DNA from: SAR324 cluster bacterium
GTDB lineage: Bacteria > SAR324 > NAC60-12
DNA: 64,000 nucleotides
NCBI GenBank assembly: GCA_015232315.1
Contig: JADFZZ010000009.1
Span: 1 to 64,000, forward strand
Direction of reading: 5' to 3'
Shown: positions 1-64,000 of the stretch, in pieces
Position numbering within the stretch: position 1 is the first letter of the stretch
Layout: every line of letters starts with the position of its first letter
Translations under genes and position numbers: made by a program
Notes under the pieces: model-generated
Database searches by the model: none
What the model saw: only the letters and a program-made list of their open reading frames with translations
Told to the model about the DNA's origin: nothing

Positions 1-1
1 G

Positions 2-103
2 GCAGGGAGTGTGGCCTTGGCTTCGGTGACGGCCTTAAAAAAGAATCAGGAATATCCAACCTGGTTTAAGCATCATGTCCTTGAGTTTAAACTGGTTGCG
101 TAA
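2..103 (+). CDS. Possible 3' end of a gene cut by the window edge
   Basis: The frame beginning at base 2 is open for 33 codons up to a TAA at 101-103 and ends in ...EFKLVA. Its composition looks like real protein (KKNQEYPTWFKHHVLEF), but no family is recognised and the start lies outside the window. The rest of the stretch to base 290 holds only short unconvincing frames. It could equally be chance open sequence. Confidence 0.3.
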   Translation, partial: AGSVALASVTALKKNQEYPTWFKHHVLEFKLVA

Positions 104-290
104 AATACACCTGCACAGGTGGAAATTATTTAGTCTGGTTTTCTCAAAAAGGATTTCCCCGGGGGGAATTGGGGGAGTTACTGGCATTAGCACTGGAAAT
201 AAAAATGAATGGTCTGGAACATCTGATAACGCCACTCAAATAACGGGCATCCTATAAAAATGACCATTGTAGAGCTTCAGCAGGAAGGAA

Positions 291-323
291 ATCCGCCATT
301 CACGCTGTTGTTGAATGGCGGAT
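291..323 (-). terminator. Hairpin terminator of the redox operon
   Basis: A perfect 12-bp inverted repeat (ATCCGCCATTCA at 291-302, TGAATGGCGGAT at 312-323) with a 9-nt loop lies 8 bp beyond the stop codon of the ferredoxin-domain gene. On the minus strand the downstream tract is only moderately T-rich (TTCCTTCCTG). It is therefore a strong hairpin in the right place rather than a textbook intrinsic terminator. Confidence 0.65.
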
Positions 324-331
324 GCAGAATA

Positions 332-1006
332 TTACTGGAATTTTTTGGCGCGTTCAACCCATTTTGCCACGTCTTTCTCCTTAGGGTCTTGAGGATCTCC
401 GGGATGGATGATCTGCGAAGGACATTTTTCAGCGGCTTTGACAATATCCCTGAAGGGGCCGCCCTTGGGATTTTTGACAAAAGCTTTTTTCTCGGCATTG
501 TACGCAAAGATTCCCTTGTTGATGGTGGTACACTCATCACAAGATGTACACAAATTGCTTTCAATCCAGGCAACATCGCCGCCTCCTGCCGCAGGAGCAC
601 TTGCCGCGGGTGTTTCAGCAGACGATGAAGATGGCGCCGATCCGACTGGAGCCGATGCTGGCATTTGAAAAGCGGCCAGGTCCAAACCCTCTGTACTTCC
701 GCCTGTAAGCTGAACCACCAGATTCTGGATTGCCTGTGCCACAGCCTTTTTCTTCAGTTCTCCAAACGTTGCTTCGATTTCATTCTCAATGCCTTTGAGT
801 ATACTGCCTTTATCTTCAAATAATTTCAGCAGATCCTTGAGCATGTTGTAAGTACTCAAGACTTCCTTGCGCATTGCGTTCTGGTCACCCGCACCATTGA
901 TCAGCATGGATTCCAGTTGTTCCAGTGTTTTTGGAACTTGTTTGAATAATGACTCAACTCTTGTTCTCCAGACTTCTTCAATCAATGTGGTGATTTTCTG
1001 TTCCAT
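332..1006 (-). CDS. Ferredoxin-domain protein with helical N-terminus
   Basis: This 224-residue protein ends the Rnf gene block. Residues 1 to about 105 look alpha-helical, residues about 110-145 are an Ala/Ser/Pro-rich linker, and the C-terminal 80 residues are a single-cluster ferredoxin with C-x2-C-x2-C (CTSCDEC) and a distant CP. That pattern is expected to bind one [4Fe-4S] cluster. Similar ferredoxin modules occur with 2-oxoacid:ferredoxin oxidoreductases, so a role as electron carrier between the oxidoreductase at 6588 and Rnf is plausible but inferred. The helical N-terminal half is not recognised. It lies 24 bp after the NqrM-like gene and is followed by a strong hairpin. The ATG has only a weak ribosome-binding site. 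Confidence 0.75.
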   Translation of the reverse strand: MEQKITTLIEEVWRTRVESLFKQVPKTLEQLESMLINGAGDQNAMRKEVLSTYNMLKDLLKLFEDKGSILKGIENEIEATFGELKKKAVAQAIQNLVVQLTGGSTEGLDLAAFQMPASAPVGSAPSSSSAETPAASAPAAGGGDVAWIESNLCTSCDECTTINKGIFAYNAEKKAFVKNPKGGPFRDIVKAAEKCPSQIIHPGDPQDPKEKDVAKWVERAKKFQ

Positions 1007-1030
1007 GTTTGTTTTCCCGAAAGGAATTTA

Positions 1031-1198
1031 TTATTTTGAGTCGCAATGGTCCGCACTTACGCAACCACAGCACCCGTGTCCACATAAACTTTCATCTTCC
1101 TGAGTTCCATTCCATTTTCTGCCCAGTGACTGTACCCCCACCCAAAGAAACAGTAGTGCGGCAACACTCATGATTGCGATCAGATAATGAAACAGCAT
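1031..1198 (-). CDS. NqrM-like small Cys-rich membrane protein
   Basis: The ATG at 1198 is preceded by GGGAGG located in the end of rnfA, which decides this start over a longer frame from 1255; the product has 55 residues. Residues 2-20 form one membrane segment and the tail is Cys-rich (CGHGCCGC...HC). This layout resembles NqrM (DUF539), which helps install iron in the Cys-ligated centre between NqrD and NqrE; those subunits are homologous to RnfE and RnfA. Only 1 bp separates it from rnfA. I infer an Rnf maturation role. FeoB-associated Cys-rich proteins have a similar look and are the main alternative. It is short enough to be missed by automated callers. Confidence 0.6.
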   Translation of the reverse strand: MLFHYLIAIMSVAALLFLWVGVQSLGRKWNGTQEDESLCGHGCCGCVSADHCDSK

Positions 1199-1199
1199 G

Positions 1200-1781
1200 C
1201 TAACCTCCCAAACCGGCAAACCCCATAAAAGACATGGAAAGAATGCCACCAACAATCAGTGTCAAGGCCGCGCCTTCCATGAGATTGGGCACCTTGGCAA
1301 GTTCCAGTTCTTCCCTCAAGCCGGACATGATGATCAAAGCCAGAGTGAAGCCCAATCCTCCGCCAAACGCAAAAACAAGTGATTGTATAAAATCATATTG
1401 TCGATTGGTCTGAAACAGTGCCACGGCCAAAATAGCGCAGTTTGTTGTGATCAAGGGCAGAAAAATTCCCAGAGATCGAAATAACGCCGGACTGGTTTTT
1501 TTAATGAACATTTCCACCAGTTGAACTGTTGCCGCAATCACTACGATGTAAGCGATCAGTTGCAGATATTGTGCTTGAAACGCATCCAGTATGCTATTGA
1601 TGGCATAGGCACATGCCGAACTCACCAGCATCACAAAGGTAACAGCGACCCCCATCCTCGACGCTGTACTGACTTTTCCGGAAACGCCCAGGAACGGGCA
1701 TATTCCTAGAAAGTAGCTCAACACAAAATTGTTGATGATGACCGCATTGATAAAAATGGTACTTAAGGAATCATTATTCAT
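1200..1781 (-). CDS. rnfA: Rnf electron transport complex subunit A
   Basis: This is a 193-residue integral membrane protein with about six transmembrane segments, the usual length for RnfA/RsxA. The family signature is clear: an early NNFVLSYFLGICPFLGVSG segment and a later TTNCAILAVALF segment, each supplying a conserved cysteine. RnfA pairs with RnfE and the two share a Cys-ligated iron centre within the membrane. It follows rnfE by 85 bp and is directly followed by the NqrM-like gene. Confidence 0.95.
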   Translation of the reverse strand: MNNDSLSTIFINAVIINNFVLSYFLGICPFLGVSGKVSTASRMGVAVTFVMLVSSACAYAINSILDAFQAQYLQLIAYIVVIAATVQLVEMFIKKTSPALFRSLGIFLPLITTNCAILAVALFQTNRQYDFIQSLVFAFGGGLGFTLALIIMSGLREELELAKVPNLMEGAALTLIVGGILSMSFMGFAGLGG

Positions 1782-1866
1782 AATAGATTACAGCTAAGTG
1801 TCATTGGCAATTGCTCATTATTTGAGCCACTTTACACGTAATTGATCGTCTTCATCCAGTGTTTGA

Positions 1867-2541
1867 CTAGCCTGCCACACGGGCTGTTTTTGCTACAGCA
1901 GGTTGCGTTTTTGTTGCTTTATACCAGCGGTTGATCCGGTTATAAATCATCAAGAGAATTCCCAACGCAAAAAATCCGCCGCCCGGGAGAATCATGACAA
2001 TCCATGGTTGATAATTGGGGCCAAACAAGGGAATTCCGGCAAAAGAACCATTACCGATCACTTCCCGAAAAGATCCCATGCAGGTGATCGCAAAAACAAA
2101 TCCCGCACCGGTTCCTGTGGAGGCAATGATGGATGGAATCACTTTGTTTTTGGACGCAAACGATTCCGCCTGCCCCAGGATGATGCAATTCACCACGATC
2201 AGGGAGATGAAAGCGCCGAGGCTCTTGTGGATATCCAGACTGATGGCCTGGATGATGTATTCAGCAACTGTGACAAACGTCGCGATGATCAGGATATAGG
2301 TGGCGATGCGCACTTGTTTGGGAATAAAATTTCTCAATGCTGACACCAGTGCGCTGGACATCACCAGAACAAACATGGTTGCAAGGCCCATTGAAACAGC
2401 GTTGATCACTGAATTCGATACAGCCAGAGTTGGACACATTCCCAATAACTGGACAAACACAGGGTTTTCCTTCCATAAGCCTTTAATAAACAGATCTGCT
2501 GATCTGGTTTCGTTCGTTGAACTCATTGAATGGCCTGCCAT
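1867..2541 (-). CDS. rnfE: Rnf electron transport complex subunit E
   Basis: This 224-residue polytopic membrane protein carries the RnfE/NqrD hallmarks: KENPVFVQLLGMCPTLAVSNS near the N-terminus and VVNCIILGQAE in the middle, both with the conserved Cys. It is the inverted-topology partner of RnfA. The ATG at 2541 overlaps the rnfG stop by one base (TAATG). A second ATG five codons later (2526) is also possible. The extended C-terminal tail after the last membrane helix is basic. Confidence 0.95.
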   Translation of the reverse strand: MAGHSMSSTNETRSADLFIKGLWKENPVFVQLLGMCPTLAVSNSVINAVSMGLATMFVLVMSSALVSALRNFIPKQVRIATYILIIATFVTVAEYIIQAISLDIHKSLGAFISLIVVNCIILGQAESFASKNKVIPSIIASTGTGAGFVFAITCMGSFREVIGNGSFAGIPLFGPNYQPWIVMILPGGGFFALGILLMIYNRINRWYKATKTQPAVAKTARVAG

Positions 2542-3221
2542 TATTTTTCTCCGCGCAAACGAGTCAGATTTTTATTGATCAGTGGCACCATTTGCTGGGT
2601 GCTTTGATTCATGAGTTTTCCAATTGCCTTGGATGAAATGGTTGCTCCTGTGATGCCATCAATCTGCCATGGATGCGTTTTAGCACCTTGTTTGACCGTG
2701 ACCACCTCATTCAACAATCCATCCAGAGTATCATTCAGTGAGACATCCAGTTTTTCAAAATTTGCCCGGAAGTTTTCTTCTTTCTCAATTTTATCGCCTA
2801 ATCCCGGAGTTTCCTTGCTTTCCAATACTTTCATCCCTACAACCGCCTGTTGGTCTGGTGAATAGCCATACAACACTTTGATCTTGTCGGCATATCCCTG
2901 ACCACTCGCCTCAATGGCTATGCCAGTCAAATTGTTTTCATTGTCATAGCCGGCAAACAGCATGAGTCCTTTGTCTGATGGTTCCTTGACCGGAATCACG
3001 GCATCGCCTTCCACCATAAAGTTGGAAACTTTAGTCGTGTGGGGAACCACTTCAAAAATTGCTTTTTGAAGGGCTATTGCTTTGTTCTTTTTGATGGTGG
3101 GCAACGTGATTTGAAAGGCCATCACTATCAATAATCCTGATATCATCGCAATTCCAGCCAAAGCCCGGATCATTGGGATTGAACTTGGTGTGTCAGTTTT
3201 TTCCTGGATTGTCGCAGTCAT
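2541..3221 (-). CDS. rnfG: Rnf electron transport complex subunit G
   Basis: The chosen start at 3221 overlaps the rnfD stop by 4 bp (ATGA) and gives 226 residues; the longer frame to 3377 would run deep into rnfD. There is one N-terminal membrane anchor (residues about 20-40) and a periplasmic FMN-binding domain. The flavin attachment motif is near the C-terminus (ITGATISS), where FMN is joined to the Thr through a phosphoester. RnfG passes electrons between RnfD and the other subunits. Confidence 0.93.
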   Translation of the reverse strand: MTATIQEKTDTPSSIPMIRALAGIAMISGLLIVMAFQITLPTIKKNKAIALQKAIFEVVPHTTKVSNFMVEGDAVIPVKEPSDKGLMLFAGYDNENNLTGIAIEASGQGYADKIKVLYGYSPDQQAVVGMKVLESKETPGLGDKIEKEENFRANFEKLDVSLNDTLDGLLNEVVTVKQGAKTHPWQIDGITGATISSKAIGKLMNQSTQQMVPLINKNLTRLRGEK

Positions 3222-4249
3222 ACGTTTTTGGTTCCATACACACGGGTTCTGGCCACACGATCCAGTAAAGGAAAAACCGCGTTGCCTAAAATAATCGCAT
3301 ATTGCACTCCTTCCGGAAGACCGCCCCAGAATCGAATGATGACGATCAATACACCTATCAGAATGGCATAGAGCCAAACACCGATGGGGGTGAGGGGAGA
3401 AGAAACCATATCTGTTGCCATAAAGATCGCGCCAAGCATGAGTCCACCTGACATCAACATAAAGAACGGATATGGATATCGCACGCTGTCATAAGAATAA
3501 AAAATGGTGCTCATGATAAACACGGACAACAAAATTCCGGTTGGAATCCGCCAGTCTAACATTTTTCTAACACCAAGATACACGCCACAGGCCAACAGAA
3601 GAAGTGGTGAAACCTCGCCGATGGAACTGTGTGTGCTCCCCAGAAACAGCGGCATGAAGTCTGTGAATATGTTTTCAAATTTCATCATTCCCAGCGGTGT
3701 CGCACCTGTCACGGCATCAACGACAACGGGTTTCATGAACGGCGCTGTGAGCGTGGTTGGCAGAAAACTGGTGAACCGTCCATCAGCCCAGGCGTTATTC
3801 CAGGTTGCGATCGAAACAGGAAAGGTCGCCTGTAAAAAGATCCGGCCTACGAGTGCTGGATTGAAGGGATTCGAACCCAAGCCACCAAAGGCCCATTTTC
3901 CAGCGGACATGGCTACAAAACTTCCAACCACGGCCATCCATAGTGGAAAACCCGGAGGAAGTGTCAGACCCAGCAATAAACCAGTGATGGTAGCGGAATA
4001 ATCTTTGACAGGAGAAGGTTCATCCTTGTCTTTGGAAATAAGTCTCCAGAACATCTGTTCAAACAGCACACAACTGATTGTTGTGGTCAACACCACGGTC
4101 AGTGCGCTCAAACCATATTTGGCGACAGCAAACAGCACAATAGGAACCAGTGCGTAGACCACGTTGAGCATGATCTGCTCCACCGTGACACCCCGTTCCA
4201 CATGTGGAGCTGTGCTTAAATCCAGATCCAGATATTTGCTTTTAATCAA
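3218..4249 (-). CDS. rnfD: Rnf electron transport complex subunit D
   Basis: This is a 343-residue polytopic membrane flavoprotein of the RnfD/NqrB family. The covalent FMN site is visible as TGATPLGM at about residue 190, and family motifs such as FGGLGSNPFNPALVGR occur near residue 130. It overlaps rnfC by 4 bp upstream and rnfG by 4 bp downstream, indicating translational coupling. RnfD is a main membrane ion-translocating subunit of the complex. The sequence alone does not say whether Na+ or H+ is moved. Confidence 0.95.
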   Translation of the reverse strand: MIKSKYLDLDLSTAPHVERGVTVEQIMLNVVYALVPIVLFAVAKYGLSALTVVLTTTISCVLFEQMFWRLISKDKDEPSPVKDYSATITGLLLGLTLPPGFPLWMAVVGSFVAMSAGKWAFGGLGSNPFNPALVGRIFLQATFPVSIATWNNAWADGRFTSFLPTTLTAPFMKPVVVDAVTGATPLGMMKFENIFTDFMPLFLGSTHSSIGEVSPLLLLACGVYLGVRKMLDWRIPTGILLSVFIMSTIFYSYDSVRYPYPFFMLMSGGLMLGAIFMATDMVSSPLTPIGVWLYAILIGVLIVIIRFWGGLPEGVQYAIILGNAVFPLLDRVARTRVYGTKNV

Positions 4250-5565
4250 TTTGACCTCGCTCGATTAACTTTTTTGGCAACACGGAATAAATGCACCAGC
4301 GGAATATGGGAAGGACACACATAGGAACAACTGCCGCATTCGAAGCAATCGCCGAGATTGAATTCGGCCGCCATGTCCTCGTAGCGTTCTTTTTGGGCCA
4401 GTCTTCCCAGTTTTGATGGATTCAGATGAATCGGACATGCCCGCACACATTCTCCGCACTGAATACAAGGTTGGACGCGATGCCCAAGTTGCCTCATCTC
4501 TCGTTCAGACAAAACAATAATCCCTGTGATACCTTTGGTCACAGGCGTTTCCAGAAAAGCCACACCTTTACCCATCATGGGACCACCCAATACGACTTGT
4601 CGAGCCTTGTCGTTGAAACCGACTTCATCCAGCATAAAATTCAAGGGGGTTCCAATGGGGATAAGGTAATTTCCCGGGCGATCAATGCCTTCGCCAGCAA
4701 GAGTGATGACCCGTTCAATCACACCGCGTCCTTTGGGAAGCAATCTGCCAATTTCCGCGACAGTGGTCACATTGGAAATGATCAGTCCAATATCAGCCGG
4801 TAAACCTCGCGTTGGAATATCCATACCAAACAAGGCACGGGTTATCATTTTTTCAGCACCCTGTGGGTATTTAGTCTGAAGCGTTTCTACAGAAAATTTG
4901 GGATCATTGCCGATGGCTTTTTTTAATGTTTCGACAGCATCCATTTTGTTGGATTCCACCGCAATCACGATTTTCTCAACACCGGTGGCTTTGGCGATCA
5001 ACCGTGAACCTGTTACGACATCCTGTGCCTGTTCCAGCATCACCCTGTGATCCGCCGTCATATAAGGTTCACACTCACAGCCATTGAGAACAAGGGTGTG
5101 AACTTTTTTTCCTGAGGGCGGACTGTATTTAACGTGGGTATGAAACGCCGCGCCACCCAGGCCGACCATACCGATTTCCTGAATTCCCTGAATGATTTGG
5201 GCAGGAGTCAGTGAATCCACATCGACGGGCGTTTCCACCTGAATGGATTGATCAGAACCGGGATAGGGCTGAAGGATGATGGCTGGAGCCATAACTCCAT
5301 CCATATTGAGCGATTCACCGATCCGGGTCACAACGCCTGTTGTCGGGGCATGAACCGGGACAGACATCATACCCTGGACTTCAGCGATTTTTTGTCCACG
5401 CAATACTTCCTGACCTTCACGGACGATGGGGCGGGATGCCTTGCCAATATTGGGAGCGAGCAACATGACCAGATTCGGCGGAAAAGGAAAACGCTGAATA
5501 GGCAGGGTTGCTGTGTGTTTGGCTTCCGGGGGATGAATCCCGTGACTGAATGTTCTGAATACCAT
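4246..5565 (-). CDS. rnfC: Rnf electron transport complex subunit C
   Basis: This 439-residue soluble subunit carries the NADH and FMN site and two [4Fe-4S] clusters. The N-terminus has the RnfC barrel-sandwich region, then the NADH/FMN domain (GLGGAAFHTHVKYSP). Two cluster motifs lie near the C-terminus: CIQCGECVRACP and CFECGSCSYVCP. It lacks the long C-terminal repeats of enterobacterial RsxC and so resembles the short form found in anaerobes. It begins the tight C-D-G-E-A run and follows the FNR-type gene by 23 bp. Confidence 0.95.
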   Translation of the reverse strand: MVFRTFSHGIHPPEAKHTATLPIQRFPFPPNLVMLLAPNIGKASRPIVREGQEVLRGQKIAEVQGMMSVPVHAPTTGVVTRIGESLNMDGVMAPAIILQPYPGSDQSIQVETPVDVDSLTPAQIIQGIQEIGMVGLGGAAFHTHVKYSPPSGKKVHTLVLNGCECEPYMTADHRVMLEQAQDVVTGSRLIAKATGVEKIVIAVESNKMDAVETLKKAIGNDPKFSVETLQTKYPQGAEKMITRALFGMDIPTRGLPADIGLIISNVTTVAEIGRLLPKGRGVIERVITLAGEGIDRPGNYLIPIGTPLNFMLDEVGFNDKARQVVLGGPMMGKGVAFLETPVTKGITGIIVLSEREMRQLGHRVQPCIQCGECVRACPIHLNPSKLGRLAQKERYEDMAAEFNLGDCFECGSCSYVCPSHIPLVHLFRVAKKVNRARSN

Positions 5566-5588
5566 TTGATTCGTACCGATGGATGTTT

Positions 5589-6440
5589 TTAGTAAAGCAG
5601 TTCAACCCAGCGTCCGCCTGCAACCAGTTCGGCTTTGCGGGATTCCCATTTTTCCTCAGAACCTGCGACTTTGGCAAAGGCCTGATCAATGGCCTCCTTC
5701 ATTTTTTTGAGTCCTGCCATATAAACAAGGGTGTTGGCATGGGTGATCATGCCCCAGATTTCTTTGCTGTTCTGTTCAAAGGCCTGTTCAAAATTGACCG
5801 GTTCTCCCAGAAATGGCCTGGGACTGACAGCCTGGAAAGCCTTGAATGTCTTTTCGTCATAATAATTGACAAAGTCATCCTTCTGGTTATTCATATACAT
5901 CAATTCCATGCCTGTTTTTCCACCATAATACAGCCTTACTTTGCCTTTCCAGCCACCATGTTGTTTGTAAATATTCTGAATCAAACCTCGGAAGGGCGCA
6001 ATGCCTGTTCCCTGTGCAATTAACAGCAAATTTGAGGCTTTATCTTCAGGAATCTTAAACGGACCGGGGAATGGACCAACAATCATGATTTTGTCTTCCA
6101 GTTTGGAATCACACAGATAGTTAGAGGCGACGCCCTTGTATTGTTCGCCATTGAATTCATCCACATACGTACAACGTTTGACACACATGTCAATGAGCGT
6201 TTTCCCGTTTTTCTTTTCTATTCCCGCAACACCGTAGAGTCTGAAATGGTATGGATTTCCAAACTCGTGAGGACCTGGAACAAGAACTCCAAAATTTGCG
6301 CCTGCGTCGAAAGCAGAATCTTCTCCTGGAATTTCAAGGATAAGATTTCTGGCTTCCTCGCCATTTTTTGCGGTTGCGATCACTTCATTTTTTTTGATGA
6401 CCCCGGTAATGGTTTTGCTGATGTCATAGTTTTCGATCAT
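5589..6440 (-). CDS. Plant-type ferredoxin-NADP(+) reductase
   Basis: The ATG at 6440 is preceded by AGGAG at good spacing, so I prefer it to the longer frame from 6533; the product is 283 residues. It matches plant/cyanobacterial-type FNR: FAD motif RLYGVAG, the SNYLCD segment, pyridine-nucleotide motif GTGIAPFRG, and a C-terminal aromatic residue in GGRWVELLY, which stacks on the flavin in this family. It would exchange electrons between ferredoxin or flavodoxin and NADP(H). Lying between the pyruvate:ferredoxin oxidoreductase and rnfC, it adds a soluble exit for reduced ferredoxin beside the membrane Rnf route. The direction in vivo is not known. Confidence 0.85.
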   Translation of the reverse strand: MIENYDISKTITGVIKKNEVIATAKNGEEARNLILEIPGEDSAFDAGANFGVLVPGPHEFGNPYHFRLYGVAGIEKKNGKTLIDMCVKRCTYVDEFNGEQYKGVASNYLCDSKLEDKIMIVGPFPGPFKIPEDKASNLLLIAQGTGIAPFRGLIQNIYKQHGGWKGKVRLYYGGKTGMELMYMNNQKDDFVNYYDEKTFKAFQAVSPRPFLGEPVNFEQAFEQNSKEIWGMITHANTLVYMAGLKKMKEAIDQAFAKVAGSEEKWESRKAELVAGGRWVELLY

Positions 6441-6550
6441 GTTCAACTCCTGCCGTTTGATAAGAGATATGATAAATTCAATTTCCAAATCTGCATTCTG
6501 TAGAGGCACACCGGTTATAGGCCATTGATGCATAATTGCCCATCATCCCT

Positions 6551-6577
6551 GGAGACGCACGATCATGCGTCTCTACC
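6551..6577. repeat. Dispersed GAGACG...CGTCTC palindrome, copy 1
   Basis: The arms GAGACGCA and TGCGTCTC with a 6-nt centre form a small palindrome in the gap between the oxidoreductase and the FNR-type gene. It belongs to a family with related copies at 15174, 27915, 48706, 48803 and 52879. This copy has the most diverged centre. Confidence 0.6.
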
Positions 6578-6587
6578 CCGATATGAA

Positions 6588-9500
6588 TCAGTTGGAATCA
6601 ATGTTGGACAATTGCACCAGTTTTTGTGCCAGTTGAGCGATCATTTTAGTTCGGACATTATTCGCAATGTCATCCTCACTAACCTGCTTCACATCCACTC
6701 CCGCGATATTCTTGATGGCACGCCAGTAACTGAGTCGATCCTCTGTGGATTTAACAATCGGATCAGCCACAATGACTCGTGACAAATGACCTTTTTTATT
6801 GGTGGCCCAGATGAATGGAAACTTACCGTCCCGTGCGTCTTCATCCAGTTCAATGAACTGTGCAATCGGAATCATTTTCTCATCATTCCATGTGTCACGA
6901 GGAGCTTCACGATAATGCTTGCGGAATCGGGCTTCGGTTGCCGCAAAGTCAGCAAAGGTCATTTCGACCTCCATCGTCGCCTGTTCGCCATTTTCATTGC
7001 TGTATTTCAGGGTGTATGTCGGCCAGTTCTTATCCATGTCCGGATTGCCATCGAGATTCAGGCACTCACTCGGAGTTGTGCCTTTGTCCGGATTATAGCG
7101 GATCATTGGATATGCGCGTGATTCAAGGGCCAGTTTGGCCTGATGGGTGGCCATGTCATCTCCGATTCCATGCTCTGGCTGACAACTGGTGTAAATATTG
7201 AAAAGGGCAGGACGGTGACTCATCAATCCTTCAATAAACCCTTCCAGCAGATGGGATGTCGATGCCAGGCTGCTTTGGAGCACATACGAAGTACGATGAG
7301 CAATGCCGATAAAGCTCATTTCCTTGCGGATTTCCTCTTTTCCTTTCATGACCTTGCCATAATGTGCCATGTCGGAAATCTGTCCGGTGAATCCTGACGT
7401 ACACGCCTGACCGCCTGTGTTTGAATAAACCTGAGTATCCAGCACGACTACCTTGATCGGCATTCCGGACATCATCATTCGGGATAGATTCTGGAATCCA
7501 ATGTCATACATAGCGCCATCACCACCGACTGCTACAACGGGAGGACACAGCAGAAATTCTTCTTCTGTGAAATTTTTCCAGGTAAAATATGTCATATCGA
7601 CAGACTCAGCTTTTCCGGAAAGCTCATTTTCGGCTTCACGGACAAATCTGAACCCTTCTGCCATGCGTTGCATGTGTCCTTCAAACAGACCCATCGCCAC
7701 AGAGGGACTATCCTGGAACAAATGATTGGTCCAGGGAAATGGATAAGGGTTGATCGGATAGGTACTTCCCCACACAGAGGAGCATCCGGTGGAATTGACA
7801 ATTCCCATACTGGCCCGACCGTTTCCGGTGATCCCTCGCATGTATTGCCATTTTAGTTTTTTCAGTCCGGCAATGATTCCTGAAACATTGGACAACCATT
7901 CTGTATCAAGTGGCTGTCGGTCTGAATCAAGCTGACTTGCCAGGTCGGCCAGTGTCATATCGTGGTTATCAAATTTATGCACAACCTGTTGCAGAAGATC
8001 GGTGTTGGTGATGTTCACCGTCAGTTTGGCTTTGACATGCTGTTCCAGCCGAACAATCAGATCATCAATTTTAAGCAGTTGTTTCTGAACACGTGGTTGC
8101 ATCAAGGCGGTTACCGCGGCAGTGAACATGTGAAGTACCGTTTTTTCAGCACATCCCAAACATGCTCCATCTCCCCCGACCATCACATTATACATTTGTT
8201 TGTCGAGCAACAGTGTTTCCAGGGCACCAATCCCTTCTTCCAGATTATCAATCCTGATAAATTTCTCCGGGGTATTGGGCAGATCCAGCCAGAAATCCCA
8301 TTTCCGTTGCATTTTCGCAACTGCGTCTTCAGTTTGTGGAATCGCTTTCAAGGCTTCATCACCACAAACTTTCACACATTCCATACAACCTTTGCAAGTG
8401 TAGGGATTGACTGTAATCGAAAGCAAGCCACCTGAACCTTTTTCTTTCTTTTCCTTGAGTCCGAAAAATGGACGAGTGACAGAAAATTGAAATTCCTCCA
8501 GTTCCTTGCGCAACTCATTGAATTCCACTTCAAGTTCCTGTTTTTCTTTGGCTTCTCCGGCAAAGGATGTCAGTGTATTCGAAATCGCCCGTTCCACATG
8601 CAGTTTGACAGAATCTTTGTCAGTTCCCTGATCAATCAATTGTCTCAGAACCTTTTCACTGGAACGTACAGCCTTACGCAGATGCTTGAGTTCTACACCA
8701 CGTTTCTCGAGGCGTTTGATACCAGTCTGGAAAATTTCTCCCAGATCACTCACCAGTCCGGGAATTGCGGAGTCAGGACACGCCACCCAGCAGTTACCGC
8801 AGGCGGTGCAGTTTTCAGCAATCCATTCGGGATATTCGAAACGGATATTTGTCATGTCCTTGAACACGCCGGTGGACGCTGGAATCAGTCCTGTGCTTGA
8901 AAACGGATCGGCCAGAATGTTGTTGCCTTCGCCAACTTTGTAAAAATAACCGATTTGCTCCCAGAACCGATGAATATCGGTGGTGTGGGTGTCATTGATC
9001 GGCATTTTCTTGAGCATGAAGGGCAAGACATCTTGCTTGACAGCATCGCTTCCCAACGTTTTATTGGTGATTTCATGGGTTGCAGCATAACCACGCTGAA
9101 CCACTCTCAGGTTATCATCAACGATCCTTCGACCTTTGGAACCGAATTTGTGTTCCAATTGATGTTCAATTGTTTTGAACAATTCTTCCTCGGATAATTT
9201 GGCAGCAGATTTAACCGAGGATGTCGCAAAAAAGGAGCCCTGGAATGCGATCCCTTGCATTCTGTATTGTAATTCAGGATCGGAGGCTTCTGATTTGGCA
9301 ATGGCAAACGCGTCAATATAGAAAATCCGGTAATTCTTTTTAATGATGATTTCCTGGTATTTTCTTGGAATGGACTTCCATACCTTGTCCTGATCTTCAA
9401 GATCGCTCTGAATGATGAACACGCCGCCTTCCTTGAGTCCGGCCAACGGATTGGAATGTTTGAACACATTGGGATCCGGAGACAGTACAACATCCACGAA

Positions 9501-11150
9501 AAAATATTCGCAGTTGATTCGGATGGGCTCGGGAGCCACAGCCAGATAATAGGTGGTGGGTTGTCCTTTCTTTTCAGAGCCATATTTGGGATTGGATTTG
9601 ATGTAATAACCCAGAATATCCGCAAGCGTCATGGTGAGGCTTTTTCCTGTCGCCATCGCACCCCAACCACCGATTGAGTGAAGCCGGATGGTGATGCAGT
9701 CTTTGGGCATGAGGTTTGGATTTTCACTTCCCTGAACCACTAAATCTTTAAGGTTTGGATAGTTCTCAAGCAATTGTTGCTGGTAAACTTCCTGTTTAGG
9801 CGTCATGGCCTGATCTCTGACAAAATCAATCGAGAGATAGAACAGTTTTTTGTGTTTGCCCTCTGGCAACATGTTTTCAATCGCGCCGATCAATCCTTCA
9901 GGTTGCAGGTCACGGCTTCCCAGTCCATAGGAACAGGAAAACAGAGGTGGCAAATCTTCCAGTTTGGAATAGACCTCATAGTTTGGATAGGGGATCTCTT
10001 TTTTGGACCGGCCATTTTCCAGAGATTTGTTCATGGCACTTCGAATCTCACGAATCAACGGCAGGTCTTCGGCCAAAGGCTGGTCTGTACGTTCCATCAC
10101 GACCACACCTTTTTTGCCTTTGAGCAGTTTGGTGATATATTTTCCGGGGAATGGACGATACATGGTGACGTTCATTACGCCAACCTTGATTCCGCGTGTT
10201 TTTCTCAAATAATCCGCAACTTCTTCCGCACTGGGAACCACACTTCCCATGCCCACATAAACATAGTCGGCGTCTTCAATTTTATAAGTTTCTATCAGTC
10301 CGTAAGGCCGACCGGTCAGTTCAGAAAATTCTTTCATGGCCTGAATGGACAGTTCTTCAATATGATCAAAAAAGAAAGGTCGTTGTGACGCCGTGGTCTG
10401 CATGTAGGAATCCTGGTTCTGAACAGGACCTGAAAGCACAGGATTGTCCACGCTCCAGAGTTCAGGAATTCGACGACGTTTGGGCCCATACAACATCCGT
10501 TGCGCTGGTGTTGGCGTGTCAATGATGTCATCTGGCCGACCAAGGTATTCGGCGATCAATTCCCGTTCCGGAACATTCAGGGATTCAATCAGGTGTGTTG
10601 TCAAAAACCCGTCCTGTCCGATAATTCCCGGTGTCAGCGCCAACTCAGCGATGCGATGGCAGATGATGTTCAGATCCGCGGCCTGTTGTACGTTTTTTGC
10701 CATGAGTTGAAAAAATCCTGTATCATCGACAGCATGATAATCATCATGAGCCGCATGCACGTTCAGTGAGGCTTTGGTGATTGCCCTGCATCCCATATTC
10801 AATACATAGGTCAATCGTTTACCAACAGCGCCATACAAGGACTCATGCATGTAAACAATACCCTGCCCTGAAGAAAAATTGGTAGCCCGCATTCCCGTCA
10901 TGGACAAGCCTGCTGTCACCGCCGCGGCAGCATGTTCGCCTTCCGGTTCAATGAATATTAACGGTTTGTCTGAAATGTTGAGATGTCCGTTGGCCGCTTC
11001 CACGGCCCAGTATTCTCCCATCTGGGTGGAAGGTGTAATGGGGTAGGCTCCAGCGCCATCACTGGACTCTCGTTCACACATGATCACTGCGGTGTTTCCA
11101 TCTAACGCAGTGGGTATTCCTGGATACTTGAATGTTTTTTCAGACTTCAC
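6588..11150 (-). CDS. nifJ: Pyruvate:ferredoxin (flavodoxin) oxidoreductase, extended single-chain form
   Basis: It would oxidise pyruvate with CoA to acetyl-CoA, CO2 and reduced ferredoxin in the cytoplasm. The start is GTG, preceded by TTGAGG. Order of parts: N-terminal pyrimidine-binding region (EGEHAAAAV, residues 70-80), gamma-type domain (IRLHSIGGWGAMATGKS, about 490), two ferredoxin motifs (CTACGNCWVACP near 777, CKGCMECVKVC near 920), then the thiamine-diphosphate domain with CLGCAEKT near 990 and GDGAMYDIG near 1210. At 1520 residues it is about 300 longer than typical enzymes. The excess lies in a roughly 110-residue charged helical insert between the two ferredoxin motifs and about 90 residues after CLGCAEKT. 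Pyruvate as substrate is inferred from overall similarity; another 2-oxoacid is possible. Confidence 0.92.
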   Translation of the reverse strand: MKSEKTFKYPGIPTALDGNTAVIMCERESSDGAGAYPITPSTQMGEYWAVEAANGHLNISDKPLIFIEPEGEHAAAAVTAGLSMTGMRATNFSSGQGIVYMHESLYGAVGKRLTYVLNMGCRAITKASLNVHAAHDDYHAVDDTGFFQLMAKNVQQAADLNIICHRIAELALTPGIIGQDGFLTTHLIESLNVPERELIAEYLGRPDDIIDTPTPAQRMLYGPKRRRIPELWSVDNPVLSGPVQNQDSYMQTTASQRPFFFDHIEELSIQAMKEFSELTGRPYGLIETYKIEDADYVYVGMGSVVPSAEEVADYLRKTRGIKVGVMNVTMYRPFPGKYITKLLKGKKGVVVMERTDQPLAEDLPLIREIRSAMNKSLENGRSKKEIPYPNYEVYSKLEDLPPLFSCSYGLGSRDLQPEGLIGAIENMLPEGKHKKLFYLSIDFVRDQAMTPKQEVYQQQLLENYPNLKDLVVQGSENPNLMPKDCITIRLHSIGGWGAMATGKSLTMTLADILGYYIKSNPKYGSEKKGQPTTYYLAVAPEPIRINCEYFFVDVVLSPDPNVFKHSNPLAGLKEGGVFIIQSDLEDQDKVWKSIPRKYQEIIIKKNYRIFYIDAFAIAKSEASDPELQYRMQGIAFQGSFFATSSVKSAAKLSEEELFKTIEHQLEHKFGSKGRRIVDDNLRVVQRGYAATHEITNKTLGSDAVKQDVLPFMLKKMPINDTHTTDIHRFWEQIGYFYKVGEGNNILADPFSSTGLIPASTGVFKDMTNIRFEYPEWIAENCTACGNCWVACPDSAIPGLVSDLGEIFQTGIKRLEKRGVELKHLRKAVRSSEKVLRQLIDQGTDKDSVKLHVERAISNTLTSFAGEAKEKQELEVEFNELRKELEEFQFSVTRPFFGLKEKKEKGSGGLLSITVNPYTCKGCMECVKVCGDEALKAIPQTEDAVAKMQRKWDFWLDLPNTPEKFIRIDNLEEGIGALETLLLDKQMYNVMVGGDGACLGCAEKTVLHMFTAAVTALMQPRVQKQLLKIDDLIVRLEQHVKAKLTVNITNTDLLQQVVHKFDNHDMTLADLASQLDSDRQPLDTEWLSNVSGIIAGLKKLKWQYMRGITGNGRASMGIVNSTGCSSVWGSTYPINPYPFPWTNHLFQDSPSVAMGLFEGHMQRMAEGFRFVREAENELSGKAESVDMTYFTWKNFTEEEFLLCPPVVAVGGDGAMYDIGFQNLSRMMMSGMPIKVVVLDTQVYSNTGGQACTSGFTGQISDMAHYGKVMKGKEEIRKEMSFIGIAHRTSYVLQSSLASTSHLLEGFIEGLMSHRPALFNIYTSCQPEHGIGDDMATHQAKLALESRAYPMIRYNPDKGTTPSECLNLDGNPDMDKNWPTYTLKYSNENGEQATMEVEMTFADFAATEARFRKHYREAPRDTWNDEKMIPIAQFIELDEDARDGKFPFIWATNKKGHLSRVIVADPIVKSTEDRLSYWRAIKNIAGVDVKQVSEDDIANNVRTKMIAQLAQKLVQLSNIDSN

Positions 11151-11309
11151 ATGACCTCAATGGATGATGGGTTGATCAACAGCAGGATGTTTTCCAGAAC
11201 TGAGGATAAAATTAATATTCCCAAAGATGGGAACATGCACTTCATCGTGATTGACTCTTTTTGTTCCATATAAAGCCAAAAAGAAAAAATCAACGGTCTC
11301 TATAAAAAA

Positions 11310-12185
11310 TTAGTGCTGAACAGGTAATGCTGATTTACGAATAATTTTTTTGGCTTTAGGCCCTTTCACAGCCTGATCCGGTTTGTTGAACCAGACAATG
11401 GCTCCGGTCGGGCAGCGGTCAATCGCTTTTTGAGTGGCTTTCCGGTTCAGGTCATAATTGATGACAGCCAGATTGTTTTTAATCTGAATCACGCCTTCGT
11501 CAGCGTCCAGCGCACAACGTCCACAAGCGGTGCAGGACACTTCACATTCGTTTTCGGCATCATCGCCGAAAGCCAGACTTTTGCAGGCCACCCAAAGTTT
11601 ATGATCCACGGGATGGAGTGAAAACAGATCTTTGGGGCAAATTTCAACACAATCATTACAGGCTACACATTTTGCTGAATCAACGACCGGTATATTGAAT
11701 TCATTCATGGTGATGGCATCAAAGTCACAAACTCTGGCACAATCACCCAATCCCAGACAGCCCCAGGCACAGCCTTTTCCACCACCGGCGACCAGATTTG
11801 CCGCATGACAGGTCTGCATCCCCTGATAATGAGATCGTTGCCGTGCAACGTTTACACCACCGGCACAGGCCAGTCTTGCCACGATTTTCGGGCCGCCACC
11901 GGCATCGACTCCCAGAAAACCAGCGATCATGTCTATTTTGTCAGGGGTGTTGACAGTGCATTTTCCAGGTGTTGTGGCTCCTGAAACCACTAATTCCGCA
12001 AACGCACGACATCCCGGCGATCCACAGGCTCCGCAATTTGCCTGGGGAAGCATATCATTCACCTGCTCAATGCGTGGGTCTTCATACACATAAAGTTTAC
12101 GGTTCGCGAATACCAGCACAAAGGACAGTGTCAGGCCAAGTCCAGCCATTAAACCTGCGGCGATTCCTATTGATGAAATATCCAT
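11310..12185 (-). CDS. rnfB: Rnf electron transport complex subunit B
   Basis: The ATG at 12185 has GAGGAG about 7 bases upstream, so the 27 residues of open frame before it are excluded; the product has 291 residues. There is one N-terminal membrane helix, then the Fes domain (NCGACGSPGC...C), a Cys-rich middle (CAWGCLGLGDCARVC), the ferredoxin motif CVACNDCVEICP and a further CTACGRC...CP set. RnfB is the ferredoxin-facing subunit. It is separated from the rnfC-A run by the oxidoreductase and FNR genes but is co-directional and first in the block, so it may carry the block's promoter. Confidence 0.93.
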   Translation of the reverse strand: MDISSIGIAAGLMAGLGLTLSFVLVFANRKLYVYEDPRIEQVNDMLPQANCGACGSPGCRAFAELVVSGATTPGKCTVNTPDKIDMIAGFLGVDAGGGPKIVARLACAGGVNVARQRSHYQGMQTCHAANLVAGGGKGCAWGCLGLGDCARVCDFDAITMNEFNIPVVDSAKCVACNDCVEICPKDLFSLHPVDHKLWVACKSLAFGDDAENECEVSCTACGRCALDADEGVIQIKNNLAVINYDLNRKATQKAIDRCPTGAIVWFNKPDQAVKGPKAKKIIRKSALPVQH

Positions 12186-12300
12186 AATCGACTGCTCCTC
12201 TCGGGGGAATGGACAAAACGATGAGTAACCTTTTTGGGGTATATAACGGGTTTGAAATGCCAGCACAAGGGGTTAAAAAAAATATTTTTTTTAAGGAGTC

Positions 12301-12321
12301 ACCTCTTTGTTTCATAGAGGT
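12301..12321. other. Hairpin in the rnfB-trpB2 divergent gap
   Basis: The arms ACCTCT and AGAGGT enclose a 9-nt loop. The element lies in the 234-bp region between two divergent genes and is followed on the plus strand by a T-rich stretch. It could be an operator or a weak attenuator. No known leader peptide or riboswitch was recognised. Confidence 0.3.
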
Positions 12322-12419
12322 TTATTTCGATTTGCATATTTTTTAATAAAAAAAGAACATTCAGCGTTTTGTAAACATGAATGATTCCTGCTTCGAACTC
12401 TTCCTCAGAAAGGCTGACT

Positions 12420-13769
12420 ATGAGTACATACAAGATTCTGTTACCCGAAAATGAAATCCCTACCCATTGGTATAATGTTGTCGCCGATATGCCCAATCCA
12501 CCGACACCGCCGCTGGGGCCAGACGGGAAACCTATCGGACCGGAAGCGTTAACACCGATCTTCCCCATGGCTTTGATTGAACAGGAAGTTTCCGGTGAAC
12601 GGTGGATTCCTATTCCTGAAGAAGTCAGGGAAATTTACAAATTATGGCGCCCAAGTCCGCTGTGTCGTGCCAGAAGACTTGAAGAAGCTTTGGGCACTCC
12701 AGCTAAAATTTACTACAAATATGAGGGCGTGAGTCCAGCAGGATCTCACAAACCAAACAGTGCGGTGCCCCAGGCCTATTACAACAAACAGGCGGGAATC
12801 AAACGGTTGACCACGGAAACCGGTGCCGGACAATGGGGATCCTCCATCGCCATGGCAGGGCAGATGTTTGGTCTGGAAGTGTTTGTCTACATGGTCAGGG
12901 TGAGTTTTGAACAGAAACCTTATCGCCGGGCAATGATGGAAACATGGGGTGCCAATGTTCTGCCAAGTCCGAGCAACCAGACTGAGGCTGGTAGAAAAAT
13001 TCTGGCAGAAGATCCAGATTGTCCCGGTTCTCTGGGGATTGCGATTTCTGAAGCGGTTGAAGACGCGGCATCCCGCAGTGATTCAAATTACACACTGGGT
13101 TCCGTATTGAATCATGTATTGATCCATCAGACAGTCATTGGTCTGGAAGCAAAAAAACAATTTGCCATAGCTGGTGATTATCCGGATATGATTTTTGCGC
13201 CATGCGGTGGTGGTTCCAATTTTGCGGGAGTCGCTTTTCCTTTTCTTGCGGACAAGGCATCTGGAAAACAAATCCGTCTGGTTGCGGTGGAACCAACGTC
13301 ATGCCCAACCTTGACCAAAGGCCAATATACCTATGATTTCGGGGATACGGCAGGAATGACGCCCTTGATGAAAATGTACACCTTGGGACATGATTTTGTT
13401 CCACCAGCCATTCATGCTGGCGGTTTGCGCTATCATGGGGATTCCCCGCTGGTTTCACAGTTGTATCATGAAGGTCTCATTGAGGCCGTGGCGGTCCCGA
13501 ATGTGGCAACCTTTGAAGCCGGTGTTCGTTTTGCCCGTGCCGAAGGAATCATTCCCGCACCGGAATCCTGTCATGCGGTTCGGGCTGTGCTGGATGAGGC
13601 TTTGCGCTGCAAGGAAACAGGCGAACCCAAAACCCTGTTTTTCAACCTGTCCGGTCATGGTCATTTTGATATGATGGCCTATGACAAATATTTCAAGGGA
13701 GAACTGGAAGATTACGATTATCCGGAAGAAGCCATCAACAAGGCCATTGCCCGACTTCCCAAGTTCTGA
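12420..13769 (+). CDS. TrpB2-type tryptophan synthase beta chain
   Basis: The ATG at 12420 follows AAAGG; the frame extends upstream without a better site. The product is a 449-residue PLP enzyme. The cofactor lysine sits in [11 protein letters not shown] and the phosphate-binding glycines in [10 protein letters not shown], with TETGAGQWG between them. The long N-terminal extension and motif spellings fit the TrpB2 group rather than the classical TrpB that pairs with TrpA. TrpB2 converts indole and serine to tryptophan, usually without TrpA. No other trp gene is visible. It diverges from rnfB. Confidence 0.9.
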
Positions 13770-13793
13770 CACGACACGTCCTCAATACGGTCG

Positions 13794-13823
13794 CACCTCA
13801 AGGCTGGTTTCAGTTTTGAGGTG
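13794..13823. terminator. Hairpin between convergent genes
   Basis: Perfect 8-bp arms CACCTCAA and TTGAGGTG surround a 14-nt loop between the end of the trpB2-type gene and the convergent gene at 13866. No U-tract follows on either strand, so termination is only suggested by position. Confidence 0.35.
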
Positions 13824-13865
13824 TACGCACCTGCTCAACGTACGGAGCCAAACCGCAAAGTTCTG

Positions 13866-14327
13866 TTATTTTTTCTTTTTAGCGGCCCTCAGTTTTTCAT
13901 CTTCCATCAGAACCAGAACGTGTCGTATCAATTCCAGAGAAGAAAATTCTTTATCCACAAGGTAGGGGTATTTATCCACAAAGATCCTGGCGATTTTATC
14001 CAGCATCCCATCTTCCTGCAACGGGCTTTTGATATATTTCGCAAGGATCAAGGCTTCATGAATCAAGGCTTCTGAGGACTCAAACTTGTAATTTTTCATT
14101 TGCGGAAACATTTCAATAAAATAGGCTTTGACCTGTTCCAGCAAATTTTCCAGCATCGGCAAACGTTCGTTGGATTTCAAGGAGTTGACCACATTCACCA
14201 AAGCACCACGTTCAAAATGGAGTTCTATGCCATCTTTCAGTTTTATCAGACTGTATTCGCCCTGTTCATAAACCTTGGGGCCATGATTTTTCAGGATTTC
14301 AAGAATTTTCCATTGATCTGTATCCAT
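13866..14327 (-). CDS. Hypothetical acidic/helical cytoplasmic protein
   Basis: This 153-residue protein has no signal peptide or membrane segment and no recognised family. It begins MDTDQWKILEIL, is largely helical by composition, and ends in a short lysine run (RAAKKKK). It stands alone, convergent with the trpB2-type gene and divergent from the HAD gene at 14506. Protein-like composition over the full frame supports it as real. Confidence 0.6.
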   Translation of the reverse strand: MDTDQWKILEILKNHGPKVYEQGEYSLIKLKDGIELHFERGALVNVVNSLKSNERLPMLENLLEQVKAYFIEMFPQMKNYKFESSEALIHEALILAKYIKSPLQEDGMLDKIARIFVDKYPYLVDKEFSSLELIRHVLVLMEDEKLRAAKKKK

Positions 14328-14505
14328 GCTTTAAACTCAAAACAGGTTATTAAAAGGAATTGTTGATATTTCAGGTTTGCACTCTTGAAAAAACGGGTTC
14401 AACTTATCGGGTTGCCTGAACTTGACAAGGAAAAATTTTAATAATGAACGTTCACTTCTGAAGTTTAGTCTTTCCATCCGAAATCTTTATTCTGAGGAAA
14501 CCATC

Positions 14506-15093
14506 ATGATGCGATATTTTTTTGATGTAGACGGGGTTGTTCTCGATTTTGAAAGCCGTTACATTCAGGCGCTGAAACAATATTTCAATTTGAATCTCCC
14601 TGATAATTATCAACCCCAATGCTGGTATTTTTCTGATATTTTGAAGGAAGAACAAGTGCTGGAAGGTTGGGAAAAATTTATTTCCAGTGAGGAGTTCGGA
14701 GCCTTGTCTCCTCTGGTGGAGGTGGACAGGTTCAATCGTGTTTTTGGTGGTTTGCCAGTTCATTTCATCACGAACATTCCACCCCAATATCTCAAAGCAA
14801 GGGAAACAAACCTGCTCAAGGCGGGTTTCCAGTTTCATTCTGTCCATTGCGGGGGATTTCTATCCTTCGACCATGGACCTCCCCGAAAAAAGGCGGATAT
14901 CATCAAAGAGTTGCTGAATCCTGAAGAAACCGTTTTTTTCATGGATGATCATCCAGACAATTGTGTGAATGTTCATGAAATGTTTCCTGATGCTGAAATC
15001 TGGCTGATCACCCGTTCGTTCAATACATCATTTTCACACCCTGCCATAAAACGGGCCGATCACTGGGATCATATTTTTGATCGATTTGTCTAA
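14506..15093 (+). CDS. HAD-superfamily hydrolase
   Basis: The first of two adjacent ATGs (14506) is preceded by GAGG and gives 195 residues. HAD motif I is FFDVDGVV at the N-terminus, with the nucleophile Asp and the second Asp both present. The C-terminal acidic motif is FFMDDHPDNC, and a candidate motif II is HFITNIP. A basic PRKKADI segment sits where the HAD lysine is expected. The fold points to phosphatase or nucleotidase activity; the substrate cannot be told. It is a single-gene unit. Confidence 0.75.
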   Translation: MMRYFFDVDGVVLDFESRYIQALKQYFNLNLPDNYQPQCWYFSDILKEEQVLEGWEKFISSEEFGALSPLVEVDRFNRVFGGLPVHFITNIPPQYLKARETNLLKAGFQFHSVHCGGFLSFDHGPPRKKADIIKELLNPEETVFFMDDHPDNCVNVHEMFPDAEIWLITRSFNTSFSHPAIKRADHWDHIFDRFV

Positions 15094-15173
15094 GTCCCTG
15101 TGCAATTCACGCTGAGAATGTCACAGCGTTTGCATTTCTTTTTCTGAACGATTTTTGCCCCATGATCAGATCA

Positions 15174-15202
15174 GTAGAGACGGGTTTGAAACCAGTCTCT
15201 AC
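15174..15202. repeat. Dispersed GTAGAGAC palindrome, copy 2
   Basis: The outer arms GTAGAGAC and GTCTCTAC enclose inner arms GGTTT and AAACC. The copy lies just upstream of the FG-GAP gene, inside the apparent open extension of that gene, which argues against the earlier ATG at 15162. It is closest to the copy at 52879. Confidence 0.7.
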
Positions 15203-15221
15203 AAAATACACAGGCCACCAC

Positions 15222-18200
15222 ATGATGAATGCATTCCAGAAAGGAATAATCCCCCAATACATCTTCACGGTGTTGCTGTTTTTGGGCGGTTTGATTCCAA
15301 ACCTGCTTCTGGCACAACCCGAAGCAGATATTATCTACACCTGGAACCGGGAATATTATGGTTTGATTGATGGCCAGCAGCATCTGCTTTATACAAGGTC
15401 CTTTGCCAATAGCCATTTGACCTTTGGCGATATTGATGGGGATGACGATAATGACCTGATTGTGGGAAAACAGGATGGACAATTGGCCTATTTCGAAAAT
15501 ACGGGTACGAAATATGACCCTGTCATGATTTTGAGAACCGAAGAATACAAGGCCTGGTTCCAGGAAACTGACGACAATCAGAAAACAAAACGGTTTCCAA
15601 AAATCATCAATGTCGGTGGCTATGCGTCACCTTTTTTGTATGATCTGGATGAAGACGGAGATCTCGACCTGCTGGTGGGATCAAAAGACGGAAGTATTTT
15701 TTTCTATGAGAATAAAGGCAATGCGCTACTACCGATTTTTGAATTGATAACTCCCATTTACATGGGGTTGCGTCCCGGTAATAACACCGTGATTCGCCTG
15801 GCTGATGTCAATGGTGACCGGGTTGCTGATCTGCTTGTTGGAACAAGGGATGGTCAGGTTCTGCTTTATCCCAATGGCGGTAAAATCGGCAACCCGTTTT
15901 TTTGTGATCCCAATCTAAGGTTTCAGGCAGAACAACCCTGTCTGATGAAACCAATACTGATTGATAAAATCCGTCCGGAAATTCATGCATCCCCGGAATT
16001 CATTGATTGGGACTATGATGGTGATCTCGACGTTGTCGTGGGAAAATCCAATGGAAAACTGAATTTTTATCTCAACGAAGGGACTCCTCTTGCGCCCAAC
16101 TGGAAACTGGAATCAGACCGTTTTCTCTATATTGACGCGGTTTCAGATGCCGCTCCGGTTTTTTATGACTGGCGTAATGATGGTTTCCCAGAATTGTTTA
16201 TGGGCAGTTCTCAGAGCCGAGTGATTTATTATGAAAACAGGGAAGTGCTCAGTACTGGATTAAAGGATATTCCAGATGTGAATTTTTCCTTGTTCAACTG
16301 GAATCTGCCTCCGGAAAAAGTCCTGACAAAATTTTGTGAACGGTTGAACGTTCCGGAATCCTGTTTTGAAATTCTCAAAAAGTCTTTGCCCATTCCAGCG
16401 GATACTCCCGATGATATCAACAGCATTGCCAAAGCCGTTCTCAAGACAGACAGCAGCTTTACTTCAACAGCACTCACATTGCCAAAGGTTCAGCCTGCTC
16501 CCTCAAACACAACAGCATCTCCAACGGACAATGCACCGGGAACTCCACCAGCAGGACAGATCAATGCGGTCATGCCCAAACTTCAGGTCAACACCAACAC
16601 GGATCCCAATGCGGTAGCGCAGGATCCCAATGCCGCAAATCCACCCGGGCCAACCAACGCTGAAACCGCCACACAGGAACCCAAAGCACAACTGGTACTC
16701 ACCAGAAATAGATTATGGCTCAAAAATCGCAATTTTTTCAATTTCACACATCTTGCTCCGGAAGATCGAAGAACCATTCTGACCAGTGGAGATTGGAACA
16801 AGGATGGAAAACAGGATCTGATGATTGGCACCTACTCCGGAAAAATATTTGCTTACAATAACAATGGCACTCCTCAAAAACCTGACTGGCATGCAATCAC
16901 TGTCACGCCGTTTCAACCCAATCAACGTGAATTCAGTGCACCCACCCTGGTGGATATTGATGGAGACGGCGATCTGGATCTGATTGTCGGCAACCGTACA
17001 GGCCGCCTGGAGTTAATCAAGAATAAAGGCAATGCCCAAAAACCTGACTGGAGCATCGAGGATTTATATTTCGCCAATGTGGATGTTGGAAGCTACAGTG
17101 TTCCTGTGTTCAAGGACCTGGATCAGGATGGCGATCAGGATCTTTTTGTCGGAAATGGAAAAGGGAGAATCGCCTTTTATCAGAACATGGGAACTGCCCG
17201 GAAGCCGCATTTTGTATTGAAAAGCACCCGTTTTTCACAAATCATCGTGGCTCGCAATGCCGCCCCCGCGTTTTTCAATTGGAATGAGGATCCCCACCCT
17301 GATCTGTTGATCGGTGGAAATAATGGCCAGATCAAACTGGTCAGTTTCAATCCTTTGCCGGAATACCCGGTAACACAAGGATGGGAATTGAAAAAAAACC
17401 AGTGGGATGGTTTGGAAACTATTGGTTTCAGTACGCCTCATCTTTGGGATGTGAATGGTGATGGCAAAATGGATTTATTCATGGGCGATGAAGAAGGAAA
17501 TACCTTACTCTGGCTCAATCAGGGATTTCAGAAAGCTGAAGAATACAAGCCGGAAGAAGAAATTATTCTGGAAACAAGCAACTCACTTGAAGCCCAGGAC
17601 GTGAATGATGTTAGCACTGAAACATCAGATGCCACTGAAGCTGTGGTGTCTGATGAACCCATGGATTCGGCCATTCAGCCGGAAACTACAGAAATGGCTG
17701 AAATTCCAGTGGTTCCGTTTGATCCTGTGTTCAAACTGGTTAGTAAAAATTATGAAAATCTGAAGCCTGGAAATAAGACGGTTCCAGTCTTTTTTGACCT
17801 TGATGGCGATGGGGATCTCGATTTGTTTGTGGGTACAAAAGAGGGAGATTTTTTTCATTATTTGAATGAAGGTGATGTGACTAATTCAAAATGGACCCTG
17901 GTGACAAAAAAATATCTGAATTATGAGGGTGGGAAAAATCCGACACCGGTGTTTGCTGATATGGATATGGATGGTGATCAGGATTTAATTGTCGGAGATG
18001 CGGATGGAAAAATACATTATTGGGAAAACCGTGGAACCCCTGAGTATGCTGAATTTGTATTCAATCCTGCGCCTTTTTCGGGTGTCACTGGTGGAAGAAA
18101 TTCGAGACCTGCTGTTCTGGATGCCAATGGGGATGGTTTGCCGGATCTGGTGATCGGAAATTTTGAAGGTCAGATGCGGCTGTATATCCAGGAAAAAACT

Positions 18201-18536
18201 GGCAATGGCTTCAGTTTTAAGCTGCTGACCAGACAGTTCATGGACCTTGATGTGGGAATCGGTGCGACTCCAGTTCTGGCGGATATCAACTATGATCAGA
18301 AACTGGAGCTGGTGATTGGTTCAGATCAGGGAAAATTATTCGGCTTTCAACCTGCGGCTGGAGATCAGAAAAATCAATGGGGTTGGCTTCCCAACGACAA
18401 ATATTTCAAGGATCTGGATTTACCCTTTGGATCAACTCCCGCCTTTGCCGATATTGATGGGGATGGGGATATGGATATGTTTATTGGAAACGAAAAAGAA
18501 GGAATATATTTTTTCAGGAATGAAGGAAAACCTTGA
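15222..18536 (+). CDS. Secreted FG-GAP/VCBS repeat protein
   Basis: From the ATG at 15222 the product has 1104 residues and begins with a signal peptide ending near LLLAQ. The body is a long series of repeats built on D-x-D-x-DGD-x-DL-x-VG (for example DIDGDGDLDLIVG, DLDQDGDQDLFVG), each with the Ca2+-binding acidic loop typical of FG-GAP/VCBS blades. At least a dozen are visible. A Pro/Asn/Ala/Thr-rich spacer at roughly residues 425-490 and an acidic spacer near 785-840 separate groups of repeats, suggesting two or three propellers. No enzymatic domain or C-terminal sorting tail is seen. A cell-surface or periplasmic binding role is likely; the partner is unknown. Confidence 0.85.
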   Translation: MMNAFQKGIIPQYIFTVLLFLGGLIPNLLLAQPEADIIYTWNREYYGLIDGQQHLLYTRSFANSHLTFGDIDGDDDNDLIVGKQDGQLAYFENTGTKYDPVMILRTEEYKAWFQETDDNQKTKRFPKIINVGGYASPFLYDLDEDGDLDLLVGSKDGSIFFYENKGNALLPIFELITPIYMGLRPGNNTVIRLADVNGDRVADLLVGTRDGQVLLYPNGGKIGNPFFCDPNLRFQAEQPCLMKPILIDKIRPEIHASPEFIDWDYDGDLDVVVGKSNGKLNFYLNEGTPLAPNWKLESDRFLYIDAVSDAAPVFYDWRNDGFPELFMGSSQSRVIYYENREVLSTGLKDIPDVNFSLFNWNLPPEKVLTKFCERLNVPESCFEILKKSLPIPADTPDDINSIAKAVLKTDSSFTSTALTLPKVQPAPSNTTASPTDNAPGTPPAGQINAVMPKLQVNTNTDPNAVAQDPNAANPPGPTNAETATQEPKAQLVLTRNRLWLKNRNFFNFTHLAPEDRRTILTSGDWNKDGKQDLMIGTYSGKIFAYNNNGTPQKPDWHAITVTPFQPNQREFSAPTLVDIDGDGDLDLIVGNRTGRLELIKNKGNAQKPDWSIEDLYFANVDVGSYSVPVFKDLDQDGDQDLFVGNGKGRIAFYQNMGTARKPHFVLKSTRFSQIIVARNAAPAFFNWNEDPHPDLLIGGNNGQIKLVSFNPLPEYPVTQGWELKKNQWDGLETIGFSTPHLWDVNGDGKMDLFMGDEEGNTLLWLNQGFQKAEEYKPEEEIILETSNSLEAQDVNDVSTETSDATEAVVSDEPMDSAIQPETTEMAEIPVVPFDPVFKLVSKNYENLKPGNKTVPVFFDLDGDGDLDLFVGTKEGDFFHYLNEGDVTNSKWTLVTKKYLNYEGGKNPTPVFADMDMDGDQDLIVGDADGKIHYWENRGTPEYAEFVFNPAPFSGVTGGRNSRPAVLDANGDGLPDLVIGNFEGQMRLYIQEKTGNGFSFKLLTRQFMDLDVGIGATPVLADINYDQKLELVIGSDQGKLFGFQPAAGDQKNQWGWLPNDKYFKDLDLPFGSTPAFADIDGDGDMDMFIGNEKEGIYFFRNEGKP

Positions 18537-18561
18537 GGTCTCAGTCGGAACTTGTTGCCTG

Positions 18562-18767
18562 AGAAGCCTTTTGTTAAAAAAGAATACCTTTTTATTAAAT
18601 AGCTAAACTATTGATTTCAAAATGAATATATTATGGACCCATTTAGGCTGCTTTCAAAATATGCTCAACATGTTTCATGTTTCTCATTCAAAATGAGAAT
18701 ACTAAAAAATTATCAGTATCTTAAACCACTATAAGGTAAATATACTATTTTTTACCAAAAGGCTTCT
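18562..18767. repeat. Inverted repeat flanking an AT-rich gap
   Basis: AGAAGCCTTTTGTTAAAAAA at 18562-18581 reappears inverted, with one mismatch, at 18748-18767. The right arm covers the stop codon of the methyltransferase gene. The AT-rich 166 bp between holds no gene. It may be the ends of a small non-autonomous element or a long-range hairpin between convergent genes. Confidence 0.45.
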
Positions 18768-19368
18768 AAGACCTGGTTGCGGTTACCAGAAATATCGGGA
18801 AATTTTCACCATCTTTAGTCACTGTGTGGGATGTAAAAAACTGAATTTGACTGAATCCATGCTGTCCCAGAAGGGTTTGTAATTCATTCCGGTCAAAGCC
18901 AAAATGAAAGATACCCTCTGCGTCTTTAGGATGAAAACTGCCGTCTTCCTTGTCAAGATCAGCCAGAGCGATCAAGGCACCTTTATTGGAATGTTCAGCG
19001 AATCTTTGAATGAGTTTTGAAGTATCTTTGACGTGATGCATTGCCATGGCACTCATGATCAGGTCAAACTTTTCATTCAGAGGTTTATCTGTTATGTCCT
19101 GACAGACAATGTCCACTTTACCTTGTAGTTCTGGTTTTGCCGCGAGTCTTTCCAGCATTGCCGCAGAAATATCGACAGCAATGATTTTTTTTACATGCGG
19201 TGCGACATGAGAACTGATCAGCCCTGTTCCCGCGCCGAAATCCAAAACCCTCATCTGATCATGCAGACGGACATTTTGCAATATTGCTGAACCTATAGCC
19301 GCAGAAAGCAACCGTGGTCGTTCCTCAGCATCCCAATCCCTGGCTTTATCCTTAAATAAATCTTTCAT
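18766..19368 (-). CDS. Class I SAM-dependent methyltransferase
   Basis: The 200-residue frame starts at an ATG with AAAGGAAG upstream. The Rossmann motif I is VLDFGAGTGLIS (residues about 41-52), motif II is IIAVDIS, and the post-motif region MSAMAMHHV is typical of small-molecule methyltransferases of the UbiE/BioC-like group. The substrate is not determined. It has no co-directional neighbour. Its stop codon lies within the inverted repeat at 18748-18767. Confidence 0.85.
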   Translation of the reverse strand: MKDLFKDKARDWDAEERPRLLSAAIGSAILQNVRLHDQMRVLDFGAGTGLISSHVAPHVKKIIAVDISAAMLERLAAKPELQGKVDIVCQDITDKPLNEKFDLIMSAMAMHHVKDTSKLIQRFAEHSNKGALIALADLDKEDGSFHPKDAEGIFHFGFDRNELQTLLGQHGFSQIQFFTSHTVTKDGENFPIFLVTATRS

Positions 19369-19431
19369 TGATACTTCCTTTCATAATTTAACTGTTCTTT
19401 TTTTTGCACCTTGCAACGCTCAGAGCCTTGA

Positions 19432-19828
19432 GGATTCTCCTATCGTTCAATTCTAATTGACACAGAATCGACTCAGGATTCACCGAAAAAACTAAAATCC
19501 GACTGCCATCTAACATTTTACCATCAATTGGGTCAAGCCTTTAGATCGGGGCTGTTTAATTTTCCAAAAAAGGATGCGTAGGATGGGTAGAGCGTTAGCG
19601 AAACCCATCGAGTTTTGTTGGGTTTCACTCGTTCTACCCAACCTACCCACCATGCCAAACTGAAAATTAAACAACCCTGCCTTTAGATTGATCAAAGGCA
19701 GATTCAATCGCTTCAAGTCGGTTAAAAATCAAAGACTGTTAAATCGTTTTGCAGGTGTCACTGTAACCGTTGTAGCTTATCTCAATCGGCTACTCGCTCA
19801 AGCAATTGGAGACCCTCTTAAAATCTGA
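19432..19828 (+). pseudogene. Transposase-like 3' fragment interrupted by a small insertion
   Basis: Joining 19432-19546 to 19689-19828, which removes the insertion and one target copy, gives 84 continuous codons ending at TGA. The product contains CHLTFYHQLGQAFRLIK and then GRFNRFKSVKNQRLLNRFAG, followed by a hydrophobic tail ending IGDPLKI. The basic pattern looks like a transposase C-terminus, but I cannot assign a family. There is no start, and an in-frame TGA at 19429 limits it upstream. The left part lies 63 bp from the methyltransferase start. Confidence 0.5.
19547..19678. mobile_element. MITE-like element with 10-bp target duplication
   Basis: Terminal inverted repeats (GGGCTGTTTAATTTTC left, GAAAATTAAACAACCC right, one mismatch) bound about 130 bp. 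The inside folds into a long imperfect hairpin containing GGGTAGAGCGTTAGCGAAACCCA and its inverted counterpart. GCCTTTAGAT occurs immediately on both sides (19537-19546 and 19679-19688), the expected scar of insertion. It encodes nothing and would need a transposase supplied in trans. Confidence 0.7.
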
Positions 19829-19833
19829 CACTC

Positions 19834-20475
19834 ATGCGTAAATCAAGAAACATACCTCTCCTGAATCTGGACTCTCTGGTTGATATTGTATCCAATAATG
19901 TTGGAATTCTTGTCATACTGGCGGTGATGGTTTCACTGTTTTCTATTTCAAAACCGACTCAAACTGTCACAGAATCCCAGGAAAAAATCGAAATCATCAA
20001 AAAAATCACCATTCCGTGGGCACATTTCTCCCAGAAATCCGCGTTGTTGTTTATTGTCCGGGATAACCGGATCACCTATCTGGATCGTAGCAAAGTCTAT
20101 CAGTCTTTTGAAAAGGAAATGAAGAAGGTTGTTACCGGAGAGCTTGATACAAGAGTGGATTCCTACAATGTGAAACTGATTCCCTATTCCAGCCTGTACC
20201 ACTGTCTGCAATTTTTTCCTGATCCGGATTCCGGCTTCTGGTGGCATCAGTTCAACCAGAACAAGGGCTTGTTGAAAACTCTCATCTCAAAATTTCAGCC
20301 CACTGAATATTATTTCTTTTTCTGGGTGGATTCATCCAGTTTTGAACTGTTCAAGGACATGCGCGACACACTGCATGAAATGAACTATGAAGTTGGCTGG
20401 AAACCTGTGACAGACCAATCCATACTGCTGTTCTGCAATGATGGATCCTCCAATCTGAGTTATCAGCCGCAATGA
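19834..20475 (+). CDS. Membrane-anchored protein with ExbD/TolR-like N-terminus, unknown function
   Basis: The 213-residue protein starts with a short basic stretch, then LDSLVDIVSNNVG leading into one membrane helix (residues about 20-40). This resembles the anchor of ExbD/TolR/MotB-like proteins. The remaining 170 residues are predicted periplasmic, rich in aromatics, and match no family I know. No ExbB/TolQ-like partner is nearby. No clear ribosome-binding site precedes the ATG. It converges with copA with only 2 bp between stops. Confidence 0.65.
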   Translation: MRKSRNIPLLNLDSLVDIVSNNVGILVILAVMVSLFSISKPTQTVTESQEKIEIIKKITIPWAHFSQKSALLFIVRDNRITYLDRSKVYQSFEKEMKKVVTGELDTRVDSYNVKLIPYSSLYHCLQFFPDPDSGFWWHQFNQNKGLLKTLISKFQPTEYYFFFWVDSSSFELFKDMRDTLHEMNYEVGWKPVTDQSILLFCNDGSSNLSYQPQ

Positions 20476-20477
20476 AT

Positions 20478-22922
20478 TCAGTGGAACCGTTTGAGTCTCA
20501 ACGCATTGGTGATGACTGAAACGGAACTCAGGGCCATGGCTGCGGCGGCAAACATGGGGTTCAGGAGCGGACCACCAAACAGATACAGTATTCCGGCCGC
20601 CACAGGAAGCCCGGCAATGTTGTAGGCAAAGGCCCAGAACAGATTCTGGCGGATGTTTCGCAAGGTCGCCCGGCTCAGTTGAATGGCACGAACCACATCG
20701 GTCAGGCGATTGTTCATCAATACAATATCCGCTGATTCCATGGCAATATCGGTTCCCGCTCCAATGGCCAGTCCAACATCCGCCTGAGCCAGTGCCGGAG
20801 CGTCATTGATCCCGTCACCGACCATGCCCACTTTTTTTCCAGACTCCTGAAGCTGACGGACGTGTGTTGCCTTGTCTTGAGGGAGTACTTCCGCAATGAC
20901 ATGTTCAATATGGCATAATTTTGCGATGGCTTCAGCGGTTGTCTGATTATCTCCGGAAAGCATGACCACTTCAATTCCCATATTCTGCAACCGTTGAACC
21001 GCTTCAGCACTGTCAGGTTTCAGGGAATCAGCCACAGCGAGTGCCCCTGCCAGTTTACCGTCGATTGCCACATAAATCGATGTATAGCCCTGTTCCGACC
21101 ATGTTGCTGTTTCTGAAGGAATTTCTGCTGACAATCCCTCAGATTGCATCATCTTCCAGTTTCCCAGCCAGACCGTTTTTCCAGAAATCAGAGCTTTGAT
21201 TCCAAATCCCGGTTGACTCTCAAAATCTTCGCCCTCCAGTAACGCAAGATTTTTCTCAAGGGATTCTGACATGATCGCTTTGGCCAGTGGGTGTTCGGAG
21301 CGTCTTTCCACAGAGGCGGAAAATCGCAGAACTTCCTCGGTTGTCCAGGAGGAAAACGCTACAGTTTCCATCAAACGTGGACGTCCTTCGGTCAAGGTCC
21401 CTGTTTTGTCCAGAACCAGAGTCTGGATGTGCTGGGTGATTTCCAGGGCTTCTCCGTTTTTGATCAGAATACCAAAATCCGCGGCTTTGCCTGTGCCCAC
21501 CATGATGGCAATGGGCGTTGCGAGTCCCAGGGCACAAGGGCAGGCAATGGTCAGAACCGCAATGAAAATTCTCAACGCAAACGGCAGGGGCATCCCGGCC
21601 AACAACCATGAGGCAGACGCAATCACCGCAATTGCGATCACCACAGGAACAAACACACCTGATACGGTGTCTGCCAAGCGTGCGACCGGTGCTTTACTGC
21701 TTTGAGATTGTTCAACAAGATGAATGATCTGGGCCAGAATTGTATCTTTGCCAACTTTGGTCACCCGATATTCCAAAGCCCCCTGAAAATTGACGCTTCC
21801 GCCAAACACGGCGGCACCAGGTTGTTTTTCGACGGGCATGCTTTCGCCAGTAAGCATGGACTCATCGACCAGCGAGCGTCCCTGTTCCACCTGACCATCC
21901 ACCGGAATTTTTTCTCCGGGTTTCACCAGAATCAGATCATTGATTTCAATCTCATCAATGCTGATGACCAATTCCTGTCCATCTTTCAGCAAAACCGCGG
22001 TTTTCGGTTGTAAGCCCATGAGTTTACTGATGGCTTCGGAGGCTCGTCCCTTGCTGACAGCTTCCAGATATTTTCCCAGCAGAATCAGAGCGACAATCAC
22101 TCCGGCTGTTTCAAAATAAAGATGCTGAACCGCTTCCCTGTGGCCCATCCAGATCATGCCTGTGTTATAAAAACTGTAAATCATGGCAGAGGATGTTCCC
22201 ACCGCAATCAGTGAATCCATATTGGGACTTCCCTGAAACAACACAGGAAAACCTTTCAGATAAAATCGACGTCCGAGCCATAACACGGGCAACACGAGAA
22301 CGGCCTGAAGCGTTGAGAAAAATTCCGGATGATGTTCGGTTGATAACCATTTGGGCATGGGCAATCCGGCCATTTCTCCCATTGCGATCAACAGCAGACA
22401 AAAAGAAAATCCCATTGCCAGGAGCATTTCCTGTTTCTGGTGCTGTAACTCACGAGCTTTCCGGATATTTTCCTGATGTTGCTGATCCTGAGTTTCAATA
22501 TCAACCGGTTCATAGCCAGCTTTGCGAATTTCTTCCTTGATCATCGACATCCGGATTTTATCAGCATCAAACTGGATTTCAGCGTATTCTGTCGCAAGAT
22601 TCACCGAGATATTTTTGATCCCTTCCAGTTTGGAAACTTTTTTTTCAATCCGGCTGACACAGGCCGCACAGGTCATTCCACGAATTTTAACATGCGCGTC
22701 CCGGATATTTAAGGCGAGTTCTGCTGTGTAGCCAGCTTTGCGGACCTGTTCAACGATGGCTGAGGATTCCAGACGGGTGCGGTCAAAACGGACCGTCATC
22801 CGGTTGGTTGCGAGACTGACCTCCACGGTTTCAATTCCGTCCATTTTCCGGACAAATTTTTCAACACGGCTGACACAGGCCGCACAGGTCATTCCTTCCA
22901 CATTGAACATTTCAGTTTGCAT
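20478..22922 (-). CDS. copA: Copper-translocating P-type ATPase
   Basis: This 814-residue P1B-type ATPase exports Cu(I) across the inner membrane. Two N-terminal heavy-metal domains each carry MTCAACVSR (near residues 10 and 78). The membrane metal site is [11 protein letters not shown], the phosphorylation site [11 protein letters not shown], and the hinge [19 protein letters not shown] in helix 6 and late-helix Asn/Met/Ser positions fit the Cu(I) subgroup. It lies 36 bp after the amidase gene and may share its transcript, though no functional link is evident. No CopZ or CueR-type gene is adjacent. Confidence 0.95.
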
Positions 22923-22958
22923 GGCCGATCTCTTTCAAGGAGATTATTGGTTTAAAAG

Positions 22959-24386
22959 TCAAAATGTTGCTGGCGGAACCCACCCACCAAAAATTTTTTC
23001 CAGATACATGGCCACCGCGATACTCAGATGATCATTTCCCGGCGTTGCGACAATCTGTATGCCCAGGGGCAGTCCATTCTTATTCAAACCAAGAGGTACC
23101 TGCGTCACCGGAAATTCAAGAACATTGAAAATGCCTGTAAAGACCCAGTCCAAGGGATTCATCAGGGGTTGATAATGGAAAGGAGCTGGCGAAGAATAGG
23201 AGGGATAAAGCATGACACCATGATTGCCGATGAGTCCGACCAGTTCCTGCCGAAGCTCATCGCGCATTTCTATATGACGTTTGAAGACAAACGGCATTTT
23301 TTCCAAAAACGCCAACATGATGGCCGGTAACGTATGCGGCGAACGACGTGTCAACCATCGCACCATTTCCGGTATTGCTCGCACAGGATTTCCATTTCCA
23401 AGCAGAGTGCCGAAAGGCGTACCACCTGCCGCGACCATCATGGTGGTCCAGATCTCCAGCGAGTTTTTCAGAGTATCAATGTGACGGGTTCTGACATTTG
23501 CTCCCTGTTTTTTCAAGGCATCCGCGCATTGCGACTGGCTGTCAAGCAAATCCCGGGTGACTCGTGTTCTCAGATTTCCGGGAACATTCAGAATCTGGAG
23601 TTTTTCAACCATCACCTCATTCGGGTCCTGAAGATTGTAGGCATGACACCATTCATCCAACCCGTCAGGTCCGGCAAGAATCCGGACAAGGGGCATCAGA
23701 TCCTCAGCTTTTCGGCAGAGTGGACCCGTGGTCAGATAACGGAGAGCGTTGTTTTCAGCAACGGGAAACTGTCCCGTATTGGGGATCAAACCGCCTGTGG
23801 GCTTGTGTCCGAATACGCCATTGAAAAACGCGGGCATTCTGATGGATCCACCCACATCAGACCCCAGACCAAAGGGCACCCCTCCGGCACCGACAATCGA
23901 GCCTTCCCCTCCTGAACTGCCGCCGACAATACGTGCAGGATCATACGGATTGTTGGTTCGGCCATAAACCCGATTGTTGGTTTCCATCCACATGCATAGT
24001 TCCGAGGTGTTGGTGACACCCAGGGGAATTGCGCCAGCTTTTAGCAGACGCTGAACAGCGGTTGCGTTGTCTTCAGCCACAAACCCCTTACGGGCGACCA
24101 GCCCTGAAGTGTTTGGCATTCCAGAGACCCTGAAACATTCCTTGATGGTGCAGGGAACCCCCAACAGCGGCGGAATGGTCTCCATCTGTTCTTCATGGAG
24201 TTGTTCGTCAACCTTTCGGGCTTCCGCTCTGGCCAGTTCAAACCGGTTACAAACAACAGCGTTCAGTTCCGGATTCACTGATTCAATCCGGGCAATATGA
24301 GTATTCACCACTTCCAGAGAGGTCACTTCTTTGGAATGGATCAGTTGTGCCAGTTGGAGAGCCGATAATTTTAGAAGTCGATTCAT
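22959..24386 (-). CDS. Amidase signature family hydrolase
   Basis: This 475-residue protein has the Ser-cisSer-Lys triad region of the amidase signature family: Lys in CTIKE, the cis-Ser in GGSSGGEGS and the nucleophile in [12 protein letters not shown]. Unlike GatA there is no aminoacyl-tRNA context, and the C-terminal part ([18 protein letters not shown]) resembles fatty-acid-amide-hydrolase-like and general amidases. Its start overlaps the hisI stop by 4 bp, so the two are translationally coupled. Substrate unknown. Confidence 0.85.
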
Positions 24387-24748
24387 AGGGAAACTCGTTT
24401 TTCAGAAGTGGGTTCCAAGGTATTCTGAGGGGTCAATCTGGAAAAAAAACAGCTCTTTTCTCCGGTGTGACAGGCTGTTCCTCCGGTTTGTTCCACAACA
24501 TATACCAGCGTATCCTGATCACAATCCACGAGAATATCCTGAATCAACTGAATGTGTCCTGAGGATTCGCCTTTCATCCATAAGCGCTGTTTGGATCTTG
24601 AATAATAGTGTGCCTTTCCCGTCAGACGTGTTTGTTCAAGGGCCTGCGGGTCCACATAGGCCAGCATCAGGATTTCTCGTGTGCCGACTTCCTGCACAAT
24701 CACCGGGAGCAAACCACCCTGTTTGTCAAACGCAAGTTCCAGTTCCAT
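24383..24748 (-). CDS. hisI: Phosphoribosyl-AMP cyclohydrolase
   Basis: This 121-residue single-domain HisI opens the purine ring of phosphoribosyl-AMP in histidine synthesis. Signature residues are present: WMKGESSGH, the DCDQDTL metal loop and the zinc-binding tail [14 protein letters not shown]. It lacks the HisE domain fused in enterobacteria. It is coupled to an amidase gene rather than to other his genes, so the histidine pathway is dispersed in this genome. Confidence 0.95.
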
Positions 24749-25084
24749 AAAGTCTACCTTTGTCTAATGATATTTATGTGATGAAGGGAAGAATCTGATG
24801 ATAAAATTAAAATGGATTTTGTTTGTAAGAAAGGCAATGCAAAAACCCATCAAACAGCCTAATGGTTGTTGGTGGAAACATCCATGCATGAGTAAAAAAG
24901 ATTTCAGGAAAACGTCAGTTCAACATAGAACGACAAAATCATCGAATATTCCGGTTTGAATGATAAAGTGGTCTGAAGTCTGCTTGTCTATCCCAATCCA
25001 TCATAGTAATCAAACATCTCACAGAAGGTTGAACCTGTCTGAGTCGAGTTATTCCATGCTGTTTTTTACCGGAGCATTACGTTA
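24749..25084. other. Intergenic region without recognised features
   Basis: These 336 bp separate hisI from the cyclase gene, which diverge. I saw no credible small gene, repeat copy or structured RNA. The region presumably holds both promoters. GGAG lies about 11 bases before the cyclase ATG. Confidence 0.5.
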
Positions 25085-27871
25085 ATGGCAAAAACAATTC
25101 TGATCATTGATGATGAGGAACAGGTCTGTATCCTGCTGAGTCAGTTCCTCAAACGTAAAGGTTATGAAGTCTACACCGCAACAAATGGTTATGAAGGCAT
25201 AAAACAGTTTCGGGAACATCCGACAGATCTGGTGATTACAGACATCATTATGCCCCGGAAAAATGGCGTGGAAGTGATCATGGAACTTCGCAGAGCGTTT
25301 GCGGATGTTGACATCATTGCCATTTCAGGCGGTGGTAAAGTCGGTGAACTGGACTATCTGGCTGAGGCCCGATTTCTGGGAGCCTCTCATACTTTCGAGA
25401 AACCTGTTCCTCTAAAAAAACTGGGATCCGTAATTGAAGCCATTTTTCAGGAGCAGGAAAAACAACTGAAATCCGGAAAAATCAGGACCGCTGATATCCA
25501 TGCTGTGTTGATCGCACCTCAAAAATCCGCTTTTGTAGAAACCATTCTGAAAAATCTGGATCAACTGAAACACATACTTTCTCACTCCTTCCTTATCTTT
25601 GCCAGAAATCAGATGGTCCAGTCACAAGTGGATGACAAAGTAGATATCCTTCTGCTTGTTTCAGATGGTTCGCTGGCATCGATTCAGCTTCAAGTTCAAT
25701 TTTTCCACGAAACCCTGCCGAATTTACCGATCATCGTGTTACAGGAAGAGATGGAATCCATTGATTCAATCAAAATACTTCAATTGGGTGCTCAGGATTT
25801 GCTTTTTGGAAATGATTTGAATGCGTCCTCCCTGGAAAGAACGATCCGCTATGCGATTGAGCGATTTCAAATGCTCATAGAATTAAAACATTATACCCAG
25901 GGTTTGTTGAACAGCGAAAATCGTTTCAAAAGCATCATCAGACATATTGTGGACGGCATCCTGATCATTGATCCTGACAAGAAAATTCGATTTGCGAATC
26001 CTGTGGCGGAAAAACTGTTGAACCGCAGTGAAAAGGATATGGAAGGTCAGGATTTTCGCTATCCAGTGAGTTCAGGTGAATTTCTGGAAGTTGAAATTCA
26101 GAATGAAAAACAGGTCAGAACGGTTGAAATTCGTGGTGTGGAAATTGATTGGAACGGAGTTCCCTGCACGCTGGCATCCTTACGGGATATTTCTCAGCGA
26201 AAAAGAGCTGAAAACGAATGGATCAAACTTTCAATGGCAGTGGAGCAAAGCCCTGCCATGGTTTTTATCACAAACCCTGATGGTATCATTGAATATGTAA
26301 ATCCACGGTTCACCCACATCACTGGATTCGCATCCGCTGAACTTCTCGGGCAACCTCTTCAAAAGATCTTTCCTGAGCCTGTCATCAGCAACATCTTCTT
26401 GACCGTCCAACAGGGCCAACTTTGGCAGGGAGAATGGAGTATTCACGACGAAAAAGGAACTGATGTATGGATTTCAGGATCCATGTCATCAATCAGGGAC
26501 GCAAAACAGAAAATTCGCTACCTGGTTGGTGTCGGAGAAGACATCACAACCAGAAAGAGGGTGGAGGAAGAATTGATCGTAGCGAATCAGCAATTGTTGT
26601 TTTCCTTTGAAGAACTGGAACGTATCAACCGGATTTTTCAATTGTTTGTGCCTAAAGCCTTCCTGAATCGGATAGAATTATTCACAGATTTACAGGGAGG
26701 ACAATTTGAAGAGGAAAATCTGACGATTCTCTTTGCGGATATCCGGTCCTACACCCATTACGCAGAGCGCATGACGCCCCAGCAAAACTTTGATTTTCTG
26801 AATACTTTTTTCAGATTGACTGAACCTGTTATTTCCAAAAACCAGGGGTTTGTGGATAAATTCATCGGAGACGCGGTCATGGCCCTGTTTGATGGAGAAA
26901 ACTCCGCAAACCATGCGTTGAACGCGGCCATCGAAATGCAAGAAACCGTTGCACAATACAATCAGGAACATCAGGGGGAATACCTCCAGGAGATTAAATT
27001 CGGCATAGGCATCAATACAGGCCCAGTCATGGTAGGTGCCATGGGTTCAGCAACACGTATCAATTCAACTGTGATCGGGGATAATGTCAACCTGAGCGCA
27101 AGACTGGAAACCCTGACTAAAAAATATCACTCAAATATTTTGATATCCTTTCGAACGTATGACGCCTTGCTTGACAAGGAGAACTATAACATCAGGGAAA
27201 TTGATACCGTTCAGGTCAGAGGAAAGTCAGAACCTACAATTATTTATGATGTTTTTGATGCTGATCCACCATCCCTCAAAATAAAAAAAATTGAGACACA
27301 ACTCCTGCTGTTTCAGGGGATTGTGTTATACAAAGCCCAATCGTTCGCTGAGGCCATAGACTGTTTTGAAGAATGCCTGGGAATATTTCCCGAGGATGTC
27401 ATTTGCATCAACTATCTCAAACGTTGCAGGTATTTTCAGAAATATCCCCCTGGAGAAATTATTTGGGATGGTGTTGTCAAAGATACAGACAATCTGATTG
27501 ATCATAATATCCGACGTAGAACAGACAGATTTCATCTCAATGTACCGATCAACCTGTTTGTTCCGGAAAATGACATTCAACTGGCTGGAACCACTCTGGA
27601 TATCTCTATGGGCGGACTAAAAATCCAGACACATCATCTGTTTGAAAAAGGACAGATCCTCAAAGTTGAGCTCTTTTTCAAGGAATCCAATCTGGAACAA
27701 TATCTTGCGCAAATTCCATTTCAATTCATATGTCAGGTGATATGGAGTTTTTCAGGGCCGCTATTCAATCAGCAGCAGACCTGGGAGCATGGGCTGGAAT
27801 TCATTGTCGTCACAAAATCACAGGATGAATCGCTTACGTTGCTGTTCAACAAATTGAAAGAAACTCTATAA
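25085..27871 (+). CDS. Receiver-PAS-PAS-class III adenylate cyclase-PilZ protein
   Basis: This 928-residue cytoplasmic signalling protein has, in order: a receiver with IDDEE and the phospho-acceptor Asp in VITDIIMP (residues 1-120); a degenerate receiver-like region (about 137-265); PAS (about 276-370) and PAS with PAC (about 380-500); a short helical linker; a class III cyclase (about 540-720); a helical TPR-like stretch; and a PilZ domain opening with RRRTDRF (about 808-925). The cyclase has both metal Asp residues (FADIRSY, FIGDAVMA), and the Lys in DKFIGD suggests ATP over GTP. PilZ DISMGGLKIQ suggests c-di-GMP input. It could join phosphorelay, c-di-GMP and cAMP signals. No kinase is adjacent. 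Confidence 0.85.
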   Translation: MAKTILIIDDEEQVCILLSQFLKRKGYEVYTATNGYEGIKQFREHPTDLVITDIIMPRKNGVEVIMELRRAFADVDIIAISGGGKVGELDYLAEARFLGASHTFEKPVPLKKLGSVIEAIFQEQEKQLKSGKIRTADIHAVLIAPQKSAFVETILKNLDQLKHILSHSFLIFARNQMVQSQVDDKVDILLLVSDGSLASIQLQVQFFHETLPNLPIIVLQEEMESIDSIKILQLGAQDLLFGNDLNASSLERTIRYAIERFQMLIELKHYTQGLLNSENRFKSIIRHIVDGILIIDPDKKIRFANPVAEKLLNRSEKDMEGQDFRYPVSSGEFLEVEIQNEKQVRTVEIRGVEIDWNGVPCTLASLRDISQRKRAENEWIKLSMAVEQSPAMVFITNPDGIIEYVNPRFTHITGFASAELLGQPLQKIFPEPVISNIFLTVQQGQLWQGEWSIHDEKGTDVWISGSMSSIRDAKQKIRYLVGVGEDITTRKRVEEELIVANQQLLFSFEELERINRIFQLFVPKAFLNRIELFTDLQGGQFEEENLTILFADIRSYTHYAERMTPQQNFDFLNTFFRLTEPVISKNQGFVDKFIGDAVMALFDGENSANHALNAAIEMQETVAQYNQEHQGEYLQEIKFGIGINTGPVMVGAMGSATRINSTVIGDNVNLSARLETLTKKYHSNILISFRTYDALLDKENYNIREIDTVQVRGKSEPTIIYDVFDADPPSLKIKKIETQLLLFQGIVLYKAQSFAEAIDCFEECLGIFPEDVICINYLKRCRYFQKYPPGEIIWDGVVKDTDNLIDHNIRRRTDRFHLNVPINLFVPENDIQLAGTTLDISMGGLKIQTHHLFEKGQILKVELFFKESNLEQYLAQIPFQFICQVIWSFSGPLFNQQQTWEHGLEFIVVTKSQDESLTLLFNKLKETL

Positions 27872-27914
27872 TAAGTTGTAAACTTTTTTCCATCAGTCGC
27901 TCCTCCTCTAGTCT

Positions 27915-27942
27915 GTAGAGACGTGCTATAGCGCGTCTCTAC
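27915..27942. repeat. Dispersed GTAGAGACG palindrome, copy 3
   Basis: The arms GTAGAGACG and CGTCTCTAC enclose a GCTATAGC-type centre. The copy lies between two convergent genes and is followed by GCATGCCCGGCAG, also present after the 48803 copy. The similarity extends beyond the palindrome, which indicates a mobile unit rather than a simple terminator. Confidence 0.75.
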
Positions 27943-28006
27943 GCATGCCCGGCAGGAAATGTGTTTTTGGGGAAATATCTATTTTGTTGTTCGAATGTTC
28001 CATAAA

Positions 28007-29440
28007 TCAAAGCTGTTGTTCTTCTTGCAACTTGTCCAGATGAGCATTGATGTTTTTCCAGGCCAGAGGATAAAGTAAGCGGGGAATATCCTGATACAAA
28101 GTCTTCAGAATCTGGATTCTGTTTTTCCCGGACTGTAGGAGTTCCAAAATCTGTTTTTCCCTCATTCTGCGATGTTTCAGCGTGTTTTCAAGAAGTGTTG
28201 TTCCACGCGAAGGAATTCCATGGGACGGCATGATCACGGCTGGATTCAGTGAAATCACACGTTCCATGCTCTCAAAATATTTTTTCATATTCCCTTCCGG
28301 TGAGGCAATTACGACGGTCCCCAGTCCCTGAATCAAATCGCCCACCAGAAACCATTCCATAGAATCTGGCGCCAGACCAAGCTGTCCTTCATCATGTCCC
28401 GGGATCTCAAACACACGCACAGGTTGCCCTTTCCACCAGGTGAGTTGGCAACCCTCCTGAACCAATTCCACTGAAACCCCCCTGAAATACCTGCGCCCCC
28501 ATTTTTCTTTAATCCGCTGAAAGGTGTCATGACTCAGGAGCATGGTTTTATCCAGATCACGAGCAAGACGTGTTGATTGCTGATGATGATCAGGATGGTG
28601 ATGAGTCAGGAATATGCCATCAATCTCATGTTTAGCAAGCGATCGACAAAGTCGTTGATATTCCAGTTCGGAATTGGGCGAAGGATCTATCAAAAATCTG
28701 CGTCCCGGTGAATCCCCAAGGATGAAGGCATTGGTTGTTGAGGCCGGAGGCAACGTTTCAGAGGCAACCATCAACTGCCATATTCCACTGAGAAAAGGAA
28801 TCGCGAATATTTCGTCAGGCGACACCGCTGGATTCAGTCGGCCTGTTCCGGAAACAGTGATATCCTCTGCAAGTCGCTCCACCGCAACCAGAGTTGGAGG
28901 AACCGCCAAAATCTTACCAGATTCATACTCCTTCAGAAAATCACGGGGAGTTGCCCAACCAGACCAGGCAATTTCACCGGCATCGGGTAGGAACCGCATT
29001 TTTTCAGACAGTACCAGCTTATAAAAACAGGTCTGATACCTTACAGGATTTGAGGCGGGAGTGAGAGCATTACCAAAGGGAGAAATTTCATGAATGAGTC
29101 CCTTCTGTAACGCGTTCAACAGGTCAAACCCGAGTTCTTCCTTCAGTTCTCGACATAACGCATGGAAATGATCCATTGGAATATTTTGAGGACAATCAGG
29201 TATTTCAGCATTTTCCGAATCTTCGGGATCAATCACACCCCCTGGAAAAGCATGGTACCCCGGAAAAGCACGCAGATAGTTCTGACGACGAATCATGAAC
29301 AACTGATCGCCTGCAATGATAATGGCTGAAACCGAGGGTCTGACTAACGAAGATACAGGTTGTTTGTGATATTTCCTGATCAGCTTGAATCCCTGTCGAA
29401 TGGTTTGCTGGGCCAAAAATTGGACTCGTTGGAATTTCAT
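28007..29440 (-). CDS. Nudix hydrolase fused to metallo-beta-lactamase-fold hydrolase
   Basis: The 477-residue protein joins two hydrolase domains. Residues about 35-215 are Nudix-like: the box begins FPGGVID and, after an insertion of about 25 residues, ends in CRELKEELGF. Residues about 240-470 are a metallo-beta-lactamase fold of the LACTB2-like type with THHHPDHH, PGHDEGQLG, VGDLIQ and PSHG, all metal-site elements present, plus a C-terminal helical wing. Likely substrates are a nucleotide or CoA derivative for the first and an ester, thioester or RNA for the second. The start overlaps the araC-type stop (TAATG), so the two are coupled. Confidence 0.8.
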   Translation of the reverse strand: MKFQRVQFLAQQTIRQGFKLIRKYHKQPVSSLVRPSVSAIIIAGDQLFMIRRQNYLRAFPGYHAFPGGVIDPEDSENAEIPDCPQNIPMDHFHALCRELKEELGFDLLNALQKGLIHEISPFGNALTPASNPVRYQTCFYKLVLSEKMRFLPDAGEIAWSGWATPRDFLKEYESGKILAVPPTLVAVERLAEDITVSGTGRLNPAVSPDEIFAIPFLSGIWQLMVASETLPPASTTNAFILGDSPGRRFLIDPSPNSELEYQRLCRSLAKHEIDGIFLTHHHPDHHQQSTRLARDLDKTMLLSHDTFQRIKEKWGRRYFRGVSVELVQEGCQLTWWKGQPVRVFEIPGHDEGQLGLAPDSMEWFLVGDLIQGLGTVVIASPEGNMKKYFESMERVISLNPAVIMPSHGIPSRGTTLLENTLKHRRMREKQILELLQSGKNRIQILKTLYQDIPRLLYPLAWKNINAHLDKLQEEQQL

Positions 29441-30486
29441 TAAAACCCGGAAGCTAATGTGTCTGAAATGTGAGGCTCTGATTTGAAATCCTCACGATAT
29501 TCTCCGGGGGTCTGCCCTGTCCATTTTTTAAAGGACCGATGGAAGGCACTCGGTTCAGAAAAGCCAAGCATGATGGCAATTTCATTGATTGGAAGTTGGG
29601 GTCGTTTCAGATAAGACATTGAGAGATTTTTCCGGATATCATCCAGAATGATCTGAAAGGAAGTATTTTCTTCTCTTAGTTTGCGACGAAGCGTCCGTGG
29701 AGTCATTCCCATTTGTTCCGCGACAGAATCAAAGCCAGGAAAATGAGCTTTGAACATGCTTCCGGTCAATTGCTGAACCTGTTTTTTAACGCTTTGATCT
29801 TCAGGAATTTTTTCCAGGAGGTCCTGACAAATTTTTTTCATGATTTTTGACAGGGTATGATCCGTGTGTCTCAGGGGAATTTTCAGCAAGGCCTTATCAA
29901 AGTAAACCTCATTGTGTGGTTGATTGAATTCAACAGAACATTCAAAAATGGTTTGATACTCCCGAACATAAGCAGGTACATCATATTGGAAGGTGATATG
30001 GTGAGGATGAATTCTTCGATTTGTCAGAATATGTGACATTTTCATCAAACCTGTGATTCCAGATTCAACGACAAATTTCGGCAGAGGTTTTCCCGGAATG
30101 GAGGACTCAAAACGCAGGGTAGCCAATTCATCCTGCAAATACAGACTTAGATTTATGCCATAGGTAATCACACGTTGATATTCGATCCCAAGTTGCAATG
30201 CGTCGCCCAGCGTTGAACTGCTCATTGCGGCATAGCCAACCTGACTGTAGCTGTCTGAACGGATGTTTTGACCAACTCTCAACCCCAGTGCTTCATCACC
30301 TGTTTGATGGATTGCTTCTTCAACAACTGTGATATATTGCCGGGTGCTGACACGGGCAAATGGATCATCAAGTAAATCCAGAGAAATACCGGCGAGGGAA
30401 AGCAATGCCTTTCGATCCAGTCCATACTGCTGAACGACATCAATCAAAGAATTGATAAAACTGATAGAAAGTGTTGCGGGTTGCAT
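29440..30486 (-). CDS. AraC-family transcriptional regulator
   Basis: The 348-residue regulator has an N-terminal ligand-binding domain of the Arabinose_bd/OruR-like type (residues 1-200) and a C-terminal double helix-turn-helix. The first helix pair is in SVAEQMGMTPRTLRRKLRE. The second is in INEIAIMLGFSEPSAFHRSF, followed by KKWTGQTPGEYR. Such proteins often respond to fatty-acid or related signals. It is coupled to the Nudix/MBL gene and divergent from the MaoC-like gene, both candidate targets. Confidence 0.9.
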   Translation of the reverse strand: MQPATLSISFINSLIDVVQQYGLDRKALLSLAGISLDLLDDPFARVSTRQYITVVEEAIHQTGDEALGLRVGQNIRSDSYSQVGYAAMSSSTLGDALQLGIEYQRVITYGINLSLYLQDELATLRFESSIPGKPLPKFVVESGITGLMKMSHILTNRRIHPHHITFQYDVPAYVREYQTIFECSVEFNQPHNEVYFDKALLKIPLRHTDHTLSKIMKKICQDLLEKIPEDQSVKKQVQQLTGSMFKAHFPGFDSVAEQMGMTPRTLRRKLREENTSFQIILDDIRKNLSMSYLKRPQLPINEIAIMLGFSEPSAFHRSFKKWTGQTPGEYREDFKSEPHISDTLASGF

Positions 30487-30763
30487 GAGATTGAGCTGGA
30501 AGAGATTGACCGGTTTTTATGAAAATTCATGCAATTGAATTCTTTTTCTATTATTAAAAATTTGATATGAATAACCAAGATTTTTTATAATCCAGACTGA
30601 GGATCGATTGGAGTTATACTTAAAACGGATAGAATTCGGAATTTTGTCATTCTGAGCAACGCGAAAAATCTTAAACCGTGGCAAGAGTTCCTTCACTTTG
30701 TACAGGATGAAAAAAAGTATATATTCACCCTATTCTTACATTTTCAATTTTATCAAGGTTTCA

Positions 30764-31684
30764 ATGTCTTTCAATCCATTCATGTCTCCGTTAGCCGAAC
30801 TGTATCTATTCATGAACGGGAGCCGTCATCTTTACCGGCAAATCCCACCATTTCCGAGAAGTCTGCTGTTGCGACCCACCCAATTGCCCCCTGGTGAAAC
30901 CATTCCCCGAATCGAGGTTGAGTCGTCGCAGCTATGCGTTCAGCAGAAACAATTGCATGCTTTTGAAAAAGTCTGTGGTTATCCAGTTCAGGATAAAGAA
31001 GGATTACCCGTCAGTTTTATCCAGATACTCGCGGGAAACCTGTTCCCTGATATTTTTCATCATGAATCGTTTCCGTTGAGACCAACCGGGCTTATACACA
31101 TCAAACAAACAATCCGCATGCTACGTACCATTTCAAGATGGGAAACTCTCAAAATAGTCTGCACGACAGAAGGACACCGCAATGTCCGGAAAGGCGTTGA
31201 ATTCGATATCCATGCAACTATATTCTGTGGATCTGAACAGGTTTGGAACAGTACGACAACCTTTCTCTCGCGTTCAGACTATCAGACAAATCCATTGCGA
31301 GTGGTGAATCCTGTCATTCAGGGAGTCTTAAAACAAAGGGCTTGGGATGTTCCTGAAAATGCAGGTCGAAGATTTGCGGCATTGTCTGGGGATTTTAATC
31401 TGATTCACCTGCATGCCAGGGTTTCCAGATTTTTCGGTTTTGAAAACCCGATCGCTCATGGGGTGTGGTCAATTTCACGATGTCTGGGGGATTCTTTGGA
31501 ATTATTGCCCGAACCACCTTTACAACTTGATATCCGCTTTAAAAAACCATTATTCCTTCCAGGGAAAGCAACACTCTTTGTTTCCGGAAATATGCAGAAT
31601 CTAAACTATGAAGTAAGAAGTCCGGATGGTAAAACCACATTTCTTACAGCACAACTAAAAGCCTTAACGGCAAGGGGAACATGA
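30764..31684 (+). CDS. MaoC-like hot-dog dehydratase/hydratase
   Basis: I use the ATG at 30764 with AAGG upstream (306 residues); in-frame starts at 30698 and 30707 are possible. The C-terminal hot-dog domain has the hydratase-2 pattern ALSGDFNLIHLH...FENPIAHGVW, with the catalytic Asp and His in place. The N-terminal half resembles the inactive first hot-dog of two-domain acyl hydratases. It probably acts on an enoyl- or hydroxyacyl-thioester. It diverges from the AraC-family gene, which may control it. Confidence 0.75.
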   Translation: MSFNPFMSPLAELYLFMNGSRHLYRQIPPFPRSLLLRPTQLPPGETIPRIEVESSQLCVQQKQLHAFEKVCGYPVQDKEGLPVSFIQILAGNLFPDIFHHESFPLRPTGLIHIKQTIRMLRTISRWETLKIVCTTEGHRNVRKGVEFDIHATIFCGSEQVWNSTTTFLSRSDYQTNPLRVVNPVIQGVLKQRAWDVPENAGRRFAALSGDFNLIHLHARVSRFFGFENPIAHGVWSISRCLGDSLELLPEPPLQLDIRFKKPLFLPGKATLFVSGNMQNLNYEVRSPDGKTTFLTAQLKALTARGT

Positions 31685-31812
31685 AAAATATTATTTTTCG
31701 CTGTCCCCCTAGACATTTGATTCTATTTTAGTATATGTCTAAAGCACTAGTCATAGTCTTGGTGAAAAAAAACACTACTTTGAACTGATTTTGAAAAAGT
31801 CAATGAGGTTTC

Positions 31813-31965
31813 ATGAAATGGATTGCGTCTCAAACACGTTTTATGCTTAAAAAAATGATGGGAAGAAATTATGACAGTCTGACAGCGGATGCTCAGAAAA
31901 AACTGAACATTCTGGTCGCGGGTACTGATATTGCAATCTTGGTTTTATTAATTAATCTATTGTAA
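31813..31965 (+). CDS. Small membrane protein, unknown
   Basis: An ATG with GAGG four bases upstream opens a 50-codon frame. The N-terminal 30 residues are basic (KWIASQTRFMLKKMMGRN) and the last 15 form a hydrophobic segment (DIAILVLLINLL). No homologue is recognised. It sits 83 bp before the CheY gene and may be the first gene of that cluster. Confidence 0.5.
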   Translation: MKWIASQTRFMLKKMMGRNYDSLTADAQKKLNILVAGTDIAILVLLINLL

Positions 31966-32048
31966 TTTCTTTTTGCATTTCGCTTTATTATTAGTTATGA
32001 AGCATAATAGATTTTTTTAGAATAGTCCCAAACTCAGAGGAGGAAAAG

Positions 32049-32417
32049 ATGGCACAAATTCTGGTAGTTGATGATTCAGAAGCAGTTCGTAACGAAGTCA
32101 GCGGATTTCTCAGTGGCAACGGTTTCACTGTTTCCACCGCGATTGATGGAAAAGATGGACTGGAAAAACTTAAGAAAGATAAAGATATTAAACTTGTAAT
32201 CACAGATGTGAACATGCCCAACATGGATGGCTTGACGATGTCAGAAAAAATTCGCAGTGAACTCAATAACCAGAATGTTCATATTCTGGTGTTGACCACT
32301 GAAAACGACGCGAATATGAAACAACGGGGAAAAGCCGCAAAAGTTAAAGGTTGGATTGTTAAGCCTTTCAGCGGCCCAAGTGCTCTGGGGCCCATTCGCA
32401 GTCTGGTTGGTGCCTGA
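32049..32417 (+). CDS. CheY-like single-domain response regulator
   Basis: This 122-residue stand-alone receiver has a strong GAGGAGG site. The acidic pocket is VVDDSE, the phospho-acceptor Asp is in VITDVNMPNMDG, the switch Thr in VLTTEND and the Lys in VKPF. It has no output domain, so it acts by protein contact like CheY. It heads a four-gene chemotaxis-like run that lacks CheA, CheW, CheR and CheB. Confidence 0.9.
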   Translation: MAQILVVDDSEAVRNEVSGFLSGNGFTVSTAIDGKDGLEKLKKDKDIKLVITDVNMPNMDGLTMSEKIRSELNNQNVHILVLTTENDANMKQRGKAAKVKGWIVKPFSGPSALGPIRSLVGA

Positions 32418-32456
32418 GATTAGTGTCACCGGACAACCTCTTCTGGATTAAAAAAT

Positions 32457-33275
32457 ATGTGGGAATTTATCTTGGGGATGATTCCGGGTGCGATCATAGG
32501 CGGTATGCTTATCCGGATTCGCTGGAAAAAACATTTGATGCATACTTTGGAAACCATTGAGGAAAAATTATCTCAAATGGTTCCTAAATCATCGCTGTCT
32601 CAAATCAGGGAAACTCTTCAGAAAGAAAATGATGCTTATTCCCATAAAAATTTGAAATTTCAGACCGAAATTCAGAATAGAATTGATAATGTCCTCATGG
32701 ACTTATCAGAGTTACAAACAACTCTATCTCTAGGGCGTCAACGCCAGTTAGTCGAGGAATATCTGTCAACTTCCATGGAAACGCTTAACAGACTGATTGA
32801 GGAAGTCAATCACCTCCTTGGACTAGTCACCACGTTTGAGAGGTGGCACGATGGTTTGGCTGAACTCAAGGCTAACAACAAGATGATGCATAAGCTCAAT
32901 GAGGATTTTAAAAAAATTGGCAGTCAAACCGCTATTTTATCCTTGAATGCCAGTATTGAAGCTTCTAAATCGGGTGAAGCCGGAAGAGGTTTCAAGGTCG
33001 TTGCACAGGAAATTTCTCAACTGGCAAATCAGACACAGGGTGTGTGTAACAACTATACCTTGCAGTTAACCAAGAATGATCTCCTGACAACCGCGACATT
33101 TCAGGACACCCAGGCAGGGAGTCGTATGGCACTAAACGCCATGGACGGTTTAAAATATCTGGTGGAAGACCTTAAAAATGTGCTGGTAAAACTGGAGATG
33201 CAAGAAAAGAATACCATTGTGGGTGACGCACTCAAAAAACTCAAAGTCATCAAGCACAATCTGGAGTCTATCTGA
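32457..33275 (+). CDS. Short MCP-like signalling protein without sensor domain
   Basis: The 272-residue protein has one N-terminal membrane helix (residues 3-20) with no periplasmic loop, a long coiled coil, and one intact feature of methyl-accepting proteins: the hairpin tip [20 protein letters not shown] (residues about 160-180) and following [13 protein letters not shown]. The coiled coil is far shorter than in standard receptors. It may form a membrane scaffold for the neighbouring CheY and CheX-like proteins or for a kinase encoded elsewhere. No C-terminal NWETF-type pentapeptide is present. Confidence 0.75.
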
Positions 33276-33284
33276 GAGGAAACT

Positions 33285-33842
33285 TTGATCAGCCAGGAAG
33301 CCAAGAACGCATTTTCATTGATCTATACCCAAATTGTAGATGAAGTGCTCAATCAGTTGCAACAAGGACATTACTGGCAAATCAACCAGATTGAGACAGA
33401 AGCAGGGTTGAAAGCACGCGAATTTGTGGTGTTGACCTTGTGCTCCTATGATTTCAGACTGTTTGTTACAATTCATTTCACCTGTAACATGAAAACAATT
33501 TCTTATGTTGCAGAAGCCCTGAATCTGTCCGCGGACCAATTAAACCGGGACAGGTTTTATGATTATATGGGCGAATTTGGAAACAACATTTGCGGCGCGT
33601 TGAAACGTGAACTGGGCAGAGTGTTTCCACACTTGGGAATGTCTACACCAGACAGGCTTGAAGAACGAGCCTTCAAACATTTCAGCCAGATGAAATATGA
33701 ATATTCATTGTTTTCATCCGCAGTATCAGAAAAAGGGGTGAATCTGTTTTTCAGTCTTTATGTTTGCCCTTACGGGGATCTTGATTTTGCAATGCCTCAA
33801 AAAGCAGAAGCCGTGAGTACCGGCGAAATTGAATTATTTTAA
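33285..33842 (+). CDS. CheX-like chemotaxis phosphatase domain protein
   Basis: The TTG start is preceded by GAGAGG; 185 residues. The segment YMGEFGNNICGALKRELG resembles the catalytic helix of CheX/CheC phosphatases, whose conserved Glu and Asn act on CheY-P. The second such helix is not obvious, as in CheX. It ends ...STGEIELF. The next gene product ends with nearly the same residues, which suggests a shared docking tail. Likely role: dephosphorylating the CheY at 32049. Confidence 0.6.
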   Translation: MISQEAKNAFSLIYTQIVDEVLNQLQQGHYWQINQIETEAGLKAREFVVLTLCSYDFRLFVTIHFTCNMKTISYVAEALNLSADQLNRDRFYDYMGEFGNNICGALKRELGRVFPHLGMSTPDRLEERAFKHFSQMKYEYSLFSSAVSEKGVNLFFSLYVCPYGDLDFAMPQKAEAVSTGEIELF

Positions 33843-33863
33843 CACTAACCCAGAGGGAGAACC

Positions 33864-34832
33864 ATGTCTGAAGCCGCTCAAATTCTGAGTAAAGTATTGA
33901 TCCATGAGATAGACCCCGATCACATGCAAAAACTCAGGGAATTCTGTCAAACTCATAATCTGATTGGATTGAAGGCCGAACAGTATAAAAATATCAGGGA
34001 AACGCTGGAACATAACATTGATCTGGGTGCTATTTTCTTGTGTGAAGACGCAAAACTTGAAGGACGAACGGGAATTGAAATTGCCCAGGAAATTCATCAT
34101 ATCAGACCCGAATTGCCAATTTTCATGCGAAGGATTTCAGATACTGAATTGCCACACAATGAGCACATATCCTGTGCCGGTTTTTACAAAAAAGATGAAC
34201 TGGATGTGCTCCAGGAACATGTCAATAAGTTCATTTTCAATACCTATTATCCTACCGCCATGATCCATGGGATTGAAGAGTTGTCTGAAATCGCGCTAAA
34301 TTCTGTTCTTAAAGACGTTACTATCAGCGTGGGGGCGCCCTATCTGGTACGTGACCGCATCATTTATGGAGAACTTTTCAGCATCATCTCTCTGGAAGGT
34401 GGATGGTGCCGTGGTTTTATGATGCTTCAATCAGAAGAAGCCAGCCTCTATGAATTGGTTCGTCATGGAAAAACGCCCATGAATTCAGATGAAGGAGATT
34501 TTCGATCAGTCAACGGACTGATGGGAGAGATCACCAATATGATGTGGGGCGGATTCAAATCAAGATTCTTCTCTAACACCAATTCCGGATCGGGTGATTT
34601 CAGAATTCAGGTTCCGACGATCATCAATCACTCAAGGAATTACATTTCTTTCGGTTCTGAAGATCCTCAACTCTGCTTCCACTACACGATCACGGATAAT
34701 TCAGGAAAGCTTGCTCCCATATCGTTATACCAGAAATTTATTTTTCATTTGAGCTGGTCTCCTGATGAATTCAAGGAAGCCCCCGATGCCATGGATTCAC
34801 TGGTGCAGGCGGGAGAACTGGAACTGTTCTAA
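33864..34832 (+). CDS. Receiver-like domain fused to CheX-like domain
   Basis: The 322-residue protein pairs an N-terminal receiver-like fold (residues about 10-125), where IFLCEDAKLEGRTGIEIAQ aligns with the phospho-acceptor region, with a C-terminal CheX-like domain (about 140-315) containing NGLMGEITNMMWGGFKSRF. It ends ...QAGELELF, matching the tail of the preceding protein. The fusion places a phosphatase-like domain under receiver control, or targets it. Its stop overlaps the ubiX start by one base. Confidence 0.65.
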   Translation: MSEAAQILSKVLIHEIDPDHMQKLREFCQTHNLIGLKAEQYKNIRETLEHNIDLGAIFLCEDAKLEGRTGIEIAQEIHHIRPELPIFMRRISDTELPHNEHISCAGFYKKDELDVLQEHVNKFIFNTYYPTAMIHGIEELSEIALNSVLKDVTISVGAPYLVRDRIIYGELFSIISLEGGWCRGFMMLQSEEASLYELVRHGKTPMNSDEGDFRSVNGLMGEITNMMWGGFKSRFFSNTNSGSGDFRIQVPTIINHSRNYISFGSEDPQLCFHYTITDNSGKLAPISLYQKFIFHLSWSPDEFKEAPDAMDSLVQAGELELF

Positions 34833-35410
34833 TGAACCGGATTGTAATCGGAATAACAGGAGCCACCGGAGTAATATACGGCATACGTATTCTGGAAATA
34901 CTCCGTGGTGATCCATCCATTGAAACCCACCTGATCCTCTCCAGGCCAGCAATGCAAACACTGGCCTATGAAAGCACGTTAAAGCCTGCGGATCTCTATA
35001 AAATTGCGGATTTTCATTACTCCAACGAGGATATTGGAGCGGCTATTGCCAGTGGATCCTTCCGGGTATCAGGTATGATCATCGCACCCTGTTCGATTAA
35101 AACAATGTCTGCCATTTCCCACAGTATGTGTGACAATCTGATCACAAGAGCAGCAGATGTGGTGTTGAAAGAAAAAAAACGTCTGGTATTGATGGTTCGG
35201 GAAACGCCCCTTCATGCAGGACATCTCGAGAATATGAAACAGCTATCACTCCTTGGCGGAATCATTGCGCCACCTGTCCCGGCATTCTATTCCAGGCCGC
35301 AATCCATTGATGACCTGGTAAATCATACTGTGGGTCGTGTTCTGGACTTGTTTGATATAGAACATCAACTTATAAAACGCTGGAAAGATCCCTCTTCATC
35401 ACAAACCTGA
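34832..35410 (+). CDS. ubiX: UbiX-type flavin prenyltransferase
   Basis: The 192-residue protein starts in a TAATG overlap. Family motifs are clear: IGITGATGVIYGIR at the FMN site, IIAPCSIKTMSAISHS in the middle and LVLMVRETPLHAGHLENM toward the C-terminus. It prenylates FMN to make the cofactor of UbiD-type decarboxylases. No ubiD is adjacent. Its coupling to chemotaxis-like genes is unusual and may be only transcriptional convenience. Confidence 0.93.
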   Translation: MNRIVIGITGATGVIYGIRILEILRGDPSIETHLILSRPAMQTLAYESTLKPADLYKIADFHYSNEDIGAAIASGSFRVSGMIIAPCSIKTMSAISHSMCDNLITRAADVVLKEKKRLVLMVRETPLHAGHLENMKQLSLLGGIIAPPVPAFYSRPQSIDDLVNHTVGRVLDLFDIEHQLIKRWKDPSSSQT

Positions 35411-35432
35411 ATCCTGTTCGTTTAAAATCACT

Positions 35433-37475
35433 ATGACTCCACCCAAATCCAGAATGCTCTCAACAATCCCGGTGATTCTGTTTTTTGCGCTGTCGCAGGG
35501 TAACACTACTTTGGCACAAAGTCTCTTCAGCCAACCGGAATGGCTGACGAACCAGCAAGCTGTCATTGAAAAAACACAGGGACCTTCATTAGCAGCATTG
35601 GAAGATCAGGAATCAAGACTCCAATATTTCAGACAAATTCTGGAGAAAAACTTGTTTGAAGCCTGGATGTTGTTGGAAACACAAGGAGCATTGCTGGAAA
35701 AATACTATCAGAAAGTTGCCTTGCTCGAATTATTAAAAAGAATGGAACAGTTTTCCGAGATGGAGTCAGAAGCTGAAGCTGTGTTGTCAGCGCCTGATCA
35801 AAACCAATTCATACCACGGATCAGGTTCTATTATCATTGGGCAAGAGCTAGGCAGAACAAGGTTTTGAATGGTCCCTTTGAAAATCTGGAAGCACAATTA
35901 TCACAGGACGATCGACAACTTCTTGAACCTTTTCATGGGATGCTCCGTGAATATTTTCTTAAAAACAATCAGCCTGTTTCAGCGTTATACCATGAAATAA
36001 AACGGTCAGAACTTCCCGGAATTGAGCAATCCGTTGTCCAGCAACATTTTCAGGAAATCATCAATTCTATTTCAAATGAATCAATTTGTAACCAGATTGA
36101 ACGTCAATATTCAAAAAATCCACTCATTCTAAAACTGGTTCAAATCAAGCAAGCTGAACTTTTGATGAATCAAAAACGTTATGTCGAGGCTCAGGATTAT
36201 TTGACCAGGAAATTATCCTCAGAAGAGGCCGGCTTAGCTTCGAATCATCAACTTAAACTCACAAATCTCCAGAACCGTTTATGGGTCAAAACAAGAGTTG
36301 TACCCACAAAAATCGGGGTAATTTTACCCTTGAGCGCAAAGCCCGCACAAATTGCCCAACTGGCAAAAGACGCGATGGAGGGAGTGCGCTTGAGTCTGAT
36401 AGATTTTCAGAATCGACGAGTGAACAACCAGGATAATTCAAACAAATCACCCCGTTCCACTATAGAGTTGATTTTCAGGGATTCTTATCTTAATCCGCAA
36501 CAAACTGAGGACATTACCAGATCCCTAATAGAAGATGAGCATGTGATTGCGATCATTGGTCCGTTGATCAGAACAACATCTGAAGCCGCGGCCCGAATCG
36601 CTCAGGAATATCAGGTTCCGCTCATAACACTGACACAAACCTCATCCATAGCTGAAGTTGGCGATTATGTTTTTCGAATTAATGAAAATTGGGCTGAAGA
36701 AGAAAAAAATCTGGCAGACTATGCAATAGATTATGCTCAAGTCAGGTCCTTTGCGGTGTTATATCCTCAAACCCGTGAGGGAAAGGAAAAATTGGGTTAT
36801 TTCTGGGAACAGGTAGAAAAACGAGAACGGACAATAGCTACGGCCTATGGATTTTATCCAAAACAAAAAACTTTTCTTGACGCCTTTGATGAATTCACGG
36901 GTGCGCGCAGATATCTTTCAGAAACTGATAAACAGATCATGGAAGAAATTGAAGAAAAACAACAGCAGCCAATTCGAGATTTTGACGGAGTTTTTATTCC
37001 GTTAGGTGCTGACAATATGGATACCGCAAATATCATCTTTCCCTATTCCAGTGCTTATGGAATGGATAAATTGTTTTACGCAGGTGACAGCGGATGGAAC
37101 AATCCGGCAATTGTGCATACCATCCGGGGGCATGTTCGCAAACATGTTTTTACTGGAAGTTTCTCCAGGGAAAATCCAGATGAGGAGGTTCAGAAATTCA
37201 CGCGCATGCATGAGAGATACTTCTATCAGCACCTTAATTACGAAGGCCCTTCAATCTACACAGCATTTGCCTATGACGCGGCAGGAATCCTGATCTCATT
37301 GATTACTACCCAAAATAAAGTGCAGGATCACCAACAGTTGCGCGAGCAGTTGGTCAACCTGCAAAACTATCATGGTGTGAGCGGTATGCTGAAATTTCAA
37401 CAAAACGGCGATATTTCCAGAAAGTTATCACTCTATCGTGTATTTCGTCGTCAAATCCGCCCCGTTGACCTATAA
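35433..37475 (+). CDS. LpoA-like periplasmic binding-fold protein
   Basis: The 680-residue protein has a signal peptide ending near TTLAQS and no lipobox. Residues about 40-280 are helical and TPR-like. Residues about 285-675 are a type I periplasmic binding fold (KIGVILPLSAKPAQIAQLAKD; later IIGPLIRTTSEAAARIAQ and ITLTQTSS). This architecture is that of LpoA/LppC, activators of penicillin-binding proteins, and of branched-chain amino-acid receptors. The helical N-terminus favours the LpoA-like reading. It begins 22 bp after ubiX. Confidence 0.75.
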   Translation: MTPPKSRMLSTIPVILFFALSQGNTTLAQSLFSQPEWLTNQQAVIEKTQGPSLAALEDQESRLQYFRQILEKNLFEAWMLLETQGALLEKYYQKVALLELLKRMEQFSEMESEAEAVLSAPDQNQFIPRIRFYYHWARARQNKVLNGPFENLEAQLSQDDRQLLEPFHGMLREYFLKNNQPVSALYHEIKRSELPGIEQSVVQQHFQEIINSISNESICNQIERQYSKNPLILKLVQIKQAELLMNQKRYVEAQDYLTRKLSSEEAGLASNHQLKLTNLQNRLWVKTRVVPTKIGVILPLSAKPAQIAQLAKDAMEGVRLSLIDFQNRRVNNQDNSNKSPRSTIELIFRDSYLNPQQTEDITRSLIEDEHVIAIIGPLIRTTSEAAARIAQEYQVPLITLTQTSSIAEVGDYVFRINENWAEEEKNLADYAIDYAQVRSFAVLYPQTREGKEKLGYFWEQVEKRERTIATAYGFYPKQKTFLDAFDEFTGARRYLSETDKQIMEEIEEKQQQPIRDFDGVFIPLGADNMDTANIIFPYSSAYGMDKLFYAGDSGWNNPAIVHTIRGHVRKHVFTGSFSRENPDEEVQKFTRMHERYFYQHLNYEGPSIYTAFAYDAAGILISLITTQNKVQDHQQLREQLVNLQNYHGVSGMLKFQQNGDISRKLSLYRVFRRQIRPVDL

Positions 37476-37643
37476 TCTGATTCATGGAACAGCCCAAATT
37501 ATTCGCTGATCGTGCAATAATTTTATCAGAAATTCAGCCATCAATGTTCTTCATAAAAAAACCTTGAATAATAAATCAGTTCAAGAGATTCATTAAAATT
37601 GAACTCAATCTATAATTTTTGTGAACATTAAAAATGAGTTACT

Positions 37644-37679
37644 AAGAGATACTTTTCAATGGATGAAAGTCTCTTTTTT
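37644..37679 (+). terminator. Probable intrinsic terminator
   Basis: AAGAGA-TA-CTTT-T-CA pairs with TGAAAGTCTCTT across a 5-nt loop and is followed by a T-run. It lies about 170 bp after the LpoA-like gene and before the cupin gene, so it separates the two units. Confidence 0.55.
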
Positions 37680-37728
37680 GAGGTAGATCTCCACAGAGAT
37701 GCTACAGAATTGTAAAACAGAGGTAATT

Positions 37729-37998
37729 ATGACTATCAAAGTAGAAATTCCGTCAACTGCCAGATTGAAGGGTATGGGTGTCACCAATTGGCCTGTCTGG
37801 ACCAAGGAAGTGTCAGAATTTCCTTGGACCTACACCGAAACAGAAACCTGTTATTTTCTGGAAGGAGAAGTGATTGTAGAATCTGAAGGAAATGATCCTG
37901 TCGTGATTGGCAAGGGCGATCTGGTCATCTTTCCCGCAGGTCTCTCCTGTGTCTGGAAAATCAGCAAGGATGTCAAAAAACATTATCGCTACAGTTAG
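37729..37998 (+). CDS. Small cupin-domain protein (DUF861/EutQ-like)
   Basis: The ATG at 37729 has AGAGG five bases upstream; 89 residues. It is a single cupin barrel: TETETCYFLEGEVIVESEG is the first motif and GKGDLVIFPAGLSCVW the second. This is the spacing of the Cupin_3 group, which often lacks a full metal triad, and here the first motif has no His pair. The role is unknown. It is monocistronic. Confidence 0.8.
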   Translation: MTIKVEIPSTARLKGMGVTNWPVWTKEVSEFPWTYTETETCYFLEGEVIVESEGNDPVVIGKGDLVIFPAGLSCVWKISKDVKKHYRYS

Positions 37999-38231
37999 CT
38001 GATGCTGTCGGGAATCTTGAGACTAAATGTGGCTTCTTTCCAGATTCTCTTTGAACTTCGATAGGTCCATTATTATTTTGAATGATGCTGTAGCTTCCGT
38101 CCTAAATCTTTTCCCCGGCCAACGTCCCTGTGTAAGGAATGAATGAGAAATGAGATGTCTGTCTCAAGAGGAACTCTAAAAGCCCGCACGAAGTGCGCTA
38201 TGTTCACAAAATATTATATCAAACATAAAAA

Positions 38232-40025
38232 TCAATTATGTTGAAGTAGCATTTTTGTTTGTTGAAGATGCCGGGCAATATCGCCATAACCATTTTCTAT
38301 GGCCAGATCCATCGCTGTTTTGCCCTCTCTGGTTTGAGCGGTGACTGAAGCGCCTTTGGCGACCAGAAGTCTGGAAATATCAGAATGACCCTTATTTGCG
38401 GCAATCATCAATGGCTGGTATCCCATATTGTTAGCAGCATCAATTTTTGCGCCATGGGTCAATAAAGTCCAGACAGCGTTCACATGTCCCTGACTGACAG
38501 CCAGCATCAGCGGCGTCCAGCCTTCCGGATTGGTCACATTGACTTGAGCGCCATGCTGAATCAATAATTCAATCATGGGCAGTTTTCCATGGAAAGAGGC
38601 CCACATCAACGGGGGCATGCTGCCCTTGTTCGGATCCGCCTTACGATTCAGCAGTAACCTGGTCACAGCGTCATATCCCTGAAAGACAGCCCATGACAAC
38701 GCGGTTTCCCCACGGGAATCCGTTAAATTGCAATCAGCATTCTGATCAAACAGGGCTTCAATCAATTCCCGGTTATCTTTGGATACAGCTTTCATGAACA
38801 GGGTTTGCCCCTGTTTATCAGGAGTGTTGATATCCAGGCCCGCATCTAAAAACCGCTGCATGTTTTCTACTTTTCTGTTTCCTGCCAAGGCCATCCATTG
38901 ATCCATGGAAAGGTTATGTTTTTCACGTGCTTCCGCCAGTGCCTGCCGCAATTTTTTCTTAATTTCCGGTTCCTGAGTTTTAAAAAAGTCATCCCATTGT
39001 GCTTTAGTAAGAACAGGATCTGCCCCCTGTTCCAGCAACTGCAAGACCGCGGAATATTGATTCCGTTCCATAGCCCACATCAATGAAGATTTCCCGGAGT
39101 TGTCCCTTGTATTGATCTCCGAACCCCCGTCAGTCACCGCCTTGATCACCTCATGATTGCCCTGATACGCGGCATACATCAGTGCAGTTCTTCCTTGAAG
39201 ATCCATTGCGTTTAAATCTGATTTTTCCGACAGTGACAGCGCTATCTCAGGTTTTTGAAGTTTGATGGCCAGCATCAGGGCAGTTCTACCTCCGGCATCG
39301 CTTCCATGAAATTGATTAAAATCATTGGAAAAATAAGCCTGATTGTTGTGTTCCAGAGCAGAAACCACCTGATCCCAGAACCACCACTGATAGCCCAGAT
39401 AACCACTCCAGCCAAACACTGCGATCAACGCCACAATTCCAGCCTGAAATGCGGCAATATTGAATTTGGGATGTTTTGAAATTTTATGGAACCAGCCTTT
39501 TATAGACTTTAAGGATCGAGAAAATATTGAAGGTTCTGTGACCGTTGGAATTTGTAAGTCAGATTCACTTTGAGGAGTGTATTCAGTTTCCGGCGATATT
39601 GAGAATTGAGGACTTTTTTTCTTTTTAGCCTGCTGCATCGTGTTCGAAAAAAATCCTTTATTCAGAACAGATGAGGGCTCTTGAGTTTTTGACTGAAAGC
39701 TATTTCCTGAAATGGCGTCCTTCAATGAAGCAAACCAAAGCAGAAATGCCGGCAATGTTTTAACCAGAACATCTGAACCATGCACGGCGTAGACACTGAT
39801 ATTCGCAGGTAACAGCAATTCTGACAGGCCCTGAATGAATTCAATGGTTTCAGGTGTTAATTTTGTTGTTGCCTTAAAATCAAAAATAACTTTTCTTGTC
39901 TGACGAGACTGTAATTCGTCAAAAATCTTGGTAATTCCTGAACTGACATTTCCCTTGACCAGTTCTTCGTGTGTCCGAAATACACAGGTTTGTTCCTTGT
40001 AACCACGAGTGATTCGATTCAGCAT
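38232..40025 (-). CDS. STAS-like, transmembrane, ankyrin-repeat protein
   Basis: The start at 40025 has GGGG six bases upstream; 597 residues. Residues 1-95 resemble a STAS domain (VIFDFKATTKLTPETIEFIQ). A charged linker follows, then a membrane helix near residues 195-222 (IVALIAVFGWSGYLGYQWWFW), and about ten ankyrin repeats (for example GRTALMYAAYQGNHEVIK, GWTPLMLAVSQGHVNAVW) fill the C-terminal 350 residues. One helix would put the two ends on opposite sides of the inner membrane, most likely ankyrins in the periplasm. Partner unknown. Confidence 0.75.
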   Translation of the reverse strand: MLNRITRGYKEQTCVFRTHEELVKGNVSSGITKIFDELQSRQTRKVIFDFKATTKLTPETIEFIQGLSELLLPANISVYAVHGSDVLVKTLPAFLLWFASLKDAISGNSFQSKTQEPSSVLNKGFFSNTMQQAKKKKSPQFSISPETEYTPQSESDLQIPTVTEPSIFSRSLKSIKGWFHKISKHPKFNIAAFQAGIVALIAVFGWSGYLGYQWWFWDQVVSALEHNNQAYFSNDFNQFHGSDAGGRTALMLAIKLQKPEIALSLSEKSDLNAMDLQGRTALMYAAYQGNHEVIKAVTDGGSEINTRDNSGKSSLMWAMERNQYSAVLQLLEQGADPVLTKAQWDDFFKTQEPEIKKKLRQALAEAREKHNLSMDQWMALAGNRKVENMQRFLDAGLDINTPDKQGQTLFMKAVSKDNRELIEALFDQNADCNLTDSRGETALSWAVFQGYDAVTRLLLNRKADPNKGSMPPLMWASFHGKLPMIELLIQHGAQVNVTNPEGWTPLMLAVSQGHVNAVWTLLTHGAKIDAANNMGYQPLMIAANKGHSDISRLLVAKGASVTAQTREGKTAMDLAIENGYGDIARHLQQTKMLLQHN

Positions 40026-40118
40026 ATGCGCCCCTTTTGAGATGGAAATAATCCTGATCAGCATGAATCAGCAAAAACCAAGCCATCAACAAAGAGGGAC
40101 GAACCCAGATTGGCTTAT

Positions 40119-41420
40119 TCAATCGGTTCCTTCAATTCCAAAGGACCAGACATCACCTAATTGGGTATCCTCACGAAGTCCACCCATGATCCAGATACGA
40201 TTATTGTGCACGGTTCCAGCATGAAGATAGCGTTGGGCCCACAAGCCAGTCGATTCCTGTGTCCAGTTTTGTCCATCACTCGAATACCAGACATCCTGCT
40301 GGTCTTTTCCGCCGACAAGCCATAAGCGGCTGTCATAGGTCAGACTCACCCCATGAACCCTGGCATCCCAGGCGGGAGTAACGGCCTGAGTCCAGTTTGT
40401 GCCATCGGCAGAATACCAGACTTCGTTGGAGGCATTTCCATCAGATCCTGCAAAAACCCATATTTTGTCATCGAGAACCGCCGCGCCGAGTCCTTCTTTT
40501 CCTGTCCAGGCGGCGCTGGCTGTGGCAGAAGTCCAGGTCTGTCCATCTGAACTGTACCAGACATCATTGAAATAATTTAAATCGTTACGCCCACCCATAA
40601 TCCAGATCTTGTTTTGAAAGATGACACTGGCATGGCAACGCCGGGGAGACCATCCCGCAGAGGCAGAGGCCTGAGTCCAGTGATATCCATTGGTGGAAAA
40701 CCAGACATCGCCATAATGCGTGACATCATTCCAGCCCCCTATCACCCATAACGTGTTTTTAAATGACAATGCCGTATGGCAGTACCGTGCATTCCACAGA
40801 GATCGCGTGGCATTTTCTGTTCCCTCAAAATCCAGGGCGATATTTTTCCAGGAACGACCATCGCTCGAGGTTGTATAAAAAACATCCTGCCTGGGGGTCA
40901 GGCCGAACTTCCCACCAAGACTCCACAATTTACCATCATGGGATACCAGCGCATGGCCTGACAGATAGGTTTCATTGCTGGTAGCCCGTAGATCCCAGGA
41001 ACAATCGACTCCCGCGTTGGCGCAAGAATCACTGGTGACAGTGATGACAATATTTTTTCTGGCGGTGCTTCCTTTACTGTTGCTCATCATCCCACCCGGT
41101 GCGGTCTCAGTGACAGCTTCAATCGCAATGATCTGATTGCCGGCTTCTTCAAACAGCACCGTGCAAATATCCTTGTTGTCACAGTTTTTAATTTCGACCG
41201 CGTTTTGATACCAGTGAATGTTGTCATAGACTGAATCTGAAGCGTCAAAAATGACTTCTTCACCGGCCGCAACGGTTCTGGCAGGTTGAATGCTCACCAC
41301 CACTTTTGCCTTGGGCTGACAGAATGGATCCATTCCGGAACAGGCCGCATTGTCTGAGCATCCGTACTGAAATATTGATATCAATAACATGAGATATCCC
41401 GGTAACCAGTTCATGTTCAT
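40119..41420 (-). CDS. Kelch-repeat lipoprotein
   Basis: The 433-residue protein starts with a signal and a lipobox-like end (IFQYGCS). Residues about 35-135 are an Ig/PKD-like domain with FDASDSVYDNIHWYQN. From about 150 onward there are five or six kelch-type blades (for example LWVIGGWNDVTHYGDVW, IWIMGGRNDLNYFNDVW), enough for a beta-propeller. It is followed 3 bp before the next lipoprotein gene's stop and shares its N-terminal domain with that protein. It is likely exported to the outer membrane or surface as a binding protein. Confidence 0.8.
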   Translation of the reverse strand: MNMNWLPGYLMLLISIFQYGCSDNAACSGMDPFCQPKAKVVVSIQPARTVAAGEEVIFDASDSVYDNIHWYQNAVEIKNCDNKDICTVLFEEAGNQIIAIEAVTETAPGGMMSNSKGSTARKNIVITVTSDSCANAGVDCSWDLRATSNETYLSGHALVSHDGKLWSLGGKFGLTPRQDVFYTTSSDGRSWKNIALDFEGTENATRSLWNARYCHTALSFKNTLWVIGGWNDVTHYGDVWFSTNGYHWTQASASAGWSPRRCHASVIFQNKIWIMGGRNDLNYFNDVWYSSDGQTWTSATASAAWTGKEGLGAAVLDDKIWVFAGSDGNASNEVWYSADGTNWTQAVTPAWDARVHGVSLTYDSRLWLVGGKDQQDVWYSSDGQNWTQESTGLWAQRYLHAGTVHNNRIWIMGGLREDTQLGDVWSFGIEGTD

Positions 41421-41423
41421 GAG

Positions 41424-42275
41424 TCACTCCAGCGAAATTTGTCTGATACAGCGAACGGATCCCTGTATGGAAAGCCTCTGTTGAACAGAATCCACACCAG
41501 CGGAAAAATCATGGGCCCAATAGGTTTGATTGACGGAGTTCACCTGAGAACTACTCCAGTAATAATAGGGCAGTCGCCAAACATCATTCGCAAATGATTC
41601 GGCGCAGTCCTGAACCTGAATATCGCAAAAACCGGCATTAGTTTTAACCGCGGCCATCAGTTTCAACTCATCCAGTGAAGGCAGATACCAGGAAACGCCC
41701 GGAGAAATTCCTGCCGCACAGACGCTGGCCGCATCAAACCAGTTGCGGCAATTCGCGTAATTGTCAGAAGCCCGGCAACCTGAAGCATCGCTGGTCTGCA
41801 TGAGCAGACATTCAAAATCATTGGCCTTTACAAGAATCCCGTCCGCATACATTTGCCCGACTTCTCCGCATTTCACGATAATTTCCAGATTTTTGATAGA
41901 TTTGGTTCCGCTTTTCACAGACGTTCCCTCCACCGTGACCAGCACCTTAATCACAAACACTCCTGGGTGATCAAACTCAATGGAACAAACGATTTTATGA
42001 AGGCAAGCCTCAATCGGGACATCATTCTGATACCACAGAATATCATCATAAACCGAAGCCGTAGCGTCAAACACTATCAGATCGCCAGGCAAGATGGATC
42101 CTTCCGGGGTCATCGTGACATCAGCCAGCGCAGAACGGGTGCAACTGACATCTGTATCCTGACAGGGTTCGGAATTGCTGGAGGAACATCCTGTGAAGAA
42201 CCAGGTCAAAATCAGCAGAAAGCATCCCGCCTTCCATGGTACAAGTCGTTGAAATATCAGTTTTGGTCTGGACAT
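41424..42275 (-). CDS. DUF1566 (Lcl-type) lipoprotein
   Basis: The 283-residue protein has a clear lipobox (WFFTGCSSS). Residues about 45-140 are a PKD-like domain (IVFDATASVYDDILWYQN) related to that of the kelch protein. The C-terminal 140 residues match the DUF1566 pattern: WYLPSLDELKLM, YYYWSSSQ and SVRCIRQ at the end. DUF1566 occurs in surface lipoproteins including a collagen-like adhesin, so a surface role is plausible. It is upstream of and coupled to the kelch gene with a 3-bp gap. Confidence 0.8.
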   Translation of the reverse strand: MSRPKLIFQRLVPWKAGCFLLILTWFFTGCSSSNSEPCQDTDVSCTRSALADVTMTPEGSILPGDLIVFDATASVYDDILWYQNDVPIEACLHKIVCSIEFDHPGVFVIKVLVTVEGTSVKSGTKSIKNLEIIVKCGEVGQMYADGILVKANDFECLLMQTSDASGCRASDNYANCRNWFDAASVCAAGISPGVSWYLPSLDELKLMAAVKTNAGFCDIQVQDCAESFANDVWRLPYYYWSSSQVNSVNQTYWAHDFSAGVDSVQQRLSIQGSVRCIRQISLE

Positions 42276-42357
42276 TTTTTTTTCTGAAAATTATGGTTTC
42301 AAGCTTTACATCAGGAAAGACCTGACTGTTATTGTGAATTAACACCTATTGGCTCTT

Positions 42358-42600
42358 ATGGAAGTCTCATTTTCACTGGACGACATCAAACGCAAAATCA
42401 AGATTGAGCAAGCAGTTCGCACCGTTCTGGGTGTGTTTGATGACGAAGAACTCACCATTGATGAAGGACTCGTCGCATGGAACATGCTGGGGTTTACGAT
42501 TTTTCAGGAAATCTACCCGGAAGCCTCCCATGAAGAAATTCATAAGAATATGATTGAATTTGCCAACACACTGTTTTATTCCAAACAGAAAATTTCATAA
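42358..42600 (+). CDS. Small hypothetical protein
   Basis: I use the ATG at 42358 (80 residues); an in-frame TTG at 42349 would add three. The product is acidic and helical (IEQAVRTVLGVFDDEELTIDEG), with no membrane segment and no known family. It diverges from the lipoprotein pair. The ribosome-binding site is weak. Confidence 0.55.
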   Translation: MEVSFSLDDIKRKIKIEQAVRTVLGVFDDEELTIDEGLVAWNMLGFTIFQEIYPEASHEEIHKNMIEFANTLFYSKQKIS

Positions 42601-42787
42601 ACTCGGGGGTTCTATTACTCATGGATAGCCTGGCACTTGATTCGGTTTGATGTTTACCTGATATTCAATCAAAAATTTATCAGAAGCATCTTTGAAAGAA
42701 AAGACCAAGATATCATGCTGACCGAGACATGCTGAATTCCCCCAGGCGATGTAACCCGGTTTGAACAATAATCATAAGGAGAATCCA

Positions 42788-42949
42788 ATGAAAAAAAAAG
42801 GTTCACATCATCGAAAAAGTATTGCCCATTACCGTAAAGAAACCAGTAAACTGCGTAAAAACATGAGTAAACGCATACGCTATCAATATTTGAAAGCTTT
42901 AGCAAAAACACAGGAAACGACAGGAACTGAACCAACAGTTCAGGCCTGA
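42788..42949 (+). CDS. Small highly basic protein
   Basis: An ATG with AAGGAG seven bases upstream opens 53 codons. The product is Lys/Arg/His-rich (KKKGSHHRKSIAHYRKET, KLRKNMSKRIRYQYLKAL) with a short acidic tail, typical of small nucleic-acid- or ribosome-binding proteins. No family is recognised. It sits just before aspS but 117 bp away. Confidence 0.6.
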   Translation: MKKKGSHHRKSIAHYRKETSKLRKNMSKRIRYQYLKALAKTQETTGTEPTVQA

Positions 42950-43066
42950 TCGAATTTAATAATATTCTTCCGGCGCATGAGGTGAAAATCACAGCATGCG
43001 TAAGACCCCACAGCAACCAATCATTCAATGATTTATTTTTCTTCCATCCATCCTTGATCCTGAATT

Positions 43067-44860
43067 ATGAACTACTGGCAGCGTACTTATTTTTGCGGTG
43101 AACTGAGATCCGCCAATATCGGCGAAGAAGTAACCTTGATGGGGTGGTGTAACACCCGCCGGGACCACGGAGGCGTTATTTTTATCGACTTGCGTGATTA
43201 CACAGGGTTGGCACAGGTTGTTTTCCGACGTGAAGTGGCCCCTGAACCTCATGAACTGGGTGATTCCATCCGCAATGAATATGTGCTGGCTGTCAAAGGA
43301 CGTGTCACACCAAGGGAACATGGAAACGTCAATCCCAAACTCCCCACAGGTGAAATTGAGGTAGTCGTCACCAGTCTGGAAATTCTGAATTCCAGCAAAC
43401 CTCTGCCTTATGTCATGGAAGAACGGGACAATGTGGATGAAAAAGTCCGACTGTTTTACCGCTATCTGGATTTACGCCATCCCCGCATGCAACGTAATTT
43501 GATGCTCAGATCCAAAGCCATGCAGGTGACCCGGAACTATCTGAGCAACCAGCGCTTTTTTGAAGTCGAAACGCCGATCCTGACCAAATCAACACCGGAA
43601 GGCGCACGGGATTATCTGGTACCCTCCAGGGTTTCTGCCGGACATTTTTACGCATTGCCCCAGTCGCCCCAGTTGTTCAAACAGTTGCTGATGTGCAGTG
43701 GTTATGACCGCTACATGCAGATTGCCCGCTGTTTCAGGGATGAAGACCTCCGTGGCAACCGACAGCCTGAATTCACTCAAATTGACCTTGAACTCAGCTT
43801 CACACAGCCTGAAGAAATTTATTTATTGATAGAAGGCCTGTTGAAAGAGATTTTCAGGAATGTGATTGATATTGATATTCCGACACCGTTTCCACGCATA
43901 ACCTACCGACAGGCCATGGATGACTATGGCAGTGATGCTCCGGATATCCGTTTTGATCTGAAACTCCAGAACGTCTCTGACATTGTCGCCAACTGTGGTG
44001 TCAAAGTGTTTGCGGACGCTATTTCCAAAGGTGGACAGGTCAAAGCCATACGAATTCCGGGAGGTGCTGATTTTTCCAGAAAAGAACTCGATGAATTGAC
44101 AGAATTCGTGAAAATTTATGGTGCGAAAGGCATGGCCTGGGTCAAGTTTCAGGAGACAGGCTGGCAATCACCCATCGCCAAGTTTTTTTCCTCAGAAGAA
44201 CAAAAAGCCATTGAATCCCGTTGTCAGACCAAACAGGGAGATTTGCTCATTTTCTGTGCAGACAGCGCAAAAATCGTGGCTGATTCTCTGGGCAATCTTC
44301 GAAAGGAAATCGCCCGCAGAAAAAAGTTGTTCAAAGAAAACCACTATGAATTTGTCTGGGTCACTGACTTTCCATTGTTTGAATATAACGCCGAAGAAAA
44401 ACGTTATACGTCCAGTCACCATCCCTTCACCATGCCCAATCTGTCCGATCTGGAACAGCACAAAAATGGCGATCTGTCTCAAATCCGCTCAGTGGCCTAT
44501 GATGTGGTGCTGAATGGCGTTGAACTGGGCGGAGGCAGTCTGCGTATTCATCGACAGGATATTCAGACCCAGGTCTTCCAGATGCTCAATCTCACCAATG
44601 AAGAAATTCAAAGCAAATTCGGATTTTTGATTGAAGCGCTTTCTTATGGTGCCCCACCGCATGGTGGCCTAGCCATCGGTTTTGACCGCCTGATGATGTT
44701 TTTGCTCCATACAGAATCCATTCGGGATGTGATAGCCTTCCCCAAAACCCAGAAAGCCGCCTGTCTCATGACTGATGCCCCATCCAGAGTCGATCAAAAA
44801 CAACTGGATGAATTGCATATTCGCGTCAAGGCATCGGCGTTGTCTGAAGCACAGTCGTAA
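43067..44860 (+). CDS. aspS: Aspartyl-tRNA synthetase
   Basis: The 597-residue enzyme is the bacterial type: N-terminal anticodon-binding OB fold, class II core, and the inserted GAD domain (about residues 300-410). Motif 2 is CFRDEDLRGNRQPEFTQ and motif 3 GGLAIGFDRLMMF. The OB-fold contains RRDHGGVIFIDLRD. A His in that position is associated with non-discriminating enzymes that also charge tRNA-Asn, while discriminating ones usually have Leu; this reading is inference. It leads a compact run with ddl and trmL. Confidence 0.96.
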   Translation: MNYWQRTYFCGELRSANIGEEVTLMGWCNTRRDHGGVIFIDLRDYTGLAQVVFRREVAPEPHELGDSIRNEYVLAVKGRVTPREHGNVNPKLPTGEIEVVVTSLEILNSSKPLPYVMEERDNVDEKVRLFYRYLDLRHPRMQRNLMLRSKAMQVTRNYLSNQRFFEVETPILTKSTPEGARDYLVPSRVSAGHFYALPQSPQLFKQLLMCSGYDRYMQIARCFRDEDLRGNRQPEFTQIDLELSFTQPEEIYLLIEGLLKEIFRNVIDIDIPTPFPRITYRQAMDDYGSDAPDIRFDLKLQNVSDIVANCGVKVFADAISKGGQVKAIRIPGGADFSRKELDELTEFVKIYGAKGMAWVKFQETGWQSPIAKFFSSEEQKAIESRCQTKQGDLLIFCADSAKIVADSLGNLRKEIARRKKLFKENHYEFVWVTDFPLFEYNAEEKRYTSSHHPFTMPNLSDLEQHKNGDLSQIRSVAYDVVLNGVELGGGSLRIHRQDIQTQVFQMLNLTNEEIQSKFGFLIEALSYGAPPHGGLAIGFDRLMMFLLHTESIRDVIAFPKTQKAACLMTDAPSRVDQKQLDELHIRVKASALSEAQS

Positions 44861-44868
44861 AGGATCGC

Positions 44869-45951
44869 ATGACTTCTCCGAATAAACTGCGTATTGGTGT
44901 TTTGTGTGGCGGAAAAAGCGGTGAGCATCAGGTTTCATTGATTTCAGCGTTCAACATTCAACAGCGTCTTGATCCTGAAAAATATGAAATCCACATGATC
45001 CCCATAGATCCACAGGGGCAATGGTATCTTGGTACAGGAGCTGACTTTCTGCAAAACGCCGAAAGTGTTAAAAACGCCAGAATGAACCAGTCGCTTCCCC
45101 GGGTAGCCTTGACTTCCGGCAGAAAATTGGTCGATCTTGCCAGCGGAAAGAAGCTTGCTGAAATTGATGTTTTTTTCCCGATCACGCATGGCCGCTATGG
45201 GGAAGACGGTGCCATTCAAGGATTATTGAAATGGTTTGATGTGCCGTTTGTGGGACCTGATGTTTCAGGATCTGCCATTGGCATGGACAAAGACCTCTCC
45301 AAAAGATTACTGCATGAAGCCGGAATTCCTGTCACGCCATCCATCACACTTCGTGGTGACAATTCTGTAACCTATCAGGACGTTGTCGCCAAATTGGGAA
45401 ACCCTGTCTTTATCAAGCCCTGCCGGGAAGGTTCTTCCCTGGGAACACAAAAAGCTGTGGATGAACCGACTTTCCGTCAGGCCGTGAAAACTGCCCTGGA
45501 ATTTGACGATAAAGTTCTGGTGGAAGAATTTGTTCAGGCCCGTGAAATTGAATGTGCCGTTCTGGGAAATCTAAACCCGGAAGCATCCCTTGTGCTGGGT
45601 GAGATTGCACCGACATCCGGATTTTATTCCTATGAGGCAAAATATGTGGACAAAGATGGCGCATCCTTGATGATTCCAGCGGAACTGCCCGCAGATGTGA
45701 CAGAAAAATTGCGGGAAACAGCGGTAACAGCCTTCAAGGTTCTGGAATGTCAGGGGTTAGCCCGCGTGGATTTTTTTGTAAAACAGGACCTGTCCTTCTA
45801 TTTGAATGAAGTGAATACACTGCCAGGATTCACCCAGATCAGCATGTATCCCAAACTGTGGGAAGCCTCGGGTGTGCCCTATTCTGAATTGTTGGACCGG
45901 TTGATTCAATTTGCGATTGAACGGTTCAACCGTGAAAACCCCAAAGCCTGA
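44869..45951 (+). CDS. ddl: D-alanine--D-alanine ligase
   Basis: The 360-residue ATP-grasp enzyme makes the D-Ala-D-Ala dipeptide for peptidoglycan. Visible motifs are CGGKSGEHQVSL at the N-terminus, ITHGRYGEDGAIQGLL, KPCREGSSLG in the ATP-grasp core and NEVNTLPGFTQISMYP for metal and product binding. It starts 8 bp after aspS. In many bacteria ddl sits in the dcw cluster; here it is with tRNA genes. Confidence 0.95.
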   Translation: MTSPNKLRIGVLCGGKSGEHQVSLISAFNIQQRLDPEKYEIHMIPIDPQGQWYLGTGADFLQNAESVKNARMNQSLPRVALTSGRKLVDLASGKKLAEIDVFFPITHGRYGEDGAIQGLLKWFDVPFVGPDVSGSAIGMDKDLSKRLLHEAGIPVTPSITLRGDNSVTYQDVVAKLGNPVFIKPCREGSSLGTQKAVDEPTFRQAVKTALEFDDKVLVEEFVQAREIECAVLGNLNPEASLVLGEIAPTSGFYSYEAKYVDKDGASLMIPAELPADVTEKLRETAVTAFKVLECQGLARVDFFVKQDLSFYLNEVNTLPGFTQISMYPKLWEASGVPYSELLDRLIQFAIERFNRENPKA

Positions 45952-45965
45952 AAATCTGTGACTCT

Positions 45966-46442
45966 GTGAAACTATATCAAACACCTCCCGTCAACGTGGT
46001 TCTGGTTGAACCCCAAATCCCTCCCAATACAGGAAATATTGCACGCTTGTGTGCCGCAAGCCGATGCCATCTGATATTGGTTGGAACTCTTGGTTTTGAA
46101 CTGACAGATCGCTATCTCAAACGTGCCGGACTGGATTATTGGGATTATGTGAGTTGGGAACATCAGCCTGACAAGGAATTGTTCCTGAATTCCATGAATC
46201 CTGCTAAAATTCATTTGCTCACCACCCACACCACCACCCCCTACACCCGAATGGAGGTCAAGGAAAGTGACTACATTTTTTTCGGCAAGGAAACAGCGGG
46301 CCTTCCTGAAAGCTGGCGGTTGTCTCATCCGGAACGCTGTTTCACCATTCCCATGTGGGAACCCAATGTCCGCAGTCTCAACCTCGCCTCAGCCGTATCC
46401 ATTGTTGTCTATGATGCGTTACGTCAGTTGAACAGATTTTAA
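45966..46442 (+). CDS. trmL: tRNA (cytidine/uridine-2'-O-)-methyltransferase
   Basis: The GTG start gives 158 residues, the usual TrmL length. SPOUT-fold motifs are PQIPPNTGNIARLCAA near the N-terminus, FGKETAGLP and the knot region IPMWEPNVRSLNLASAVSIV. TrmL methylates the wobble base of certain tRNA-Leu. It lies 14 bp after ddl. A decayed copy of its 3' end is present at 48900-48970. Confidence 0.92.
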   Translation: MKLYQTPPVNVVLVEPQIPPNTGNIARLCAASRCHLILVGTLGFELTDRYLKRAGLDYWDYVSWEHQPDKELFLNSMNPAKIHLLTTHTTTPYTRMEVKESDYIFFGKETAGLPESWRLSHPERCFTIPMWEPNVRSLNLASAVSIVVYDALRQLNRF

Positions 46443-46456
46443 ACCTTTAATTTTCC

Positions 46457-46477
46457 AGATGTTGTCATCTTTGATTT
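46457..46477 (+). terminator. Short hairpin with U-tract after trmL
   Basis: AGATG and CATCT enclose a TTGT loop, then TTGATTTTTTT. The stem is only 5 bp, but position and T-run fit a weak intrinsic terminator for the aspS-ddl-trmL run. It overlaps the stop codon of the convergent gene at 46465. Confidence 0.45.
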
Positions 46478-47088
46478 TTTTGTCCCAAAACAGCTTGTAC
46501 CAGCTTGACCAAGGACTCATAAGGCTGAGCGCCAACGATTCCATAAGGCTCCGCGACAAAGGCCGGAACTCCAGTCACACCGATCTCTCGGGAACGGAGC
46601 CAATCTGAGTCGATTGCGTCCTTAAACCTGCGGTTGATCAGGACATCGCGTGCGTTTTCAATCGGCAAACCGATCTCTTCCGCCAGTTGAAGCAGTACAT
46701 TGATGTCCCCAATGTTTTGTCCGCCAACAAAACAGGCTTGATAGAGTGAGGTGTGAAGGCGCTCTCCATTGGGTTGACCTTCCGCCCATTTTGCAAGTTC
46801 TTGAGCCAATCGAGTGTTGAAGGTCCTGGACGGGGAATTGTAAGGCAGTCCCTCCTGTTCCATGAGCAATTTCAAATGTGATCTCATGGGTGAGTTTTCA
46901 AAATCGCTCCCTGGAAATAAATCGTTCAATGCTATTCCTTCTGCCGGAATTTCTGGATGGAGAGGGAAAAAACGCCATTGTATTGTGACAGGGTAATTGG
47001 TTTTTAGTTTTTCAATACGCCCGGTACTGAGATAACACCAGGGTCATATAAAGTCGGTAAAAACTTCAAGAGTCATTGTTTCAGACAT
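46465..47088 (-). CDS. Selenocysteine-containing DsbA/FrnE-family thiol oxidoreductase
   Basis: The ATG at 47088 has AAAGGA five bases upstream. Translation gives MSETMTLEVFTDFI, then TGA at 47046-47044, then PWCYLSTGRIEKL and on to the stop at 46465: 207 residues if TGA is read. FrnE-type DsbA proteins have DF-x-CPWC at this point, so the TGA replaces exactly the first catalytic cysteine and predicts UPWC (Sec15, Cys18). A hairpin of SECIS form follows (47012-47030). The rest of the fold is intact, including the cis-Pro region VTGVPAF near residue 173. The frame starting at 46929 is only the downstream part. A nonsense mutation is the alternative; the precise position and hairpin make it unlikely. 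Role: dithiol-disulfide chemistry, substrate unknown. Confidence 0.85.
47012..47030 (-). promoter_or_regulatory. Bacterial SECIS-like hairpin
   Basis: In the message, TCAGTAC pairs with GTATTGA (7 bp, one G-U) around the 5-nt loop CGGGC. The loop begins 21 nt after the UGA and has G as its second base. Known bacterial SECIS elements need a loop about 16-37 nt after UGA with a G in the first two positions. An alternative hairpin closer to the UGA (CCC-GGTG with TACC-GGG) is mutually exclusive and too near. Confidence 0.75.
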
Positions 47089-47181
47089 AAATTCCTTTCG
47101 AAAAAATTTGGGGCATCTTTCAGAAATTGTGAAAAGTAGTTATCAGTTTGAATGTGTCATCCCGAAAAAGCAAGGGCCACG

Positions 47182-48591
47182 ATGGATCTTAACGCATGGT
47201 GTGTAAGCGTGCTCCTTAAAGCACCTCTGGTGCCCTTCCACAGTTCGTTGGAAAACCACCGGAGGTGGGCTAAGAAGGATTCCCCACCAGAGGTAGAGAA
47301 CCAGAAAAAATGGTTAAAGATTTATGGTCGGGTACTTACAAATCATTATTCCATACCCGGGATTTATCCTGTAATCCCTCTGTTGTTCCTCATGGGGGGA
47401 ATCATGATTTTATTCTATCAGGCTGGAACCCGGGACGAGATCAGCCCCAAAGAGAATCAACCTGCCAATCAATGGCGCTTGTCTTACTGGGAAACCCCCA
47501 TTCCATTGCAGGATAAACCTCCAGAAAATTTTCAATTACTGGCTCAGGGAATTCAACCCGAAGATTGTGCCAAATGTCATCCTGCCCAGTTTGAAGAATG
47601 GTCGGCCTCCCTTCATAGTCAGGCGATGAGTCCGGGGTTGCTTGGACAATACGAGGTTTACGACGCCGTTGAAAAAGCCCGATGCGACATCTGTCACGCT
47701 CCCATGAGTGAACAATGGGAACAGTTGCCCACCTCAGACGGGAACTGGCAGACTAACAACCAGTTTGACCGGGATCTGAAATCGCATGGGGTGACCTGTG
47801 CGGCCTGTCATTTGAGAAATCACCAGCGTCATGGACCACCACTCAGACCAGACAGAGAATCCCTGTCTGAAGCCTTGCATGGTGCGCCTTTCCGCACACC
47901 TTTTTTTGAAACTTCGGAATTTTGCCGGGGATGTCATCAACATGAAGCCAACACCTTCAAACCGGGAGGAAAAACTGTAGAAAACACCTACATGGAGTGG
48001 CTGGAGAGTCCGGCTTATGCGAGCGGAAAAACGTGTCAATCCTGTCACATGCCCGATCGCAAACACCTGTGGAAGGGAATCCATGACAAGGACATGACAG
48101 CCTCCGGGGTCGCTATCCGTTATTCTGTCAGCAGTGATACTCCTCAACACGGAGAATTGTTCAACGCCACATTAACCCTGGAAAACACAGGAACCGGACA
48201 TTATTTCCCCACATATTCCACTCCGGCTGTGTTTATGAAAGCGGCCTTTCTGGATGAAACAGGCAACGTGGCTGGAGATGAATATTATGCGGAAAAAATT
48301 CTGCAACGACGTCTGGATGTGTCCAGCACCTCATGGAATGAAATCTTTGACACACGACTGGCTCCTGAAAAATCAGTCAGCCTTAAATTTGAAAAAAGGA
48401 TTCCTCCCACGGCTCAAAGCTTCAAATTATGGGTCCGGGTGGAACCTGACCATTATTATGAGCAGTTTTATCGTGAGGCACTGATAAACAACAGCGAACA
48501 TACCGGTTCTCTGTTGTTTAAAAATGCCTTGGAAACAACCCTTCAGCGCCAATATACCCTCTTTTCAAAAACATGGACTATCTCCAGGTAG
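47182..48591 (+). CDS. Membrane-anchored pentahaem cytochrome c
   Basis: The product is 469 residues from the ATG at 47182 (AAGGG upstream); an earlier frame start at 47152 lacks support. A membrane anchor lies near residues 62-82, then five CxxCH haem sites follow: CAKCH, CDICH, CAACH, CRGCH and CQSCH. Additional His residues could serve as distal ligands. The haem domain resembles cytochrome c554-like multihaem proteins, and the last 150 residues form a beta-rich domain (ATLTLENTGTGHYFP). It probably carries electrons in the periplasm. The first 50 residues are encoded by a palindromic segment (47223-47294), so the true start is uncertain. It diverges from the selenoprotein gene. Confidence 0.8.
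   Translation: MDLNAWCVSVLLKAPLVPFHSSLENHRRWAKKDSPPEVENQKKWLKIYGRVLTNHYSIPGIYPVIPLLFLMGGIMILFYQAGTRDEISPKENQPANQWRLSYWETPIPLQDKPPENFQLLAQGIQPEDCAKCHPAQFEEWSASLHSQAMSPGLLGQYEVYDAVEKARCDICHAPMSEQWEQLPTSDGNWQTNNQFDRDLKSHGVTCAACHLRNHQRHGPPLRPDRESLSEALHGAPFRTPFFETSEFCRGCHQHEANTFKPGGKTVENTYMEWLESPAYASGKTCQSCHMPDRKHLWKGIHDKDMTASGVAIRYSVSSDTPQHGELFNATLTLENTGTGHYFPTYSTPAVFMKAAFLDETGNVAGDEYYAEKILQRRLDVSSTSWNEIFDTRLAPEKSVSLKFEKRIPPTAQSFKLWVRVEPDHYYEQFYREALINNSEHTGSLLFKNALETTLQRQYTLFSKTWTISR
47223..47294. repeat. Inverted repeat in the 5' part of the cytochrome gene
   Basis: ACCTCTGGTG at 47223-47232 recurs inverted as CACCAGAGGT at 47285-47294, with a related CCACCGGAGGTGG near the centre (47256-47268). 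The repeats lie in sequence translated as the cytochrome's N-terminal tail, which has poor protein character. A small repetitive element may have been captured into the reading frame. Confidence 0.5.
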
Positions 48592-48705
48592 AAATGAGCG
48601 ATTTCCCGGGAAAGTAGTTTTTCATGAAGGAGTGTTTGCAACATTTAGGACCAACAAAAGAATAACTTCCCAAAGTTTTTTTACCCACCGCCCTTGCTCA
48701 GGACT

Positions 48706-48733
48706 GTAGAGACGCGCTATAGCACGTCTCTAC
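48706..48733. repeat. Dispersed GTAGAGACG palindrome, copy 4
   Basis: The arms GTAGAGACG and CGTCTCTAC surround a GCTATAGC centre, nearly the same as the 27915 copy. It lies in the first unit of the tandem duplication. Confidence 0.75.
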
Positions 48734-48802
48734 GCATGCCTGTAGGACCAACAAAAGAATAACTTCCCAAAGTTTTTTTACCCACCGCCCTTGCTCAGGA
48801 CT

Positions 48803-48830
48803 GTAGAGACGCGCTATAGCACGTCTCTAC
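48803..48830. repeat. Dispersed GTAGAGACG palindrome, copy 5
   Basis: Identical to copy 4. It is followed by GCATGCCCGGCAG as in the copy at 27915, so the shared unit extends past the palindrome. Confidence 0.75.
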
Positions 48831-48899
48831 GCATGCCCGGCAGAAAATGTTTTTGAAAAGTTATGGAAGTTATTTTTTGAGTAGTCCTCAGGAACATTA

Positions 48900-48970
48900 C
48901 GCAGTCTTAATCTTGCATCCTCTATATCAATTGTTGTATAGGATGCATTACGTCAGTTGAACAATTTAAG
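48900..48970 (+). pseudogene. Decayed 3' fragment of trmL
   Basis: Translated in frame from 48900 it reads RSLNLASSISIVV, a TAG stop, then DALRQLNNL. The intact trmL ends RSLNLASAVSIVVYDALRQLNRF. The DNA is also clearly similar (for example TTACGTCAGTTGAACA in both). An in-frame stop has replaced the Tyr codon and the 5' part is gone. It sits 25 bp before the yciO-type gene and marks an old duplication. Confidence 0.8.
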
Positions 48971-48994
48971 TTAGTCTGTTTTCCCGGAGGCAAA

Positions 48995-49618
48995 ATGTTG
49001 CTCGTTATCAATCCGCAAAATCCACAACAGCGGTTAATCGATCAGGCTGTGTCCGTTTTACAGAATGACGGGGTGATCATTTATCCAACAGACACAGTTT
49101 ATGGGTTGGGATGCAGTGTGTACAGCAAGAAAGCGATGGAACAGGTCTGCCGAATCAAGGAAGTGGATCGTAAAAAACCGTTAACCTTTGTCTGTTCCAG
49201 CGAACGTCAGATTCAGGAATACACACAGGGAATTGATGCCCCGTTATATAAACTCATCCGTCGGCAATTCCCCGGACCCTATACCTTTATTCTGGAAGCT
49301 TCCAAGATTGTCCCGAAAATCATGTTGACCAAGAGGCGTACCATTGGTGTGCGTTATCCAGACCATCCCATCACGCTGGCACTTGTTGAATCCTTGGGAC
49401 ATCCGATCATAAGCACCAGCCTCAGAGCCGATGAAGAAGACCTGCATGATGATCCTCATGATCTGCATGAACAGTATAAGAATGTAGTGGATATGGTGAT
49501 TGACGGAGGTGTCATTTTTGCTGAAAACTCAACCATTGTGGATTTTACATCGTTTCCTCCTGAAGTCATTCGACAGGGAAAAGGCGATCTTTCATGGTTG
49601 GAAAACGCTTTGAAATAA
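48995..49618 (+). CDS. yciO: YciO-type Sua5/YrdC-domain protein
   Basis: The 207-residue protein has GGAGG five bases before its ATG. It aligns by eye with E. coli YciO along its length: INPQNPQQRLIDQAV at the start, YPTDTVYGLGC in the nucleotide-binding part and KRRTIGVRYPDHPI. The family shares the fold of TsaC/Sua5, which makes threonylcarbamoyl-AMP for tRNA t6A. YciO itself may have only weak activity of this kind. A general TsaC annotation is the alternative. Confidence 0.85.
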   Translation: MLLVINPQNPQQRLIDQAVSVLQNDGVIIYPTDTVYGLGCSVYSKKAMEQVCRIKEVDRKKPLTFVCSSERQIQEYTQGIDAPLYKLIRRQFPGPYTFILEASKIVPKIMLTKRRTIGVRYPDHPITLALVESLGHPIISTSLRADEEDLHDDPHDLHEQYKNVVDMVIDGGVIFAENSTIVDFTSFPPEVIRQGKGDLSWLENALK

Positions 49619-49645
49619 GCACATTCCCATTTTTTAAGGAGATAC

Positions 49646-50776
49646 ATGAGTCAAGTTGTTATCAGTGCCACAGGATTATTCACCCCGCCAGAATCGATTT
49701 CCAACGAAGAACTTGTGGAATCCTTCAATGCCTATGTTCAACAATTCAATACGGAACACGCCGAACTGATTGCCAGAGGCGAAGTCACAGCCTTGGCTGA
49801 GTCCACCGTGGAATTTATCATCAAGGCCTCAGGAATCAAAAACAGATATGTGATGAACAAATCTGGCATTCTGGATCCCCGCATCATGGCCCCTGTCATT
49901 CCGGAACGTTCCAATGAGGAACCCTCTTTGCAATGTGAAATGGGGGTGGCCGCGGCAAAACAGGCCATGGAACAAGCAGGAAAAACCGCAGAGGATATCA
50001 GCTCGGTTTTTGTGGCCTGCTCCAATTTCCAACGACCTTATCCAGCCATTGCGATTGAAATTCAGAAAGCACTGGGAATCAAGGGCTTTGCGGTCGATAT
50101 GAACATGGCCTGTTCTTCAGCGACATTTGGAATTCAAACCGCGGTCGATGCGATCGAACGGGGCCATACCAAAACGGCGCTGGTGATCAATCCTGAAATA
50201 TGTTCGGGGCATCTTAATTTCAGAGACAGGGACAGCCATTTTATTTTTGGGGATGCCTGCACCGCTATCATTCTCGAAAAAGCGGAAACTGCCACGGTGA
50301 AGGATGCGTTTGAGATTGTTGGAACCAAACTGATGACTGAGTATTCCAATAACATCCGTAATAACTTCGGATTCATGAACCGGTCCGCGGCTGAAACACG
50401 CGATGCCCGTGACAAACTCTTTGTTCAGGAAGGTCGAAAAGTTTTCAAGGAAGTGATCCCGATGGTCGCTCATTTGATTCTGGAGCACCTGCATGAACTG
50501 GGAATCGAGGCTTCTGAGCTCAAACGTCTATGGCTCCATCAGGCAAATCTGAGCATGAATCTGCTCATCAGCAAAAAAGTTCTCGGTCGTGAAGCCTCGC
50601 TGGAAGAAGCACCCAATATTCTTGAAGAATATGCCAACACCAGTTCGGCAGGCTCCATCATTGCGTTCCATAAGTTTCATAACGATTTGAACGCTCAGGA
50701 TCTGGGGGTTGTCTGCTCTTTTGGCGCAGGCTATTCCGCGGGCACTGTGGTTGTGCGAAAAATCTCGTTGAATTGA
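49646..50776 (+). CDS. FabH-like beta-ketoacyl-ACP synthase III
   Basis: The 376-residue thiolase-fold enzyme has the FabH triad: Cys in DMNMACSSATFG, His in LWLHQANLSMN and Asn in EEYANTSSAGS. It is longer than typical FabH (about 320), with a long helical insert near residues 20-60. It resembles the Pseudomonas type that uses medium-chain acyl-CoA as primer. It may start fatty-acid chains from acyl-CoA. AAGGAG precedes the ATG. It converges with the gene at 50778 with 1 bp between stops. Confidence 0.85.
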   Translation: MSQVVISATGLFTPPESISNEELVESFNAYVQQFNTEHAELIARGEVTALAESTVEFIIKASGIKNRYVMNKSGILDPRIMAPVIPERSNEEPSLQCEMGVAAAKQAMEQAGKTAEDISSVFVACSNFQRPYPAIAIEIQKALGIKGFAVDMNMACSSATFGIQTAVDAIERGHTKTALVINPEICSGHLNFRDRDSHFIFGDACTAIILEKAETATVKDAFEIVGTKLMTEYSNNIRNNFGFMNRSAAETRDARDKLFVQEGRKVFKEVIPMVAHLILEHLHELGIEASELKRLWLHQANLSMNLLISKKVLGREASLEEAPNILEEYANTSSAGSIIAFHKFHNDLNAQDLGVVCSFGAGYSAGTVVVRKISLN

Positions 50777-50777
50777 G

Positions 50778-51053
50778 TCAGGCCTTGCGCTGAATACGTT
50801 CTTCCTGACGCTTTTGAATTTTATGCTGTAATTCTTCCAGCTTGATCTGACGATCCAGAACATCCTGCCTGAATTCTTCCAGCCATGTTTCTGAAACATC
50901 GCGTGTCGTCAAAGCAAAATATTCCTGGTCTGTGCCAGTAGCTTGAGACGACAGCATTCCCTGAATTTTTTGCTGATACGCCAACAAGTCCGGATCATTT
51001 TCAATCAATTCATTGATTTGTTGCTTCAATTCAGTTTTTATTTCTTCCACCAT
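50778..51053 (-). CDS. Small coiled-coil protein, unknown
   Basis: This 91-residue highly charged protein is mostly helical, with heptad-like stretches (EEIKTELKQQINELIE; QIKLEELQHKIQKRQEER). It has no signal peptide, membrane segment or known family. It is co-directional with the gene at 51095 and 41 bp downstream of it. Confidence 0.6.
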   Translation of the reverse strand: MVEEIKTELKQQINELIENDPDLLAYQQKIQGMLSSQATGTDQEYFALTTRDVSETWLEEFRQDVLDRQIKLEELQHKIQKRQEERIQRKA

Positions 51054-51094
51054 TCACACCTCATTCACCATGGATCCGCAAGATTCTGTCTGGT

Positions 51095-51619
51095 TCAACC
51101 CACAGAATCCTGATTGATTTTGATTCGAAAACTTCCCAGAAAAGACATCATGGTCGAAAAACGAAAGTAAACCACTGATTTAGAAACCTCTTTGCCGGAA
51201 GGCAATTCGCGGACTGTTCCATAACAGGTTGTGTGAGTCCGGTGCAGATTCCAGGGACGAATGTTCACTTTTTCACCCTGATATTCATAAACCTTGTCCT
51301 GTACCTGAAAATTAAACCTGTACCGTATTTTTGCCTCCTGAAAATATCGAAGCTCCAGCACGCCCTGACACGGAGTATCACGACATAAACCATCAATCGT
51401 CACCACGCCCTTCAAGGGTTGGGAGAGAAACGTTTTTTTGACAGGATTCAGCCATTGCAATAATTGTTCTGGCCCCCAGGTGACTCGGAACTCCATGGGC
51501 AATTTACCTTTTTTGCCGACCTGATCCACAAACTCATGTTCTCCAGACATGACCTCATCAATCGTAAAGCCAATGCTCCTGTTCAATATTTTTTTCATCA
51601 ATGCGTCCTGAGTCTTCAT
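51095..51619 (-). CDS. Conserved-looking protein of unknown function
   Basis: The 174-residue beta-rich protein contains GFTIDEVMSGEHEF, reminiscent of an accessory domain found beside cholesterol-oxidase-like GMC proteins, but I cannot confirm that. It has two nearby cysteines (CRDTPC) in the middle and no export signal. It probably forms a pair with the coiled-coil gene downstream. Confidence 0.55.
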   Translation of the reverse strand: MKTQDALMKKILNRSIGFTIDEVMSGEHEFVDQVGKKGKLPMEFRVTWGPEQLLQWLNPVKKTFLSQPLKGVVTIDGLCRDTPCQGVLELRYFQEAKIRYRFNFQVQDKVYEYQGEKVNIRPWNLHRTHTTCYGTVRELPSGKEVSKSVVYFRFSTMMSFLGSFRIKINQDSVG

Positions 51620-51667
51620 GATCCTCCATGTTTAATTTTGATTTGTTCCCATATTTTGATTTTGTCC

Positions 51668-51729
51668 TGTAGGAGCAAACCTGTGTTTCTGCCCGGAATC
51701 AGTGCGAACCCACAGGTTCCCCTCCTACA
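51668..51729. repeat. REP-like inverted repeat (TGTAGGAG...CTCCTACA)
   Basis: TGTAGGAGCAAACCTGTG and an inverted partner CACAGGTTCCCCTCCTACA form an imperfect stem across 62 bp between two co-directional genes. The outer motif resembles extragenic palindromes known from other proteobacteria. It differs in sequence from the GTAGAGACG family. Confidence 0.65.
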
Positions 51730-51781
51730 ATTTGTGGCAGAAACTATGACCACCGCCCTTGATTTCAACAACAACCCCAAT

Positions 51782-52723
51782 TTAGAAGAATTGAATACCA
51801 TACAAAGCGGCGCCAAACAAACCACTGTCTTCATTGAGATTCAAAAAGACCGGAATGGTTCGCAAGAGAGCTTCCTGGGTTGGGGAATTGAGAAACTCAT
51901 TCAGAAATGACAGATTATTGACCAAGCCCGGATTTTTTGCCGCGACACCGCCTGCTATGAACAACCCCCCCGTCGTAAGAACGGAAAGCGCATAATGCCT
52001 GCATGCTCTTGCATAAAACCGGGCAAACCATTCCACGGTTTTTGGAAAATTATCCAGTTGATTGGACACCTCCGCAGGACTGAGTTTATGGCCATACAGA
52101 AAATGATGCACCAGGGATAATCCCATCCCTGAGACCACGATATCGCCATAACCATAACTTTTTCCTGTTTCTCTTGCCAGAAACCGTTCATATTCTTTTT
52201 CTTCAGCACCTGTGAACATGAAACCCACATGTCCGGATTCAGAGGGCACCGCAACGTAGTTCCCCGAATCCAGCGGCACAAGCGCGCAATGTCCAAGGCC
52301 TGTTCCAGCACCAATGACACCGACAACCCCTTCCGCATCCGCGATGGCATGATGAATCAGTACCGGATTTTTAACGGCAGGACTTCTGCAGGCAAAAGCC
52401 TGAGCCACAAAATCATTGATAAGGATACTCGGGGGAAAACCACTTGCTGACAATTTGGAAACATCAATCAACCATGAAATATTGGCTGGCTGACAAATTT
52501 TCTTTTGTCGAACAGCCCCGGGAACCGCGAATACAGCGGCATTACATTCTCTGATGGGTAATTCCGAATCCTCCCTCAGAGTCTGGAGCATCTGCTCAAA
52601 AGAACTGAAGGAGCCCGTCAAAAATTTTTCTGAAGCAAGCATCTCCAGTTCATTTGTACCTTTTTTTTCAAACACCGCGAAACGACTGTTCGTTCCACCA
52701 ATGTCCGCAGCCAGTATTTTCAT
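51782..52723 (-). CDS. glk: Glucokinase
   Basis: The 313-residue protein is of the E. coli Glk type rather than ROK. The phosphate-binding loop is AADIGGTNSRFAVF, the catalytic Asp lies in LINDFVAQAFA, and GVIGAGTGLGHCALVP and SESGHVGF follow in expected order. It phosphorylates glucose with ATP at the entry to glycolysis. The length is usual. It is alone on its strand here and divergent from the cyclic-nucleotide-binding protein. Confidence 0.93.
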   Translation of the reverse strand: MKILAADIGGTNSRFAVFEKKGTNELEMLASEKFLTGSFSSFEQMLQTLREDSELPIRECNAAVFAVPGAVRQKKICQPANISWLIDVSKLSASGFPPSILINDFVAQAFACRSPAVKNPVLIHHAIADAEGVVGVIGAGTGLGHCALVPLDSGNYVAVPSESGHVGFMFTGAEEKEYERFLARETGKSYGYGDIVVSGMGLSLVHHFLYGHKLSPAEVSNQLDNFPKTVEWFARFYARACRHYALSVLTTGGLFIAGGVAAKNPGLVNNLSFLNEFLNSPTQEALLRTIPVFLNLNEDSGLFGAALYGIQFF

Positions 52724-52878
52724 AATTTTTCTCCAAAGAATAGGCCTATGAACTTCAATTCATAAAAGCTATACGCAAAATTTATATCATTGACAAGAAC
52801 TGAGATACCCCTGAATTATTATCAGGTGTTTTTGAAGTGATTGTTCTTGCACTTGACAGGCAACCTTGTCATGAAATT

Positions 52879-52907
52879 GTAGAGACGTGTTTCAAACCCG
52901 TCGCTAC
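52879..52907. repeat. Dispersed GTAGAGACG palindrome, copy 6
   Basis: GTAGAGACG and CGTCGCTAC (one mismatch) enclose GTTT and AAAC arms, matching the 15174 subtype. It lies upstream of the gene at 52982. Confidence 0.65.
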
Positions 52908-52981
52908 TGGCACATAATTCTTGTTTTGCAAGGCATTCAATAACCGGAAATTTTCGGTTGGTAACGAAATTCAGGATTCAA

Positions 52982-55513
52982 ATGAGATGGAATTCCAACC
53001 AATATTACCCGCTTGTTAAAACAAACAAGGACACCATACAAATTGCCATCATCCTGTTACAGGCCTATCCCCTGACACAGGCATCCCTGGAAATTTTGGG
53101 TAGTAAACTTCTTGAAAAACTGGAATTCGGTTTTTTTACGGGCGGGCAGGAAATTATCCATGAAGGCGATGCGGGAAAAGACATGTATCTGCTTTGTGAG
53201 GGGATTGTCGATGTCCTCGTGAATGATCAGATCGTGGTACAGATGGAATCTCCAGCCTTGATCGGTGACAAAGCTATGGTCGAACCCAATTCCAAACGAG
53301 CGGCTACCATTCGTGTTGCGGAAGGTGAAACGTTATTTCTGATCAAAATCCCGATGGGAACTTTTATCAGAAGCTATAAAGAACCTTTGCCGGATTCAGA
53401 ATTTTTGCAGGAAGTCAAAATATTCTCCAATATTTTTCAGGAAATACAAAAAAGATTATTCAACTACGTCCATCTTCAAAAAAACCTCTGGGAAGAAGTC
53501 AACACCACCCTCAAAATACTCAACAGCCAATTTATTGCCAAAGCCATTGATAACCGCAAAGAACTTGAATGGTCTCATGCGACCTGGGCCTTCATAAAAA
53601 AATATCTTCATGAAAAATATAATTTTGTTTGGCCGCCCAATGTTTCGACGTCTGTTGCCAACCTGAGGGCGGAATTATACCATTATATGGAAACCCACAA
53701 TCCGCCTCAACAGCATCGGGGAAATGAGACCAGTTATCTCACAAAATTACGAGATTTATGGCGAGGCTGGCTACTGGAGTTGAGTGAATCAATTTTACAG
53801 AAAATGCCTGTGGAGGAACGCACGTTTCAACTGCATGATGTCGAATTATTCAACCCGAGGAACTATCACATCCGTGTGTCTTCCATGCTGAAAAATGTGG
53901 AGAAAAGCTGTGTTCCAAACTCAGAGAACATCCCCAAAAACACCATTTTCTTTGGCACAGGCGATCAATCTCATGTCTTTGATCTGGAACAATACCTTGA
54001 TTCATTTTCCCGGAATTATTCTGTCAAATATCCCAACCGGATGCAGGCCCAGGCCTCACAGCGATTAGCGATGATTGCCGCTGAATGTGAAAACCAGTTC
54101 AACTCGTCCATTGCCAAAATGCAGAAATTTCTGGAAAAGGCCCGAAGTAAATCGGTGGTTGTTTCTGACAATGAAATGGCCGCGGAACGCGTTGAAAACC
54201 AGATTCAGAAATACATCAACATGCTCCTTCAGGGATTTGCCGCTTTCCGGAAAAGCAATTTGAATTGGGCTCCACCAAAGTCCGGCGCCATCCGGTTTTC
54301 GTTGACACAAACACCAACGATCAAAGATCTGATCGGCTGTTCCAGTTCTAAAACAAAAAAAATGGAAATCAGCCATGCCTTTCAACGACTGACCCAAATT
54401 TTCCAACTTCAGGGAAAAAATGTTTCAGAAGCCTTTATCCGGGAAAATTTCCACTTTTGTGAGGGCACCCTCGGGGACGATGTGGGAATTTATGAGTTAT
54501 CCCGGGATTACTGGATTCCCTTATCAAACAGTATTGCGCTCATGCGTAACATTGACAATCTGGGCATGCTCAAACCGGGGGTGATTCTGGGCGGAAAGGA
54601 ATGGGCCGGTGTTCAGTCCGGGGAGGATCCGGGGATGTTCCTGAGAGTGAATACCATGCAGTCTACCCTGTTTATGGTTCTGCCGGAAATCGCGCTTCCC
54701 TGGCATGCAGATCACTCACCTAATTTTGAAAAATTTGTCAATCAATATCTGCCTGTCATGCAATGGCTTATGGATAAACAGATTGAACATTTGCTCTGGT
54801 GGAAAGAACAAAAAGAAACTGTGCAGCAGAAAGTACTGAATATCCAGCAGATCATCCATCTTGAAAAGCGGATGAAAACCCTTGAAACCTCGCATGTACA
54901 GCCTCATCCAAAGGTGTTTGCCGCGGTATGCCGCTTGTTGAAATCCCGTTTTGGCATCAGCCTTGACCCGAACAACAGCATCCACTTCGATGTGCTCTCC
55001 AAAAAATTGTATAATGATCTGCTACAGCAGATTGGACAGACCTTTCCGGCAATGCCGATTGAAGAGCGTGGAAACAAGGTTTACACACAGTGGCGGTTTA
55101 TTTTGAGCGAGATTGTGCACTTATTGGAACAACTGCAGGGAAATAAAATTTCAACCCGGGCTGATTCTGAAGTCATGACCGCGCTTATCAATGATTTTCA
55201 GCAACTGGATAGGGAAATTCTGCATGAATCAAAACACACTTATGAATCCTTCATATCGGAAACACCGGAACTATCGTTGTCGGATATGCTGGAAGAAAAA
55301 GTGCTGTCGAACACCGATAAAATGATCGAATATTTTCAAAAACGGCTTGAACTCCTTATCAAAAGAATTCATCAACTATCCAGGGAATCGTTTAAGTTCC
55401 AGTTAGAGTTGGATAATTTGGAACAGCAACGTCCCCAGACAGAAGAAGACTCTGCAAAACAGAAATATATTTCTGAGCAGATTCACAAATTGAAAATGGT
55501 TTTACAAAAATAG
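52982..55513 (+). CDS. Large protein with N-terminal cyclic-nucleotide-binding domain
   Basis: I prefer the ATG at 52982 (AGGA five bases upstream) to the TTG at 52958; 843 residues. Residues about 40-140 form a cNMP-binding barrel (IIHEGDAGKDMYLLCEGIVDVLV, cited here in part; ALIGDKAMVEPNSKRAATIRV), though the phosphate-binding Arg context is not canonical. The remaining 700 residues are helical with coiled-coil stretches and match no family I recognise. There is no DNA-binding or kinase domain. It is paired with the TerB-like gene 43 bp downstream. The cyclase at 25085 could supply ligand, but that is speculative. Confidence 0.7.
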   Translation: MRWNSNQYYPLVKTNKDTIQIAIILLQAYPLTQASLEILGSKLLEKLEFGFFTGGQEIIHEGDAGKDMYLLCEGIVDVLVNDQIVVQMESPALIGDKAMVEPNSKRAATIRVAEGETLFLIKIPMGTFIRSYKEPLPDSEFLQEVKIFSNIFQEIQKRLFNYVHLQKNLWEEVNTTLKILNSQFIAKAIDNRKELEWSHATWAFIKKYLHEKYNFVWPPNVSTSVANLRAELYHYMETHNPPQQHRGNETSYLTKLRDLWRGWLLELSESILQKMPVEERTFQLHDVELFNPRNYHIRVSSMLKNVEKSCVPNSENIPKNTIFFGTGDQSHVFDLEQYLDSFSRNYSVKYPNRMQAQASQRLAMIAAECENQFNSSIAKMQKFLEKARSKSVVVSDNEMAAERVENQIQKYINMLLQGFAAFRKSNLNWAPPKSGAIRFSLTQTPTIKDLIGCSSSKTKKMEISHAFQRLTQIFQLQGKNVSEAFIRENFHFCEGTLGDDVGIYELSRDYWIPLSNSIALMRNIDNLGMLKPGVILGGKEWAGVQSGEDPGMFLRVNTMQSTLFMVLPEIALPWHADHSPNFEKFVNQYLPVMQWLMDKQIEHLLWWKEQKETVQQKVLNIQQIIHLEKRMKTLETSHVQPHPKVFAAVCRLLKSRFGISLDPNNSIHFDVLSKKLYNDLLQQIGQTFPAMPIEERGNKVYTQWRFILSEIVHLLEQLQGNKISTRADSEVMTALINDFQQLDREILHESKHTYESFISETPELSLSDMLEEKVLSNTDKMIEYFQKRLELLIKRIHQLSRESFKFQLELDNLEQQRPQTEEDSAKQKYISEQIHKLKMVLQK

Positions 55514-55556
55514 AAAATCGACTGAAATTACTAATATTTTTTAATCAAGAGGGGTT

Positions 55557-56366
55557 GTGATATCAAAAATTCTGGAACGTTTGTCTCAAGGTGATGATAA
55601 GAAAATAAAACAATGGGTGGTGAAAATCATCATTGGCGCCATCATCGCGGACAAGGTTATCCATAAGTCAGAAATCCCTTTTCTGGTCAATTTGTTTGAA
55701 TCGCTCAAGGATGATCCTGAAACATTGTCCATATTTTTCAATCATTTGAAAGAATTCAAGACTTATCCCATTGAACCTCTGGATAAAAAACCAACAAACG
55801 CTGAAGAAATTTTTTCTACCATTCTCAAGATTTGCCGATCGGATAACCAGTTTCATGCCGAAGAAATCAAATATTGTCACACCGTTGGTTCCATCATGGG
55901 GCTATCTCCCATGGTCATCGGTCGAATGATCAAGGAAACGGATGCCAGTGCCAAACATCAGGCTTTTTTTGAGTTGCTTCAGGGATTGAATGCGGAAGAG
56001 CGCTTCTGGATGGCAGAAATTATCATGAAAATTATCAAGGCCGATGGCAAAGTGGATAAGAAAGAAATTCCCTATCTCAGCCACCTGTATGACTTGCTGG
56101 ATGGCTCTTCTGAAAAGATGAAAGAGATTGAACAACGTTCTGAAAACCTCGATCTTGAAAATTTGCAGCCTATGAATTTTGATAAATCCAGATCCAGAGA
56201 GATTTTGACGCATGTGATTGAAATCAGCATGTGTGATCGGCATCTGGATCAACGGGAACTCGATTTTATTTTGAGCATCTCTGATAAAATCAATTTCCCG
56301 CACGAAGACGTGGCTGCGATTGTTGAAATGGTAAGAGCGGCAACTGGAATTATGCCACTCAGGTGA
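55557..56366 (+). CDS. Duplicated TerB-like domain protein
   Basis: The GTG start follows GAGGGG; 269 residues. Four similar helical units show the TerB-type acidic pattern: IIADKVIHKSEIPFL, CRSDNQFHAEEIKYC, IKADGKVDKKEIPYL and CDRHLDQRELDFI. That makes two tandem TerB-like modules. TerB-like domains bind metal ions or membranes and often accompany large partner proteins. It is probably cotranscribed with the cNMP-binding protein. Confidence 0.75.
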   Translation: MISKILERLSQGDDKKIKQWVVKIIIGAIIADKVIHKSEIPFLVNLFESLKDDPETLSIFFNHLKEFKTYPIEPLDKKPTNAEEIFSTILKICRSDNQFHAEEIKYCHTVGSIMGLSPMVIGRMIKETDASAKHQAFFELLQGLNAEERFWMAEIIMKIIKADGKVDKKEIPYLSHLYDLLDGSSEKMKEIEQRSENLDLENLQPMNFDKSRSREILTHVIEISMCDRHLDQRELDFILSISDKINFPHEDVAAIVEMVRAATGIMPLR

Positions 56367-56370
56367 GTCG

Positions 56371-57957
56371 TTAAAAACTGTATTTAACGCCAGCAATCAA
56401 CCGGTCATTGTTACGGAAAGGATAAACGAACGCGTCTTCCACGGTTGCGTCATACACCACCACCCCACCGGACAGTTGCAGTGCGTCCAGCATGTCATAA
56501 TCCACGGTAAACCGATACACATCACCGTTATCCCCCGTGAGATGCAACCAGAAAAATCTGGAATGCACCGTATCATTCACGGCATCATGCATTAAACTGA
56601 CCGACCAGGTCAATGTTGTTTCATCACTCATAATGATGTCCTCAAAATCCAGGATCTGTCTTCCAACAAATTCCAGAGAAACGGTCAGGTCGTTGATCCC
56701 TGTGTAATCTGCTCCCAACACACCTTGAAGGATATCTTTTTCAACCCCGCTTTCAGGAAAGAAATTACCTGACATTAACTGTGCCTGGATGTCATTGCGC
56801 ATGTACATCACCCCGGTTTTTTGGGCGATTTCTGTTTTTAACAACCATGATCCCGTCACAATGTTTCCAGAGACACCCAGGGTTTTGATACGATTGAATT
56901 TAGGCGTTACCAGCAGTTGCCTCAACAATGGTCTGGAATGAATCGCGTCATATTCCAGATAAGGTTCATCATCATAGACATCCGCATAAATCAGGCTTGC
57001 GTCCCCGCCATTGAACGTTTTGTGTATTCGTGCCAGCCATTCGGTGTTTTCCACCGAATTTTCAGGTTCCCCGGCTTCATTCATTTGCAAGCCAGCCTGT
57101 CTGAGTAAAATATACTGGTCAAAATCGGAACCCTCTGAGCCAGTTTTGTTAGGACGAAACTCATGGATTGCGACCGCGTCAATCTGCCACCCGTCCTGAA
57201 CCCAGTAAATCCGTGAAGCTAACACAGGAATCCGCATGTCTTCAAGAGTGGTTTGCCCCAGTTCACGATTGTCACGTGGATTCGCCATATCAACCACCTG
57301 ACTGCCTTCTGACTGGCCCCAGGCAATGATCTGACGGCCCAACTTGAGTCCGAAACCTGAAACGATCTGCCCTTCGATAAACGTATCTCTGAATTCAGCT
57401 TCGGTTTCATACGTTTCAAGAGTGGCCTCCGGAAACAGGTCACGATCCTTTTGACGGTAATAATCATCATAAAAGAAGTTACCGCTGACCTGCGCTTTCC
57501 AGTCGGCATTCAGTTTGTAATTCATGGACAAAAACAAGGTTGTCCGCATTTTGGAAAGTTCAGCATCCTCACGGACAAAACCGAAGGAATCGTCTGGTTT
57601 GAGATAACTGTAAGCCAGATCTTCCCGAACAAACCCATTGAAACTGAAGGGACTTTGAACCACCGGCGCCAGTTCCCCCAGGTCAATCTGAATATCGCCG
57701 AAGGATCCACCCGCAGGAGCAAACGGATCACTGCCCGGAGCCGTGGCATCCGTGGTCCCCCAAGCGCCCTCAGCCTCAGTGTCGTCACTGGACATTTCCT
57801 CAGTCTCTGTCTCATCAGCCGCGGTGTTTTCCTGTTCCACTTGCGACTGATCTTTCAAGGACTCTGTTTCTGAATCCTGTGCAAAAGCCGGAGAACCGGA
57901 AAAAATATACAGCAAACTGATAATCAGTGGCATCCACATTTTTGTATAGCTCCGCAT
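56371..57957 (-). CDS. DUF1302-type outer-membrane beta-barrel protein
   Basis: The ATG at 57957 overlaps the preceding stop (TGATG); 528 residues, or one more from the GTG at 57960. A signal peptide ends at PAFAQ. An acidic Glu/Asp/Thr-rich spacer (residues about 28-85) precedes a beta-barrel-like region (NGFVREDLAYSYL...) ending in a terminal aromatic (GVKYSF), as usual for outer-membrane insertion. DUF1302 proteins typically occur with RND exporters and LolA-like proteins, as here. Confidence 0.8.
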   Translation of the reverse strand: MRSYTKMWMPLIISLLYIFSGSPAFAQDSETESLKDQSQVEQENTAADETETEEMSSDDTEAEGAWGTTDATAPGSDPFAPAGGSFGDIQIDLGELAPVVQSPFSFNGFVREDLAYSYLKPDDSFGFVREDAELSKMRTTLFLSMNYKLNADWKAQVSGNFFYDDYYRQKDRDLFPEATLETYETEAEFRDTFIEGQIVSGFGLKLGRQIIAWGQSEGSQVVDMANPRDNRELGQTTLEDMRIPVLASRIYWVQDGWQIDAVAIHEFRPNKTGSEGSDFDQYILLRQAGLQMNEAGEPENSVENTEWLARIHKTFNGGDASLIYADVYDDEPYLEYDAIHSRPLLRQLLVTPKFNRIKTLGVSGNIVTGSWLLKTEIAQKTGVMYMRNDIQAQLMSGNFFPESGVEKDILQGVLGADYTGINDLTVSLEFVGRQILDFEDIIMSDETTLTWSVSLMHDAVNDTVHSRFFWLHLTGDNGDVYRFTVDYDMLDALQLSGGVVVYDATVEDAFVYPFRNNDRLIAGVKYSF

Positions 57958-58763
57958 CACAATCCCCGTTCCATTCGTTGAGTAGAAAACATATCTTCAT
58001 CCACCGGTTTGTTGTAACTGATACCCTGGTTTTTCAACACAGTCGCATGGGCCTTCACCCCATTCTGGGTTGTGACCATTTGTAATGTTTTTCCTGTCCA
58101 GATGTTATCAATTTTTTCAATATCCGAGATGGTGAGATATTTTATTTTTTTACCTTTTTTCACCCAGAACATGCCTCTGACCACCATGAAATTGTCTTTG
58201 CGTACCCAAACCTGCGACTTGAGGTAGCCGGTTTCATCCAGAACCTTCTCATTAAATTCCGGTTTGGGCGTGGACTCAATGACCCAGGTATCGGCACCGT
58301 CAATCATTTCACTTTCCTTCACGAACGCATAATCGTAGTGCTTGATATTGATTCCTTCGATATCGGAATAGGTGAAATCACTGCCCATGAAGGAACCTGC
58401 CTTATCGGATGCGGCAATGCGTTTCACCTTGCGCAAGGCTGGAAGATATAACCATGAGTCATCTTCCTTGGCATCATCTTCCCAGTCATAAGACAGAAAT
58501 GAGGTATCCTTGACATCTGCCGGTGTCAGAAAAAATGAAATGGATTTCTTCACATCCGGATATTGTCTGCGGAACATCTTGGTTTGTCGAACACGCTGGT
58601 TTCCATTCTTATCAATCAGGATCATGGCACTTTCAGAAATACTGGTTTCGCCCGTATCCCGTTTATCCACTTTGACCATAATCTCCTGTGCTGACATATC
58701 AGCCGCATGAAGCGCGCCCATCACCACAAACATTCCACAAGCAAACAACAATATTTTTTTCAT
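57957..58763 (-). CDS. LolA-like outer-membrane lipoprotein-sorting family protein
   Basis: The ATG at 58763 has GGGAG six bases upstream; 268 residues with a signal peptide (LLFACGMFVVMGALHAA). The body matches the LolA-like family that accompanies MMPL exporters: SYDWEDDAKEDDSWLYLPALRKVKRI, cited in part, then FMGSDFTYSDIEG. It may shuttle a lipid or lipophilic molecule from the inner-membrane exporter to the DUF1302 barrel. The frame is open upstream to 59024, but that part belongs to a transposase remnant. Confidence 0.82.
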   Translation of the reverse strand: MKKILLFACGMFVVMGALHAADMSAQEIMVKVDKRDTGETSISESAMILIDKNGNQRVRQTKMFRRQYPDVKKSISFFLTPADVKDTSFLSYDWEDDAKEDDSWLYLPALRKVKRIAASDKAGSFMGSDFTYSDIEGINIKHYDYAFVKESEMIDGADTWVIESTPKPEFNEKVLDETGYLKSQVWVRKDNFMVVRGMFWVKKGKKIKYLTISDIEKIDNIWTGKTLQMVTTQNGVKAHATVLKNQGISYNKPVDEDMFSTQRMERGL

Positions 58764-59027
58764 AGCATCTCCCTGGATAAAATTAACAACTCTTGTTACG
58801 CACTGCCGGGTTCCATGCTCTGCGTGGCAACCCGCCGATTGCACAGCTCCTGCGGTGCGGGACGCAAGAGTGGCGGAAAAAGCGTCAAGCGAAGGATAAC
58901 GTTCCAGCACTTCCCGGAAGATACGGCATCCCTCCACCGTTTCGGCTTTAATGGCGACATGCACGATAATATGCAACAGTTTTTCCGGAATATCGACACA
59001 AATTTGGTGTTTGCGGCCTTTCACTTT
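58764..59027 (-). pseudogene. IS5-like transposase remnant
   Basis: In frame with the LolA-like gene, this segment reads GKKVKGRKHQICVDIPEKLL then HIIVHVAIKAETVEGCRI and YPSLDAFSA. IS5/IS4-group transposases have KGRKRHI-x-VDT...VVHAAN...FSADGGY at this place. The catalytic context around the second Asp is degraded and both ends are missing. It indicates a past insertion just upstream of the exporter-associated gene. Confidence 0.5.
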
Positions 59028-59293
59028 TTTTCCTCTTACGTGTATGAATCTTGCGGGATATGCAGAATTCTCATGTTCCTATGGACTACCATCATCGTTA
59101 CGCCAATTCTCAGGTGATAGTCGGTAAAGAAAATACCGGAATCCTTTGAATCTCCAGAGGATCGCCCTCAAGGATCGGAGAATCCTTTAAGGAACCAATA
59201 TGTTTTTTTAAAGATTTGCGGGGCGGATCATCAACAGGTTTCAGCAAGGTTACGATGGCTTGCATGGGTTGTTCAGGATGGCTTTGATTATTG

Positions 59294-59323
59294 TTGGAAT
59301 TCGCTACGCTCTCCCCAACCTAC
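59294..59323. repeat. Fragment similar to the interior of the 19.5-kb MITE
   Basis: On the minus strand the motif GTAGGTTGGGGAGAGCGTAG resembles the GTAGGTTGGGTAGAACGAGT and GTAGGATGGGTAGAGCGTTA arms in the element at 19547-19678. The terminal repeats are not present. The rest of the gap 59028-59351 holds no gene that I can see. Confidence 0.4.
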
Positions 59324-59351
59324 AAGTTCCCTGATGATTTGCTTTTTTTAA

Positions 59352-59657
59352 TCAGGAAACCTTGATTTCCTCCACTTTAACGACAACCAACCGTTCATCA
59401 CTAATCAAACAAACAGCTTCATAGCCATCATAAATAGAAATGCGTTCCAGTTCCCGATAATCAATCCGGAAAGAAATAATGAGAGGAGAGGAATTCAAAA
59501 CACGAATCCCTGGAAACTTCATGATTTGTTCTTCATGGAGTTTAGCCAATATTCGATAGCGATTCACGATAGCAATACGGTGAGATTCTGTTCCTTCTTT
59601 GATTTTTAAAGAATTCAAAAAATCATTAGCTTCCTGAGTGCGTTGGATGGCTCTCAT
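59352..59657 (-). CDS. Probable toxin of a type II toxin-antitoxin pair
   Basis: The 101-residue protein overlaps the antitoxin gene by 4 bp, the usual arrangement for such pairs. Its end (YDGYEAVCLISDERLVVVKVEEI) suggests a small beta-sheet as in RelE/HigB-type folds, but canonical RelE residues are not clear, so the toxin family is unassigned. The call rests mainly on its neighbour. Confidence 0.5.
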   Translation of the reverse strand: MRAIQRTQEANDFLNSLKIKEGTESHRIAIVNRYRILAKLHEEQIMKFPGIRVLNSSPLIISFRIDYRELERISIYDGYEAVCLISDERLVVVKVEEIKVS

Positions 59658-59893
59658 TCCAACCCCTCATCCTCATCGGGTAACAAAGGGTAATTGGGAT
59701 CGGAATGAATCTTTTTAGCCAGTTCCACGGCTTGAATTTCGTGTAATTTAAGAGATTCTTGAGACAGAGTACGATAGGTTTCAAAAGGAATAACGACAGA
59801 CTCTGGTTTTCCTTTTCTTAAAATAATGACAGGGTCGGGAGCAGAAATGATAGCATTAAAATATTTTTTGGCTTCAGTAACGGTGTATTCCAT
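59654..59893 (-). CDS. Phd/YefM-type antitoxin
   Basis: The 79-residue protein has the Phd/YefM N-terminal fold: MEYTVTEAKKYFNAIIS, then PVIILRKGKPESVVIPFETYR, where the beta-hairpin and DNA-contact region lie. The acidic tail (LLPDEDEGLE) is of the kind that wraps a toxin. AGAGG precedes the ATG. It would repress its own promoter and neutralise the product of the next gene. Confidence 0.8.
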   Translation of the reverse strand: MEYTVTEAKKYFNAIISAPDPVIILRKGKPESVVIPFETYRTLSQESLKLHEIQAVELAKKIHSDPNYPLLPDEDEGLE

Positions 59894-60016
59894 AAAAACC
59901 TCTTAGAAATATCTGCTAAATGACTTTTGATCTGACTCTTGAAAGAGATAACAAGCTACCCAATGAGAGGCAAGTTCTTTAAAAAACGATTGAAAATCAT
60001 TCATAAAGTTCCCTGT

Positions 60017-62437
60017 TCATCTTTTTTTCTTACCAGCCTCATCCACCCAGGTTAAAAGTGCCGGAGACAGATTGACATCCGCCAGAAACGCGATCAATAA
60101 GGCCAGGCCTGTGAGCAGACCAAAGTTAAAGAGATTGTTCATGGAGGCCAACATATACACCCAGAACCCCAGGGTCAGCACCGTGCTGGTGACCAACATG
60201 GCCATTCCGGCTGTTCCCAGAGTTTCTTCAATCGCTTTTTTAGAGTCCCCATACTGATTGAGGTAACGCATGTAGTTGTGGAAAAAATGGATCGTGTCAT
60301 CCACCGCCAAACCGATTGCGATCGAACCAATCAACAGCGTGAACATATCCAGTGGAATGCCGACCAACCCCATCATTCCCAGGGTGATGACGATCGGACT
60401 CAAATTGGGGATCATCGAAAGCAATCCCAGTCCGAACCGGCCAATCAGGACAATCATCATCAAGGTGATCACCACCGCGGCAATCAGGTAGCTGGTGATC
60501 ATGCTCTTCATCATGATATTGACGGTTTTGGCGAACAATTCAATCATCCCGGTTGTTTGAATTTCAACCTCAGGTCCAAGTAGTTCATGGGCTTTTTTCT
60601 CCAGGGCTTCCAGAATGGGCATATAGCTTCTGGCCTCTATCCAGGGCGTCTTTATGGTAAGTCTTGTTTTGGAAAATTGACTGTCCACAATATCTTTCAA
60701 ATCGTCAGAACCAGAGTTTTCAAACAGGAGAAACTCCTGAGCGATCAATTGCCGGTTTTGAGGAATCACGTAGTTTTCATGTTTGTTTTCCCCCAATGCC
60801 TGGTTGATTTCCTTGAGCATGCTGGCCAGCGATAAGGCTTTGCCCACAAAGGGCGCTTCCCGTTGTGTCGGCGCCAGAGTTAAGGCGTAGTCCTCCAGTT
60901 CGTTGAGGGCATTGAGAACCTTCGGGTCATACAATCCATTTTCTTTTTTGGTATCAACTATCATTTCAATCGAAACCGAACCTTTCATGATGTCGTCCAT
61001 CGCCTGGGTTTGCTGACGGATTTCAGAGGTTTCAGGGAACCAGATCAAGGTGTTGTGCTCCAGCCTCAGCATGGGTAAGCCCGTCATTGCCAACACCGTA
61101 ATCACAGTCCAGATCCCGATGCTCAATTTATAATGGTCATGAGCAAAGTCCCCGACGGCTTCCAGAAAGCGGACCGTCAAGGGAAGTTCCTCCGCATCCT
61201 GATGCCCATGGTGCCTCACCGGAAGAATCGCCAGAAAACAGGGCAGAAACGTTAAGGTCAAAAACAGGGAAACCATGACACCGAAAGCGGCAAACATTCC
61301 CAGATCAGCAATCGGAGCAATTGCGGCTGTCGCAAAAGAAAGGAGGCTCGCGGCAGTGGTCAAACTGGTCATTGCCACTGGCAAGGCGGAATGTGCCATG
61401 GCATCCATAATTGCCTGAGCCTTGTTGCCCTTATCCTTGTGATAATCCTTATAAAACATGCTCATCATGTGGACGGAAGATCCAATCGAGGTCGCCAGAA
61501 GAAAGCTGGGCAGGATCTGCGTCGGCAGCTTCAGCGCGGTATGGGTCAGGGCCATCAGGCCCAACGTATAAAGGAAACTCAGGATCACTGTCAGCAGAGG
61601 CAAGATCACTCCGGTAACCCTGCGGAACATGATGAACAAAAAGATGGCAATGCCCGCAATGGCAAGCAACGTGAAAAACCGCATGTCCTTCATCATCGAC
61701 CGCTTCAGGTAATCTGTGACAACCGGGGTTCCCGTGAAGGAAATCTTAAAATCCGGGCTTTCATACTTAACCTTGATTTCGTGAATTCTGGCAATAATTT
61801 CACTGTTCTCTTTGTCAGAAAGGGGTTTGGGTTTTTCTTGAGATCCTGTCATTTGGGTTCCGGTATCCAGAGCACCACCGAATTCAGGTTGTCCCTGTGA
61901 AGACCATGCGGAAGTTTGAATGGCAATGACCGTATGCCGCCCGTCTTCAGCGATCAAAAAGTTTTTGTAGAGCTTGTTTTGAAGTACATACGCCTTAAAC
62001 TCGGCCAATTCTTCATCCGATTGAGGCAATTCTTCCAGAAGATCACCGACAATCAGTGAACCTTCATTGCCAATAGTTTTTCTGGCGCTGACCAGATCAT
62101 TGATGTCATTGAGATTGGGGACGGTATCCTCAAGTTCCTGATGCATTTCCTTGAGTCTGGTCAAAAAATCGATACTGAAAAGATGGTCTGACTCAATCAT
62201 CAGGATGATCATCTCATCCCGCCCGAACTGATCCCTGAACGCATTGTAGGTAATGAGCGACGGGTCTTCGGGATGGAAAAAACCTTCCGTGGACGTGTCC
62301 ACTTTCAGATTACGGATCTGCGAAATCAAAAACACGCTGAGCACCAGGATCAAAACAGCAAAGATCCATTTATTATTTATGACCAGTTTTGCCCAATTCA
62401 GGAAGGCTTGATCAATGCTATGACGAATCTTACTCAT
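60017..62437 (-). CDS. RND superfamily (MMPL) exporter
   Basis: The ATG at 62437 gives 806 residues (a GTG at 62449 would add four). The layout is two repeats: a membrane helix, a large periplasmic loop, then five helices, for about twelve in all. The first MMPL block begins near MRFFTLLAIAGIAIFLFIMF (about residue 250). The second ends with GLAVDDTIHFFHNYMRYL, carrying the paired Asp used for proton coupling. Similar exporters move lipids or hopanoids. It belongs with the LolA-like and DUF1302 genes downstream, from which a toxin-antitoxin pair and an insertion remnant now separate it. Confidence 0.85.
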   Translation of the reverse strand: MSKIRHSIDQAFLNWAKLVINNKWIFAVLILVLSVFLISQIRNLKVDTSTEGFFHPEDPSLITYNAFRDQFGRDEMIILMIESDHLFSIDFLTRLKEMHQELEDTVPNLNDINDLVSARKTIGNEGSLIVGDLLEELPQSDEELAEFKAYVLQNKLYKNFLIAEDGRHTVIAIQTSAWSSQGQPEFGGALDTGTQMTGSQEKPKPLSDKENSEIIARIHEIKVKYESPDFKISFTGTPVVTDYLKRSMMKDMRFFTLLAIAGIAIFLFIMFRRVTGVILPLLTVILSFLYTLGLMALTHTALKLPTQILPSFLLATSIGSSVHMMSMFYKDYHKDKGNKAQAIMDAMAHSALPVAMTSLTTAASLLSFATAAIAPIADLGMFAAFGVMVSLFLTLTFLPCFLAILPVRHHGHQDAEELPLTVRFLEAVGDFAHDHYKLSIGIWTVITVLAMTGLPMLRLEHNTLIWFPETSEIRQQTQAMDDIMKGSVSIEMIVDTKKENGLYDPKVLNALNELEDYALTLAPTQREAPFVGKALSLASMLKEINQALGENKHENYVIPQNRQLIAQEFLLFENSGSDDLKDIVDSQFSKTRLTIKTPWIEARSYMPILEALEKKAHELLGPEVEIQTTGMIELFAKTVNIMMKSMITSYLIAAVVITLMMIVLIGRFGLGLLSMIPNLSPIVITLGMMGLVGIPLDMFTLLIGSIAIGLAVDDTIHFFHNYMRYLNQYGDSKKAIEETLGTAGMAMLVTSTVLTLGFWVYMLASMNNLFNFGLLTGLALLIAFLADVNLSPALLTWVDEAGKKKR

Positions 62438-62612
62438 TGGATTTCTCACAATTGGAGGTTGGGAATGATTGGCGGAACCAGGGTGGTTTGTTTTTTATTA
62501 CCGGGGACGTTAATGAATCCTCTTCGGTCTTGTAAAATAGACTTTTTGAGCATCTGAAGCATGTGATGTCTGGCAAATAACTTTGATTGATAATGGGTAG
62601 CATACCGGTTCA

Positions 62613-64000
62613 TCATTCATATTCACGTTTCAGGGTATCAAGCCCCAGCGTTCCGCCGGGATTCATGATATTGTTTGGATCGAGGTGTTTTTTAATCGCT
62701 CTGAGAAGCTCCATTTGTTCCCTGCCAAGATGCTTTTCCATCCATGGTCCAATCATTTTGCCGACACCATGATGGTGGCTCAGAGAACCGCCATGCTGAT
62801 GAATGGCCTCAATCACACCATCCTGAAATTTCCGGTATTCTTCCAGATCATCTATTTTGGCAATGAAGATGAAATACAGATTGGTGCCCTGTTGATAAAA
62901 ATGGGACGCATGCGTCATGCAGATTGTGTTCGGACGTTTCTTGATAAATTTCCGTACTCCCTGATGCAGGATATGCAGGTTGTCCCAGGTGACACCACTT
63001 TCCAGCGTGTCGATCACAATTCCGTAATCGTTGAGGTCTTCCCGCATGTAGGGGTCCGCAAAACGGCCATGTTCCCACTGCGAAACAGGGAAACCGCCCA
63101 ACATCAATCCCCGATTTTTCATGCAGATCCACTGCACTTTCTGCTTCACCAATTTCGCGAAATCAGGATCTCCGTCTGCCTGCCCCAGGAATAGACAGCG
63201 TTTCATCGGACTGTAACCGCTGACTTTCATGAGTGTGTCCAGGGGAGTGCCTTCGAGTCCATAAAGTTTTAGTCCGACATCGGTTTCTTCTTCATCGGAA
63301 ATTCTGAACAACGAAGGACTGCCAAATTCCCCCTGGCTAATCTCTCTTGCGGCACTGACAGCGGCCTGCCAGTTGGGAAAAATGAATGCGAACCGTCGGG
63401 TATTTTCAGGAGTATACCGGAAAATTTTCATAGTCACTGAAATCAGAACGCCAAAACTTCCCTCACTCCCCATGAAAATATCATTCACTTTGGGACCCGT
63501 CGCTGTTGCTGGAAAATCATGTGTTTTGAAAACGCCCTTGGGTGTCGCGACTTCCATGCTCATCACCATGTCACAGGCATCTCCGTAATAAGAAGAATAT
63601 TGCCCTGAACCCAGAGTGACAACCCAACCTCCGACTGATGAATATTCAAAGGACTGTGGAAAATGCCCCCCAGTGAAGGCCTGTTTGGCATTGAGTGTCA
63701 CTGGCGCGTTATTGAGCAGTCGTTCATAATCCGGTCCCATCATGCCGCCTTCCACAGTGATGGTCTGATTGGTTTCACTGAATTCAAGCACACGGTTCAT
63801 GTAGGTGTTCATCACCAGAGAAATTCCACCTTTGACTGATTTGAACCCCATGTTGACCGACGAACCGCCGCCATACACATAGAGCGGAATTTTTTCCTGG
63901 TCACAATATTGGACCAATCCCAGAATATCTTCCCGACTTCGTGGATGTACCACCACATCCGCCACTTTCCCATTGATCCCACGACGCAGTTTCATGGCTT
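62613..64000 (-). CDS. Alkyl-DHAP-synthase-like FAD-binding oxidase, N-terminus cut by window edge
   Basis: About 460 C-terminal residues are visible and the frame stays open to the window edge. The FAD-binding PCMH domain has VVVHPRSREDILGLV, YGGGSSVNMGF and FPQSFEYSSVGGWVVTLGSG. The C-terminal part has SLSHHHGVGKMIGPW, the His-rich active-site motif of alkyldihydroxyacetone-phosphate synthase, and ends LDPNNIMNPGGTLG. It may make an ether lipid precursor, but related lactate/glycolate oxidases share much of this fold. It is 175 bp upstream of the exporter gene. Confidence 0.82.
   Translation of the reverse strand, partial: AMKLRRGINGKVADVVVHPRSREDILGLVQYCDQEKIPLYVYGGGSSVNMGFKSVKGGISLVMNTYMNRVLEFSETNQTITVEGGMMGPDYERLLNNAPVTLNAKQAFTGGHFPQSFEYSSVGGWVVTLGSGQYSSYYGDACDMVMSMEVATPKGVFKTHDFPATATGPKVNDIFMGSEGSFGVLISVTMKIFRYTPENTRRFAFIFPNWQAAVSAAREISQGEFGSPSLFRISDEEETDVGLKLYGLEGTPLDTLMKVSGYSPMKRCLFLGQADGDPDFAKLVKQKVQWICMKNRGLMLGGFPVSQWEHGRFADPYMREDLNDYGIVIDTLESGVTWDNLHILHQGVRKFIKKRPNTICMTHASHFYQQGTNLYFIFIAKIDDLEEYRKFQDGVIEAIHQHGGSLSHHHGVGKMIGPWMEKHLGREQMELLRAIKKHLDPNNIMNPGGTLGLDTLKREYE

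Follow-up and report, generated by a model that had tools for sequence, protein, structure and literature searches.

A predicted selenoprotein of the DsbA/FrnE family, with a UPWC active site, in a SAR324 cluster bacterium

Comparative sequence analysis indicates that an in-frame TGA in a gene of a SAR324 cluster bacterium almost certainly encodes selenocysteine (Sec) at the active site of a redox enzyme of the DsbA/FrnE type. The gene lies at positions 46465–47088 of the minus strand of the window, that is, the whole stretch of 64,000 nucleotides analysed (contig JADFZZ010000009.1, positions 1 to 64,000). The best explanation, held with very high confidence, is a cytosolic thioredoxin-fold thiol-disulfide oxidoreductase in which Sec would be the attacking residue, and which would be made by SECIS-dependent decoding of UGA. 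This explanation is based on the reading frame, the decoding machinery, conservation of the TGA column, covariation in the hairpin and a predicted fold of high confidence, from which we infer insertion of Sec in the cell.

The Gene and Its Reading Frame

The frame runs on the minus strand from an ATG at 47088–47086 to a terminal TGA at 46467–46465, and comprises 208 codons and 207 residues with one interruption, itself a TGA. A Shine-Dalgarno-like sequence (AAAGGAA; 47092–47098, minus strand) ends 3 nt upstream of the ATG. The interrupting TGA (47044–47046, minus strand) stands where a CPWC motif would have its first Cys; the translation begins MSETMTLEVFTDFI-U-PWCYLSTGR..., with U15 preceded by TDFI. 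Its identification as the Sec codon draws on the reading of this codon in homologues, and that of the gene as a DsbA/FrnE-like selenoprotein (Sec15, UPWC) on the sequence, the Pfam DSBA match and the fold match. The frame, the start codon, the Shine-Dalgarno sequence and the position of the TGA had all been proposed in a first-pass annotation, and each is borne out by the sequence and its translation. The late start foreseen there for gene callers is also found: the standard list of open reading frames offers only a TTG start at 46929 (46465–46929), and the active site is thus missing from the annotation. The consequence is a general one, as standard gene callers truncate the selenoprotein gene, with loss of the active site from the annotation, in many metagenome-assembled genomes (MAGs) of SAR324 and other groups.

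The Sec Codon in Homologues

The codon at the Cys column was read in 107 homologues from four pooled searches, the window gene included. It is TGA in 75, TGC in 22 and TGT in 10, with no other codons; in the 32 non-TGA homologues, residue 15 is therefore always Cys. This is the pattern expected of a bacterial selenoprotein, in which the in-frame UGA is aligned with the Cys of homologues. Within the window's phylum, all 25 matches carry TGA in this column. Conservation extends along the entire window protein, before and after the TGA alike, with about 46–57% identity to TGA relatives. TGA is universal among the sampled relatives that reach about 40% identity, and below that level both TGA and Cys are found. 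On plasmids, only relatives below 60% identity were found (about 32% for the best among the matches listed), and viral contigs gave one distant relative.

The same alignment bears on two other readings of the gene. In the first, the short N-terminal frame serves as a leader, translation restarts at TTG 46929, and the product has no active site. This is the frame that a gene caller would report, but upstream of 46929 every aligned relative shows protein-level conservation of both the N-terminal strand and xPWC, and residue 15 is Cys wherever the codon is not TGA; restart is accordingly very improbable. In the second, the gene is an ordinary CPWC gene spoiled by a nonsense mutation or a sequencing error. 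A single codon is indeed all that separates it from a normal gene, but dozens of independent genomes have TGA at the same codon and an otherwise conserved frame. Sequencing error is ruled out for this reason, and a pseudogene is even less probable than restart. The first-pass annotation had itself named a read error and TGAs outside the Cys column of relatives as the dangers to its prediction; neither has materialised, the TGA being exactly in the column.

The SECIS Hairpin

Downstream of the TGA, positions 47012–47030 (minus strand) contain a hairpin that is assigned as a bacterial SECIS (bSECIS) element by its pairing, its covariation in TGA rows and the published model. The 5′ arm TCAGTAC (47030–47024) and the 3′ arm GTATTGA (47018–47012) enclose the loop CGGGC (47023–47019). 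All seven pairs are formed, one of them G-U. The spacing from UGA to loop is 20 nt, so that the loop begins at nucleotide 21, with G at its second position; the first-pass annotation had described the hairpin in precisely these terms. In the published model, bacterial SECIS elements have a loop of 3–9 nt, a stem of 4–16 bp and a G in the first two loop positions, 16–37 nt from the UGA; the model includes an N1-GG-N-N2 loop, in which N1 and N2 are able to pair (PMC13188914). The window hairpin, with a loop of 5 nt, a stem of 7 bp, G at loop position 2 and a distance of 20 nt, falls within these limits and also matches the N1-GG-N-N2 form.

When the window strand is folded by itself, the energy minimum is a different hairpin (z = −1.06), and the case for the SECIS therefore rests on comparison rather than on single-sequence energy. 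This alternative hairpin was rejected, its covariation on the alignment being no better than that of shuffles (75/500 reach its score). Rfam, at its gathering thresholds, gave no matches in the window.

Among 28 distinct TGA sequences, 92.9% of the pair cells are formed, as against at most 44% for slid versions of the hairpin. In the same set, both sides of the pair have changed in 25 cells, a number that none of 500 shuffles reaches. Such counts are inflated by the relatedness of the rows, but the Cys relatives show nothing at the same offset. RNAalifold, unaided, returns this hairpin without its fourth pair. Across 73 distinct TGA rows, 92.6% of the pairs are formed, compared with 50.7% in 31 Cys rows; pairing in the TGA rows falls to 17–54% when an arm is slid by 1–6 bases, and is 81.8% when whole 3′ arms are shuffled among rows, with the observed value reached in 0 of 1000 shuffles. 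The compensatory changes replace T-A by C-G, for instance at pair 5, A-T by G-C, and C-G by either T-A or G-C, and some are coupled to amino-acid changes (Ser/Ile to Val/Val). The loop has G at position 1 or 2 in 72 of the 73 TGA rows. About 40% of TGA rows leave one of the seven pairs unformed, usually the fourth (a T.T mismatch).

The Decoding Machinery

The first-pass annotation had suggested looking for selA, selB, selC and selD, and had regarded a lack of selB and selC as fatal to its prediction. All four genes, as expected for a bacterial selenoprotein, are present in the window's genome: selB (387 bits), selA (495 bits), selD (363 bits) and a tRNA-Sec (selC) with anticodon TCA. The selD gene (L071; G000:C28:50700-51623, minus strand) has a TGA of its own in KTCG-U-AAK (the CGUAAK motif), and is thus a second predicted selenoprotein gene in this genome.

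More widely, of 52 genomes in the phylum 48 have selB, including all 15 of good quality. It is present in 24 of the 25 phylum genomes that carry the DsbA-like selenoprotein gene; the exception, G001, is 73% complete. Among five more gene-carrying MAGs (L015, L016, L018–L020), four have selB. Two SAR324 single-cell genomes have been listed as having selD only (PMC5029168); with selB found in most of the phylum, this may be explained by incomplete genomes.

Genome-wide reassignment of UGA to Trp, Gly or Cys would also leave the frame open through the TGA, with no need for a SECIS, but has next to no probability: the selenoprotein gene and many relatives end in TGA, so that UGA still means stop in the host, there is a full sel machinery with a UCA-anticodon tRNA-Sec, and the covarying hairpin just downstream of the UGA is absent from Cys relatives.

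In the preferred reading, Sec insertion, SelB and Sec-tRNA(Sec) would be held at UGA 47046–47044 by the short CGGGC-loop hairpin 20 nt downstream, and the ribosome would then decode this UGA as Sec. The final UGA of the gene, which is in no such hairpin context, would lead to termination.

Fold and Predicted Function

The protein matches Pfam DSBA (PF01323) with E=1.2e-31, and the closest solved sequence is that of Deinococcus radiodurans FrnE (E=4e-25). A structure predicted from an alignment of 18 sequences, with Sec replaced by Cys, has a pLDDT of 91.8 and a pTM of 0.89. Its best fold matches in Foldseek are FrnE (TM 0.87) and SCO1869 (TM 0.88); YjbH, HCCA isomerase, DsbM and kappa GST match less well. 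Among the columns without variation are D12, residue 15, P16, W17, C18, Y19 and, in the TGVP loop, the Pro; TGVP-A-F is aligned at the cis-Pro position of the window protein. The characteristics of the FrnE subfamily (cd03024), namely an inserted helical domain, CP(W/F)C and a cis-Pro loop, are thus all found, with Sec for the first Cys. A further subfamily feature, a C-terminal CX4C, occurs in many members, not all, and has been linked to active-site regeneration in D. radiodurans FrnE (PMC8945050). It is absent from the last 60 residues of all 73 Sec proteins (each of at least 190 residues); recycling would therefore have to use an external reductant.

No signal peptide is visible in the window protein, which suggests that the enzyme is probably cytosolic. 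Sec15, in U15-P-W-C18, would attack a substrate disulfide or an oxidised thiol, and Cys18 would resolve the resulting selenylsulfide. The predicted oxidoreductase probably works as a reductase or isomerase. One weak Cys relative (27%) is encoded elsewhere in the genome.

A search of gene neighbours in 19 relatives found no partner in common with the window's neighbours, and context therefore gives no substrate. The divergent gene at 47152–48591 (plus strand) encodes a multihaem cytochrome c-like protein with an MtrC/MtrF domain and CxxCH motifs; its adjacency to the selenoprotein gene is not conserved in relatives. A search of the window for further frames broken by a TGA gave numerous frames attributable to chance. 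Long stems accompany two plus-strand frames, at 14386 and 24298, but in neither is the TGA flanked by a CxxC or any other redox motif.

Evolution of Sec and Cys Forms

A tree computed with U coded as C, from 73 Sec rows and 32 Cys rows, requires four changes of state, whose direction is not proved by the midpoint root. Most Sec rows form one UPWC group. Two Cys sequences with CPFC (L126 and L127) are nested inside this group on a long branch (support 95/98) and form 4–5 of the 7 hairpin pairs; they are likely revertants from Sec to Cys that have also lost the SECIS. In a separate group, with UPFC, U and C members occur together; the TGA-carrying L133, L136, L138 and L069 belong to it. In L069, from a genome of the window's order (G006), the TGA is present and the hairpin is absent at the usual offset.

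UPWC carriers are labelled as SAR324, Myxococcota/Deltaproteobacteria, Planctomycetota, Acidobacteriota and Rhodospirillaceae, some of these labels being derived from MAGs, in which mis-binned contigs are possible. The balance tips slightly towards the UPWC proteins being one old Sec-dependent FrnE branch, not named by any curated NCBIfam model, in which Sec would be the standing state and rare Cys members (L126, L127) would be later, hairpin-losing reversions; the UPFC branch would have gained Sec separately. A family with TGA and Cys forms on one tree, and with the hairpin present or absent to match, is a natural test of the joint gain and loss of Sec and SECIS.

Relation to Known Selenoproteins

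Sec-containing DsbA-like proteins are known from metagenomic surveys, as the first-pass annotation had noted. A 2005 report on the Sargasso Sea described nine DsbA-like UxxC selenoproteins (COG2761), with a downstream bSECIS shown for one sequence (PMC1088965); others were reported in complete genomes in 2006, and 63 ‘DsbA 1’ selenoproteins in the GOS set in 2008 (PMC2398784). A 2026 review lists ‘DsbA-like protein form 1’, PF01323 (PMC13188914). The suggestion of an under-annotated group stands in so far as no curated NCBIfam model scores above cut-off against the window protein, and falls in so far as the group has been described as ‘DsbA-like’ since 2005. Within the literature searched, no paper linking SAR324 to a DsbA-like selenoprotein was found.

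Among solved structures, D. radiodurans FrnE (5cnw, 5co3) shares with the window protein its fold, 30% identity, a CPWC-type motif near the N-terminus and the lack of a visible signal peptide; the window protein differs in having Sec for the first Cys and no C-terminal CX4C. SCO1869 of Streptomyces coelicolor (3gl5) has a similar fold, with 27% identity over the aligned part. The published DsbA-like UxxC selenoproteins, which come from marine bacteria, have in common with the window protein the PF01323 domain and an N-terminal UxxC with Sec first, here UPWC; domain, motif and COG suggest that the Sargasso and GOS sequences belong to the same subfamily. The window gene is a further member of these known proteins, to which the present analysis adds the assignment to SAR324 and the covariation count.
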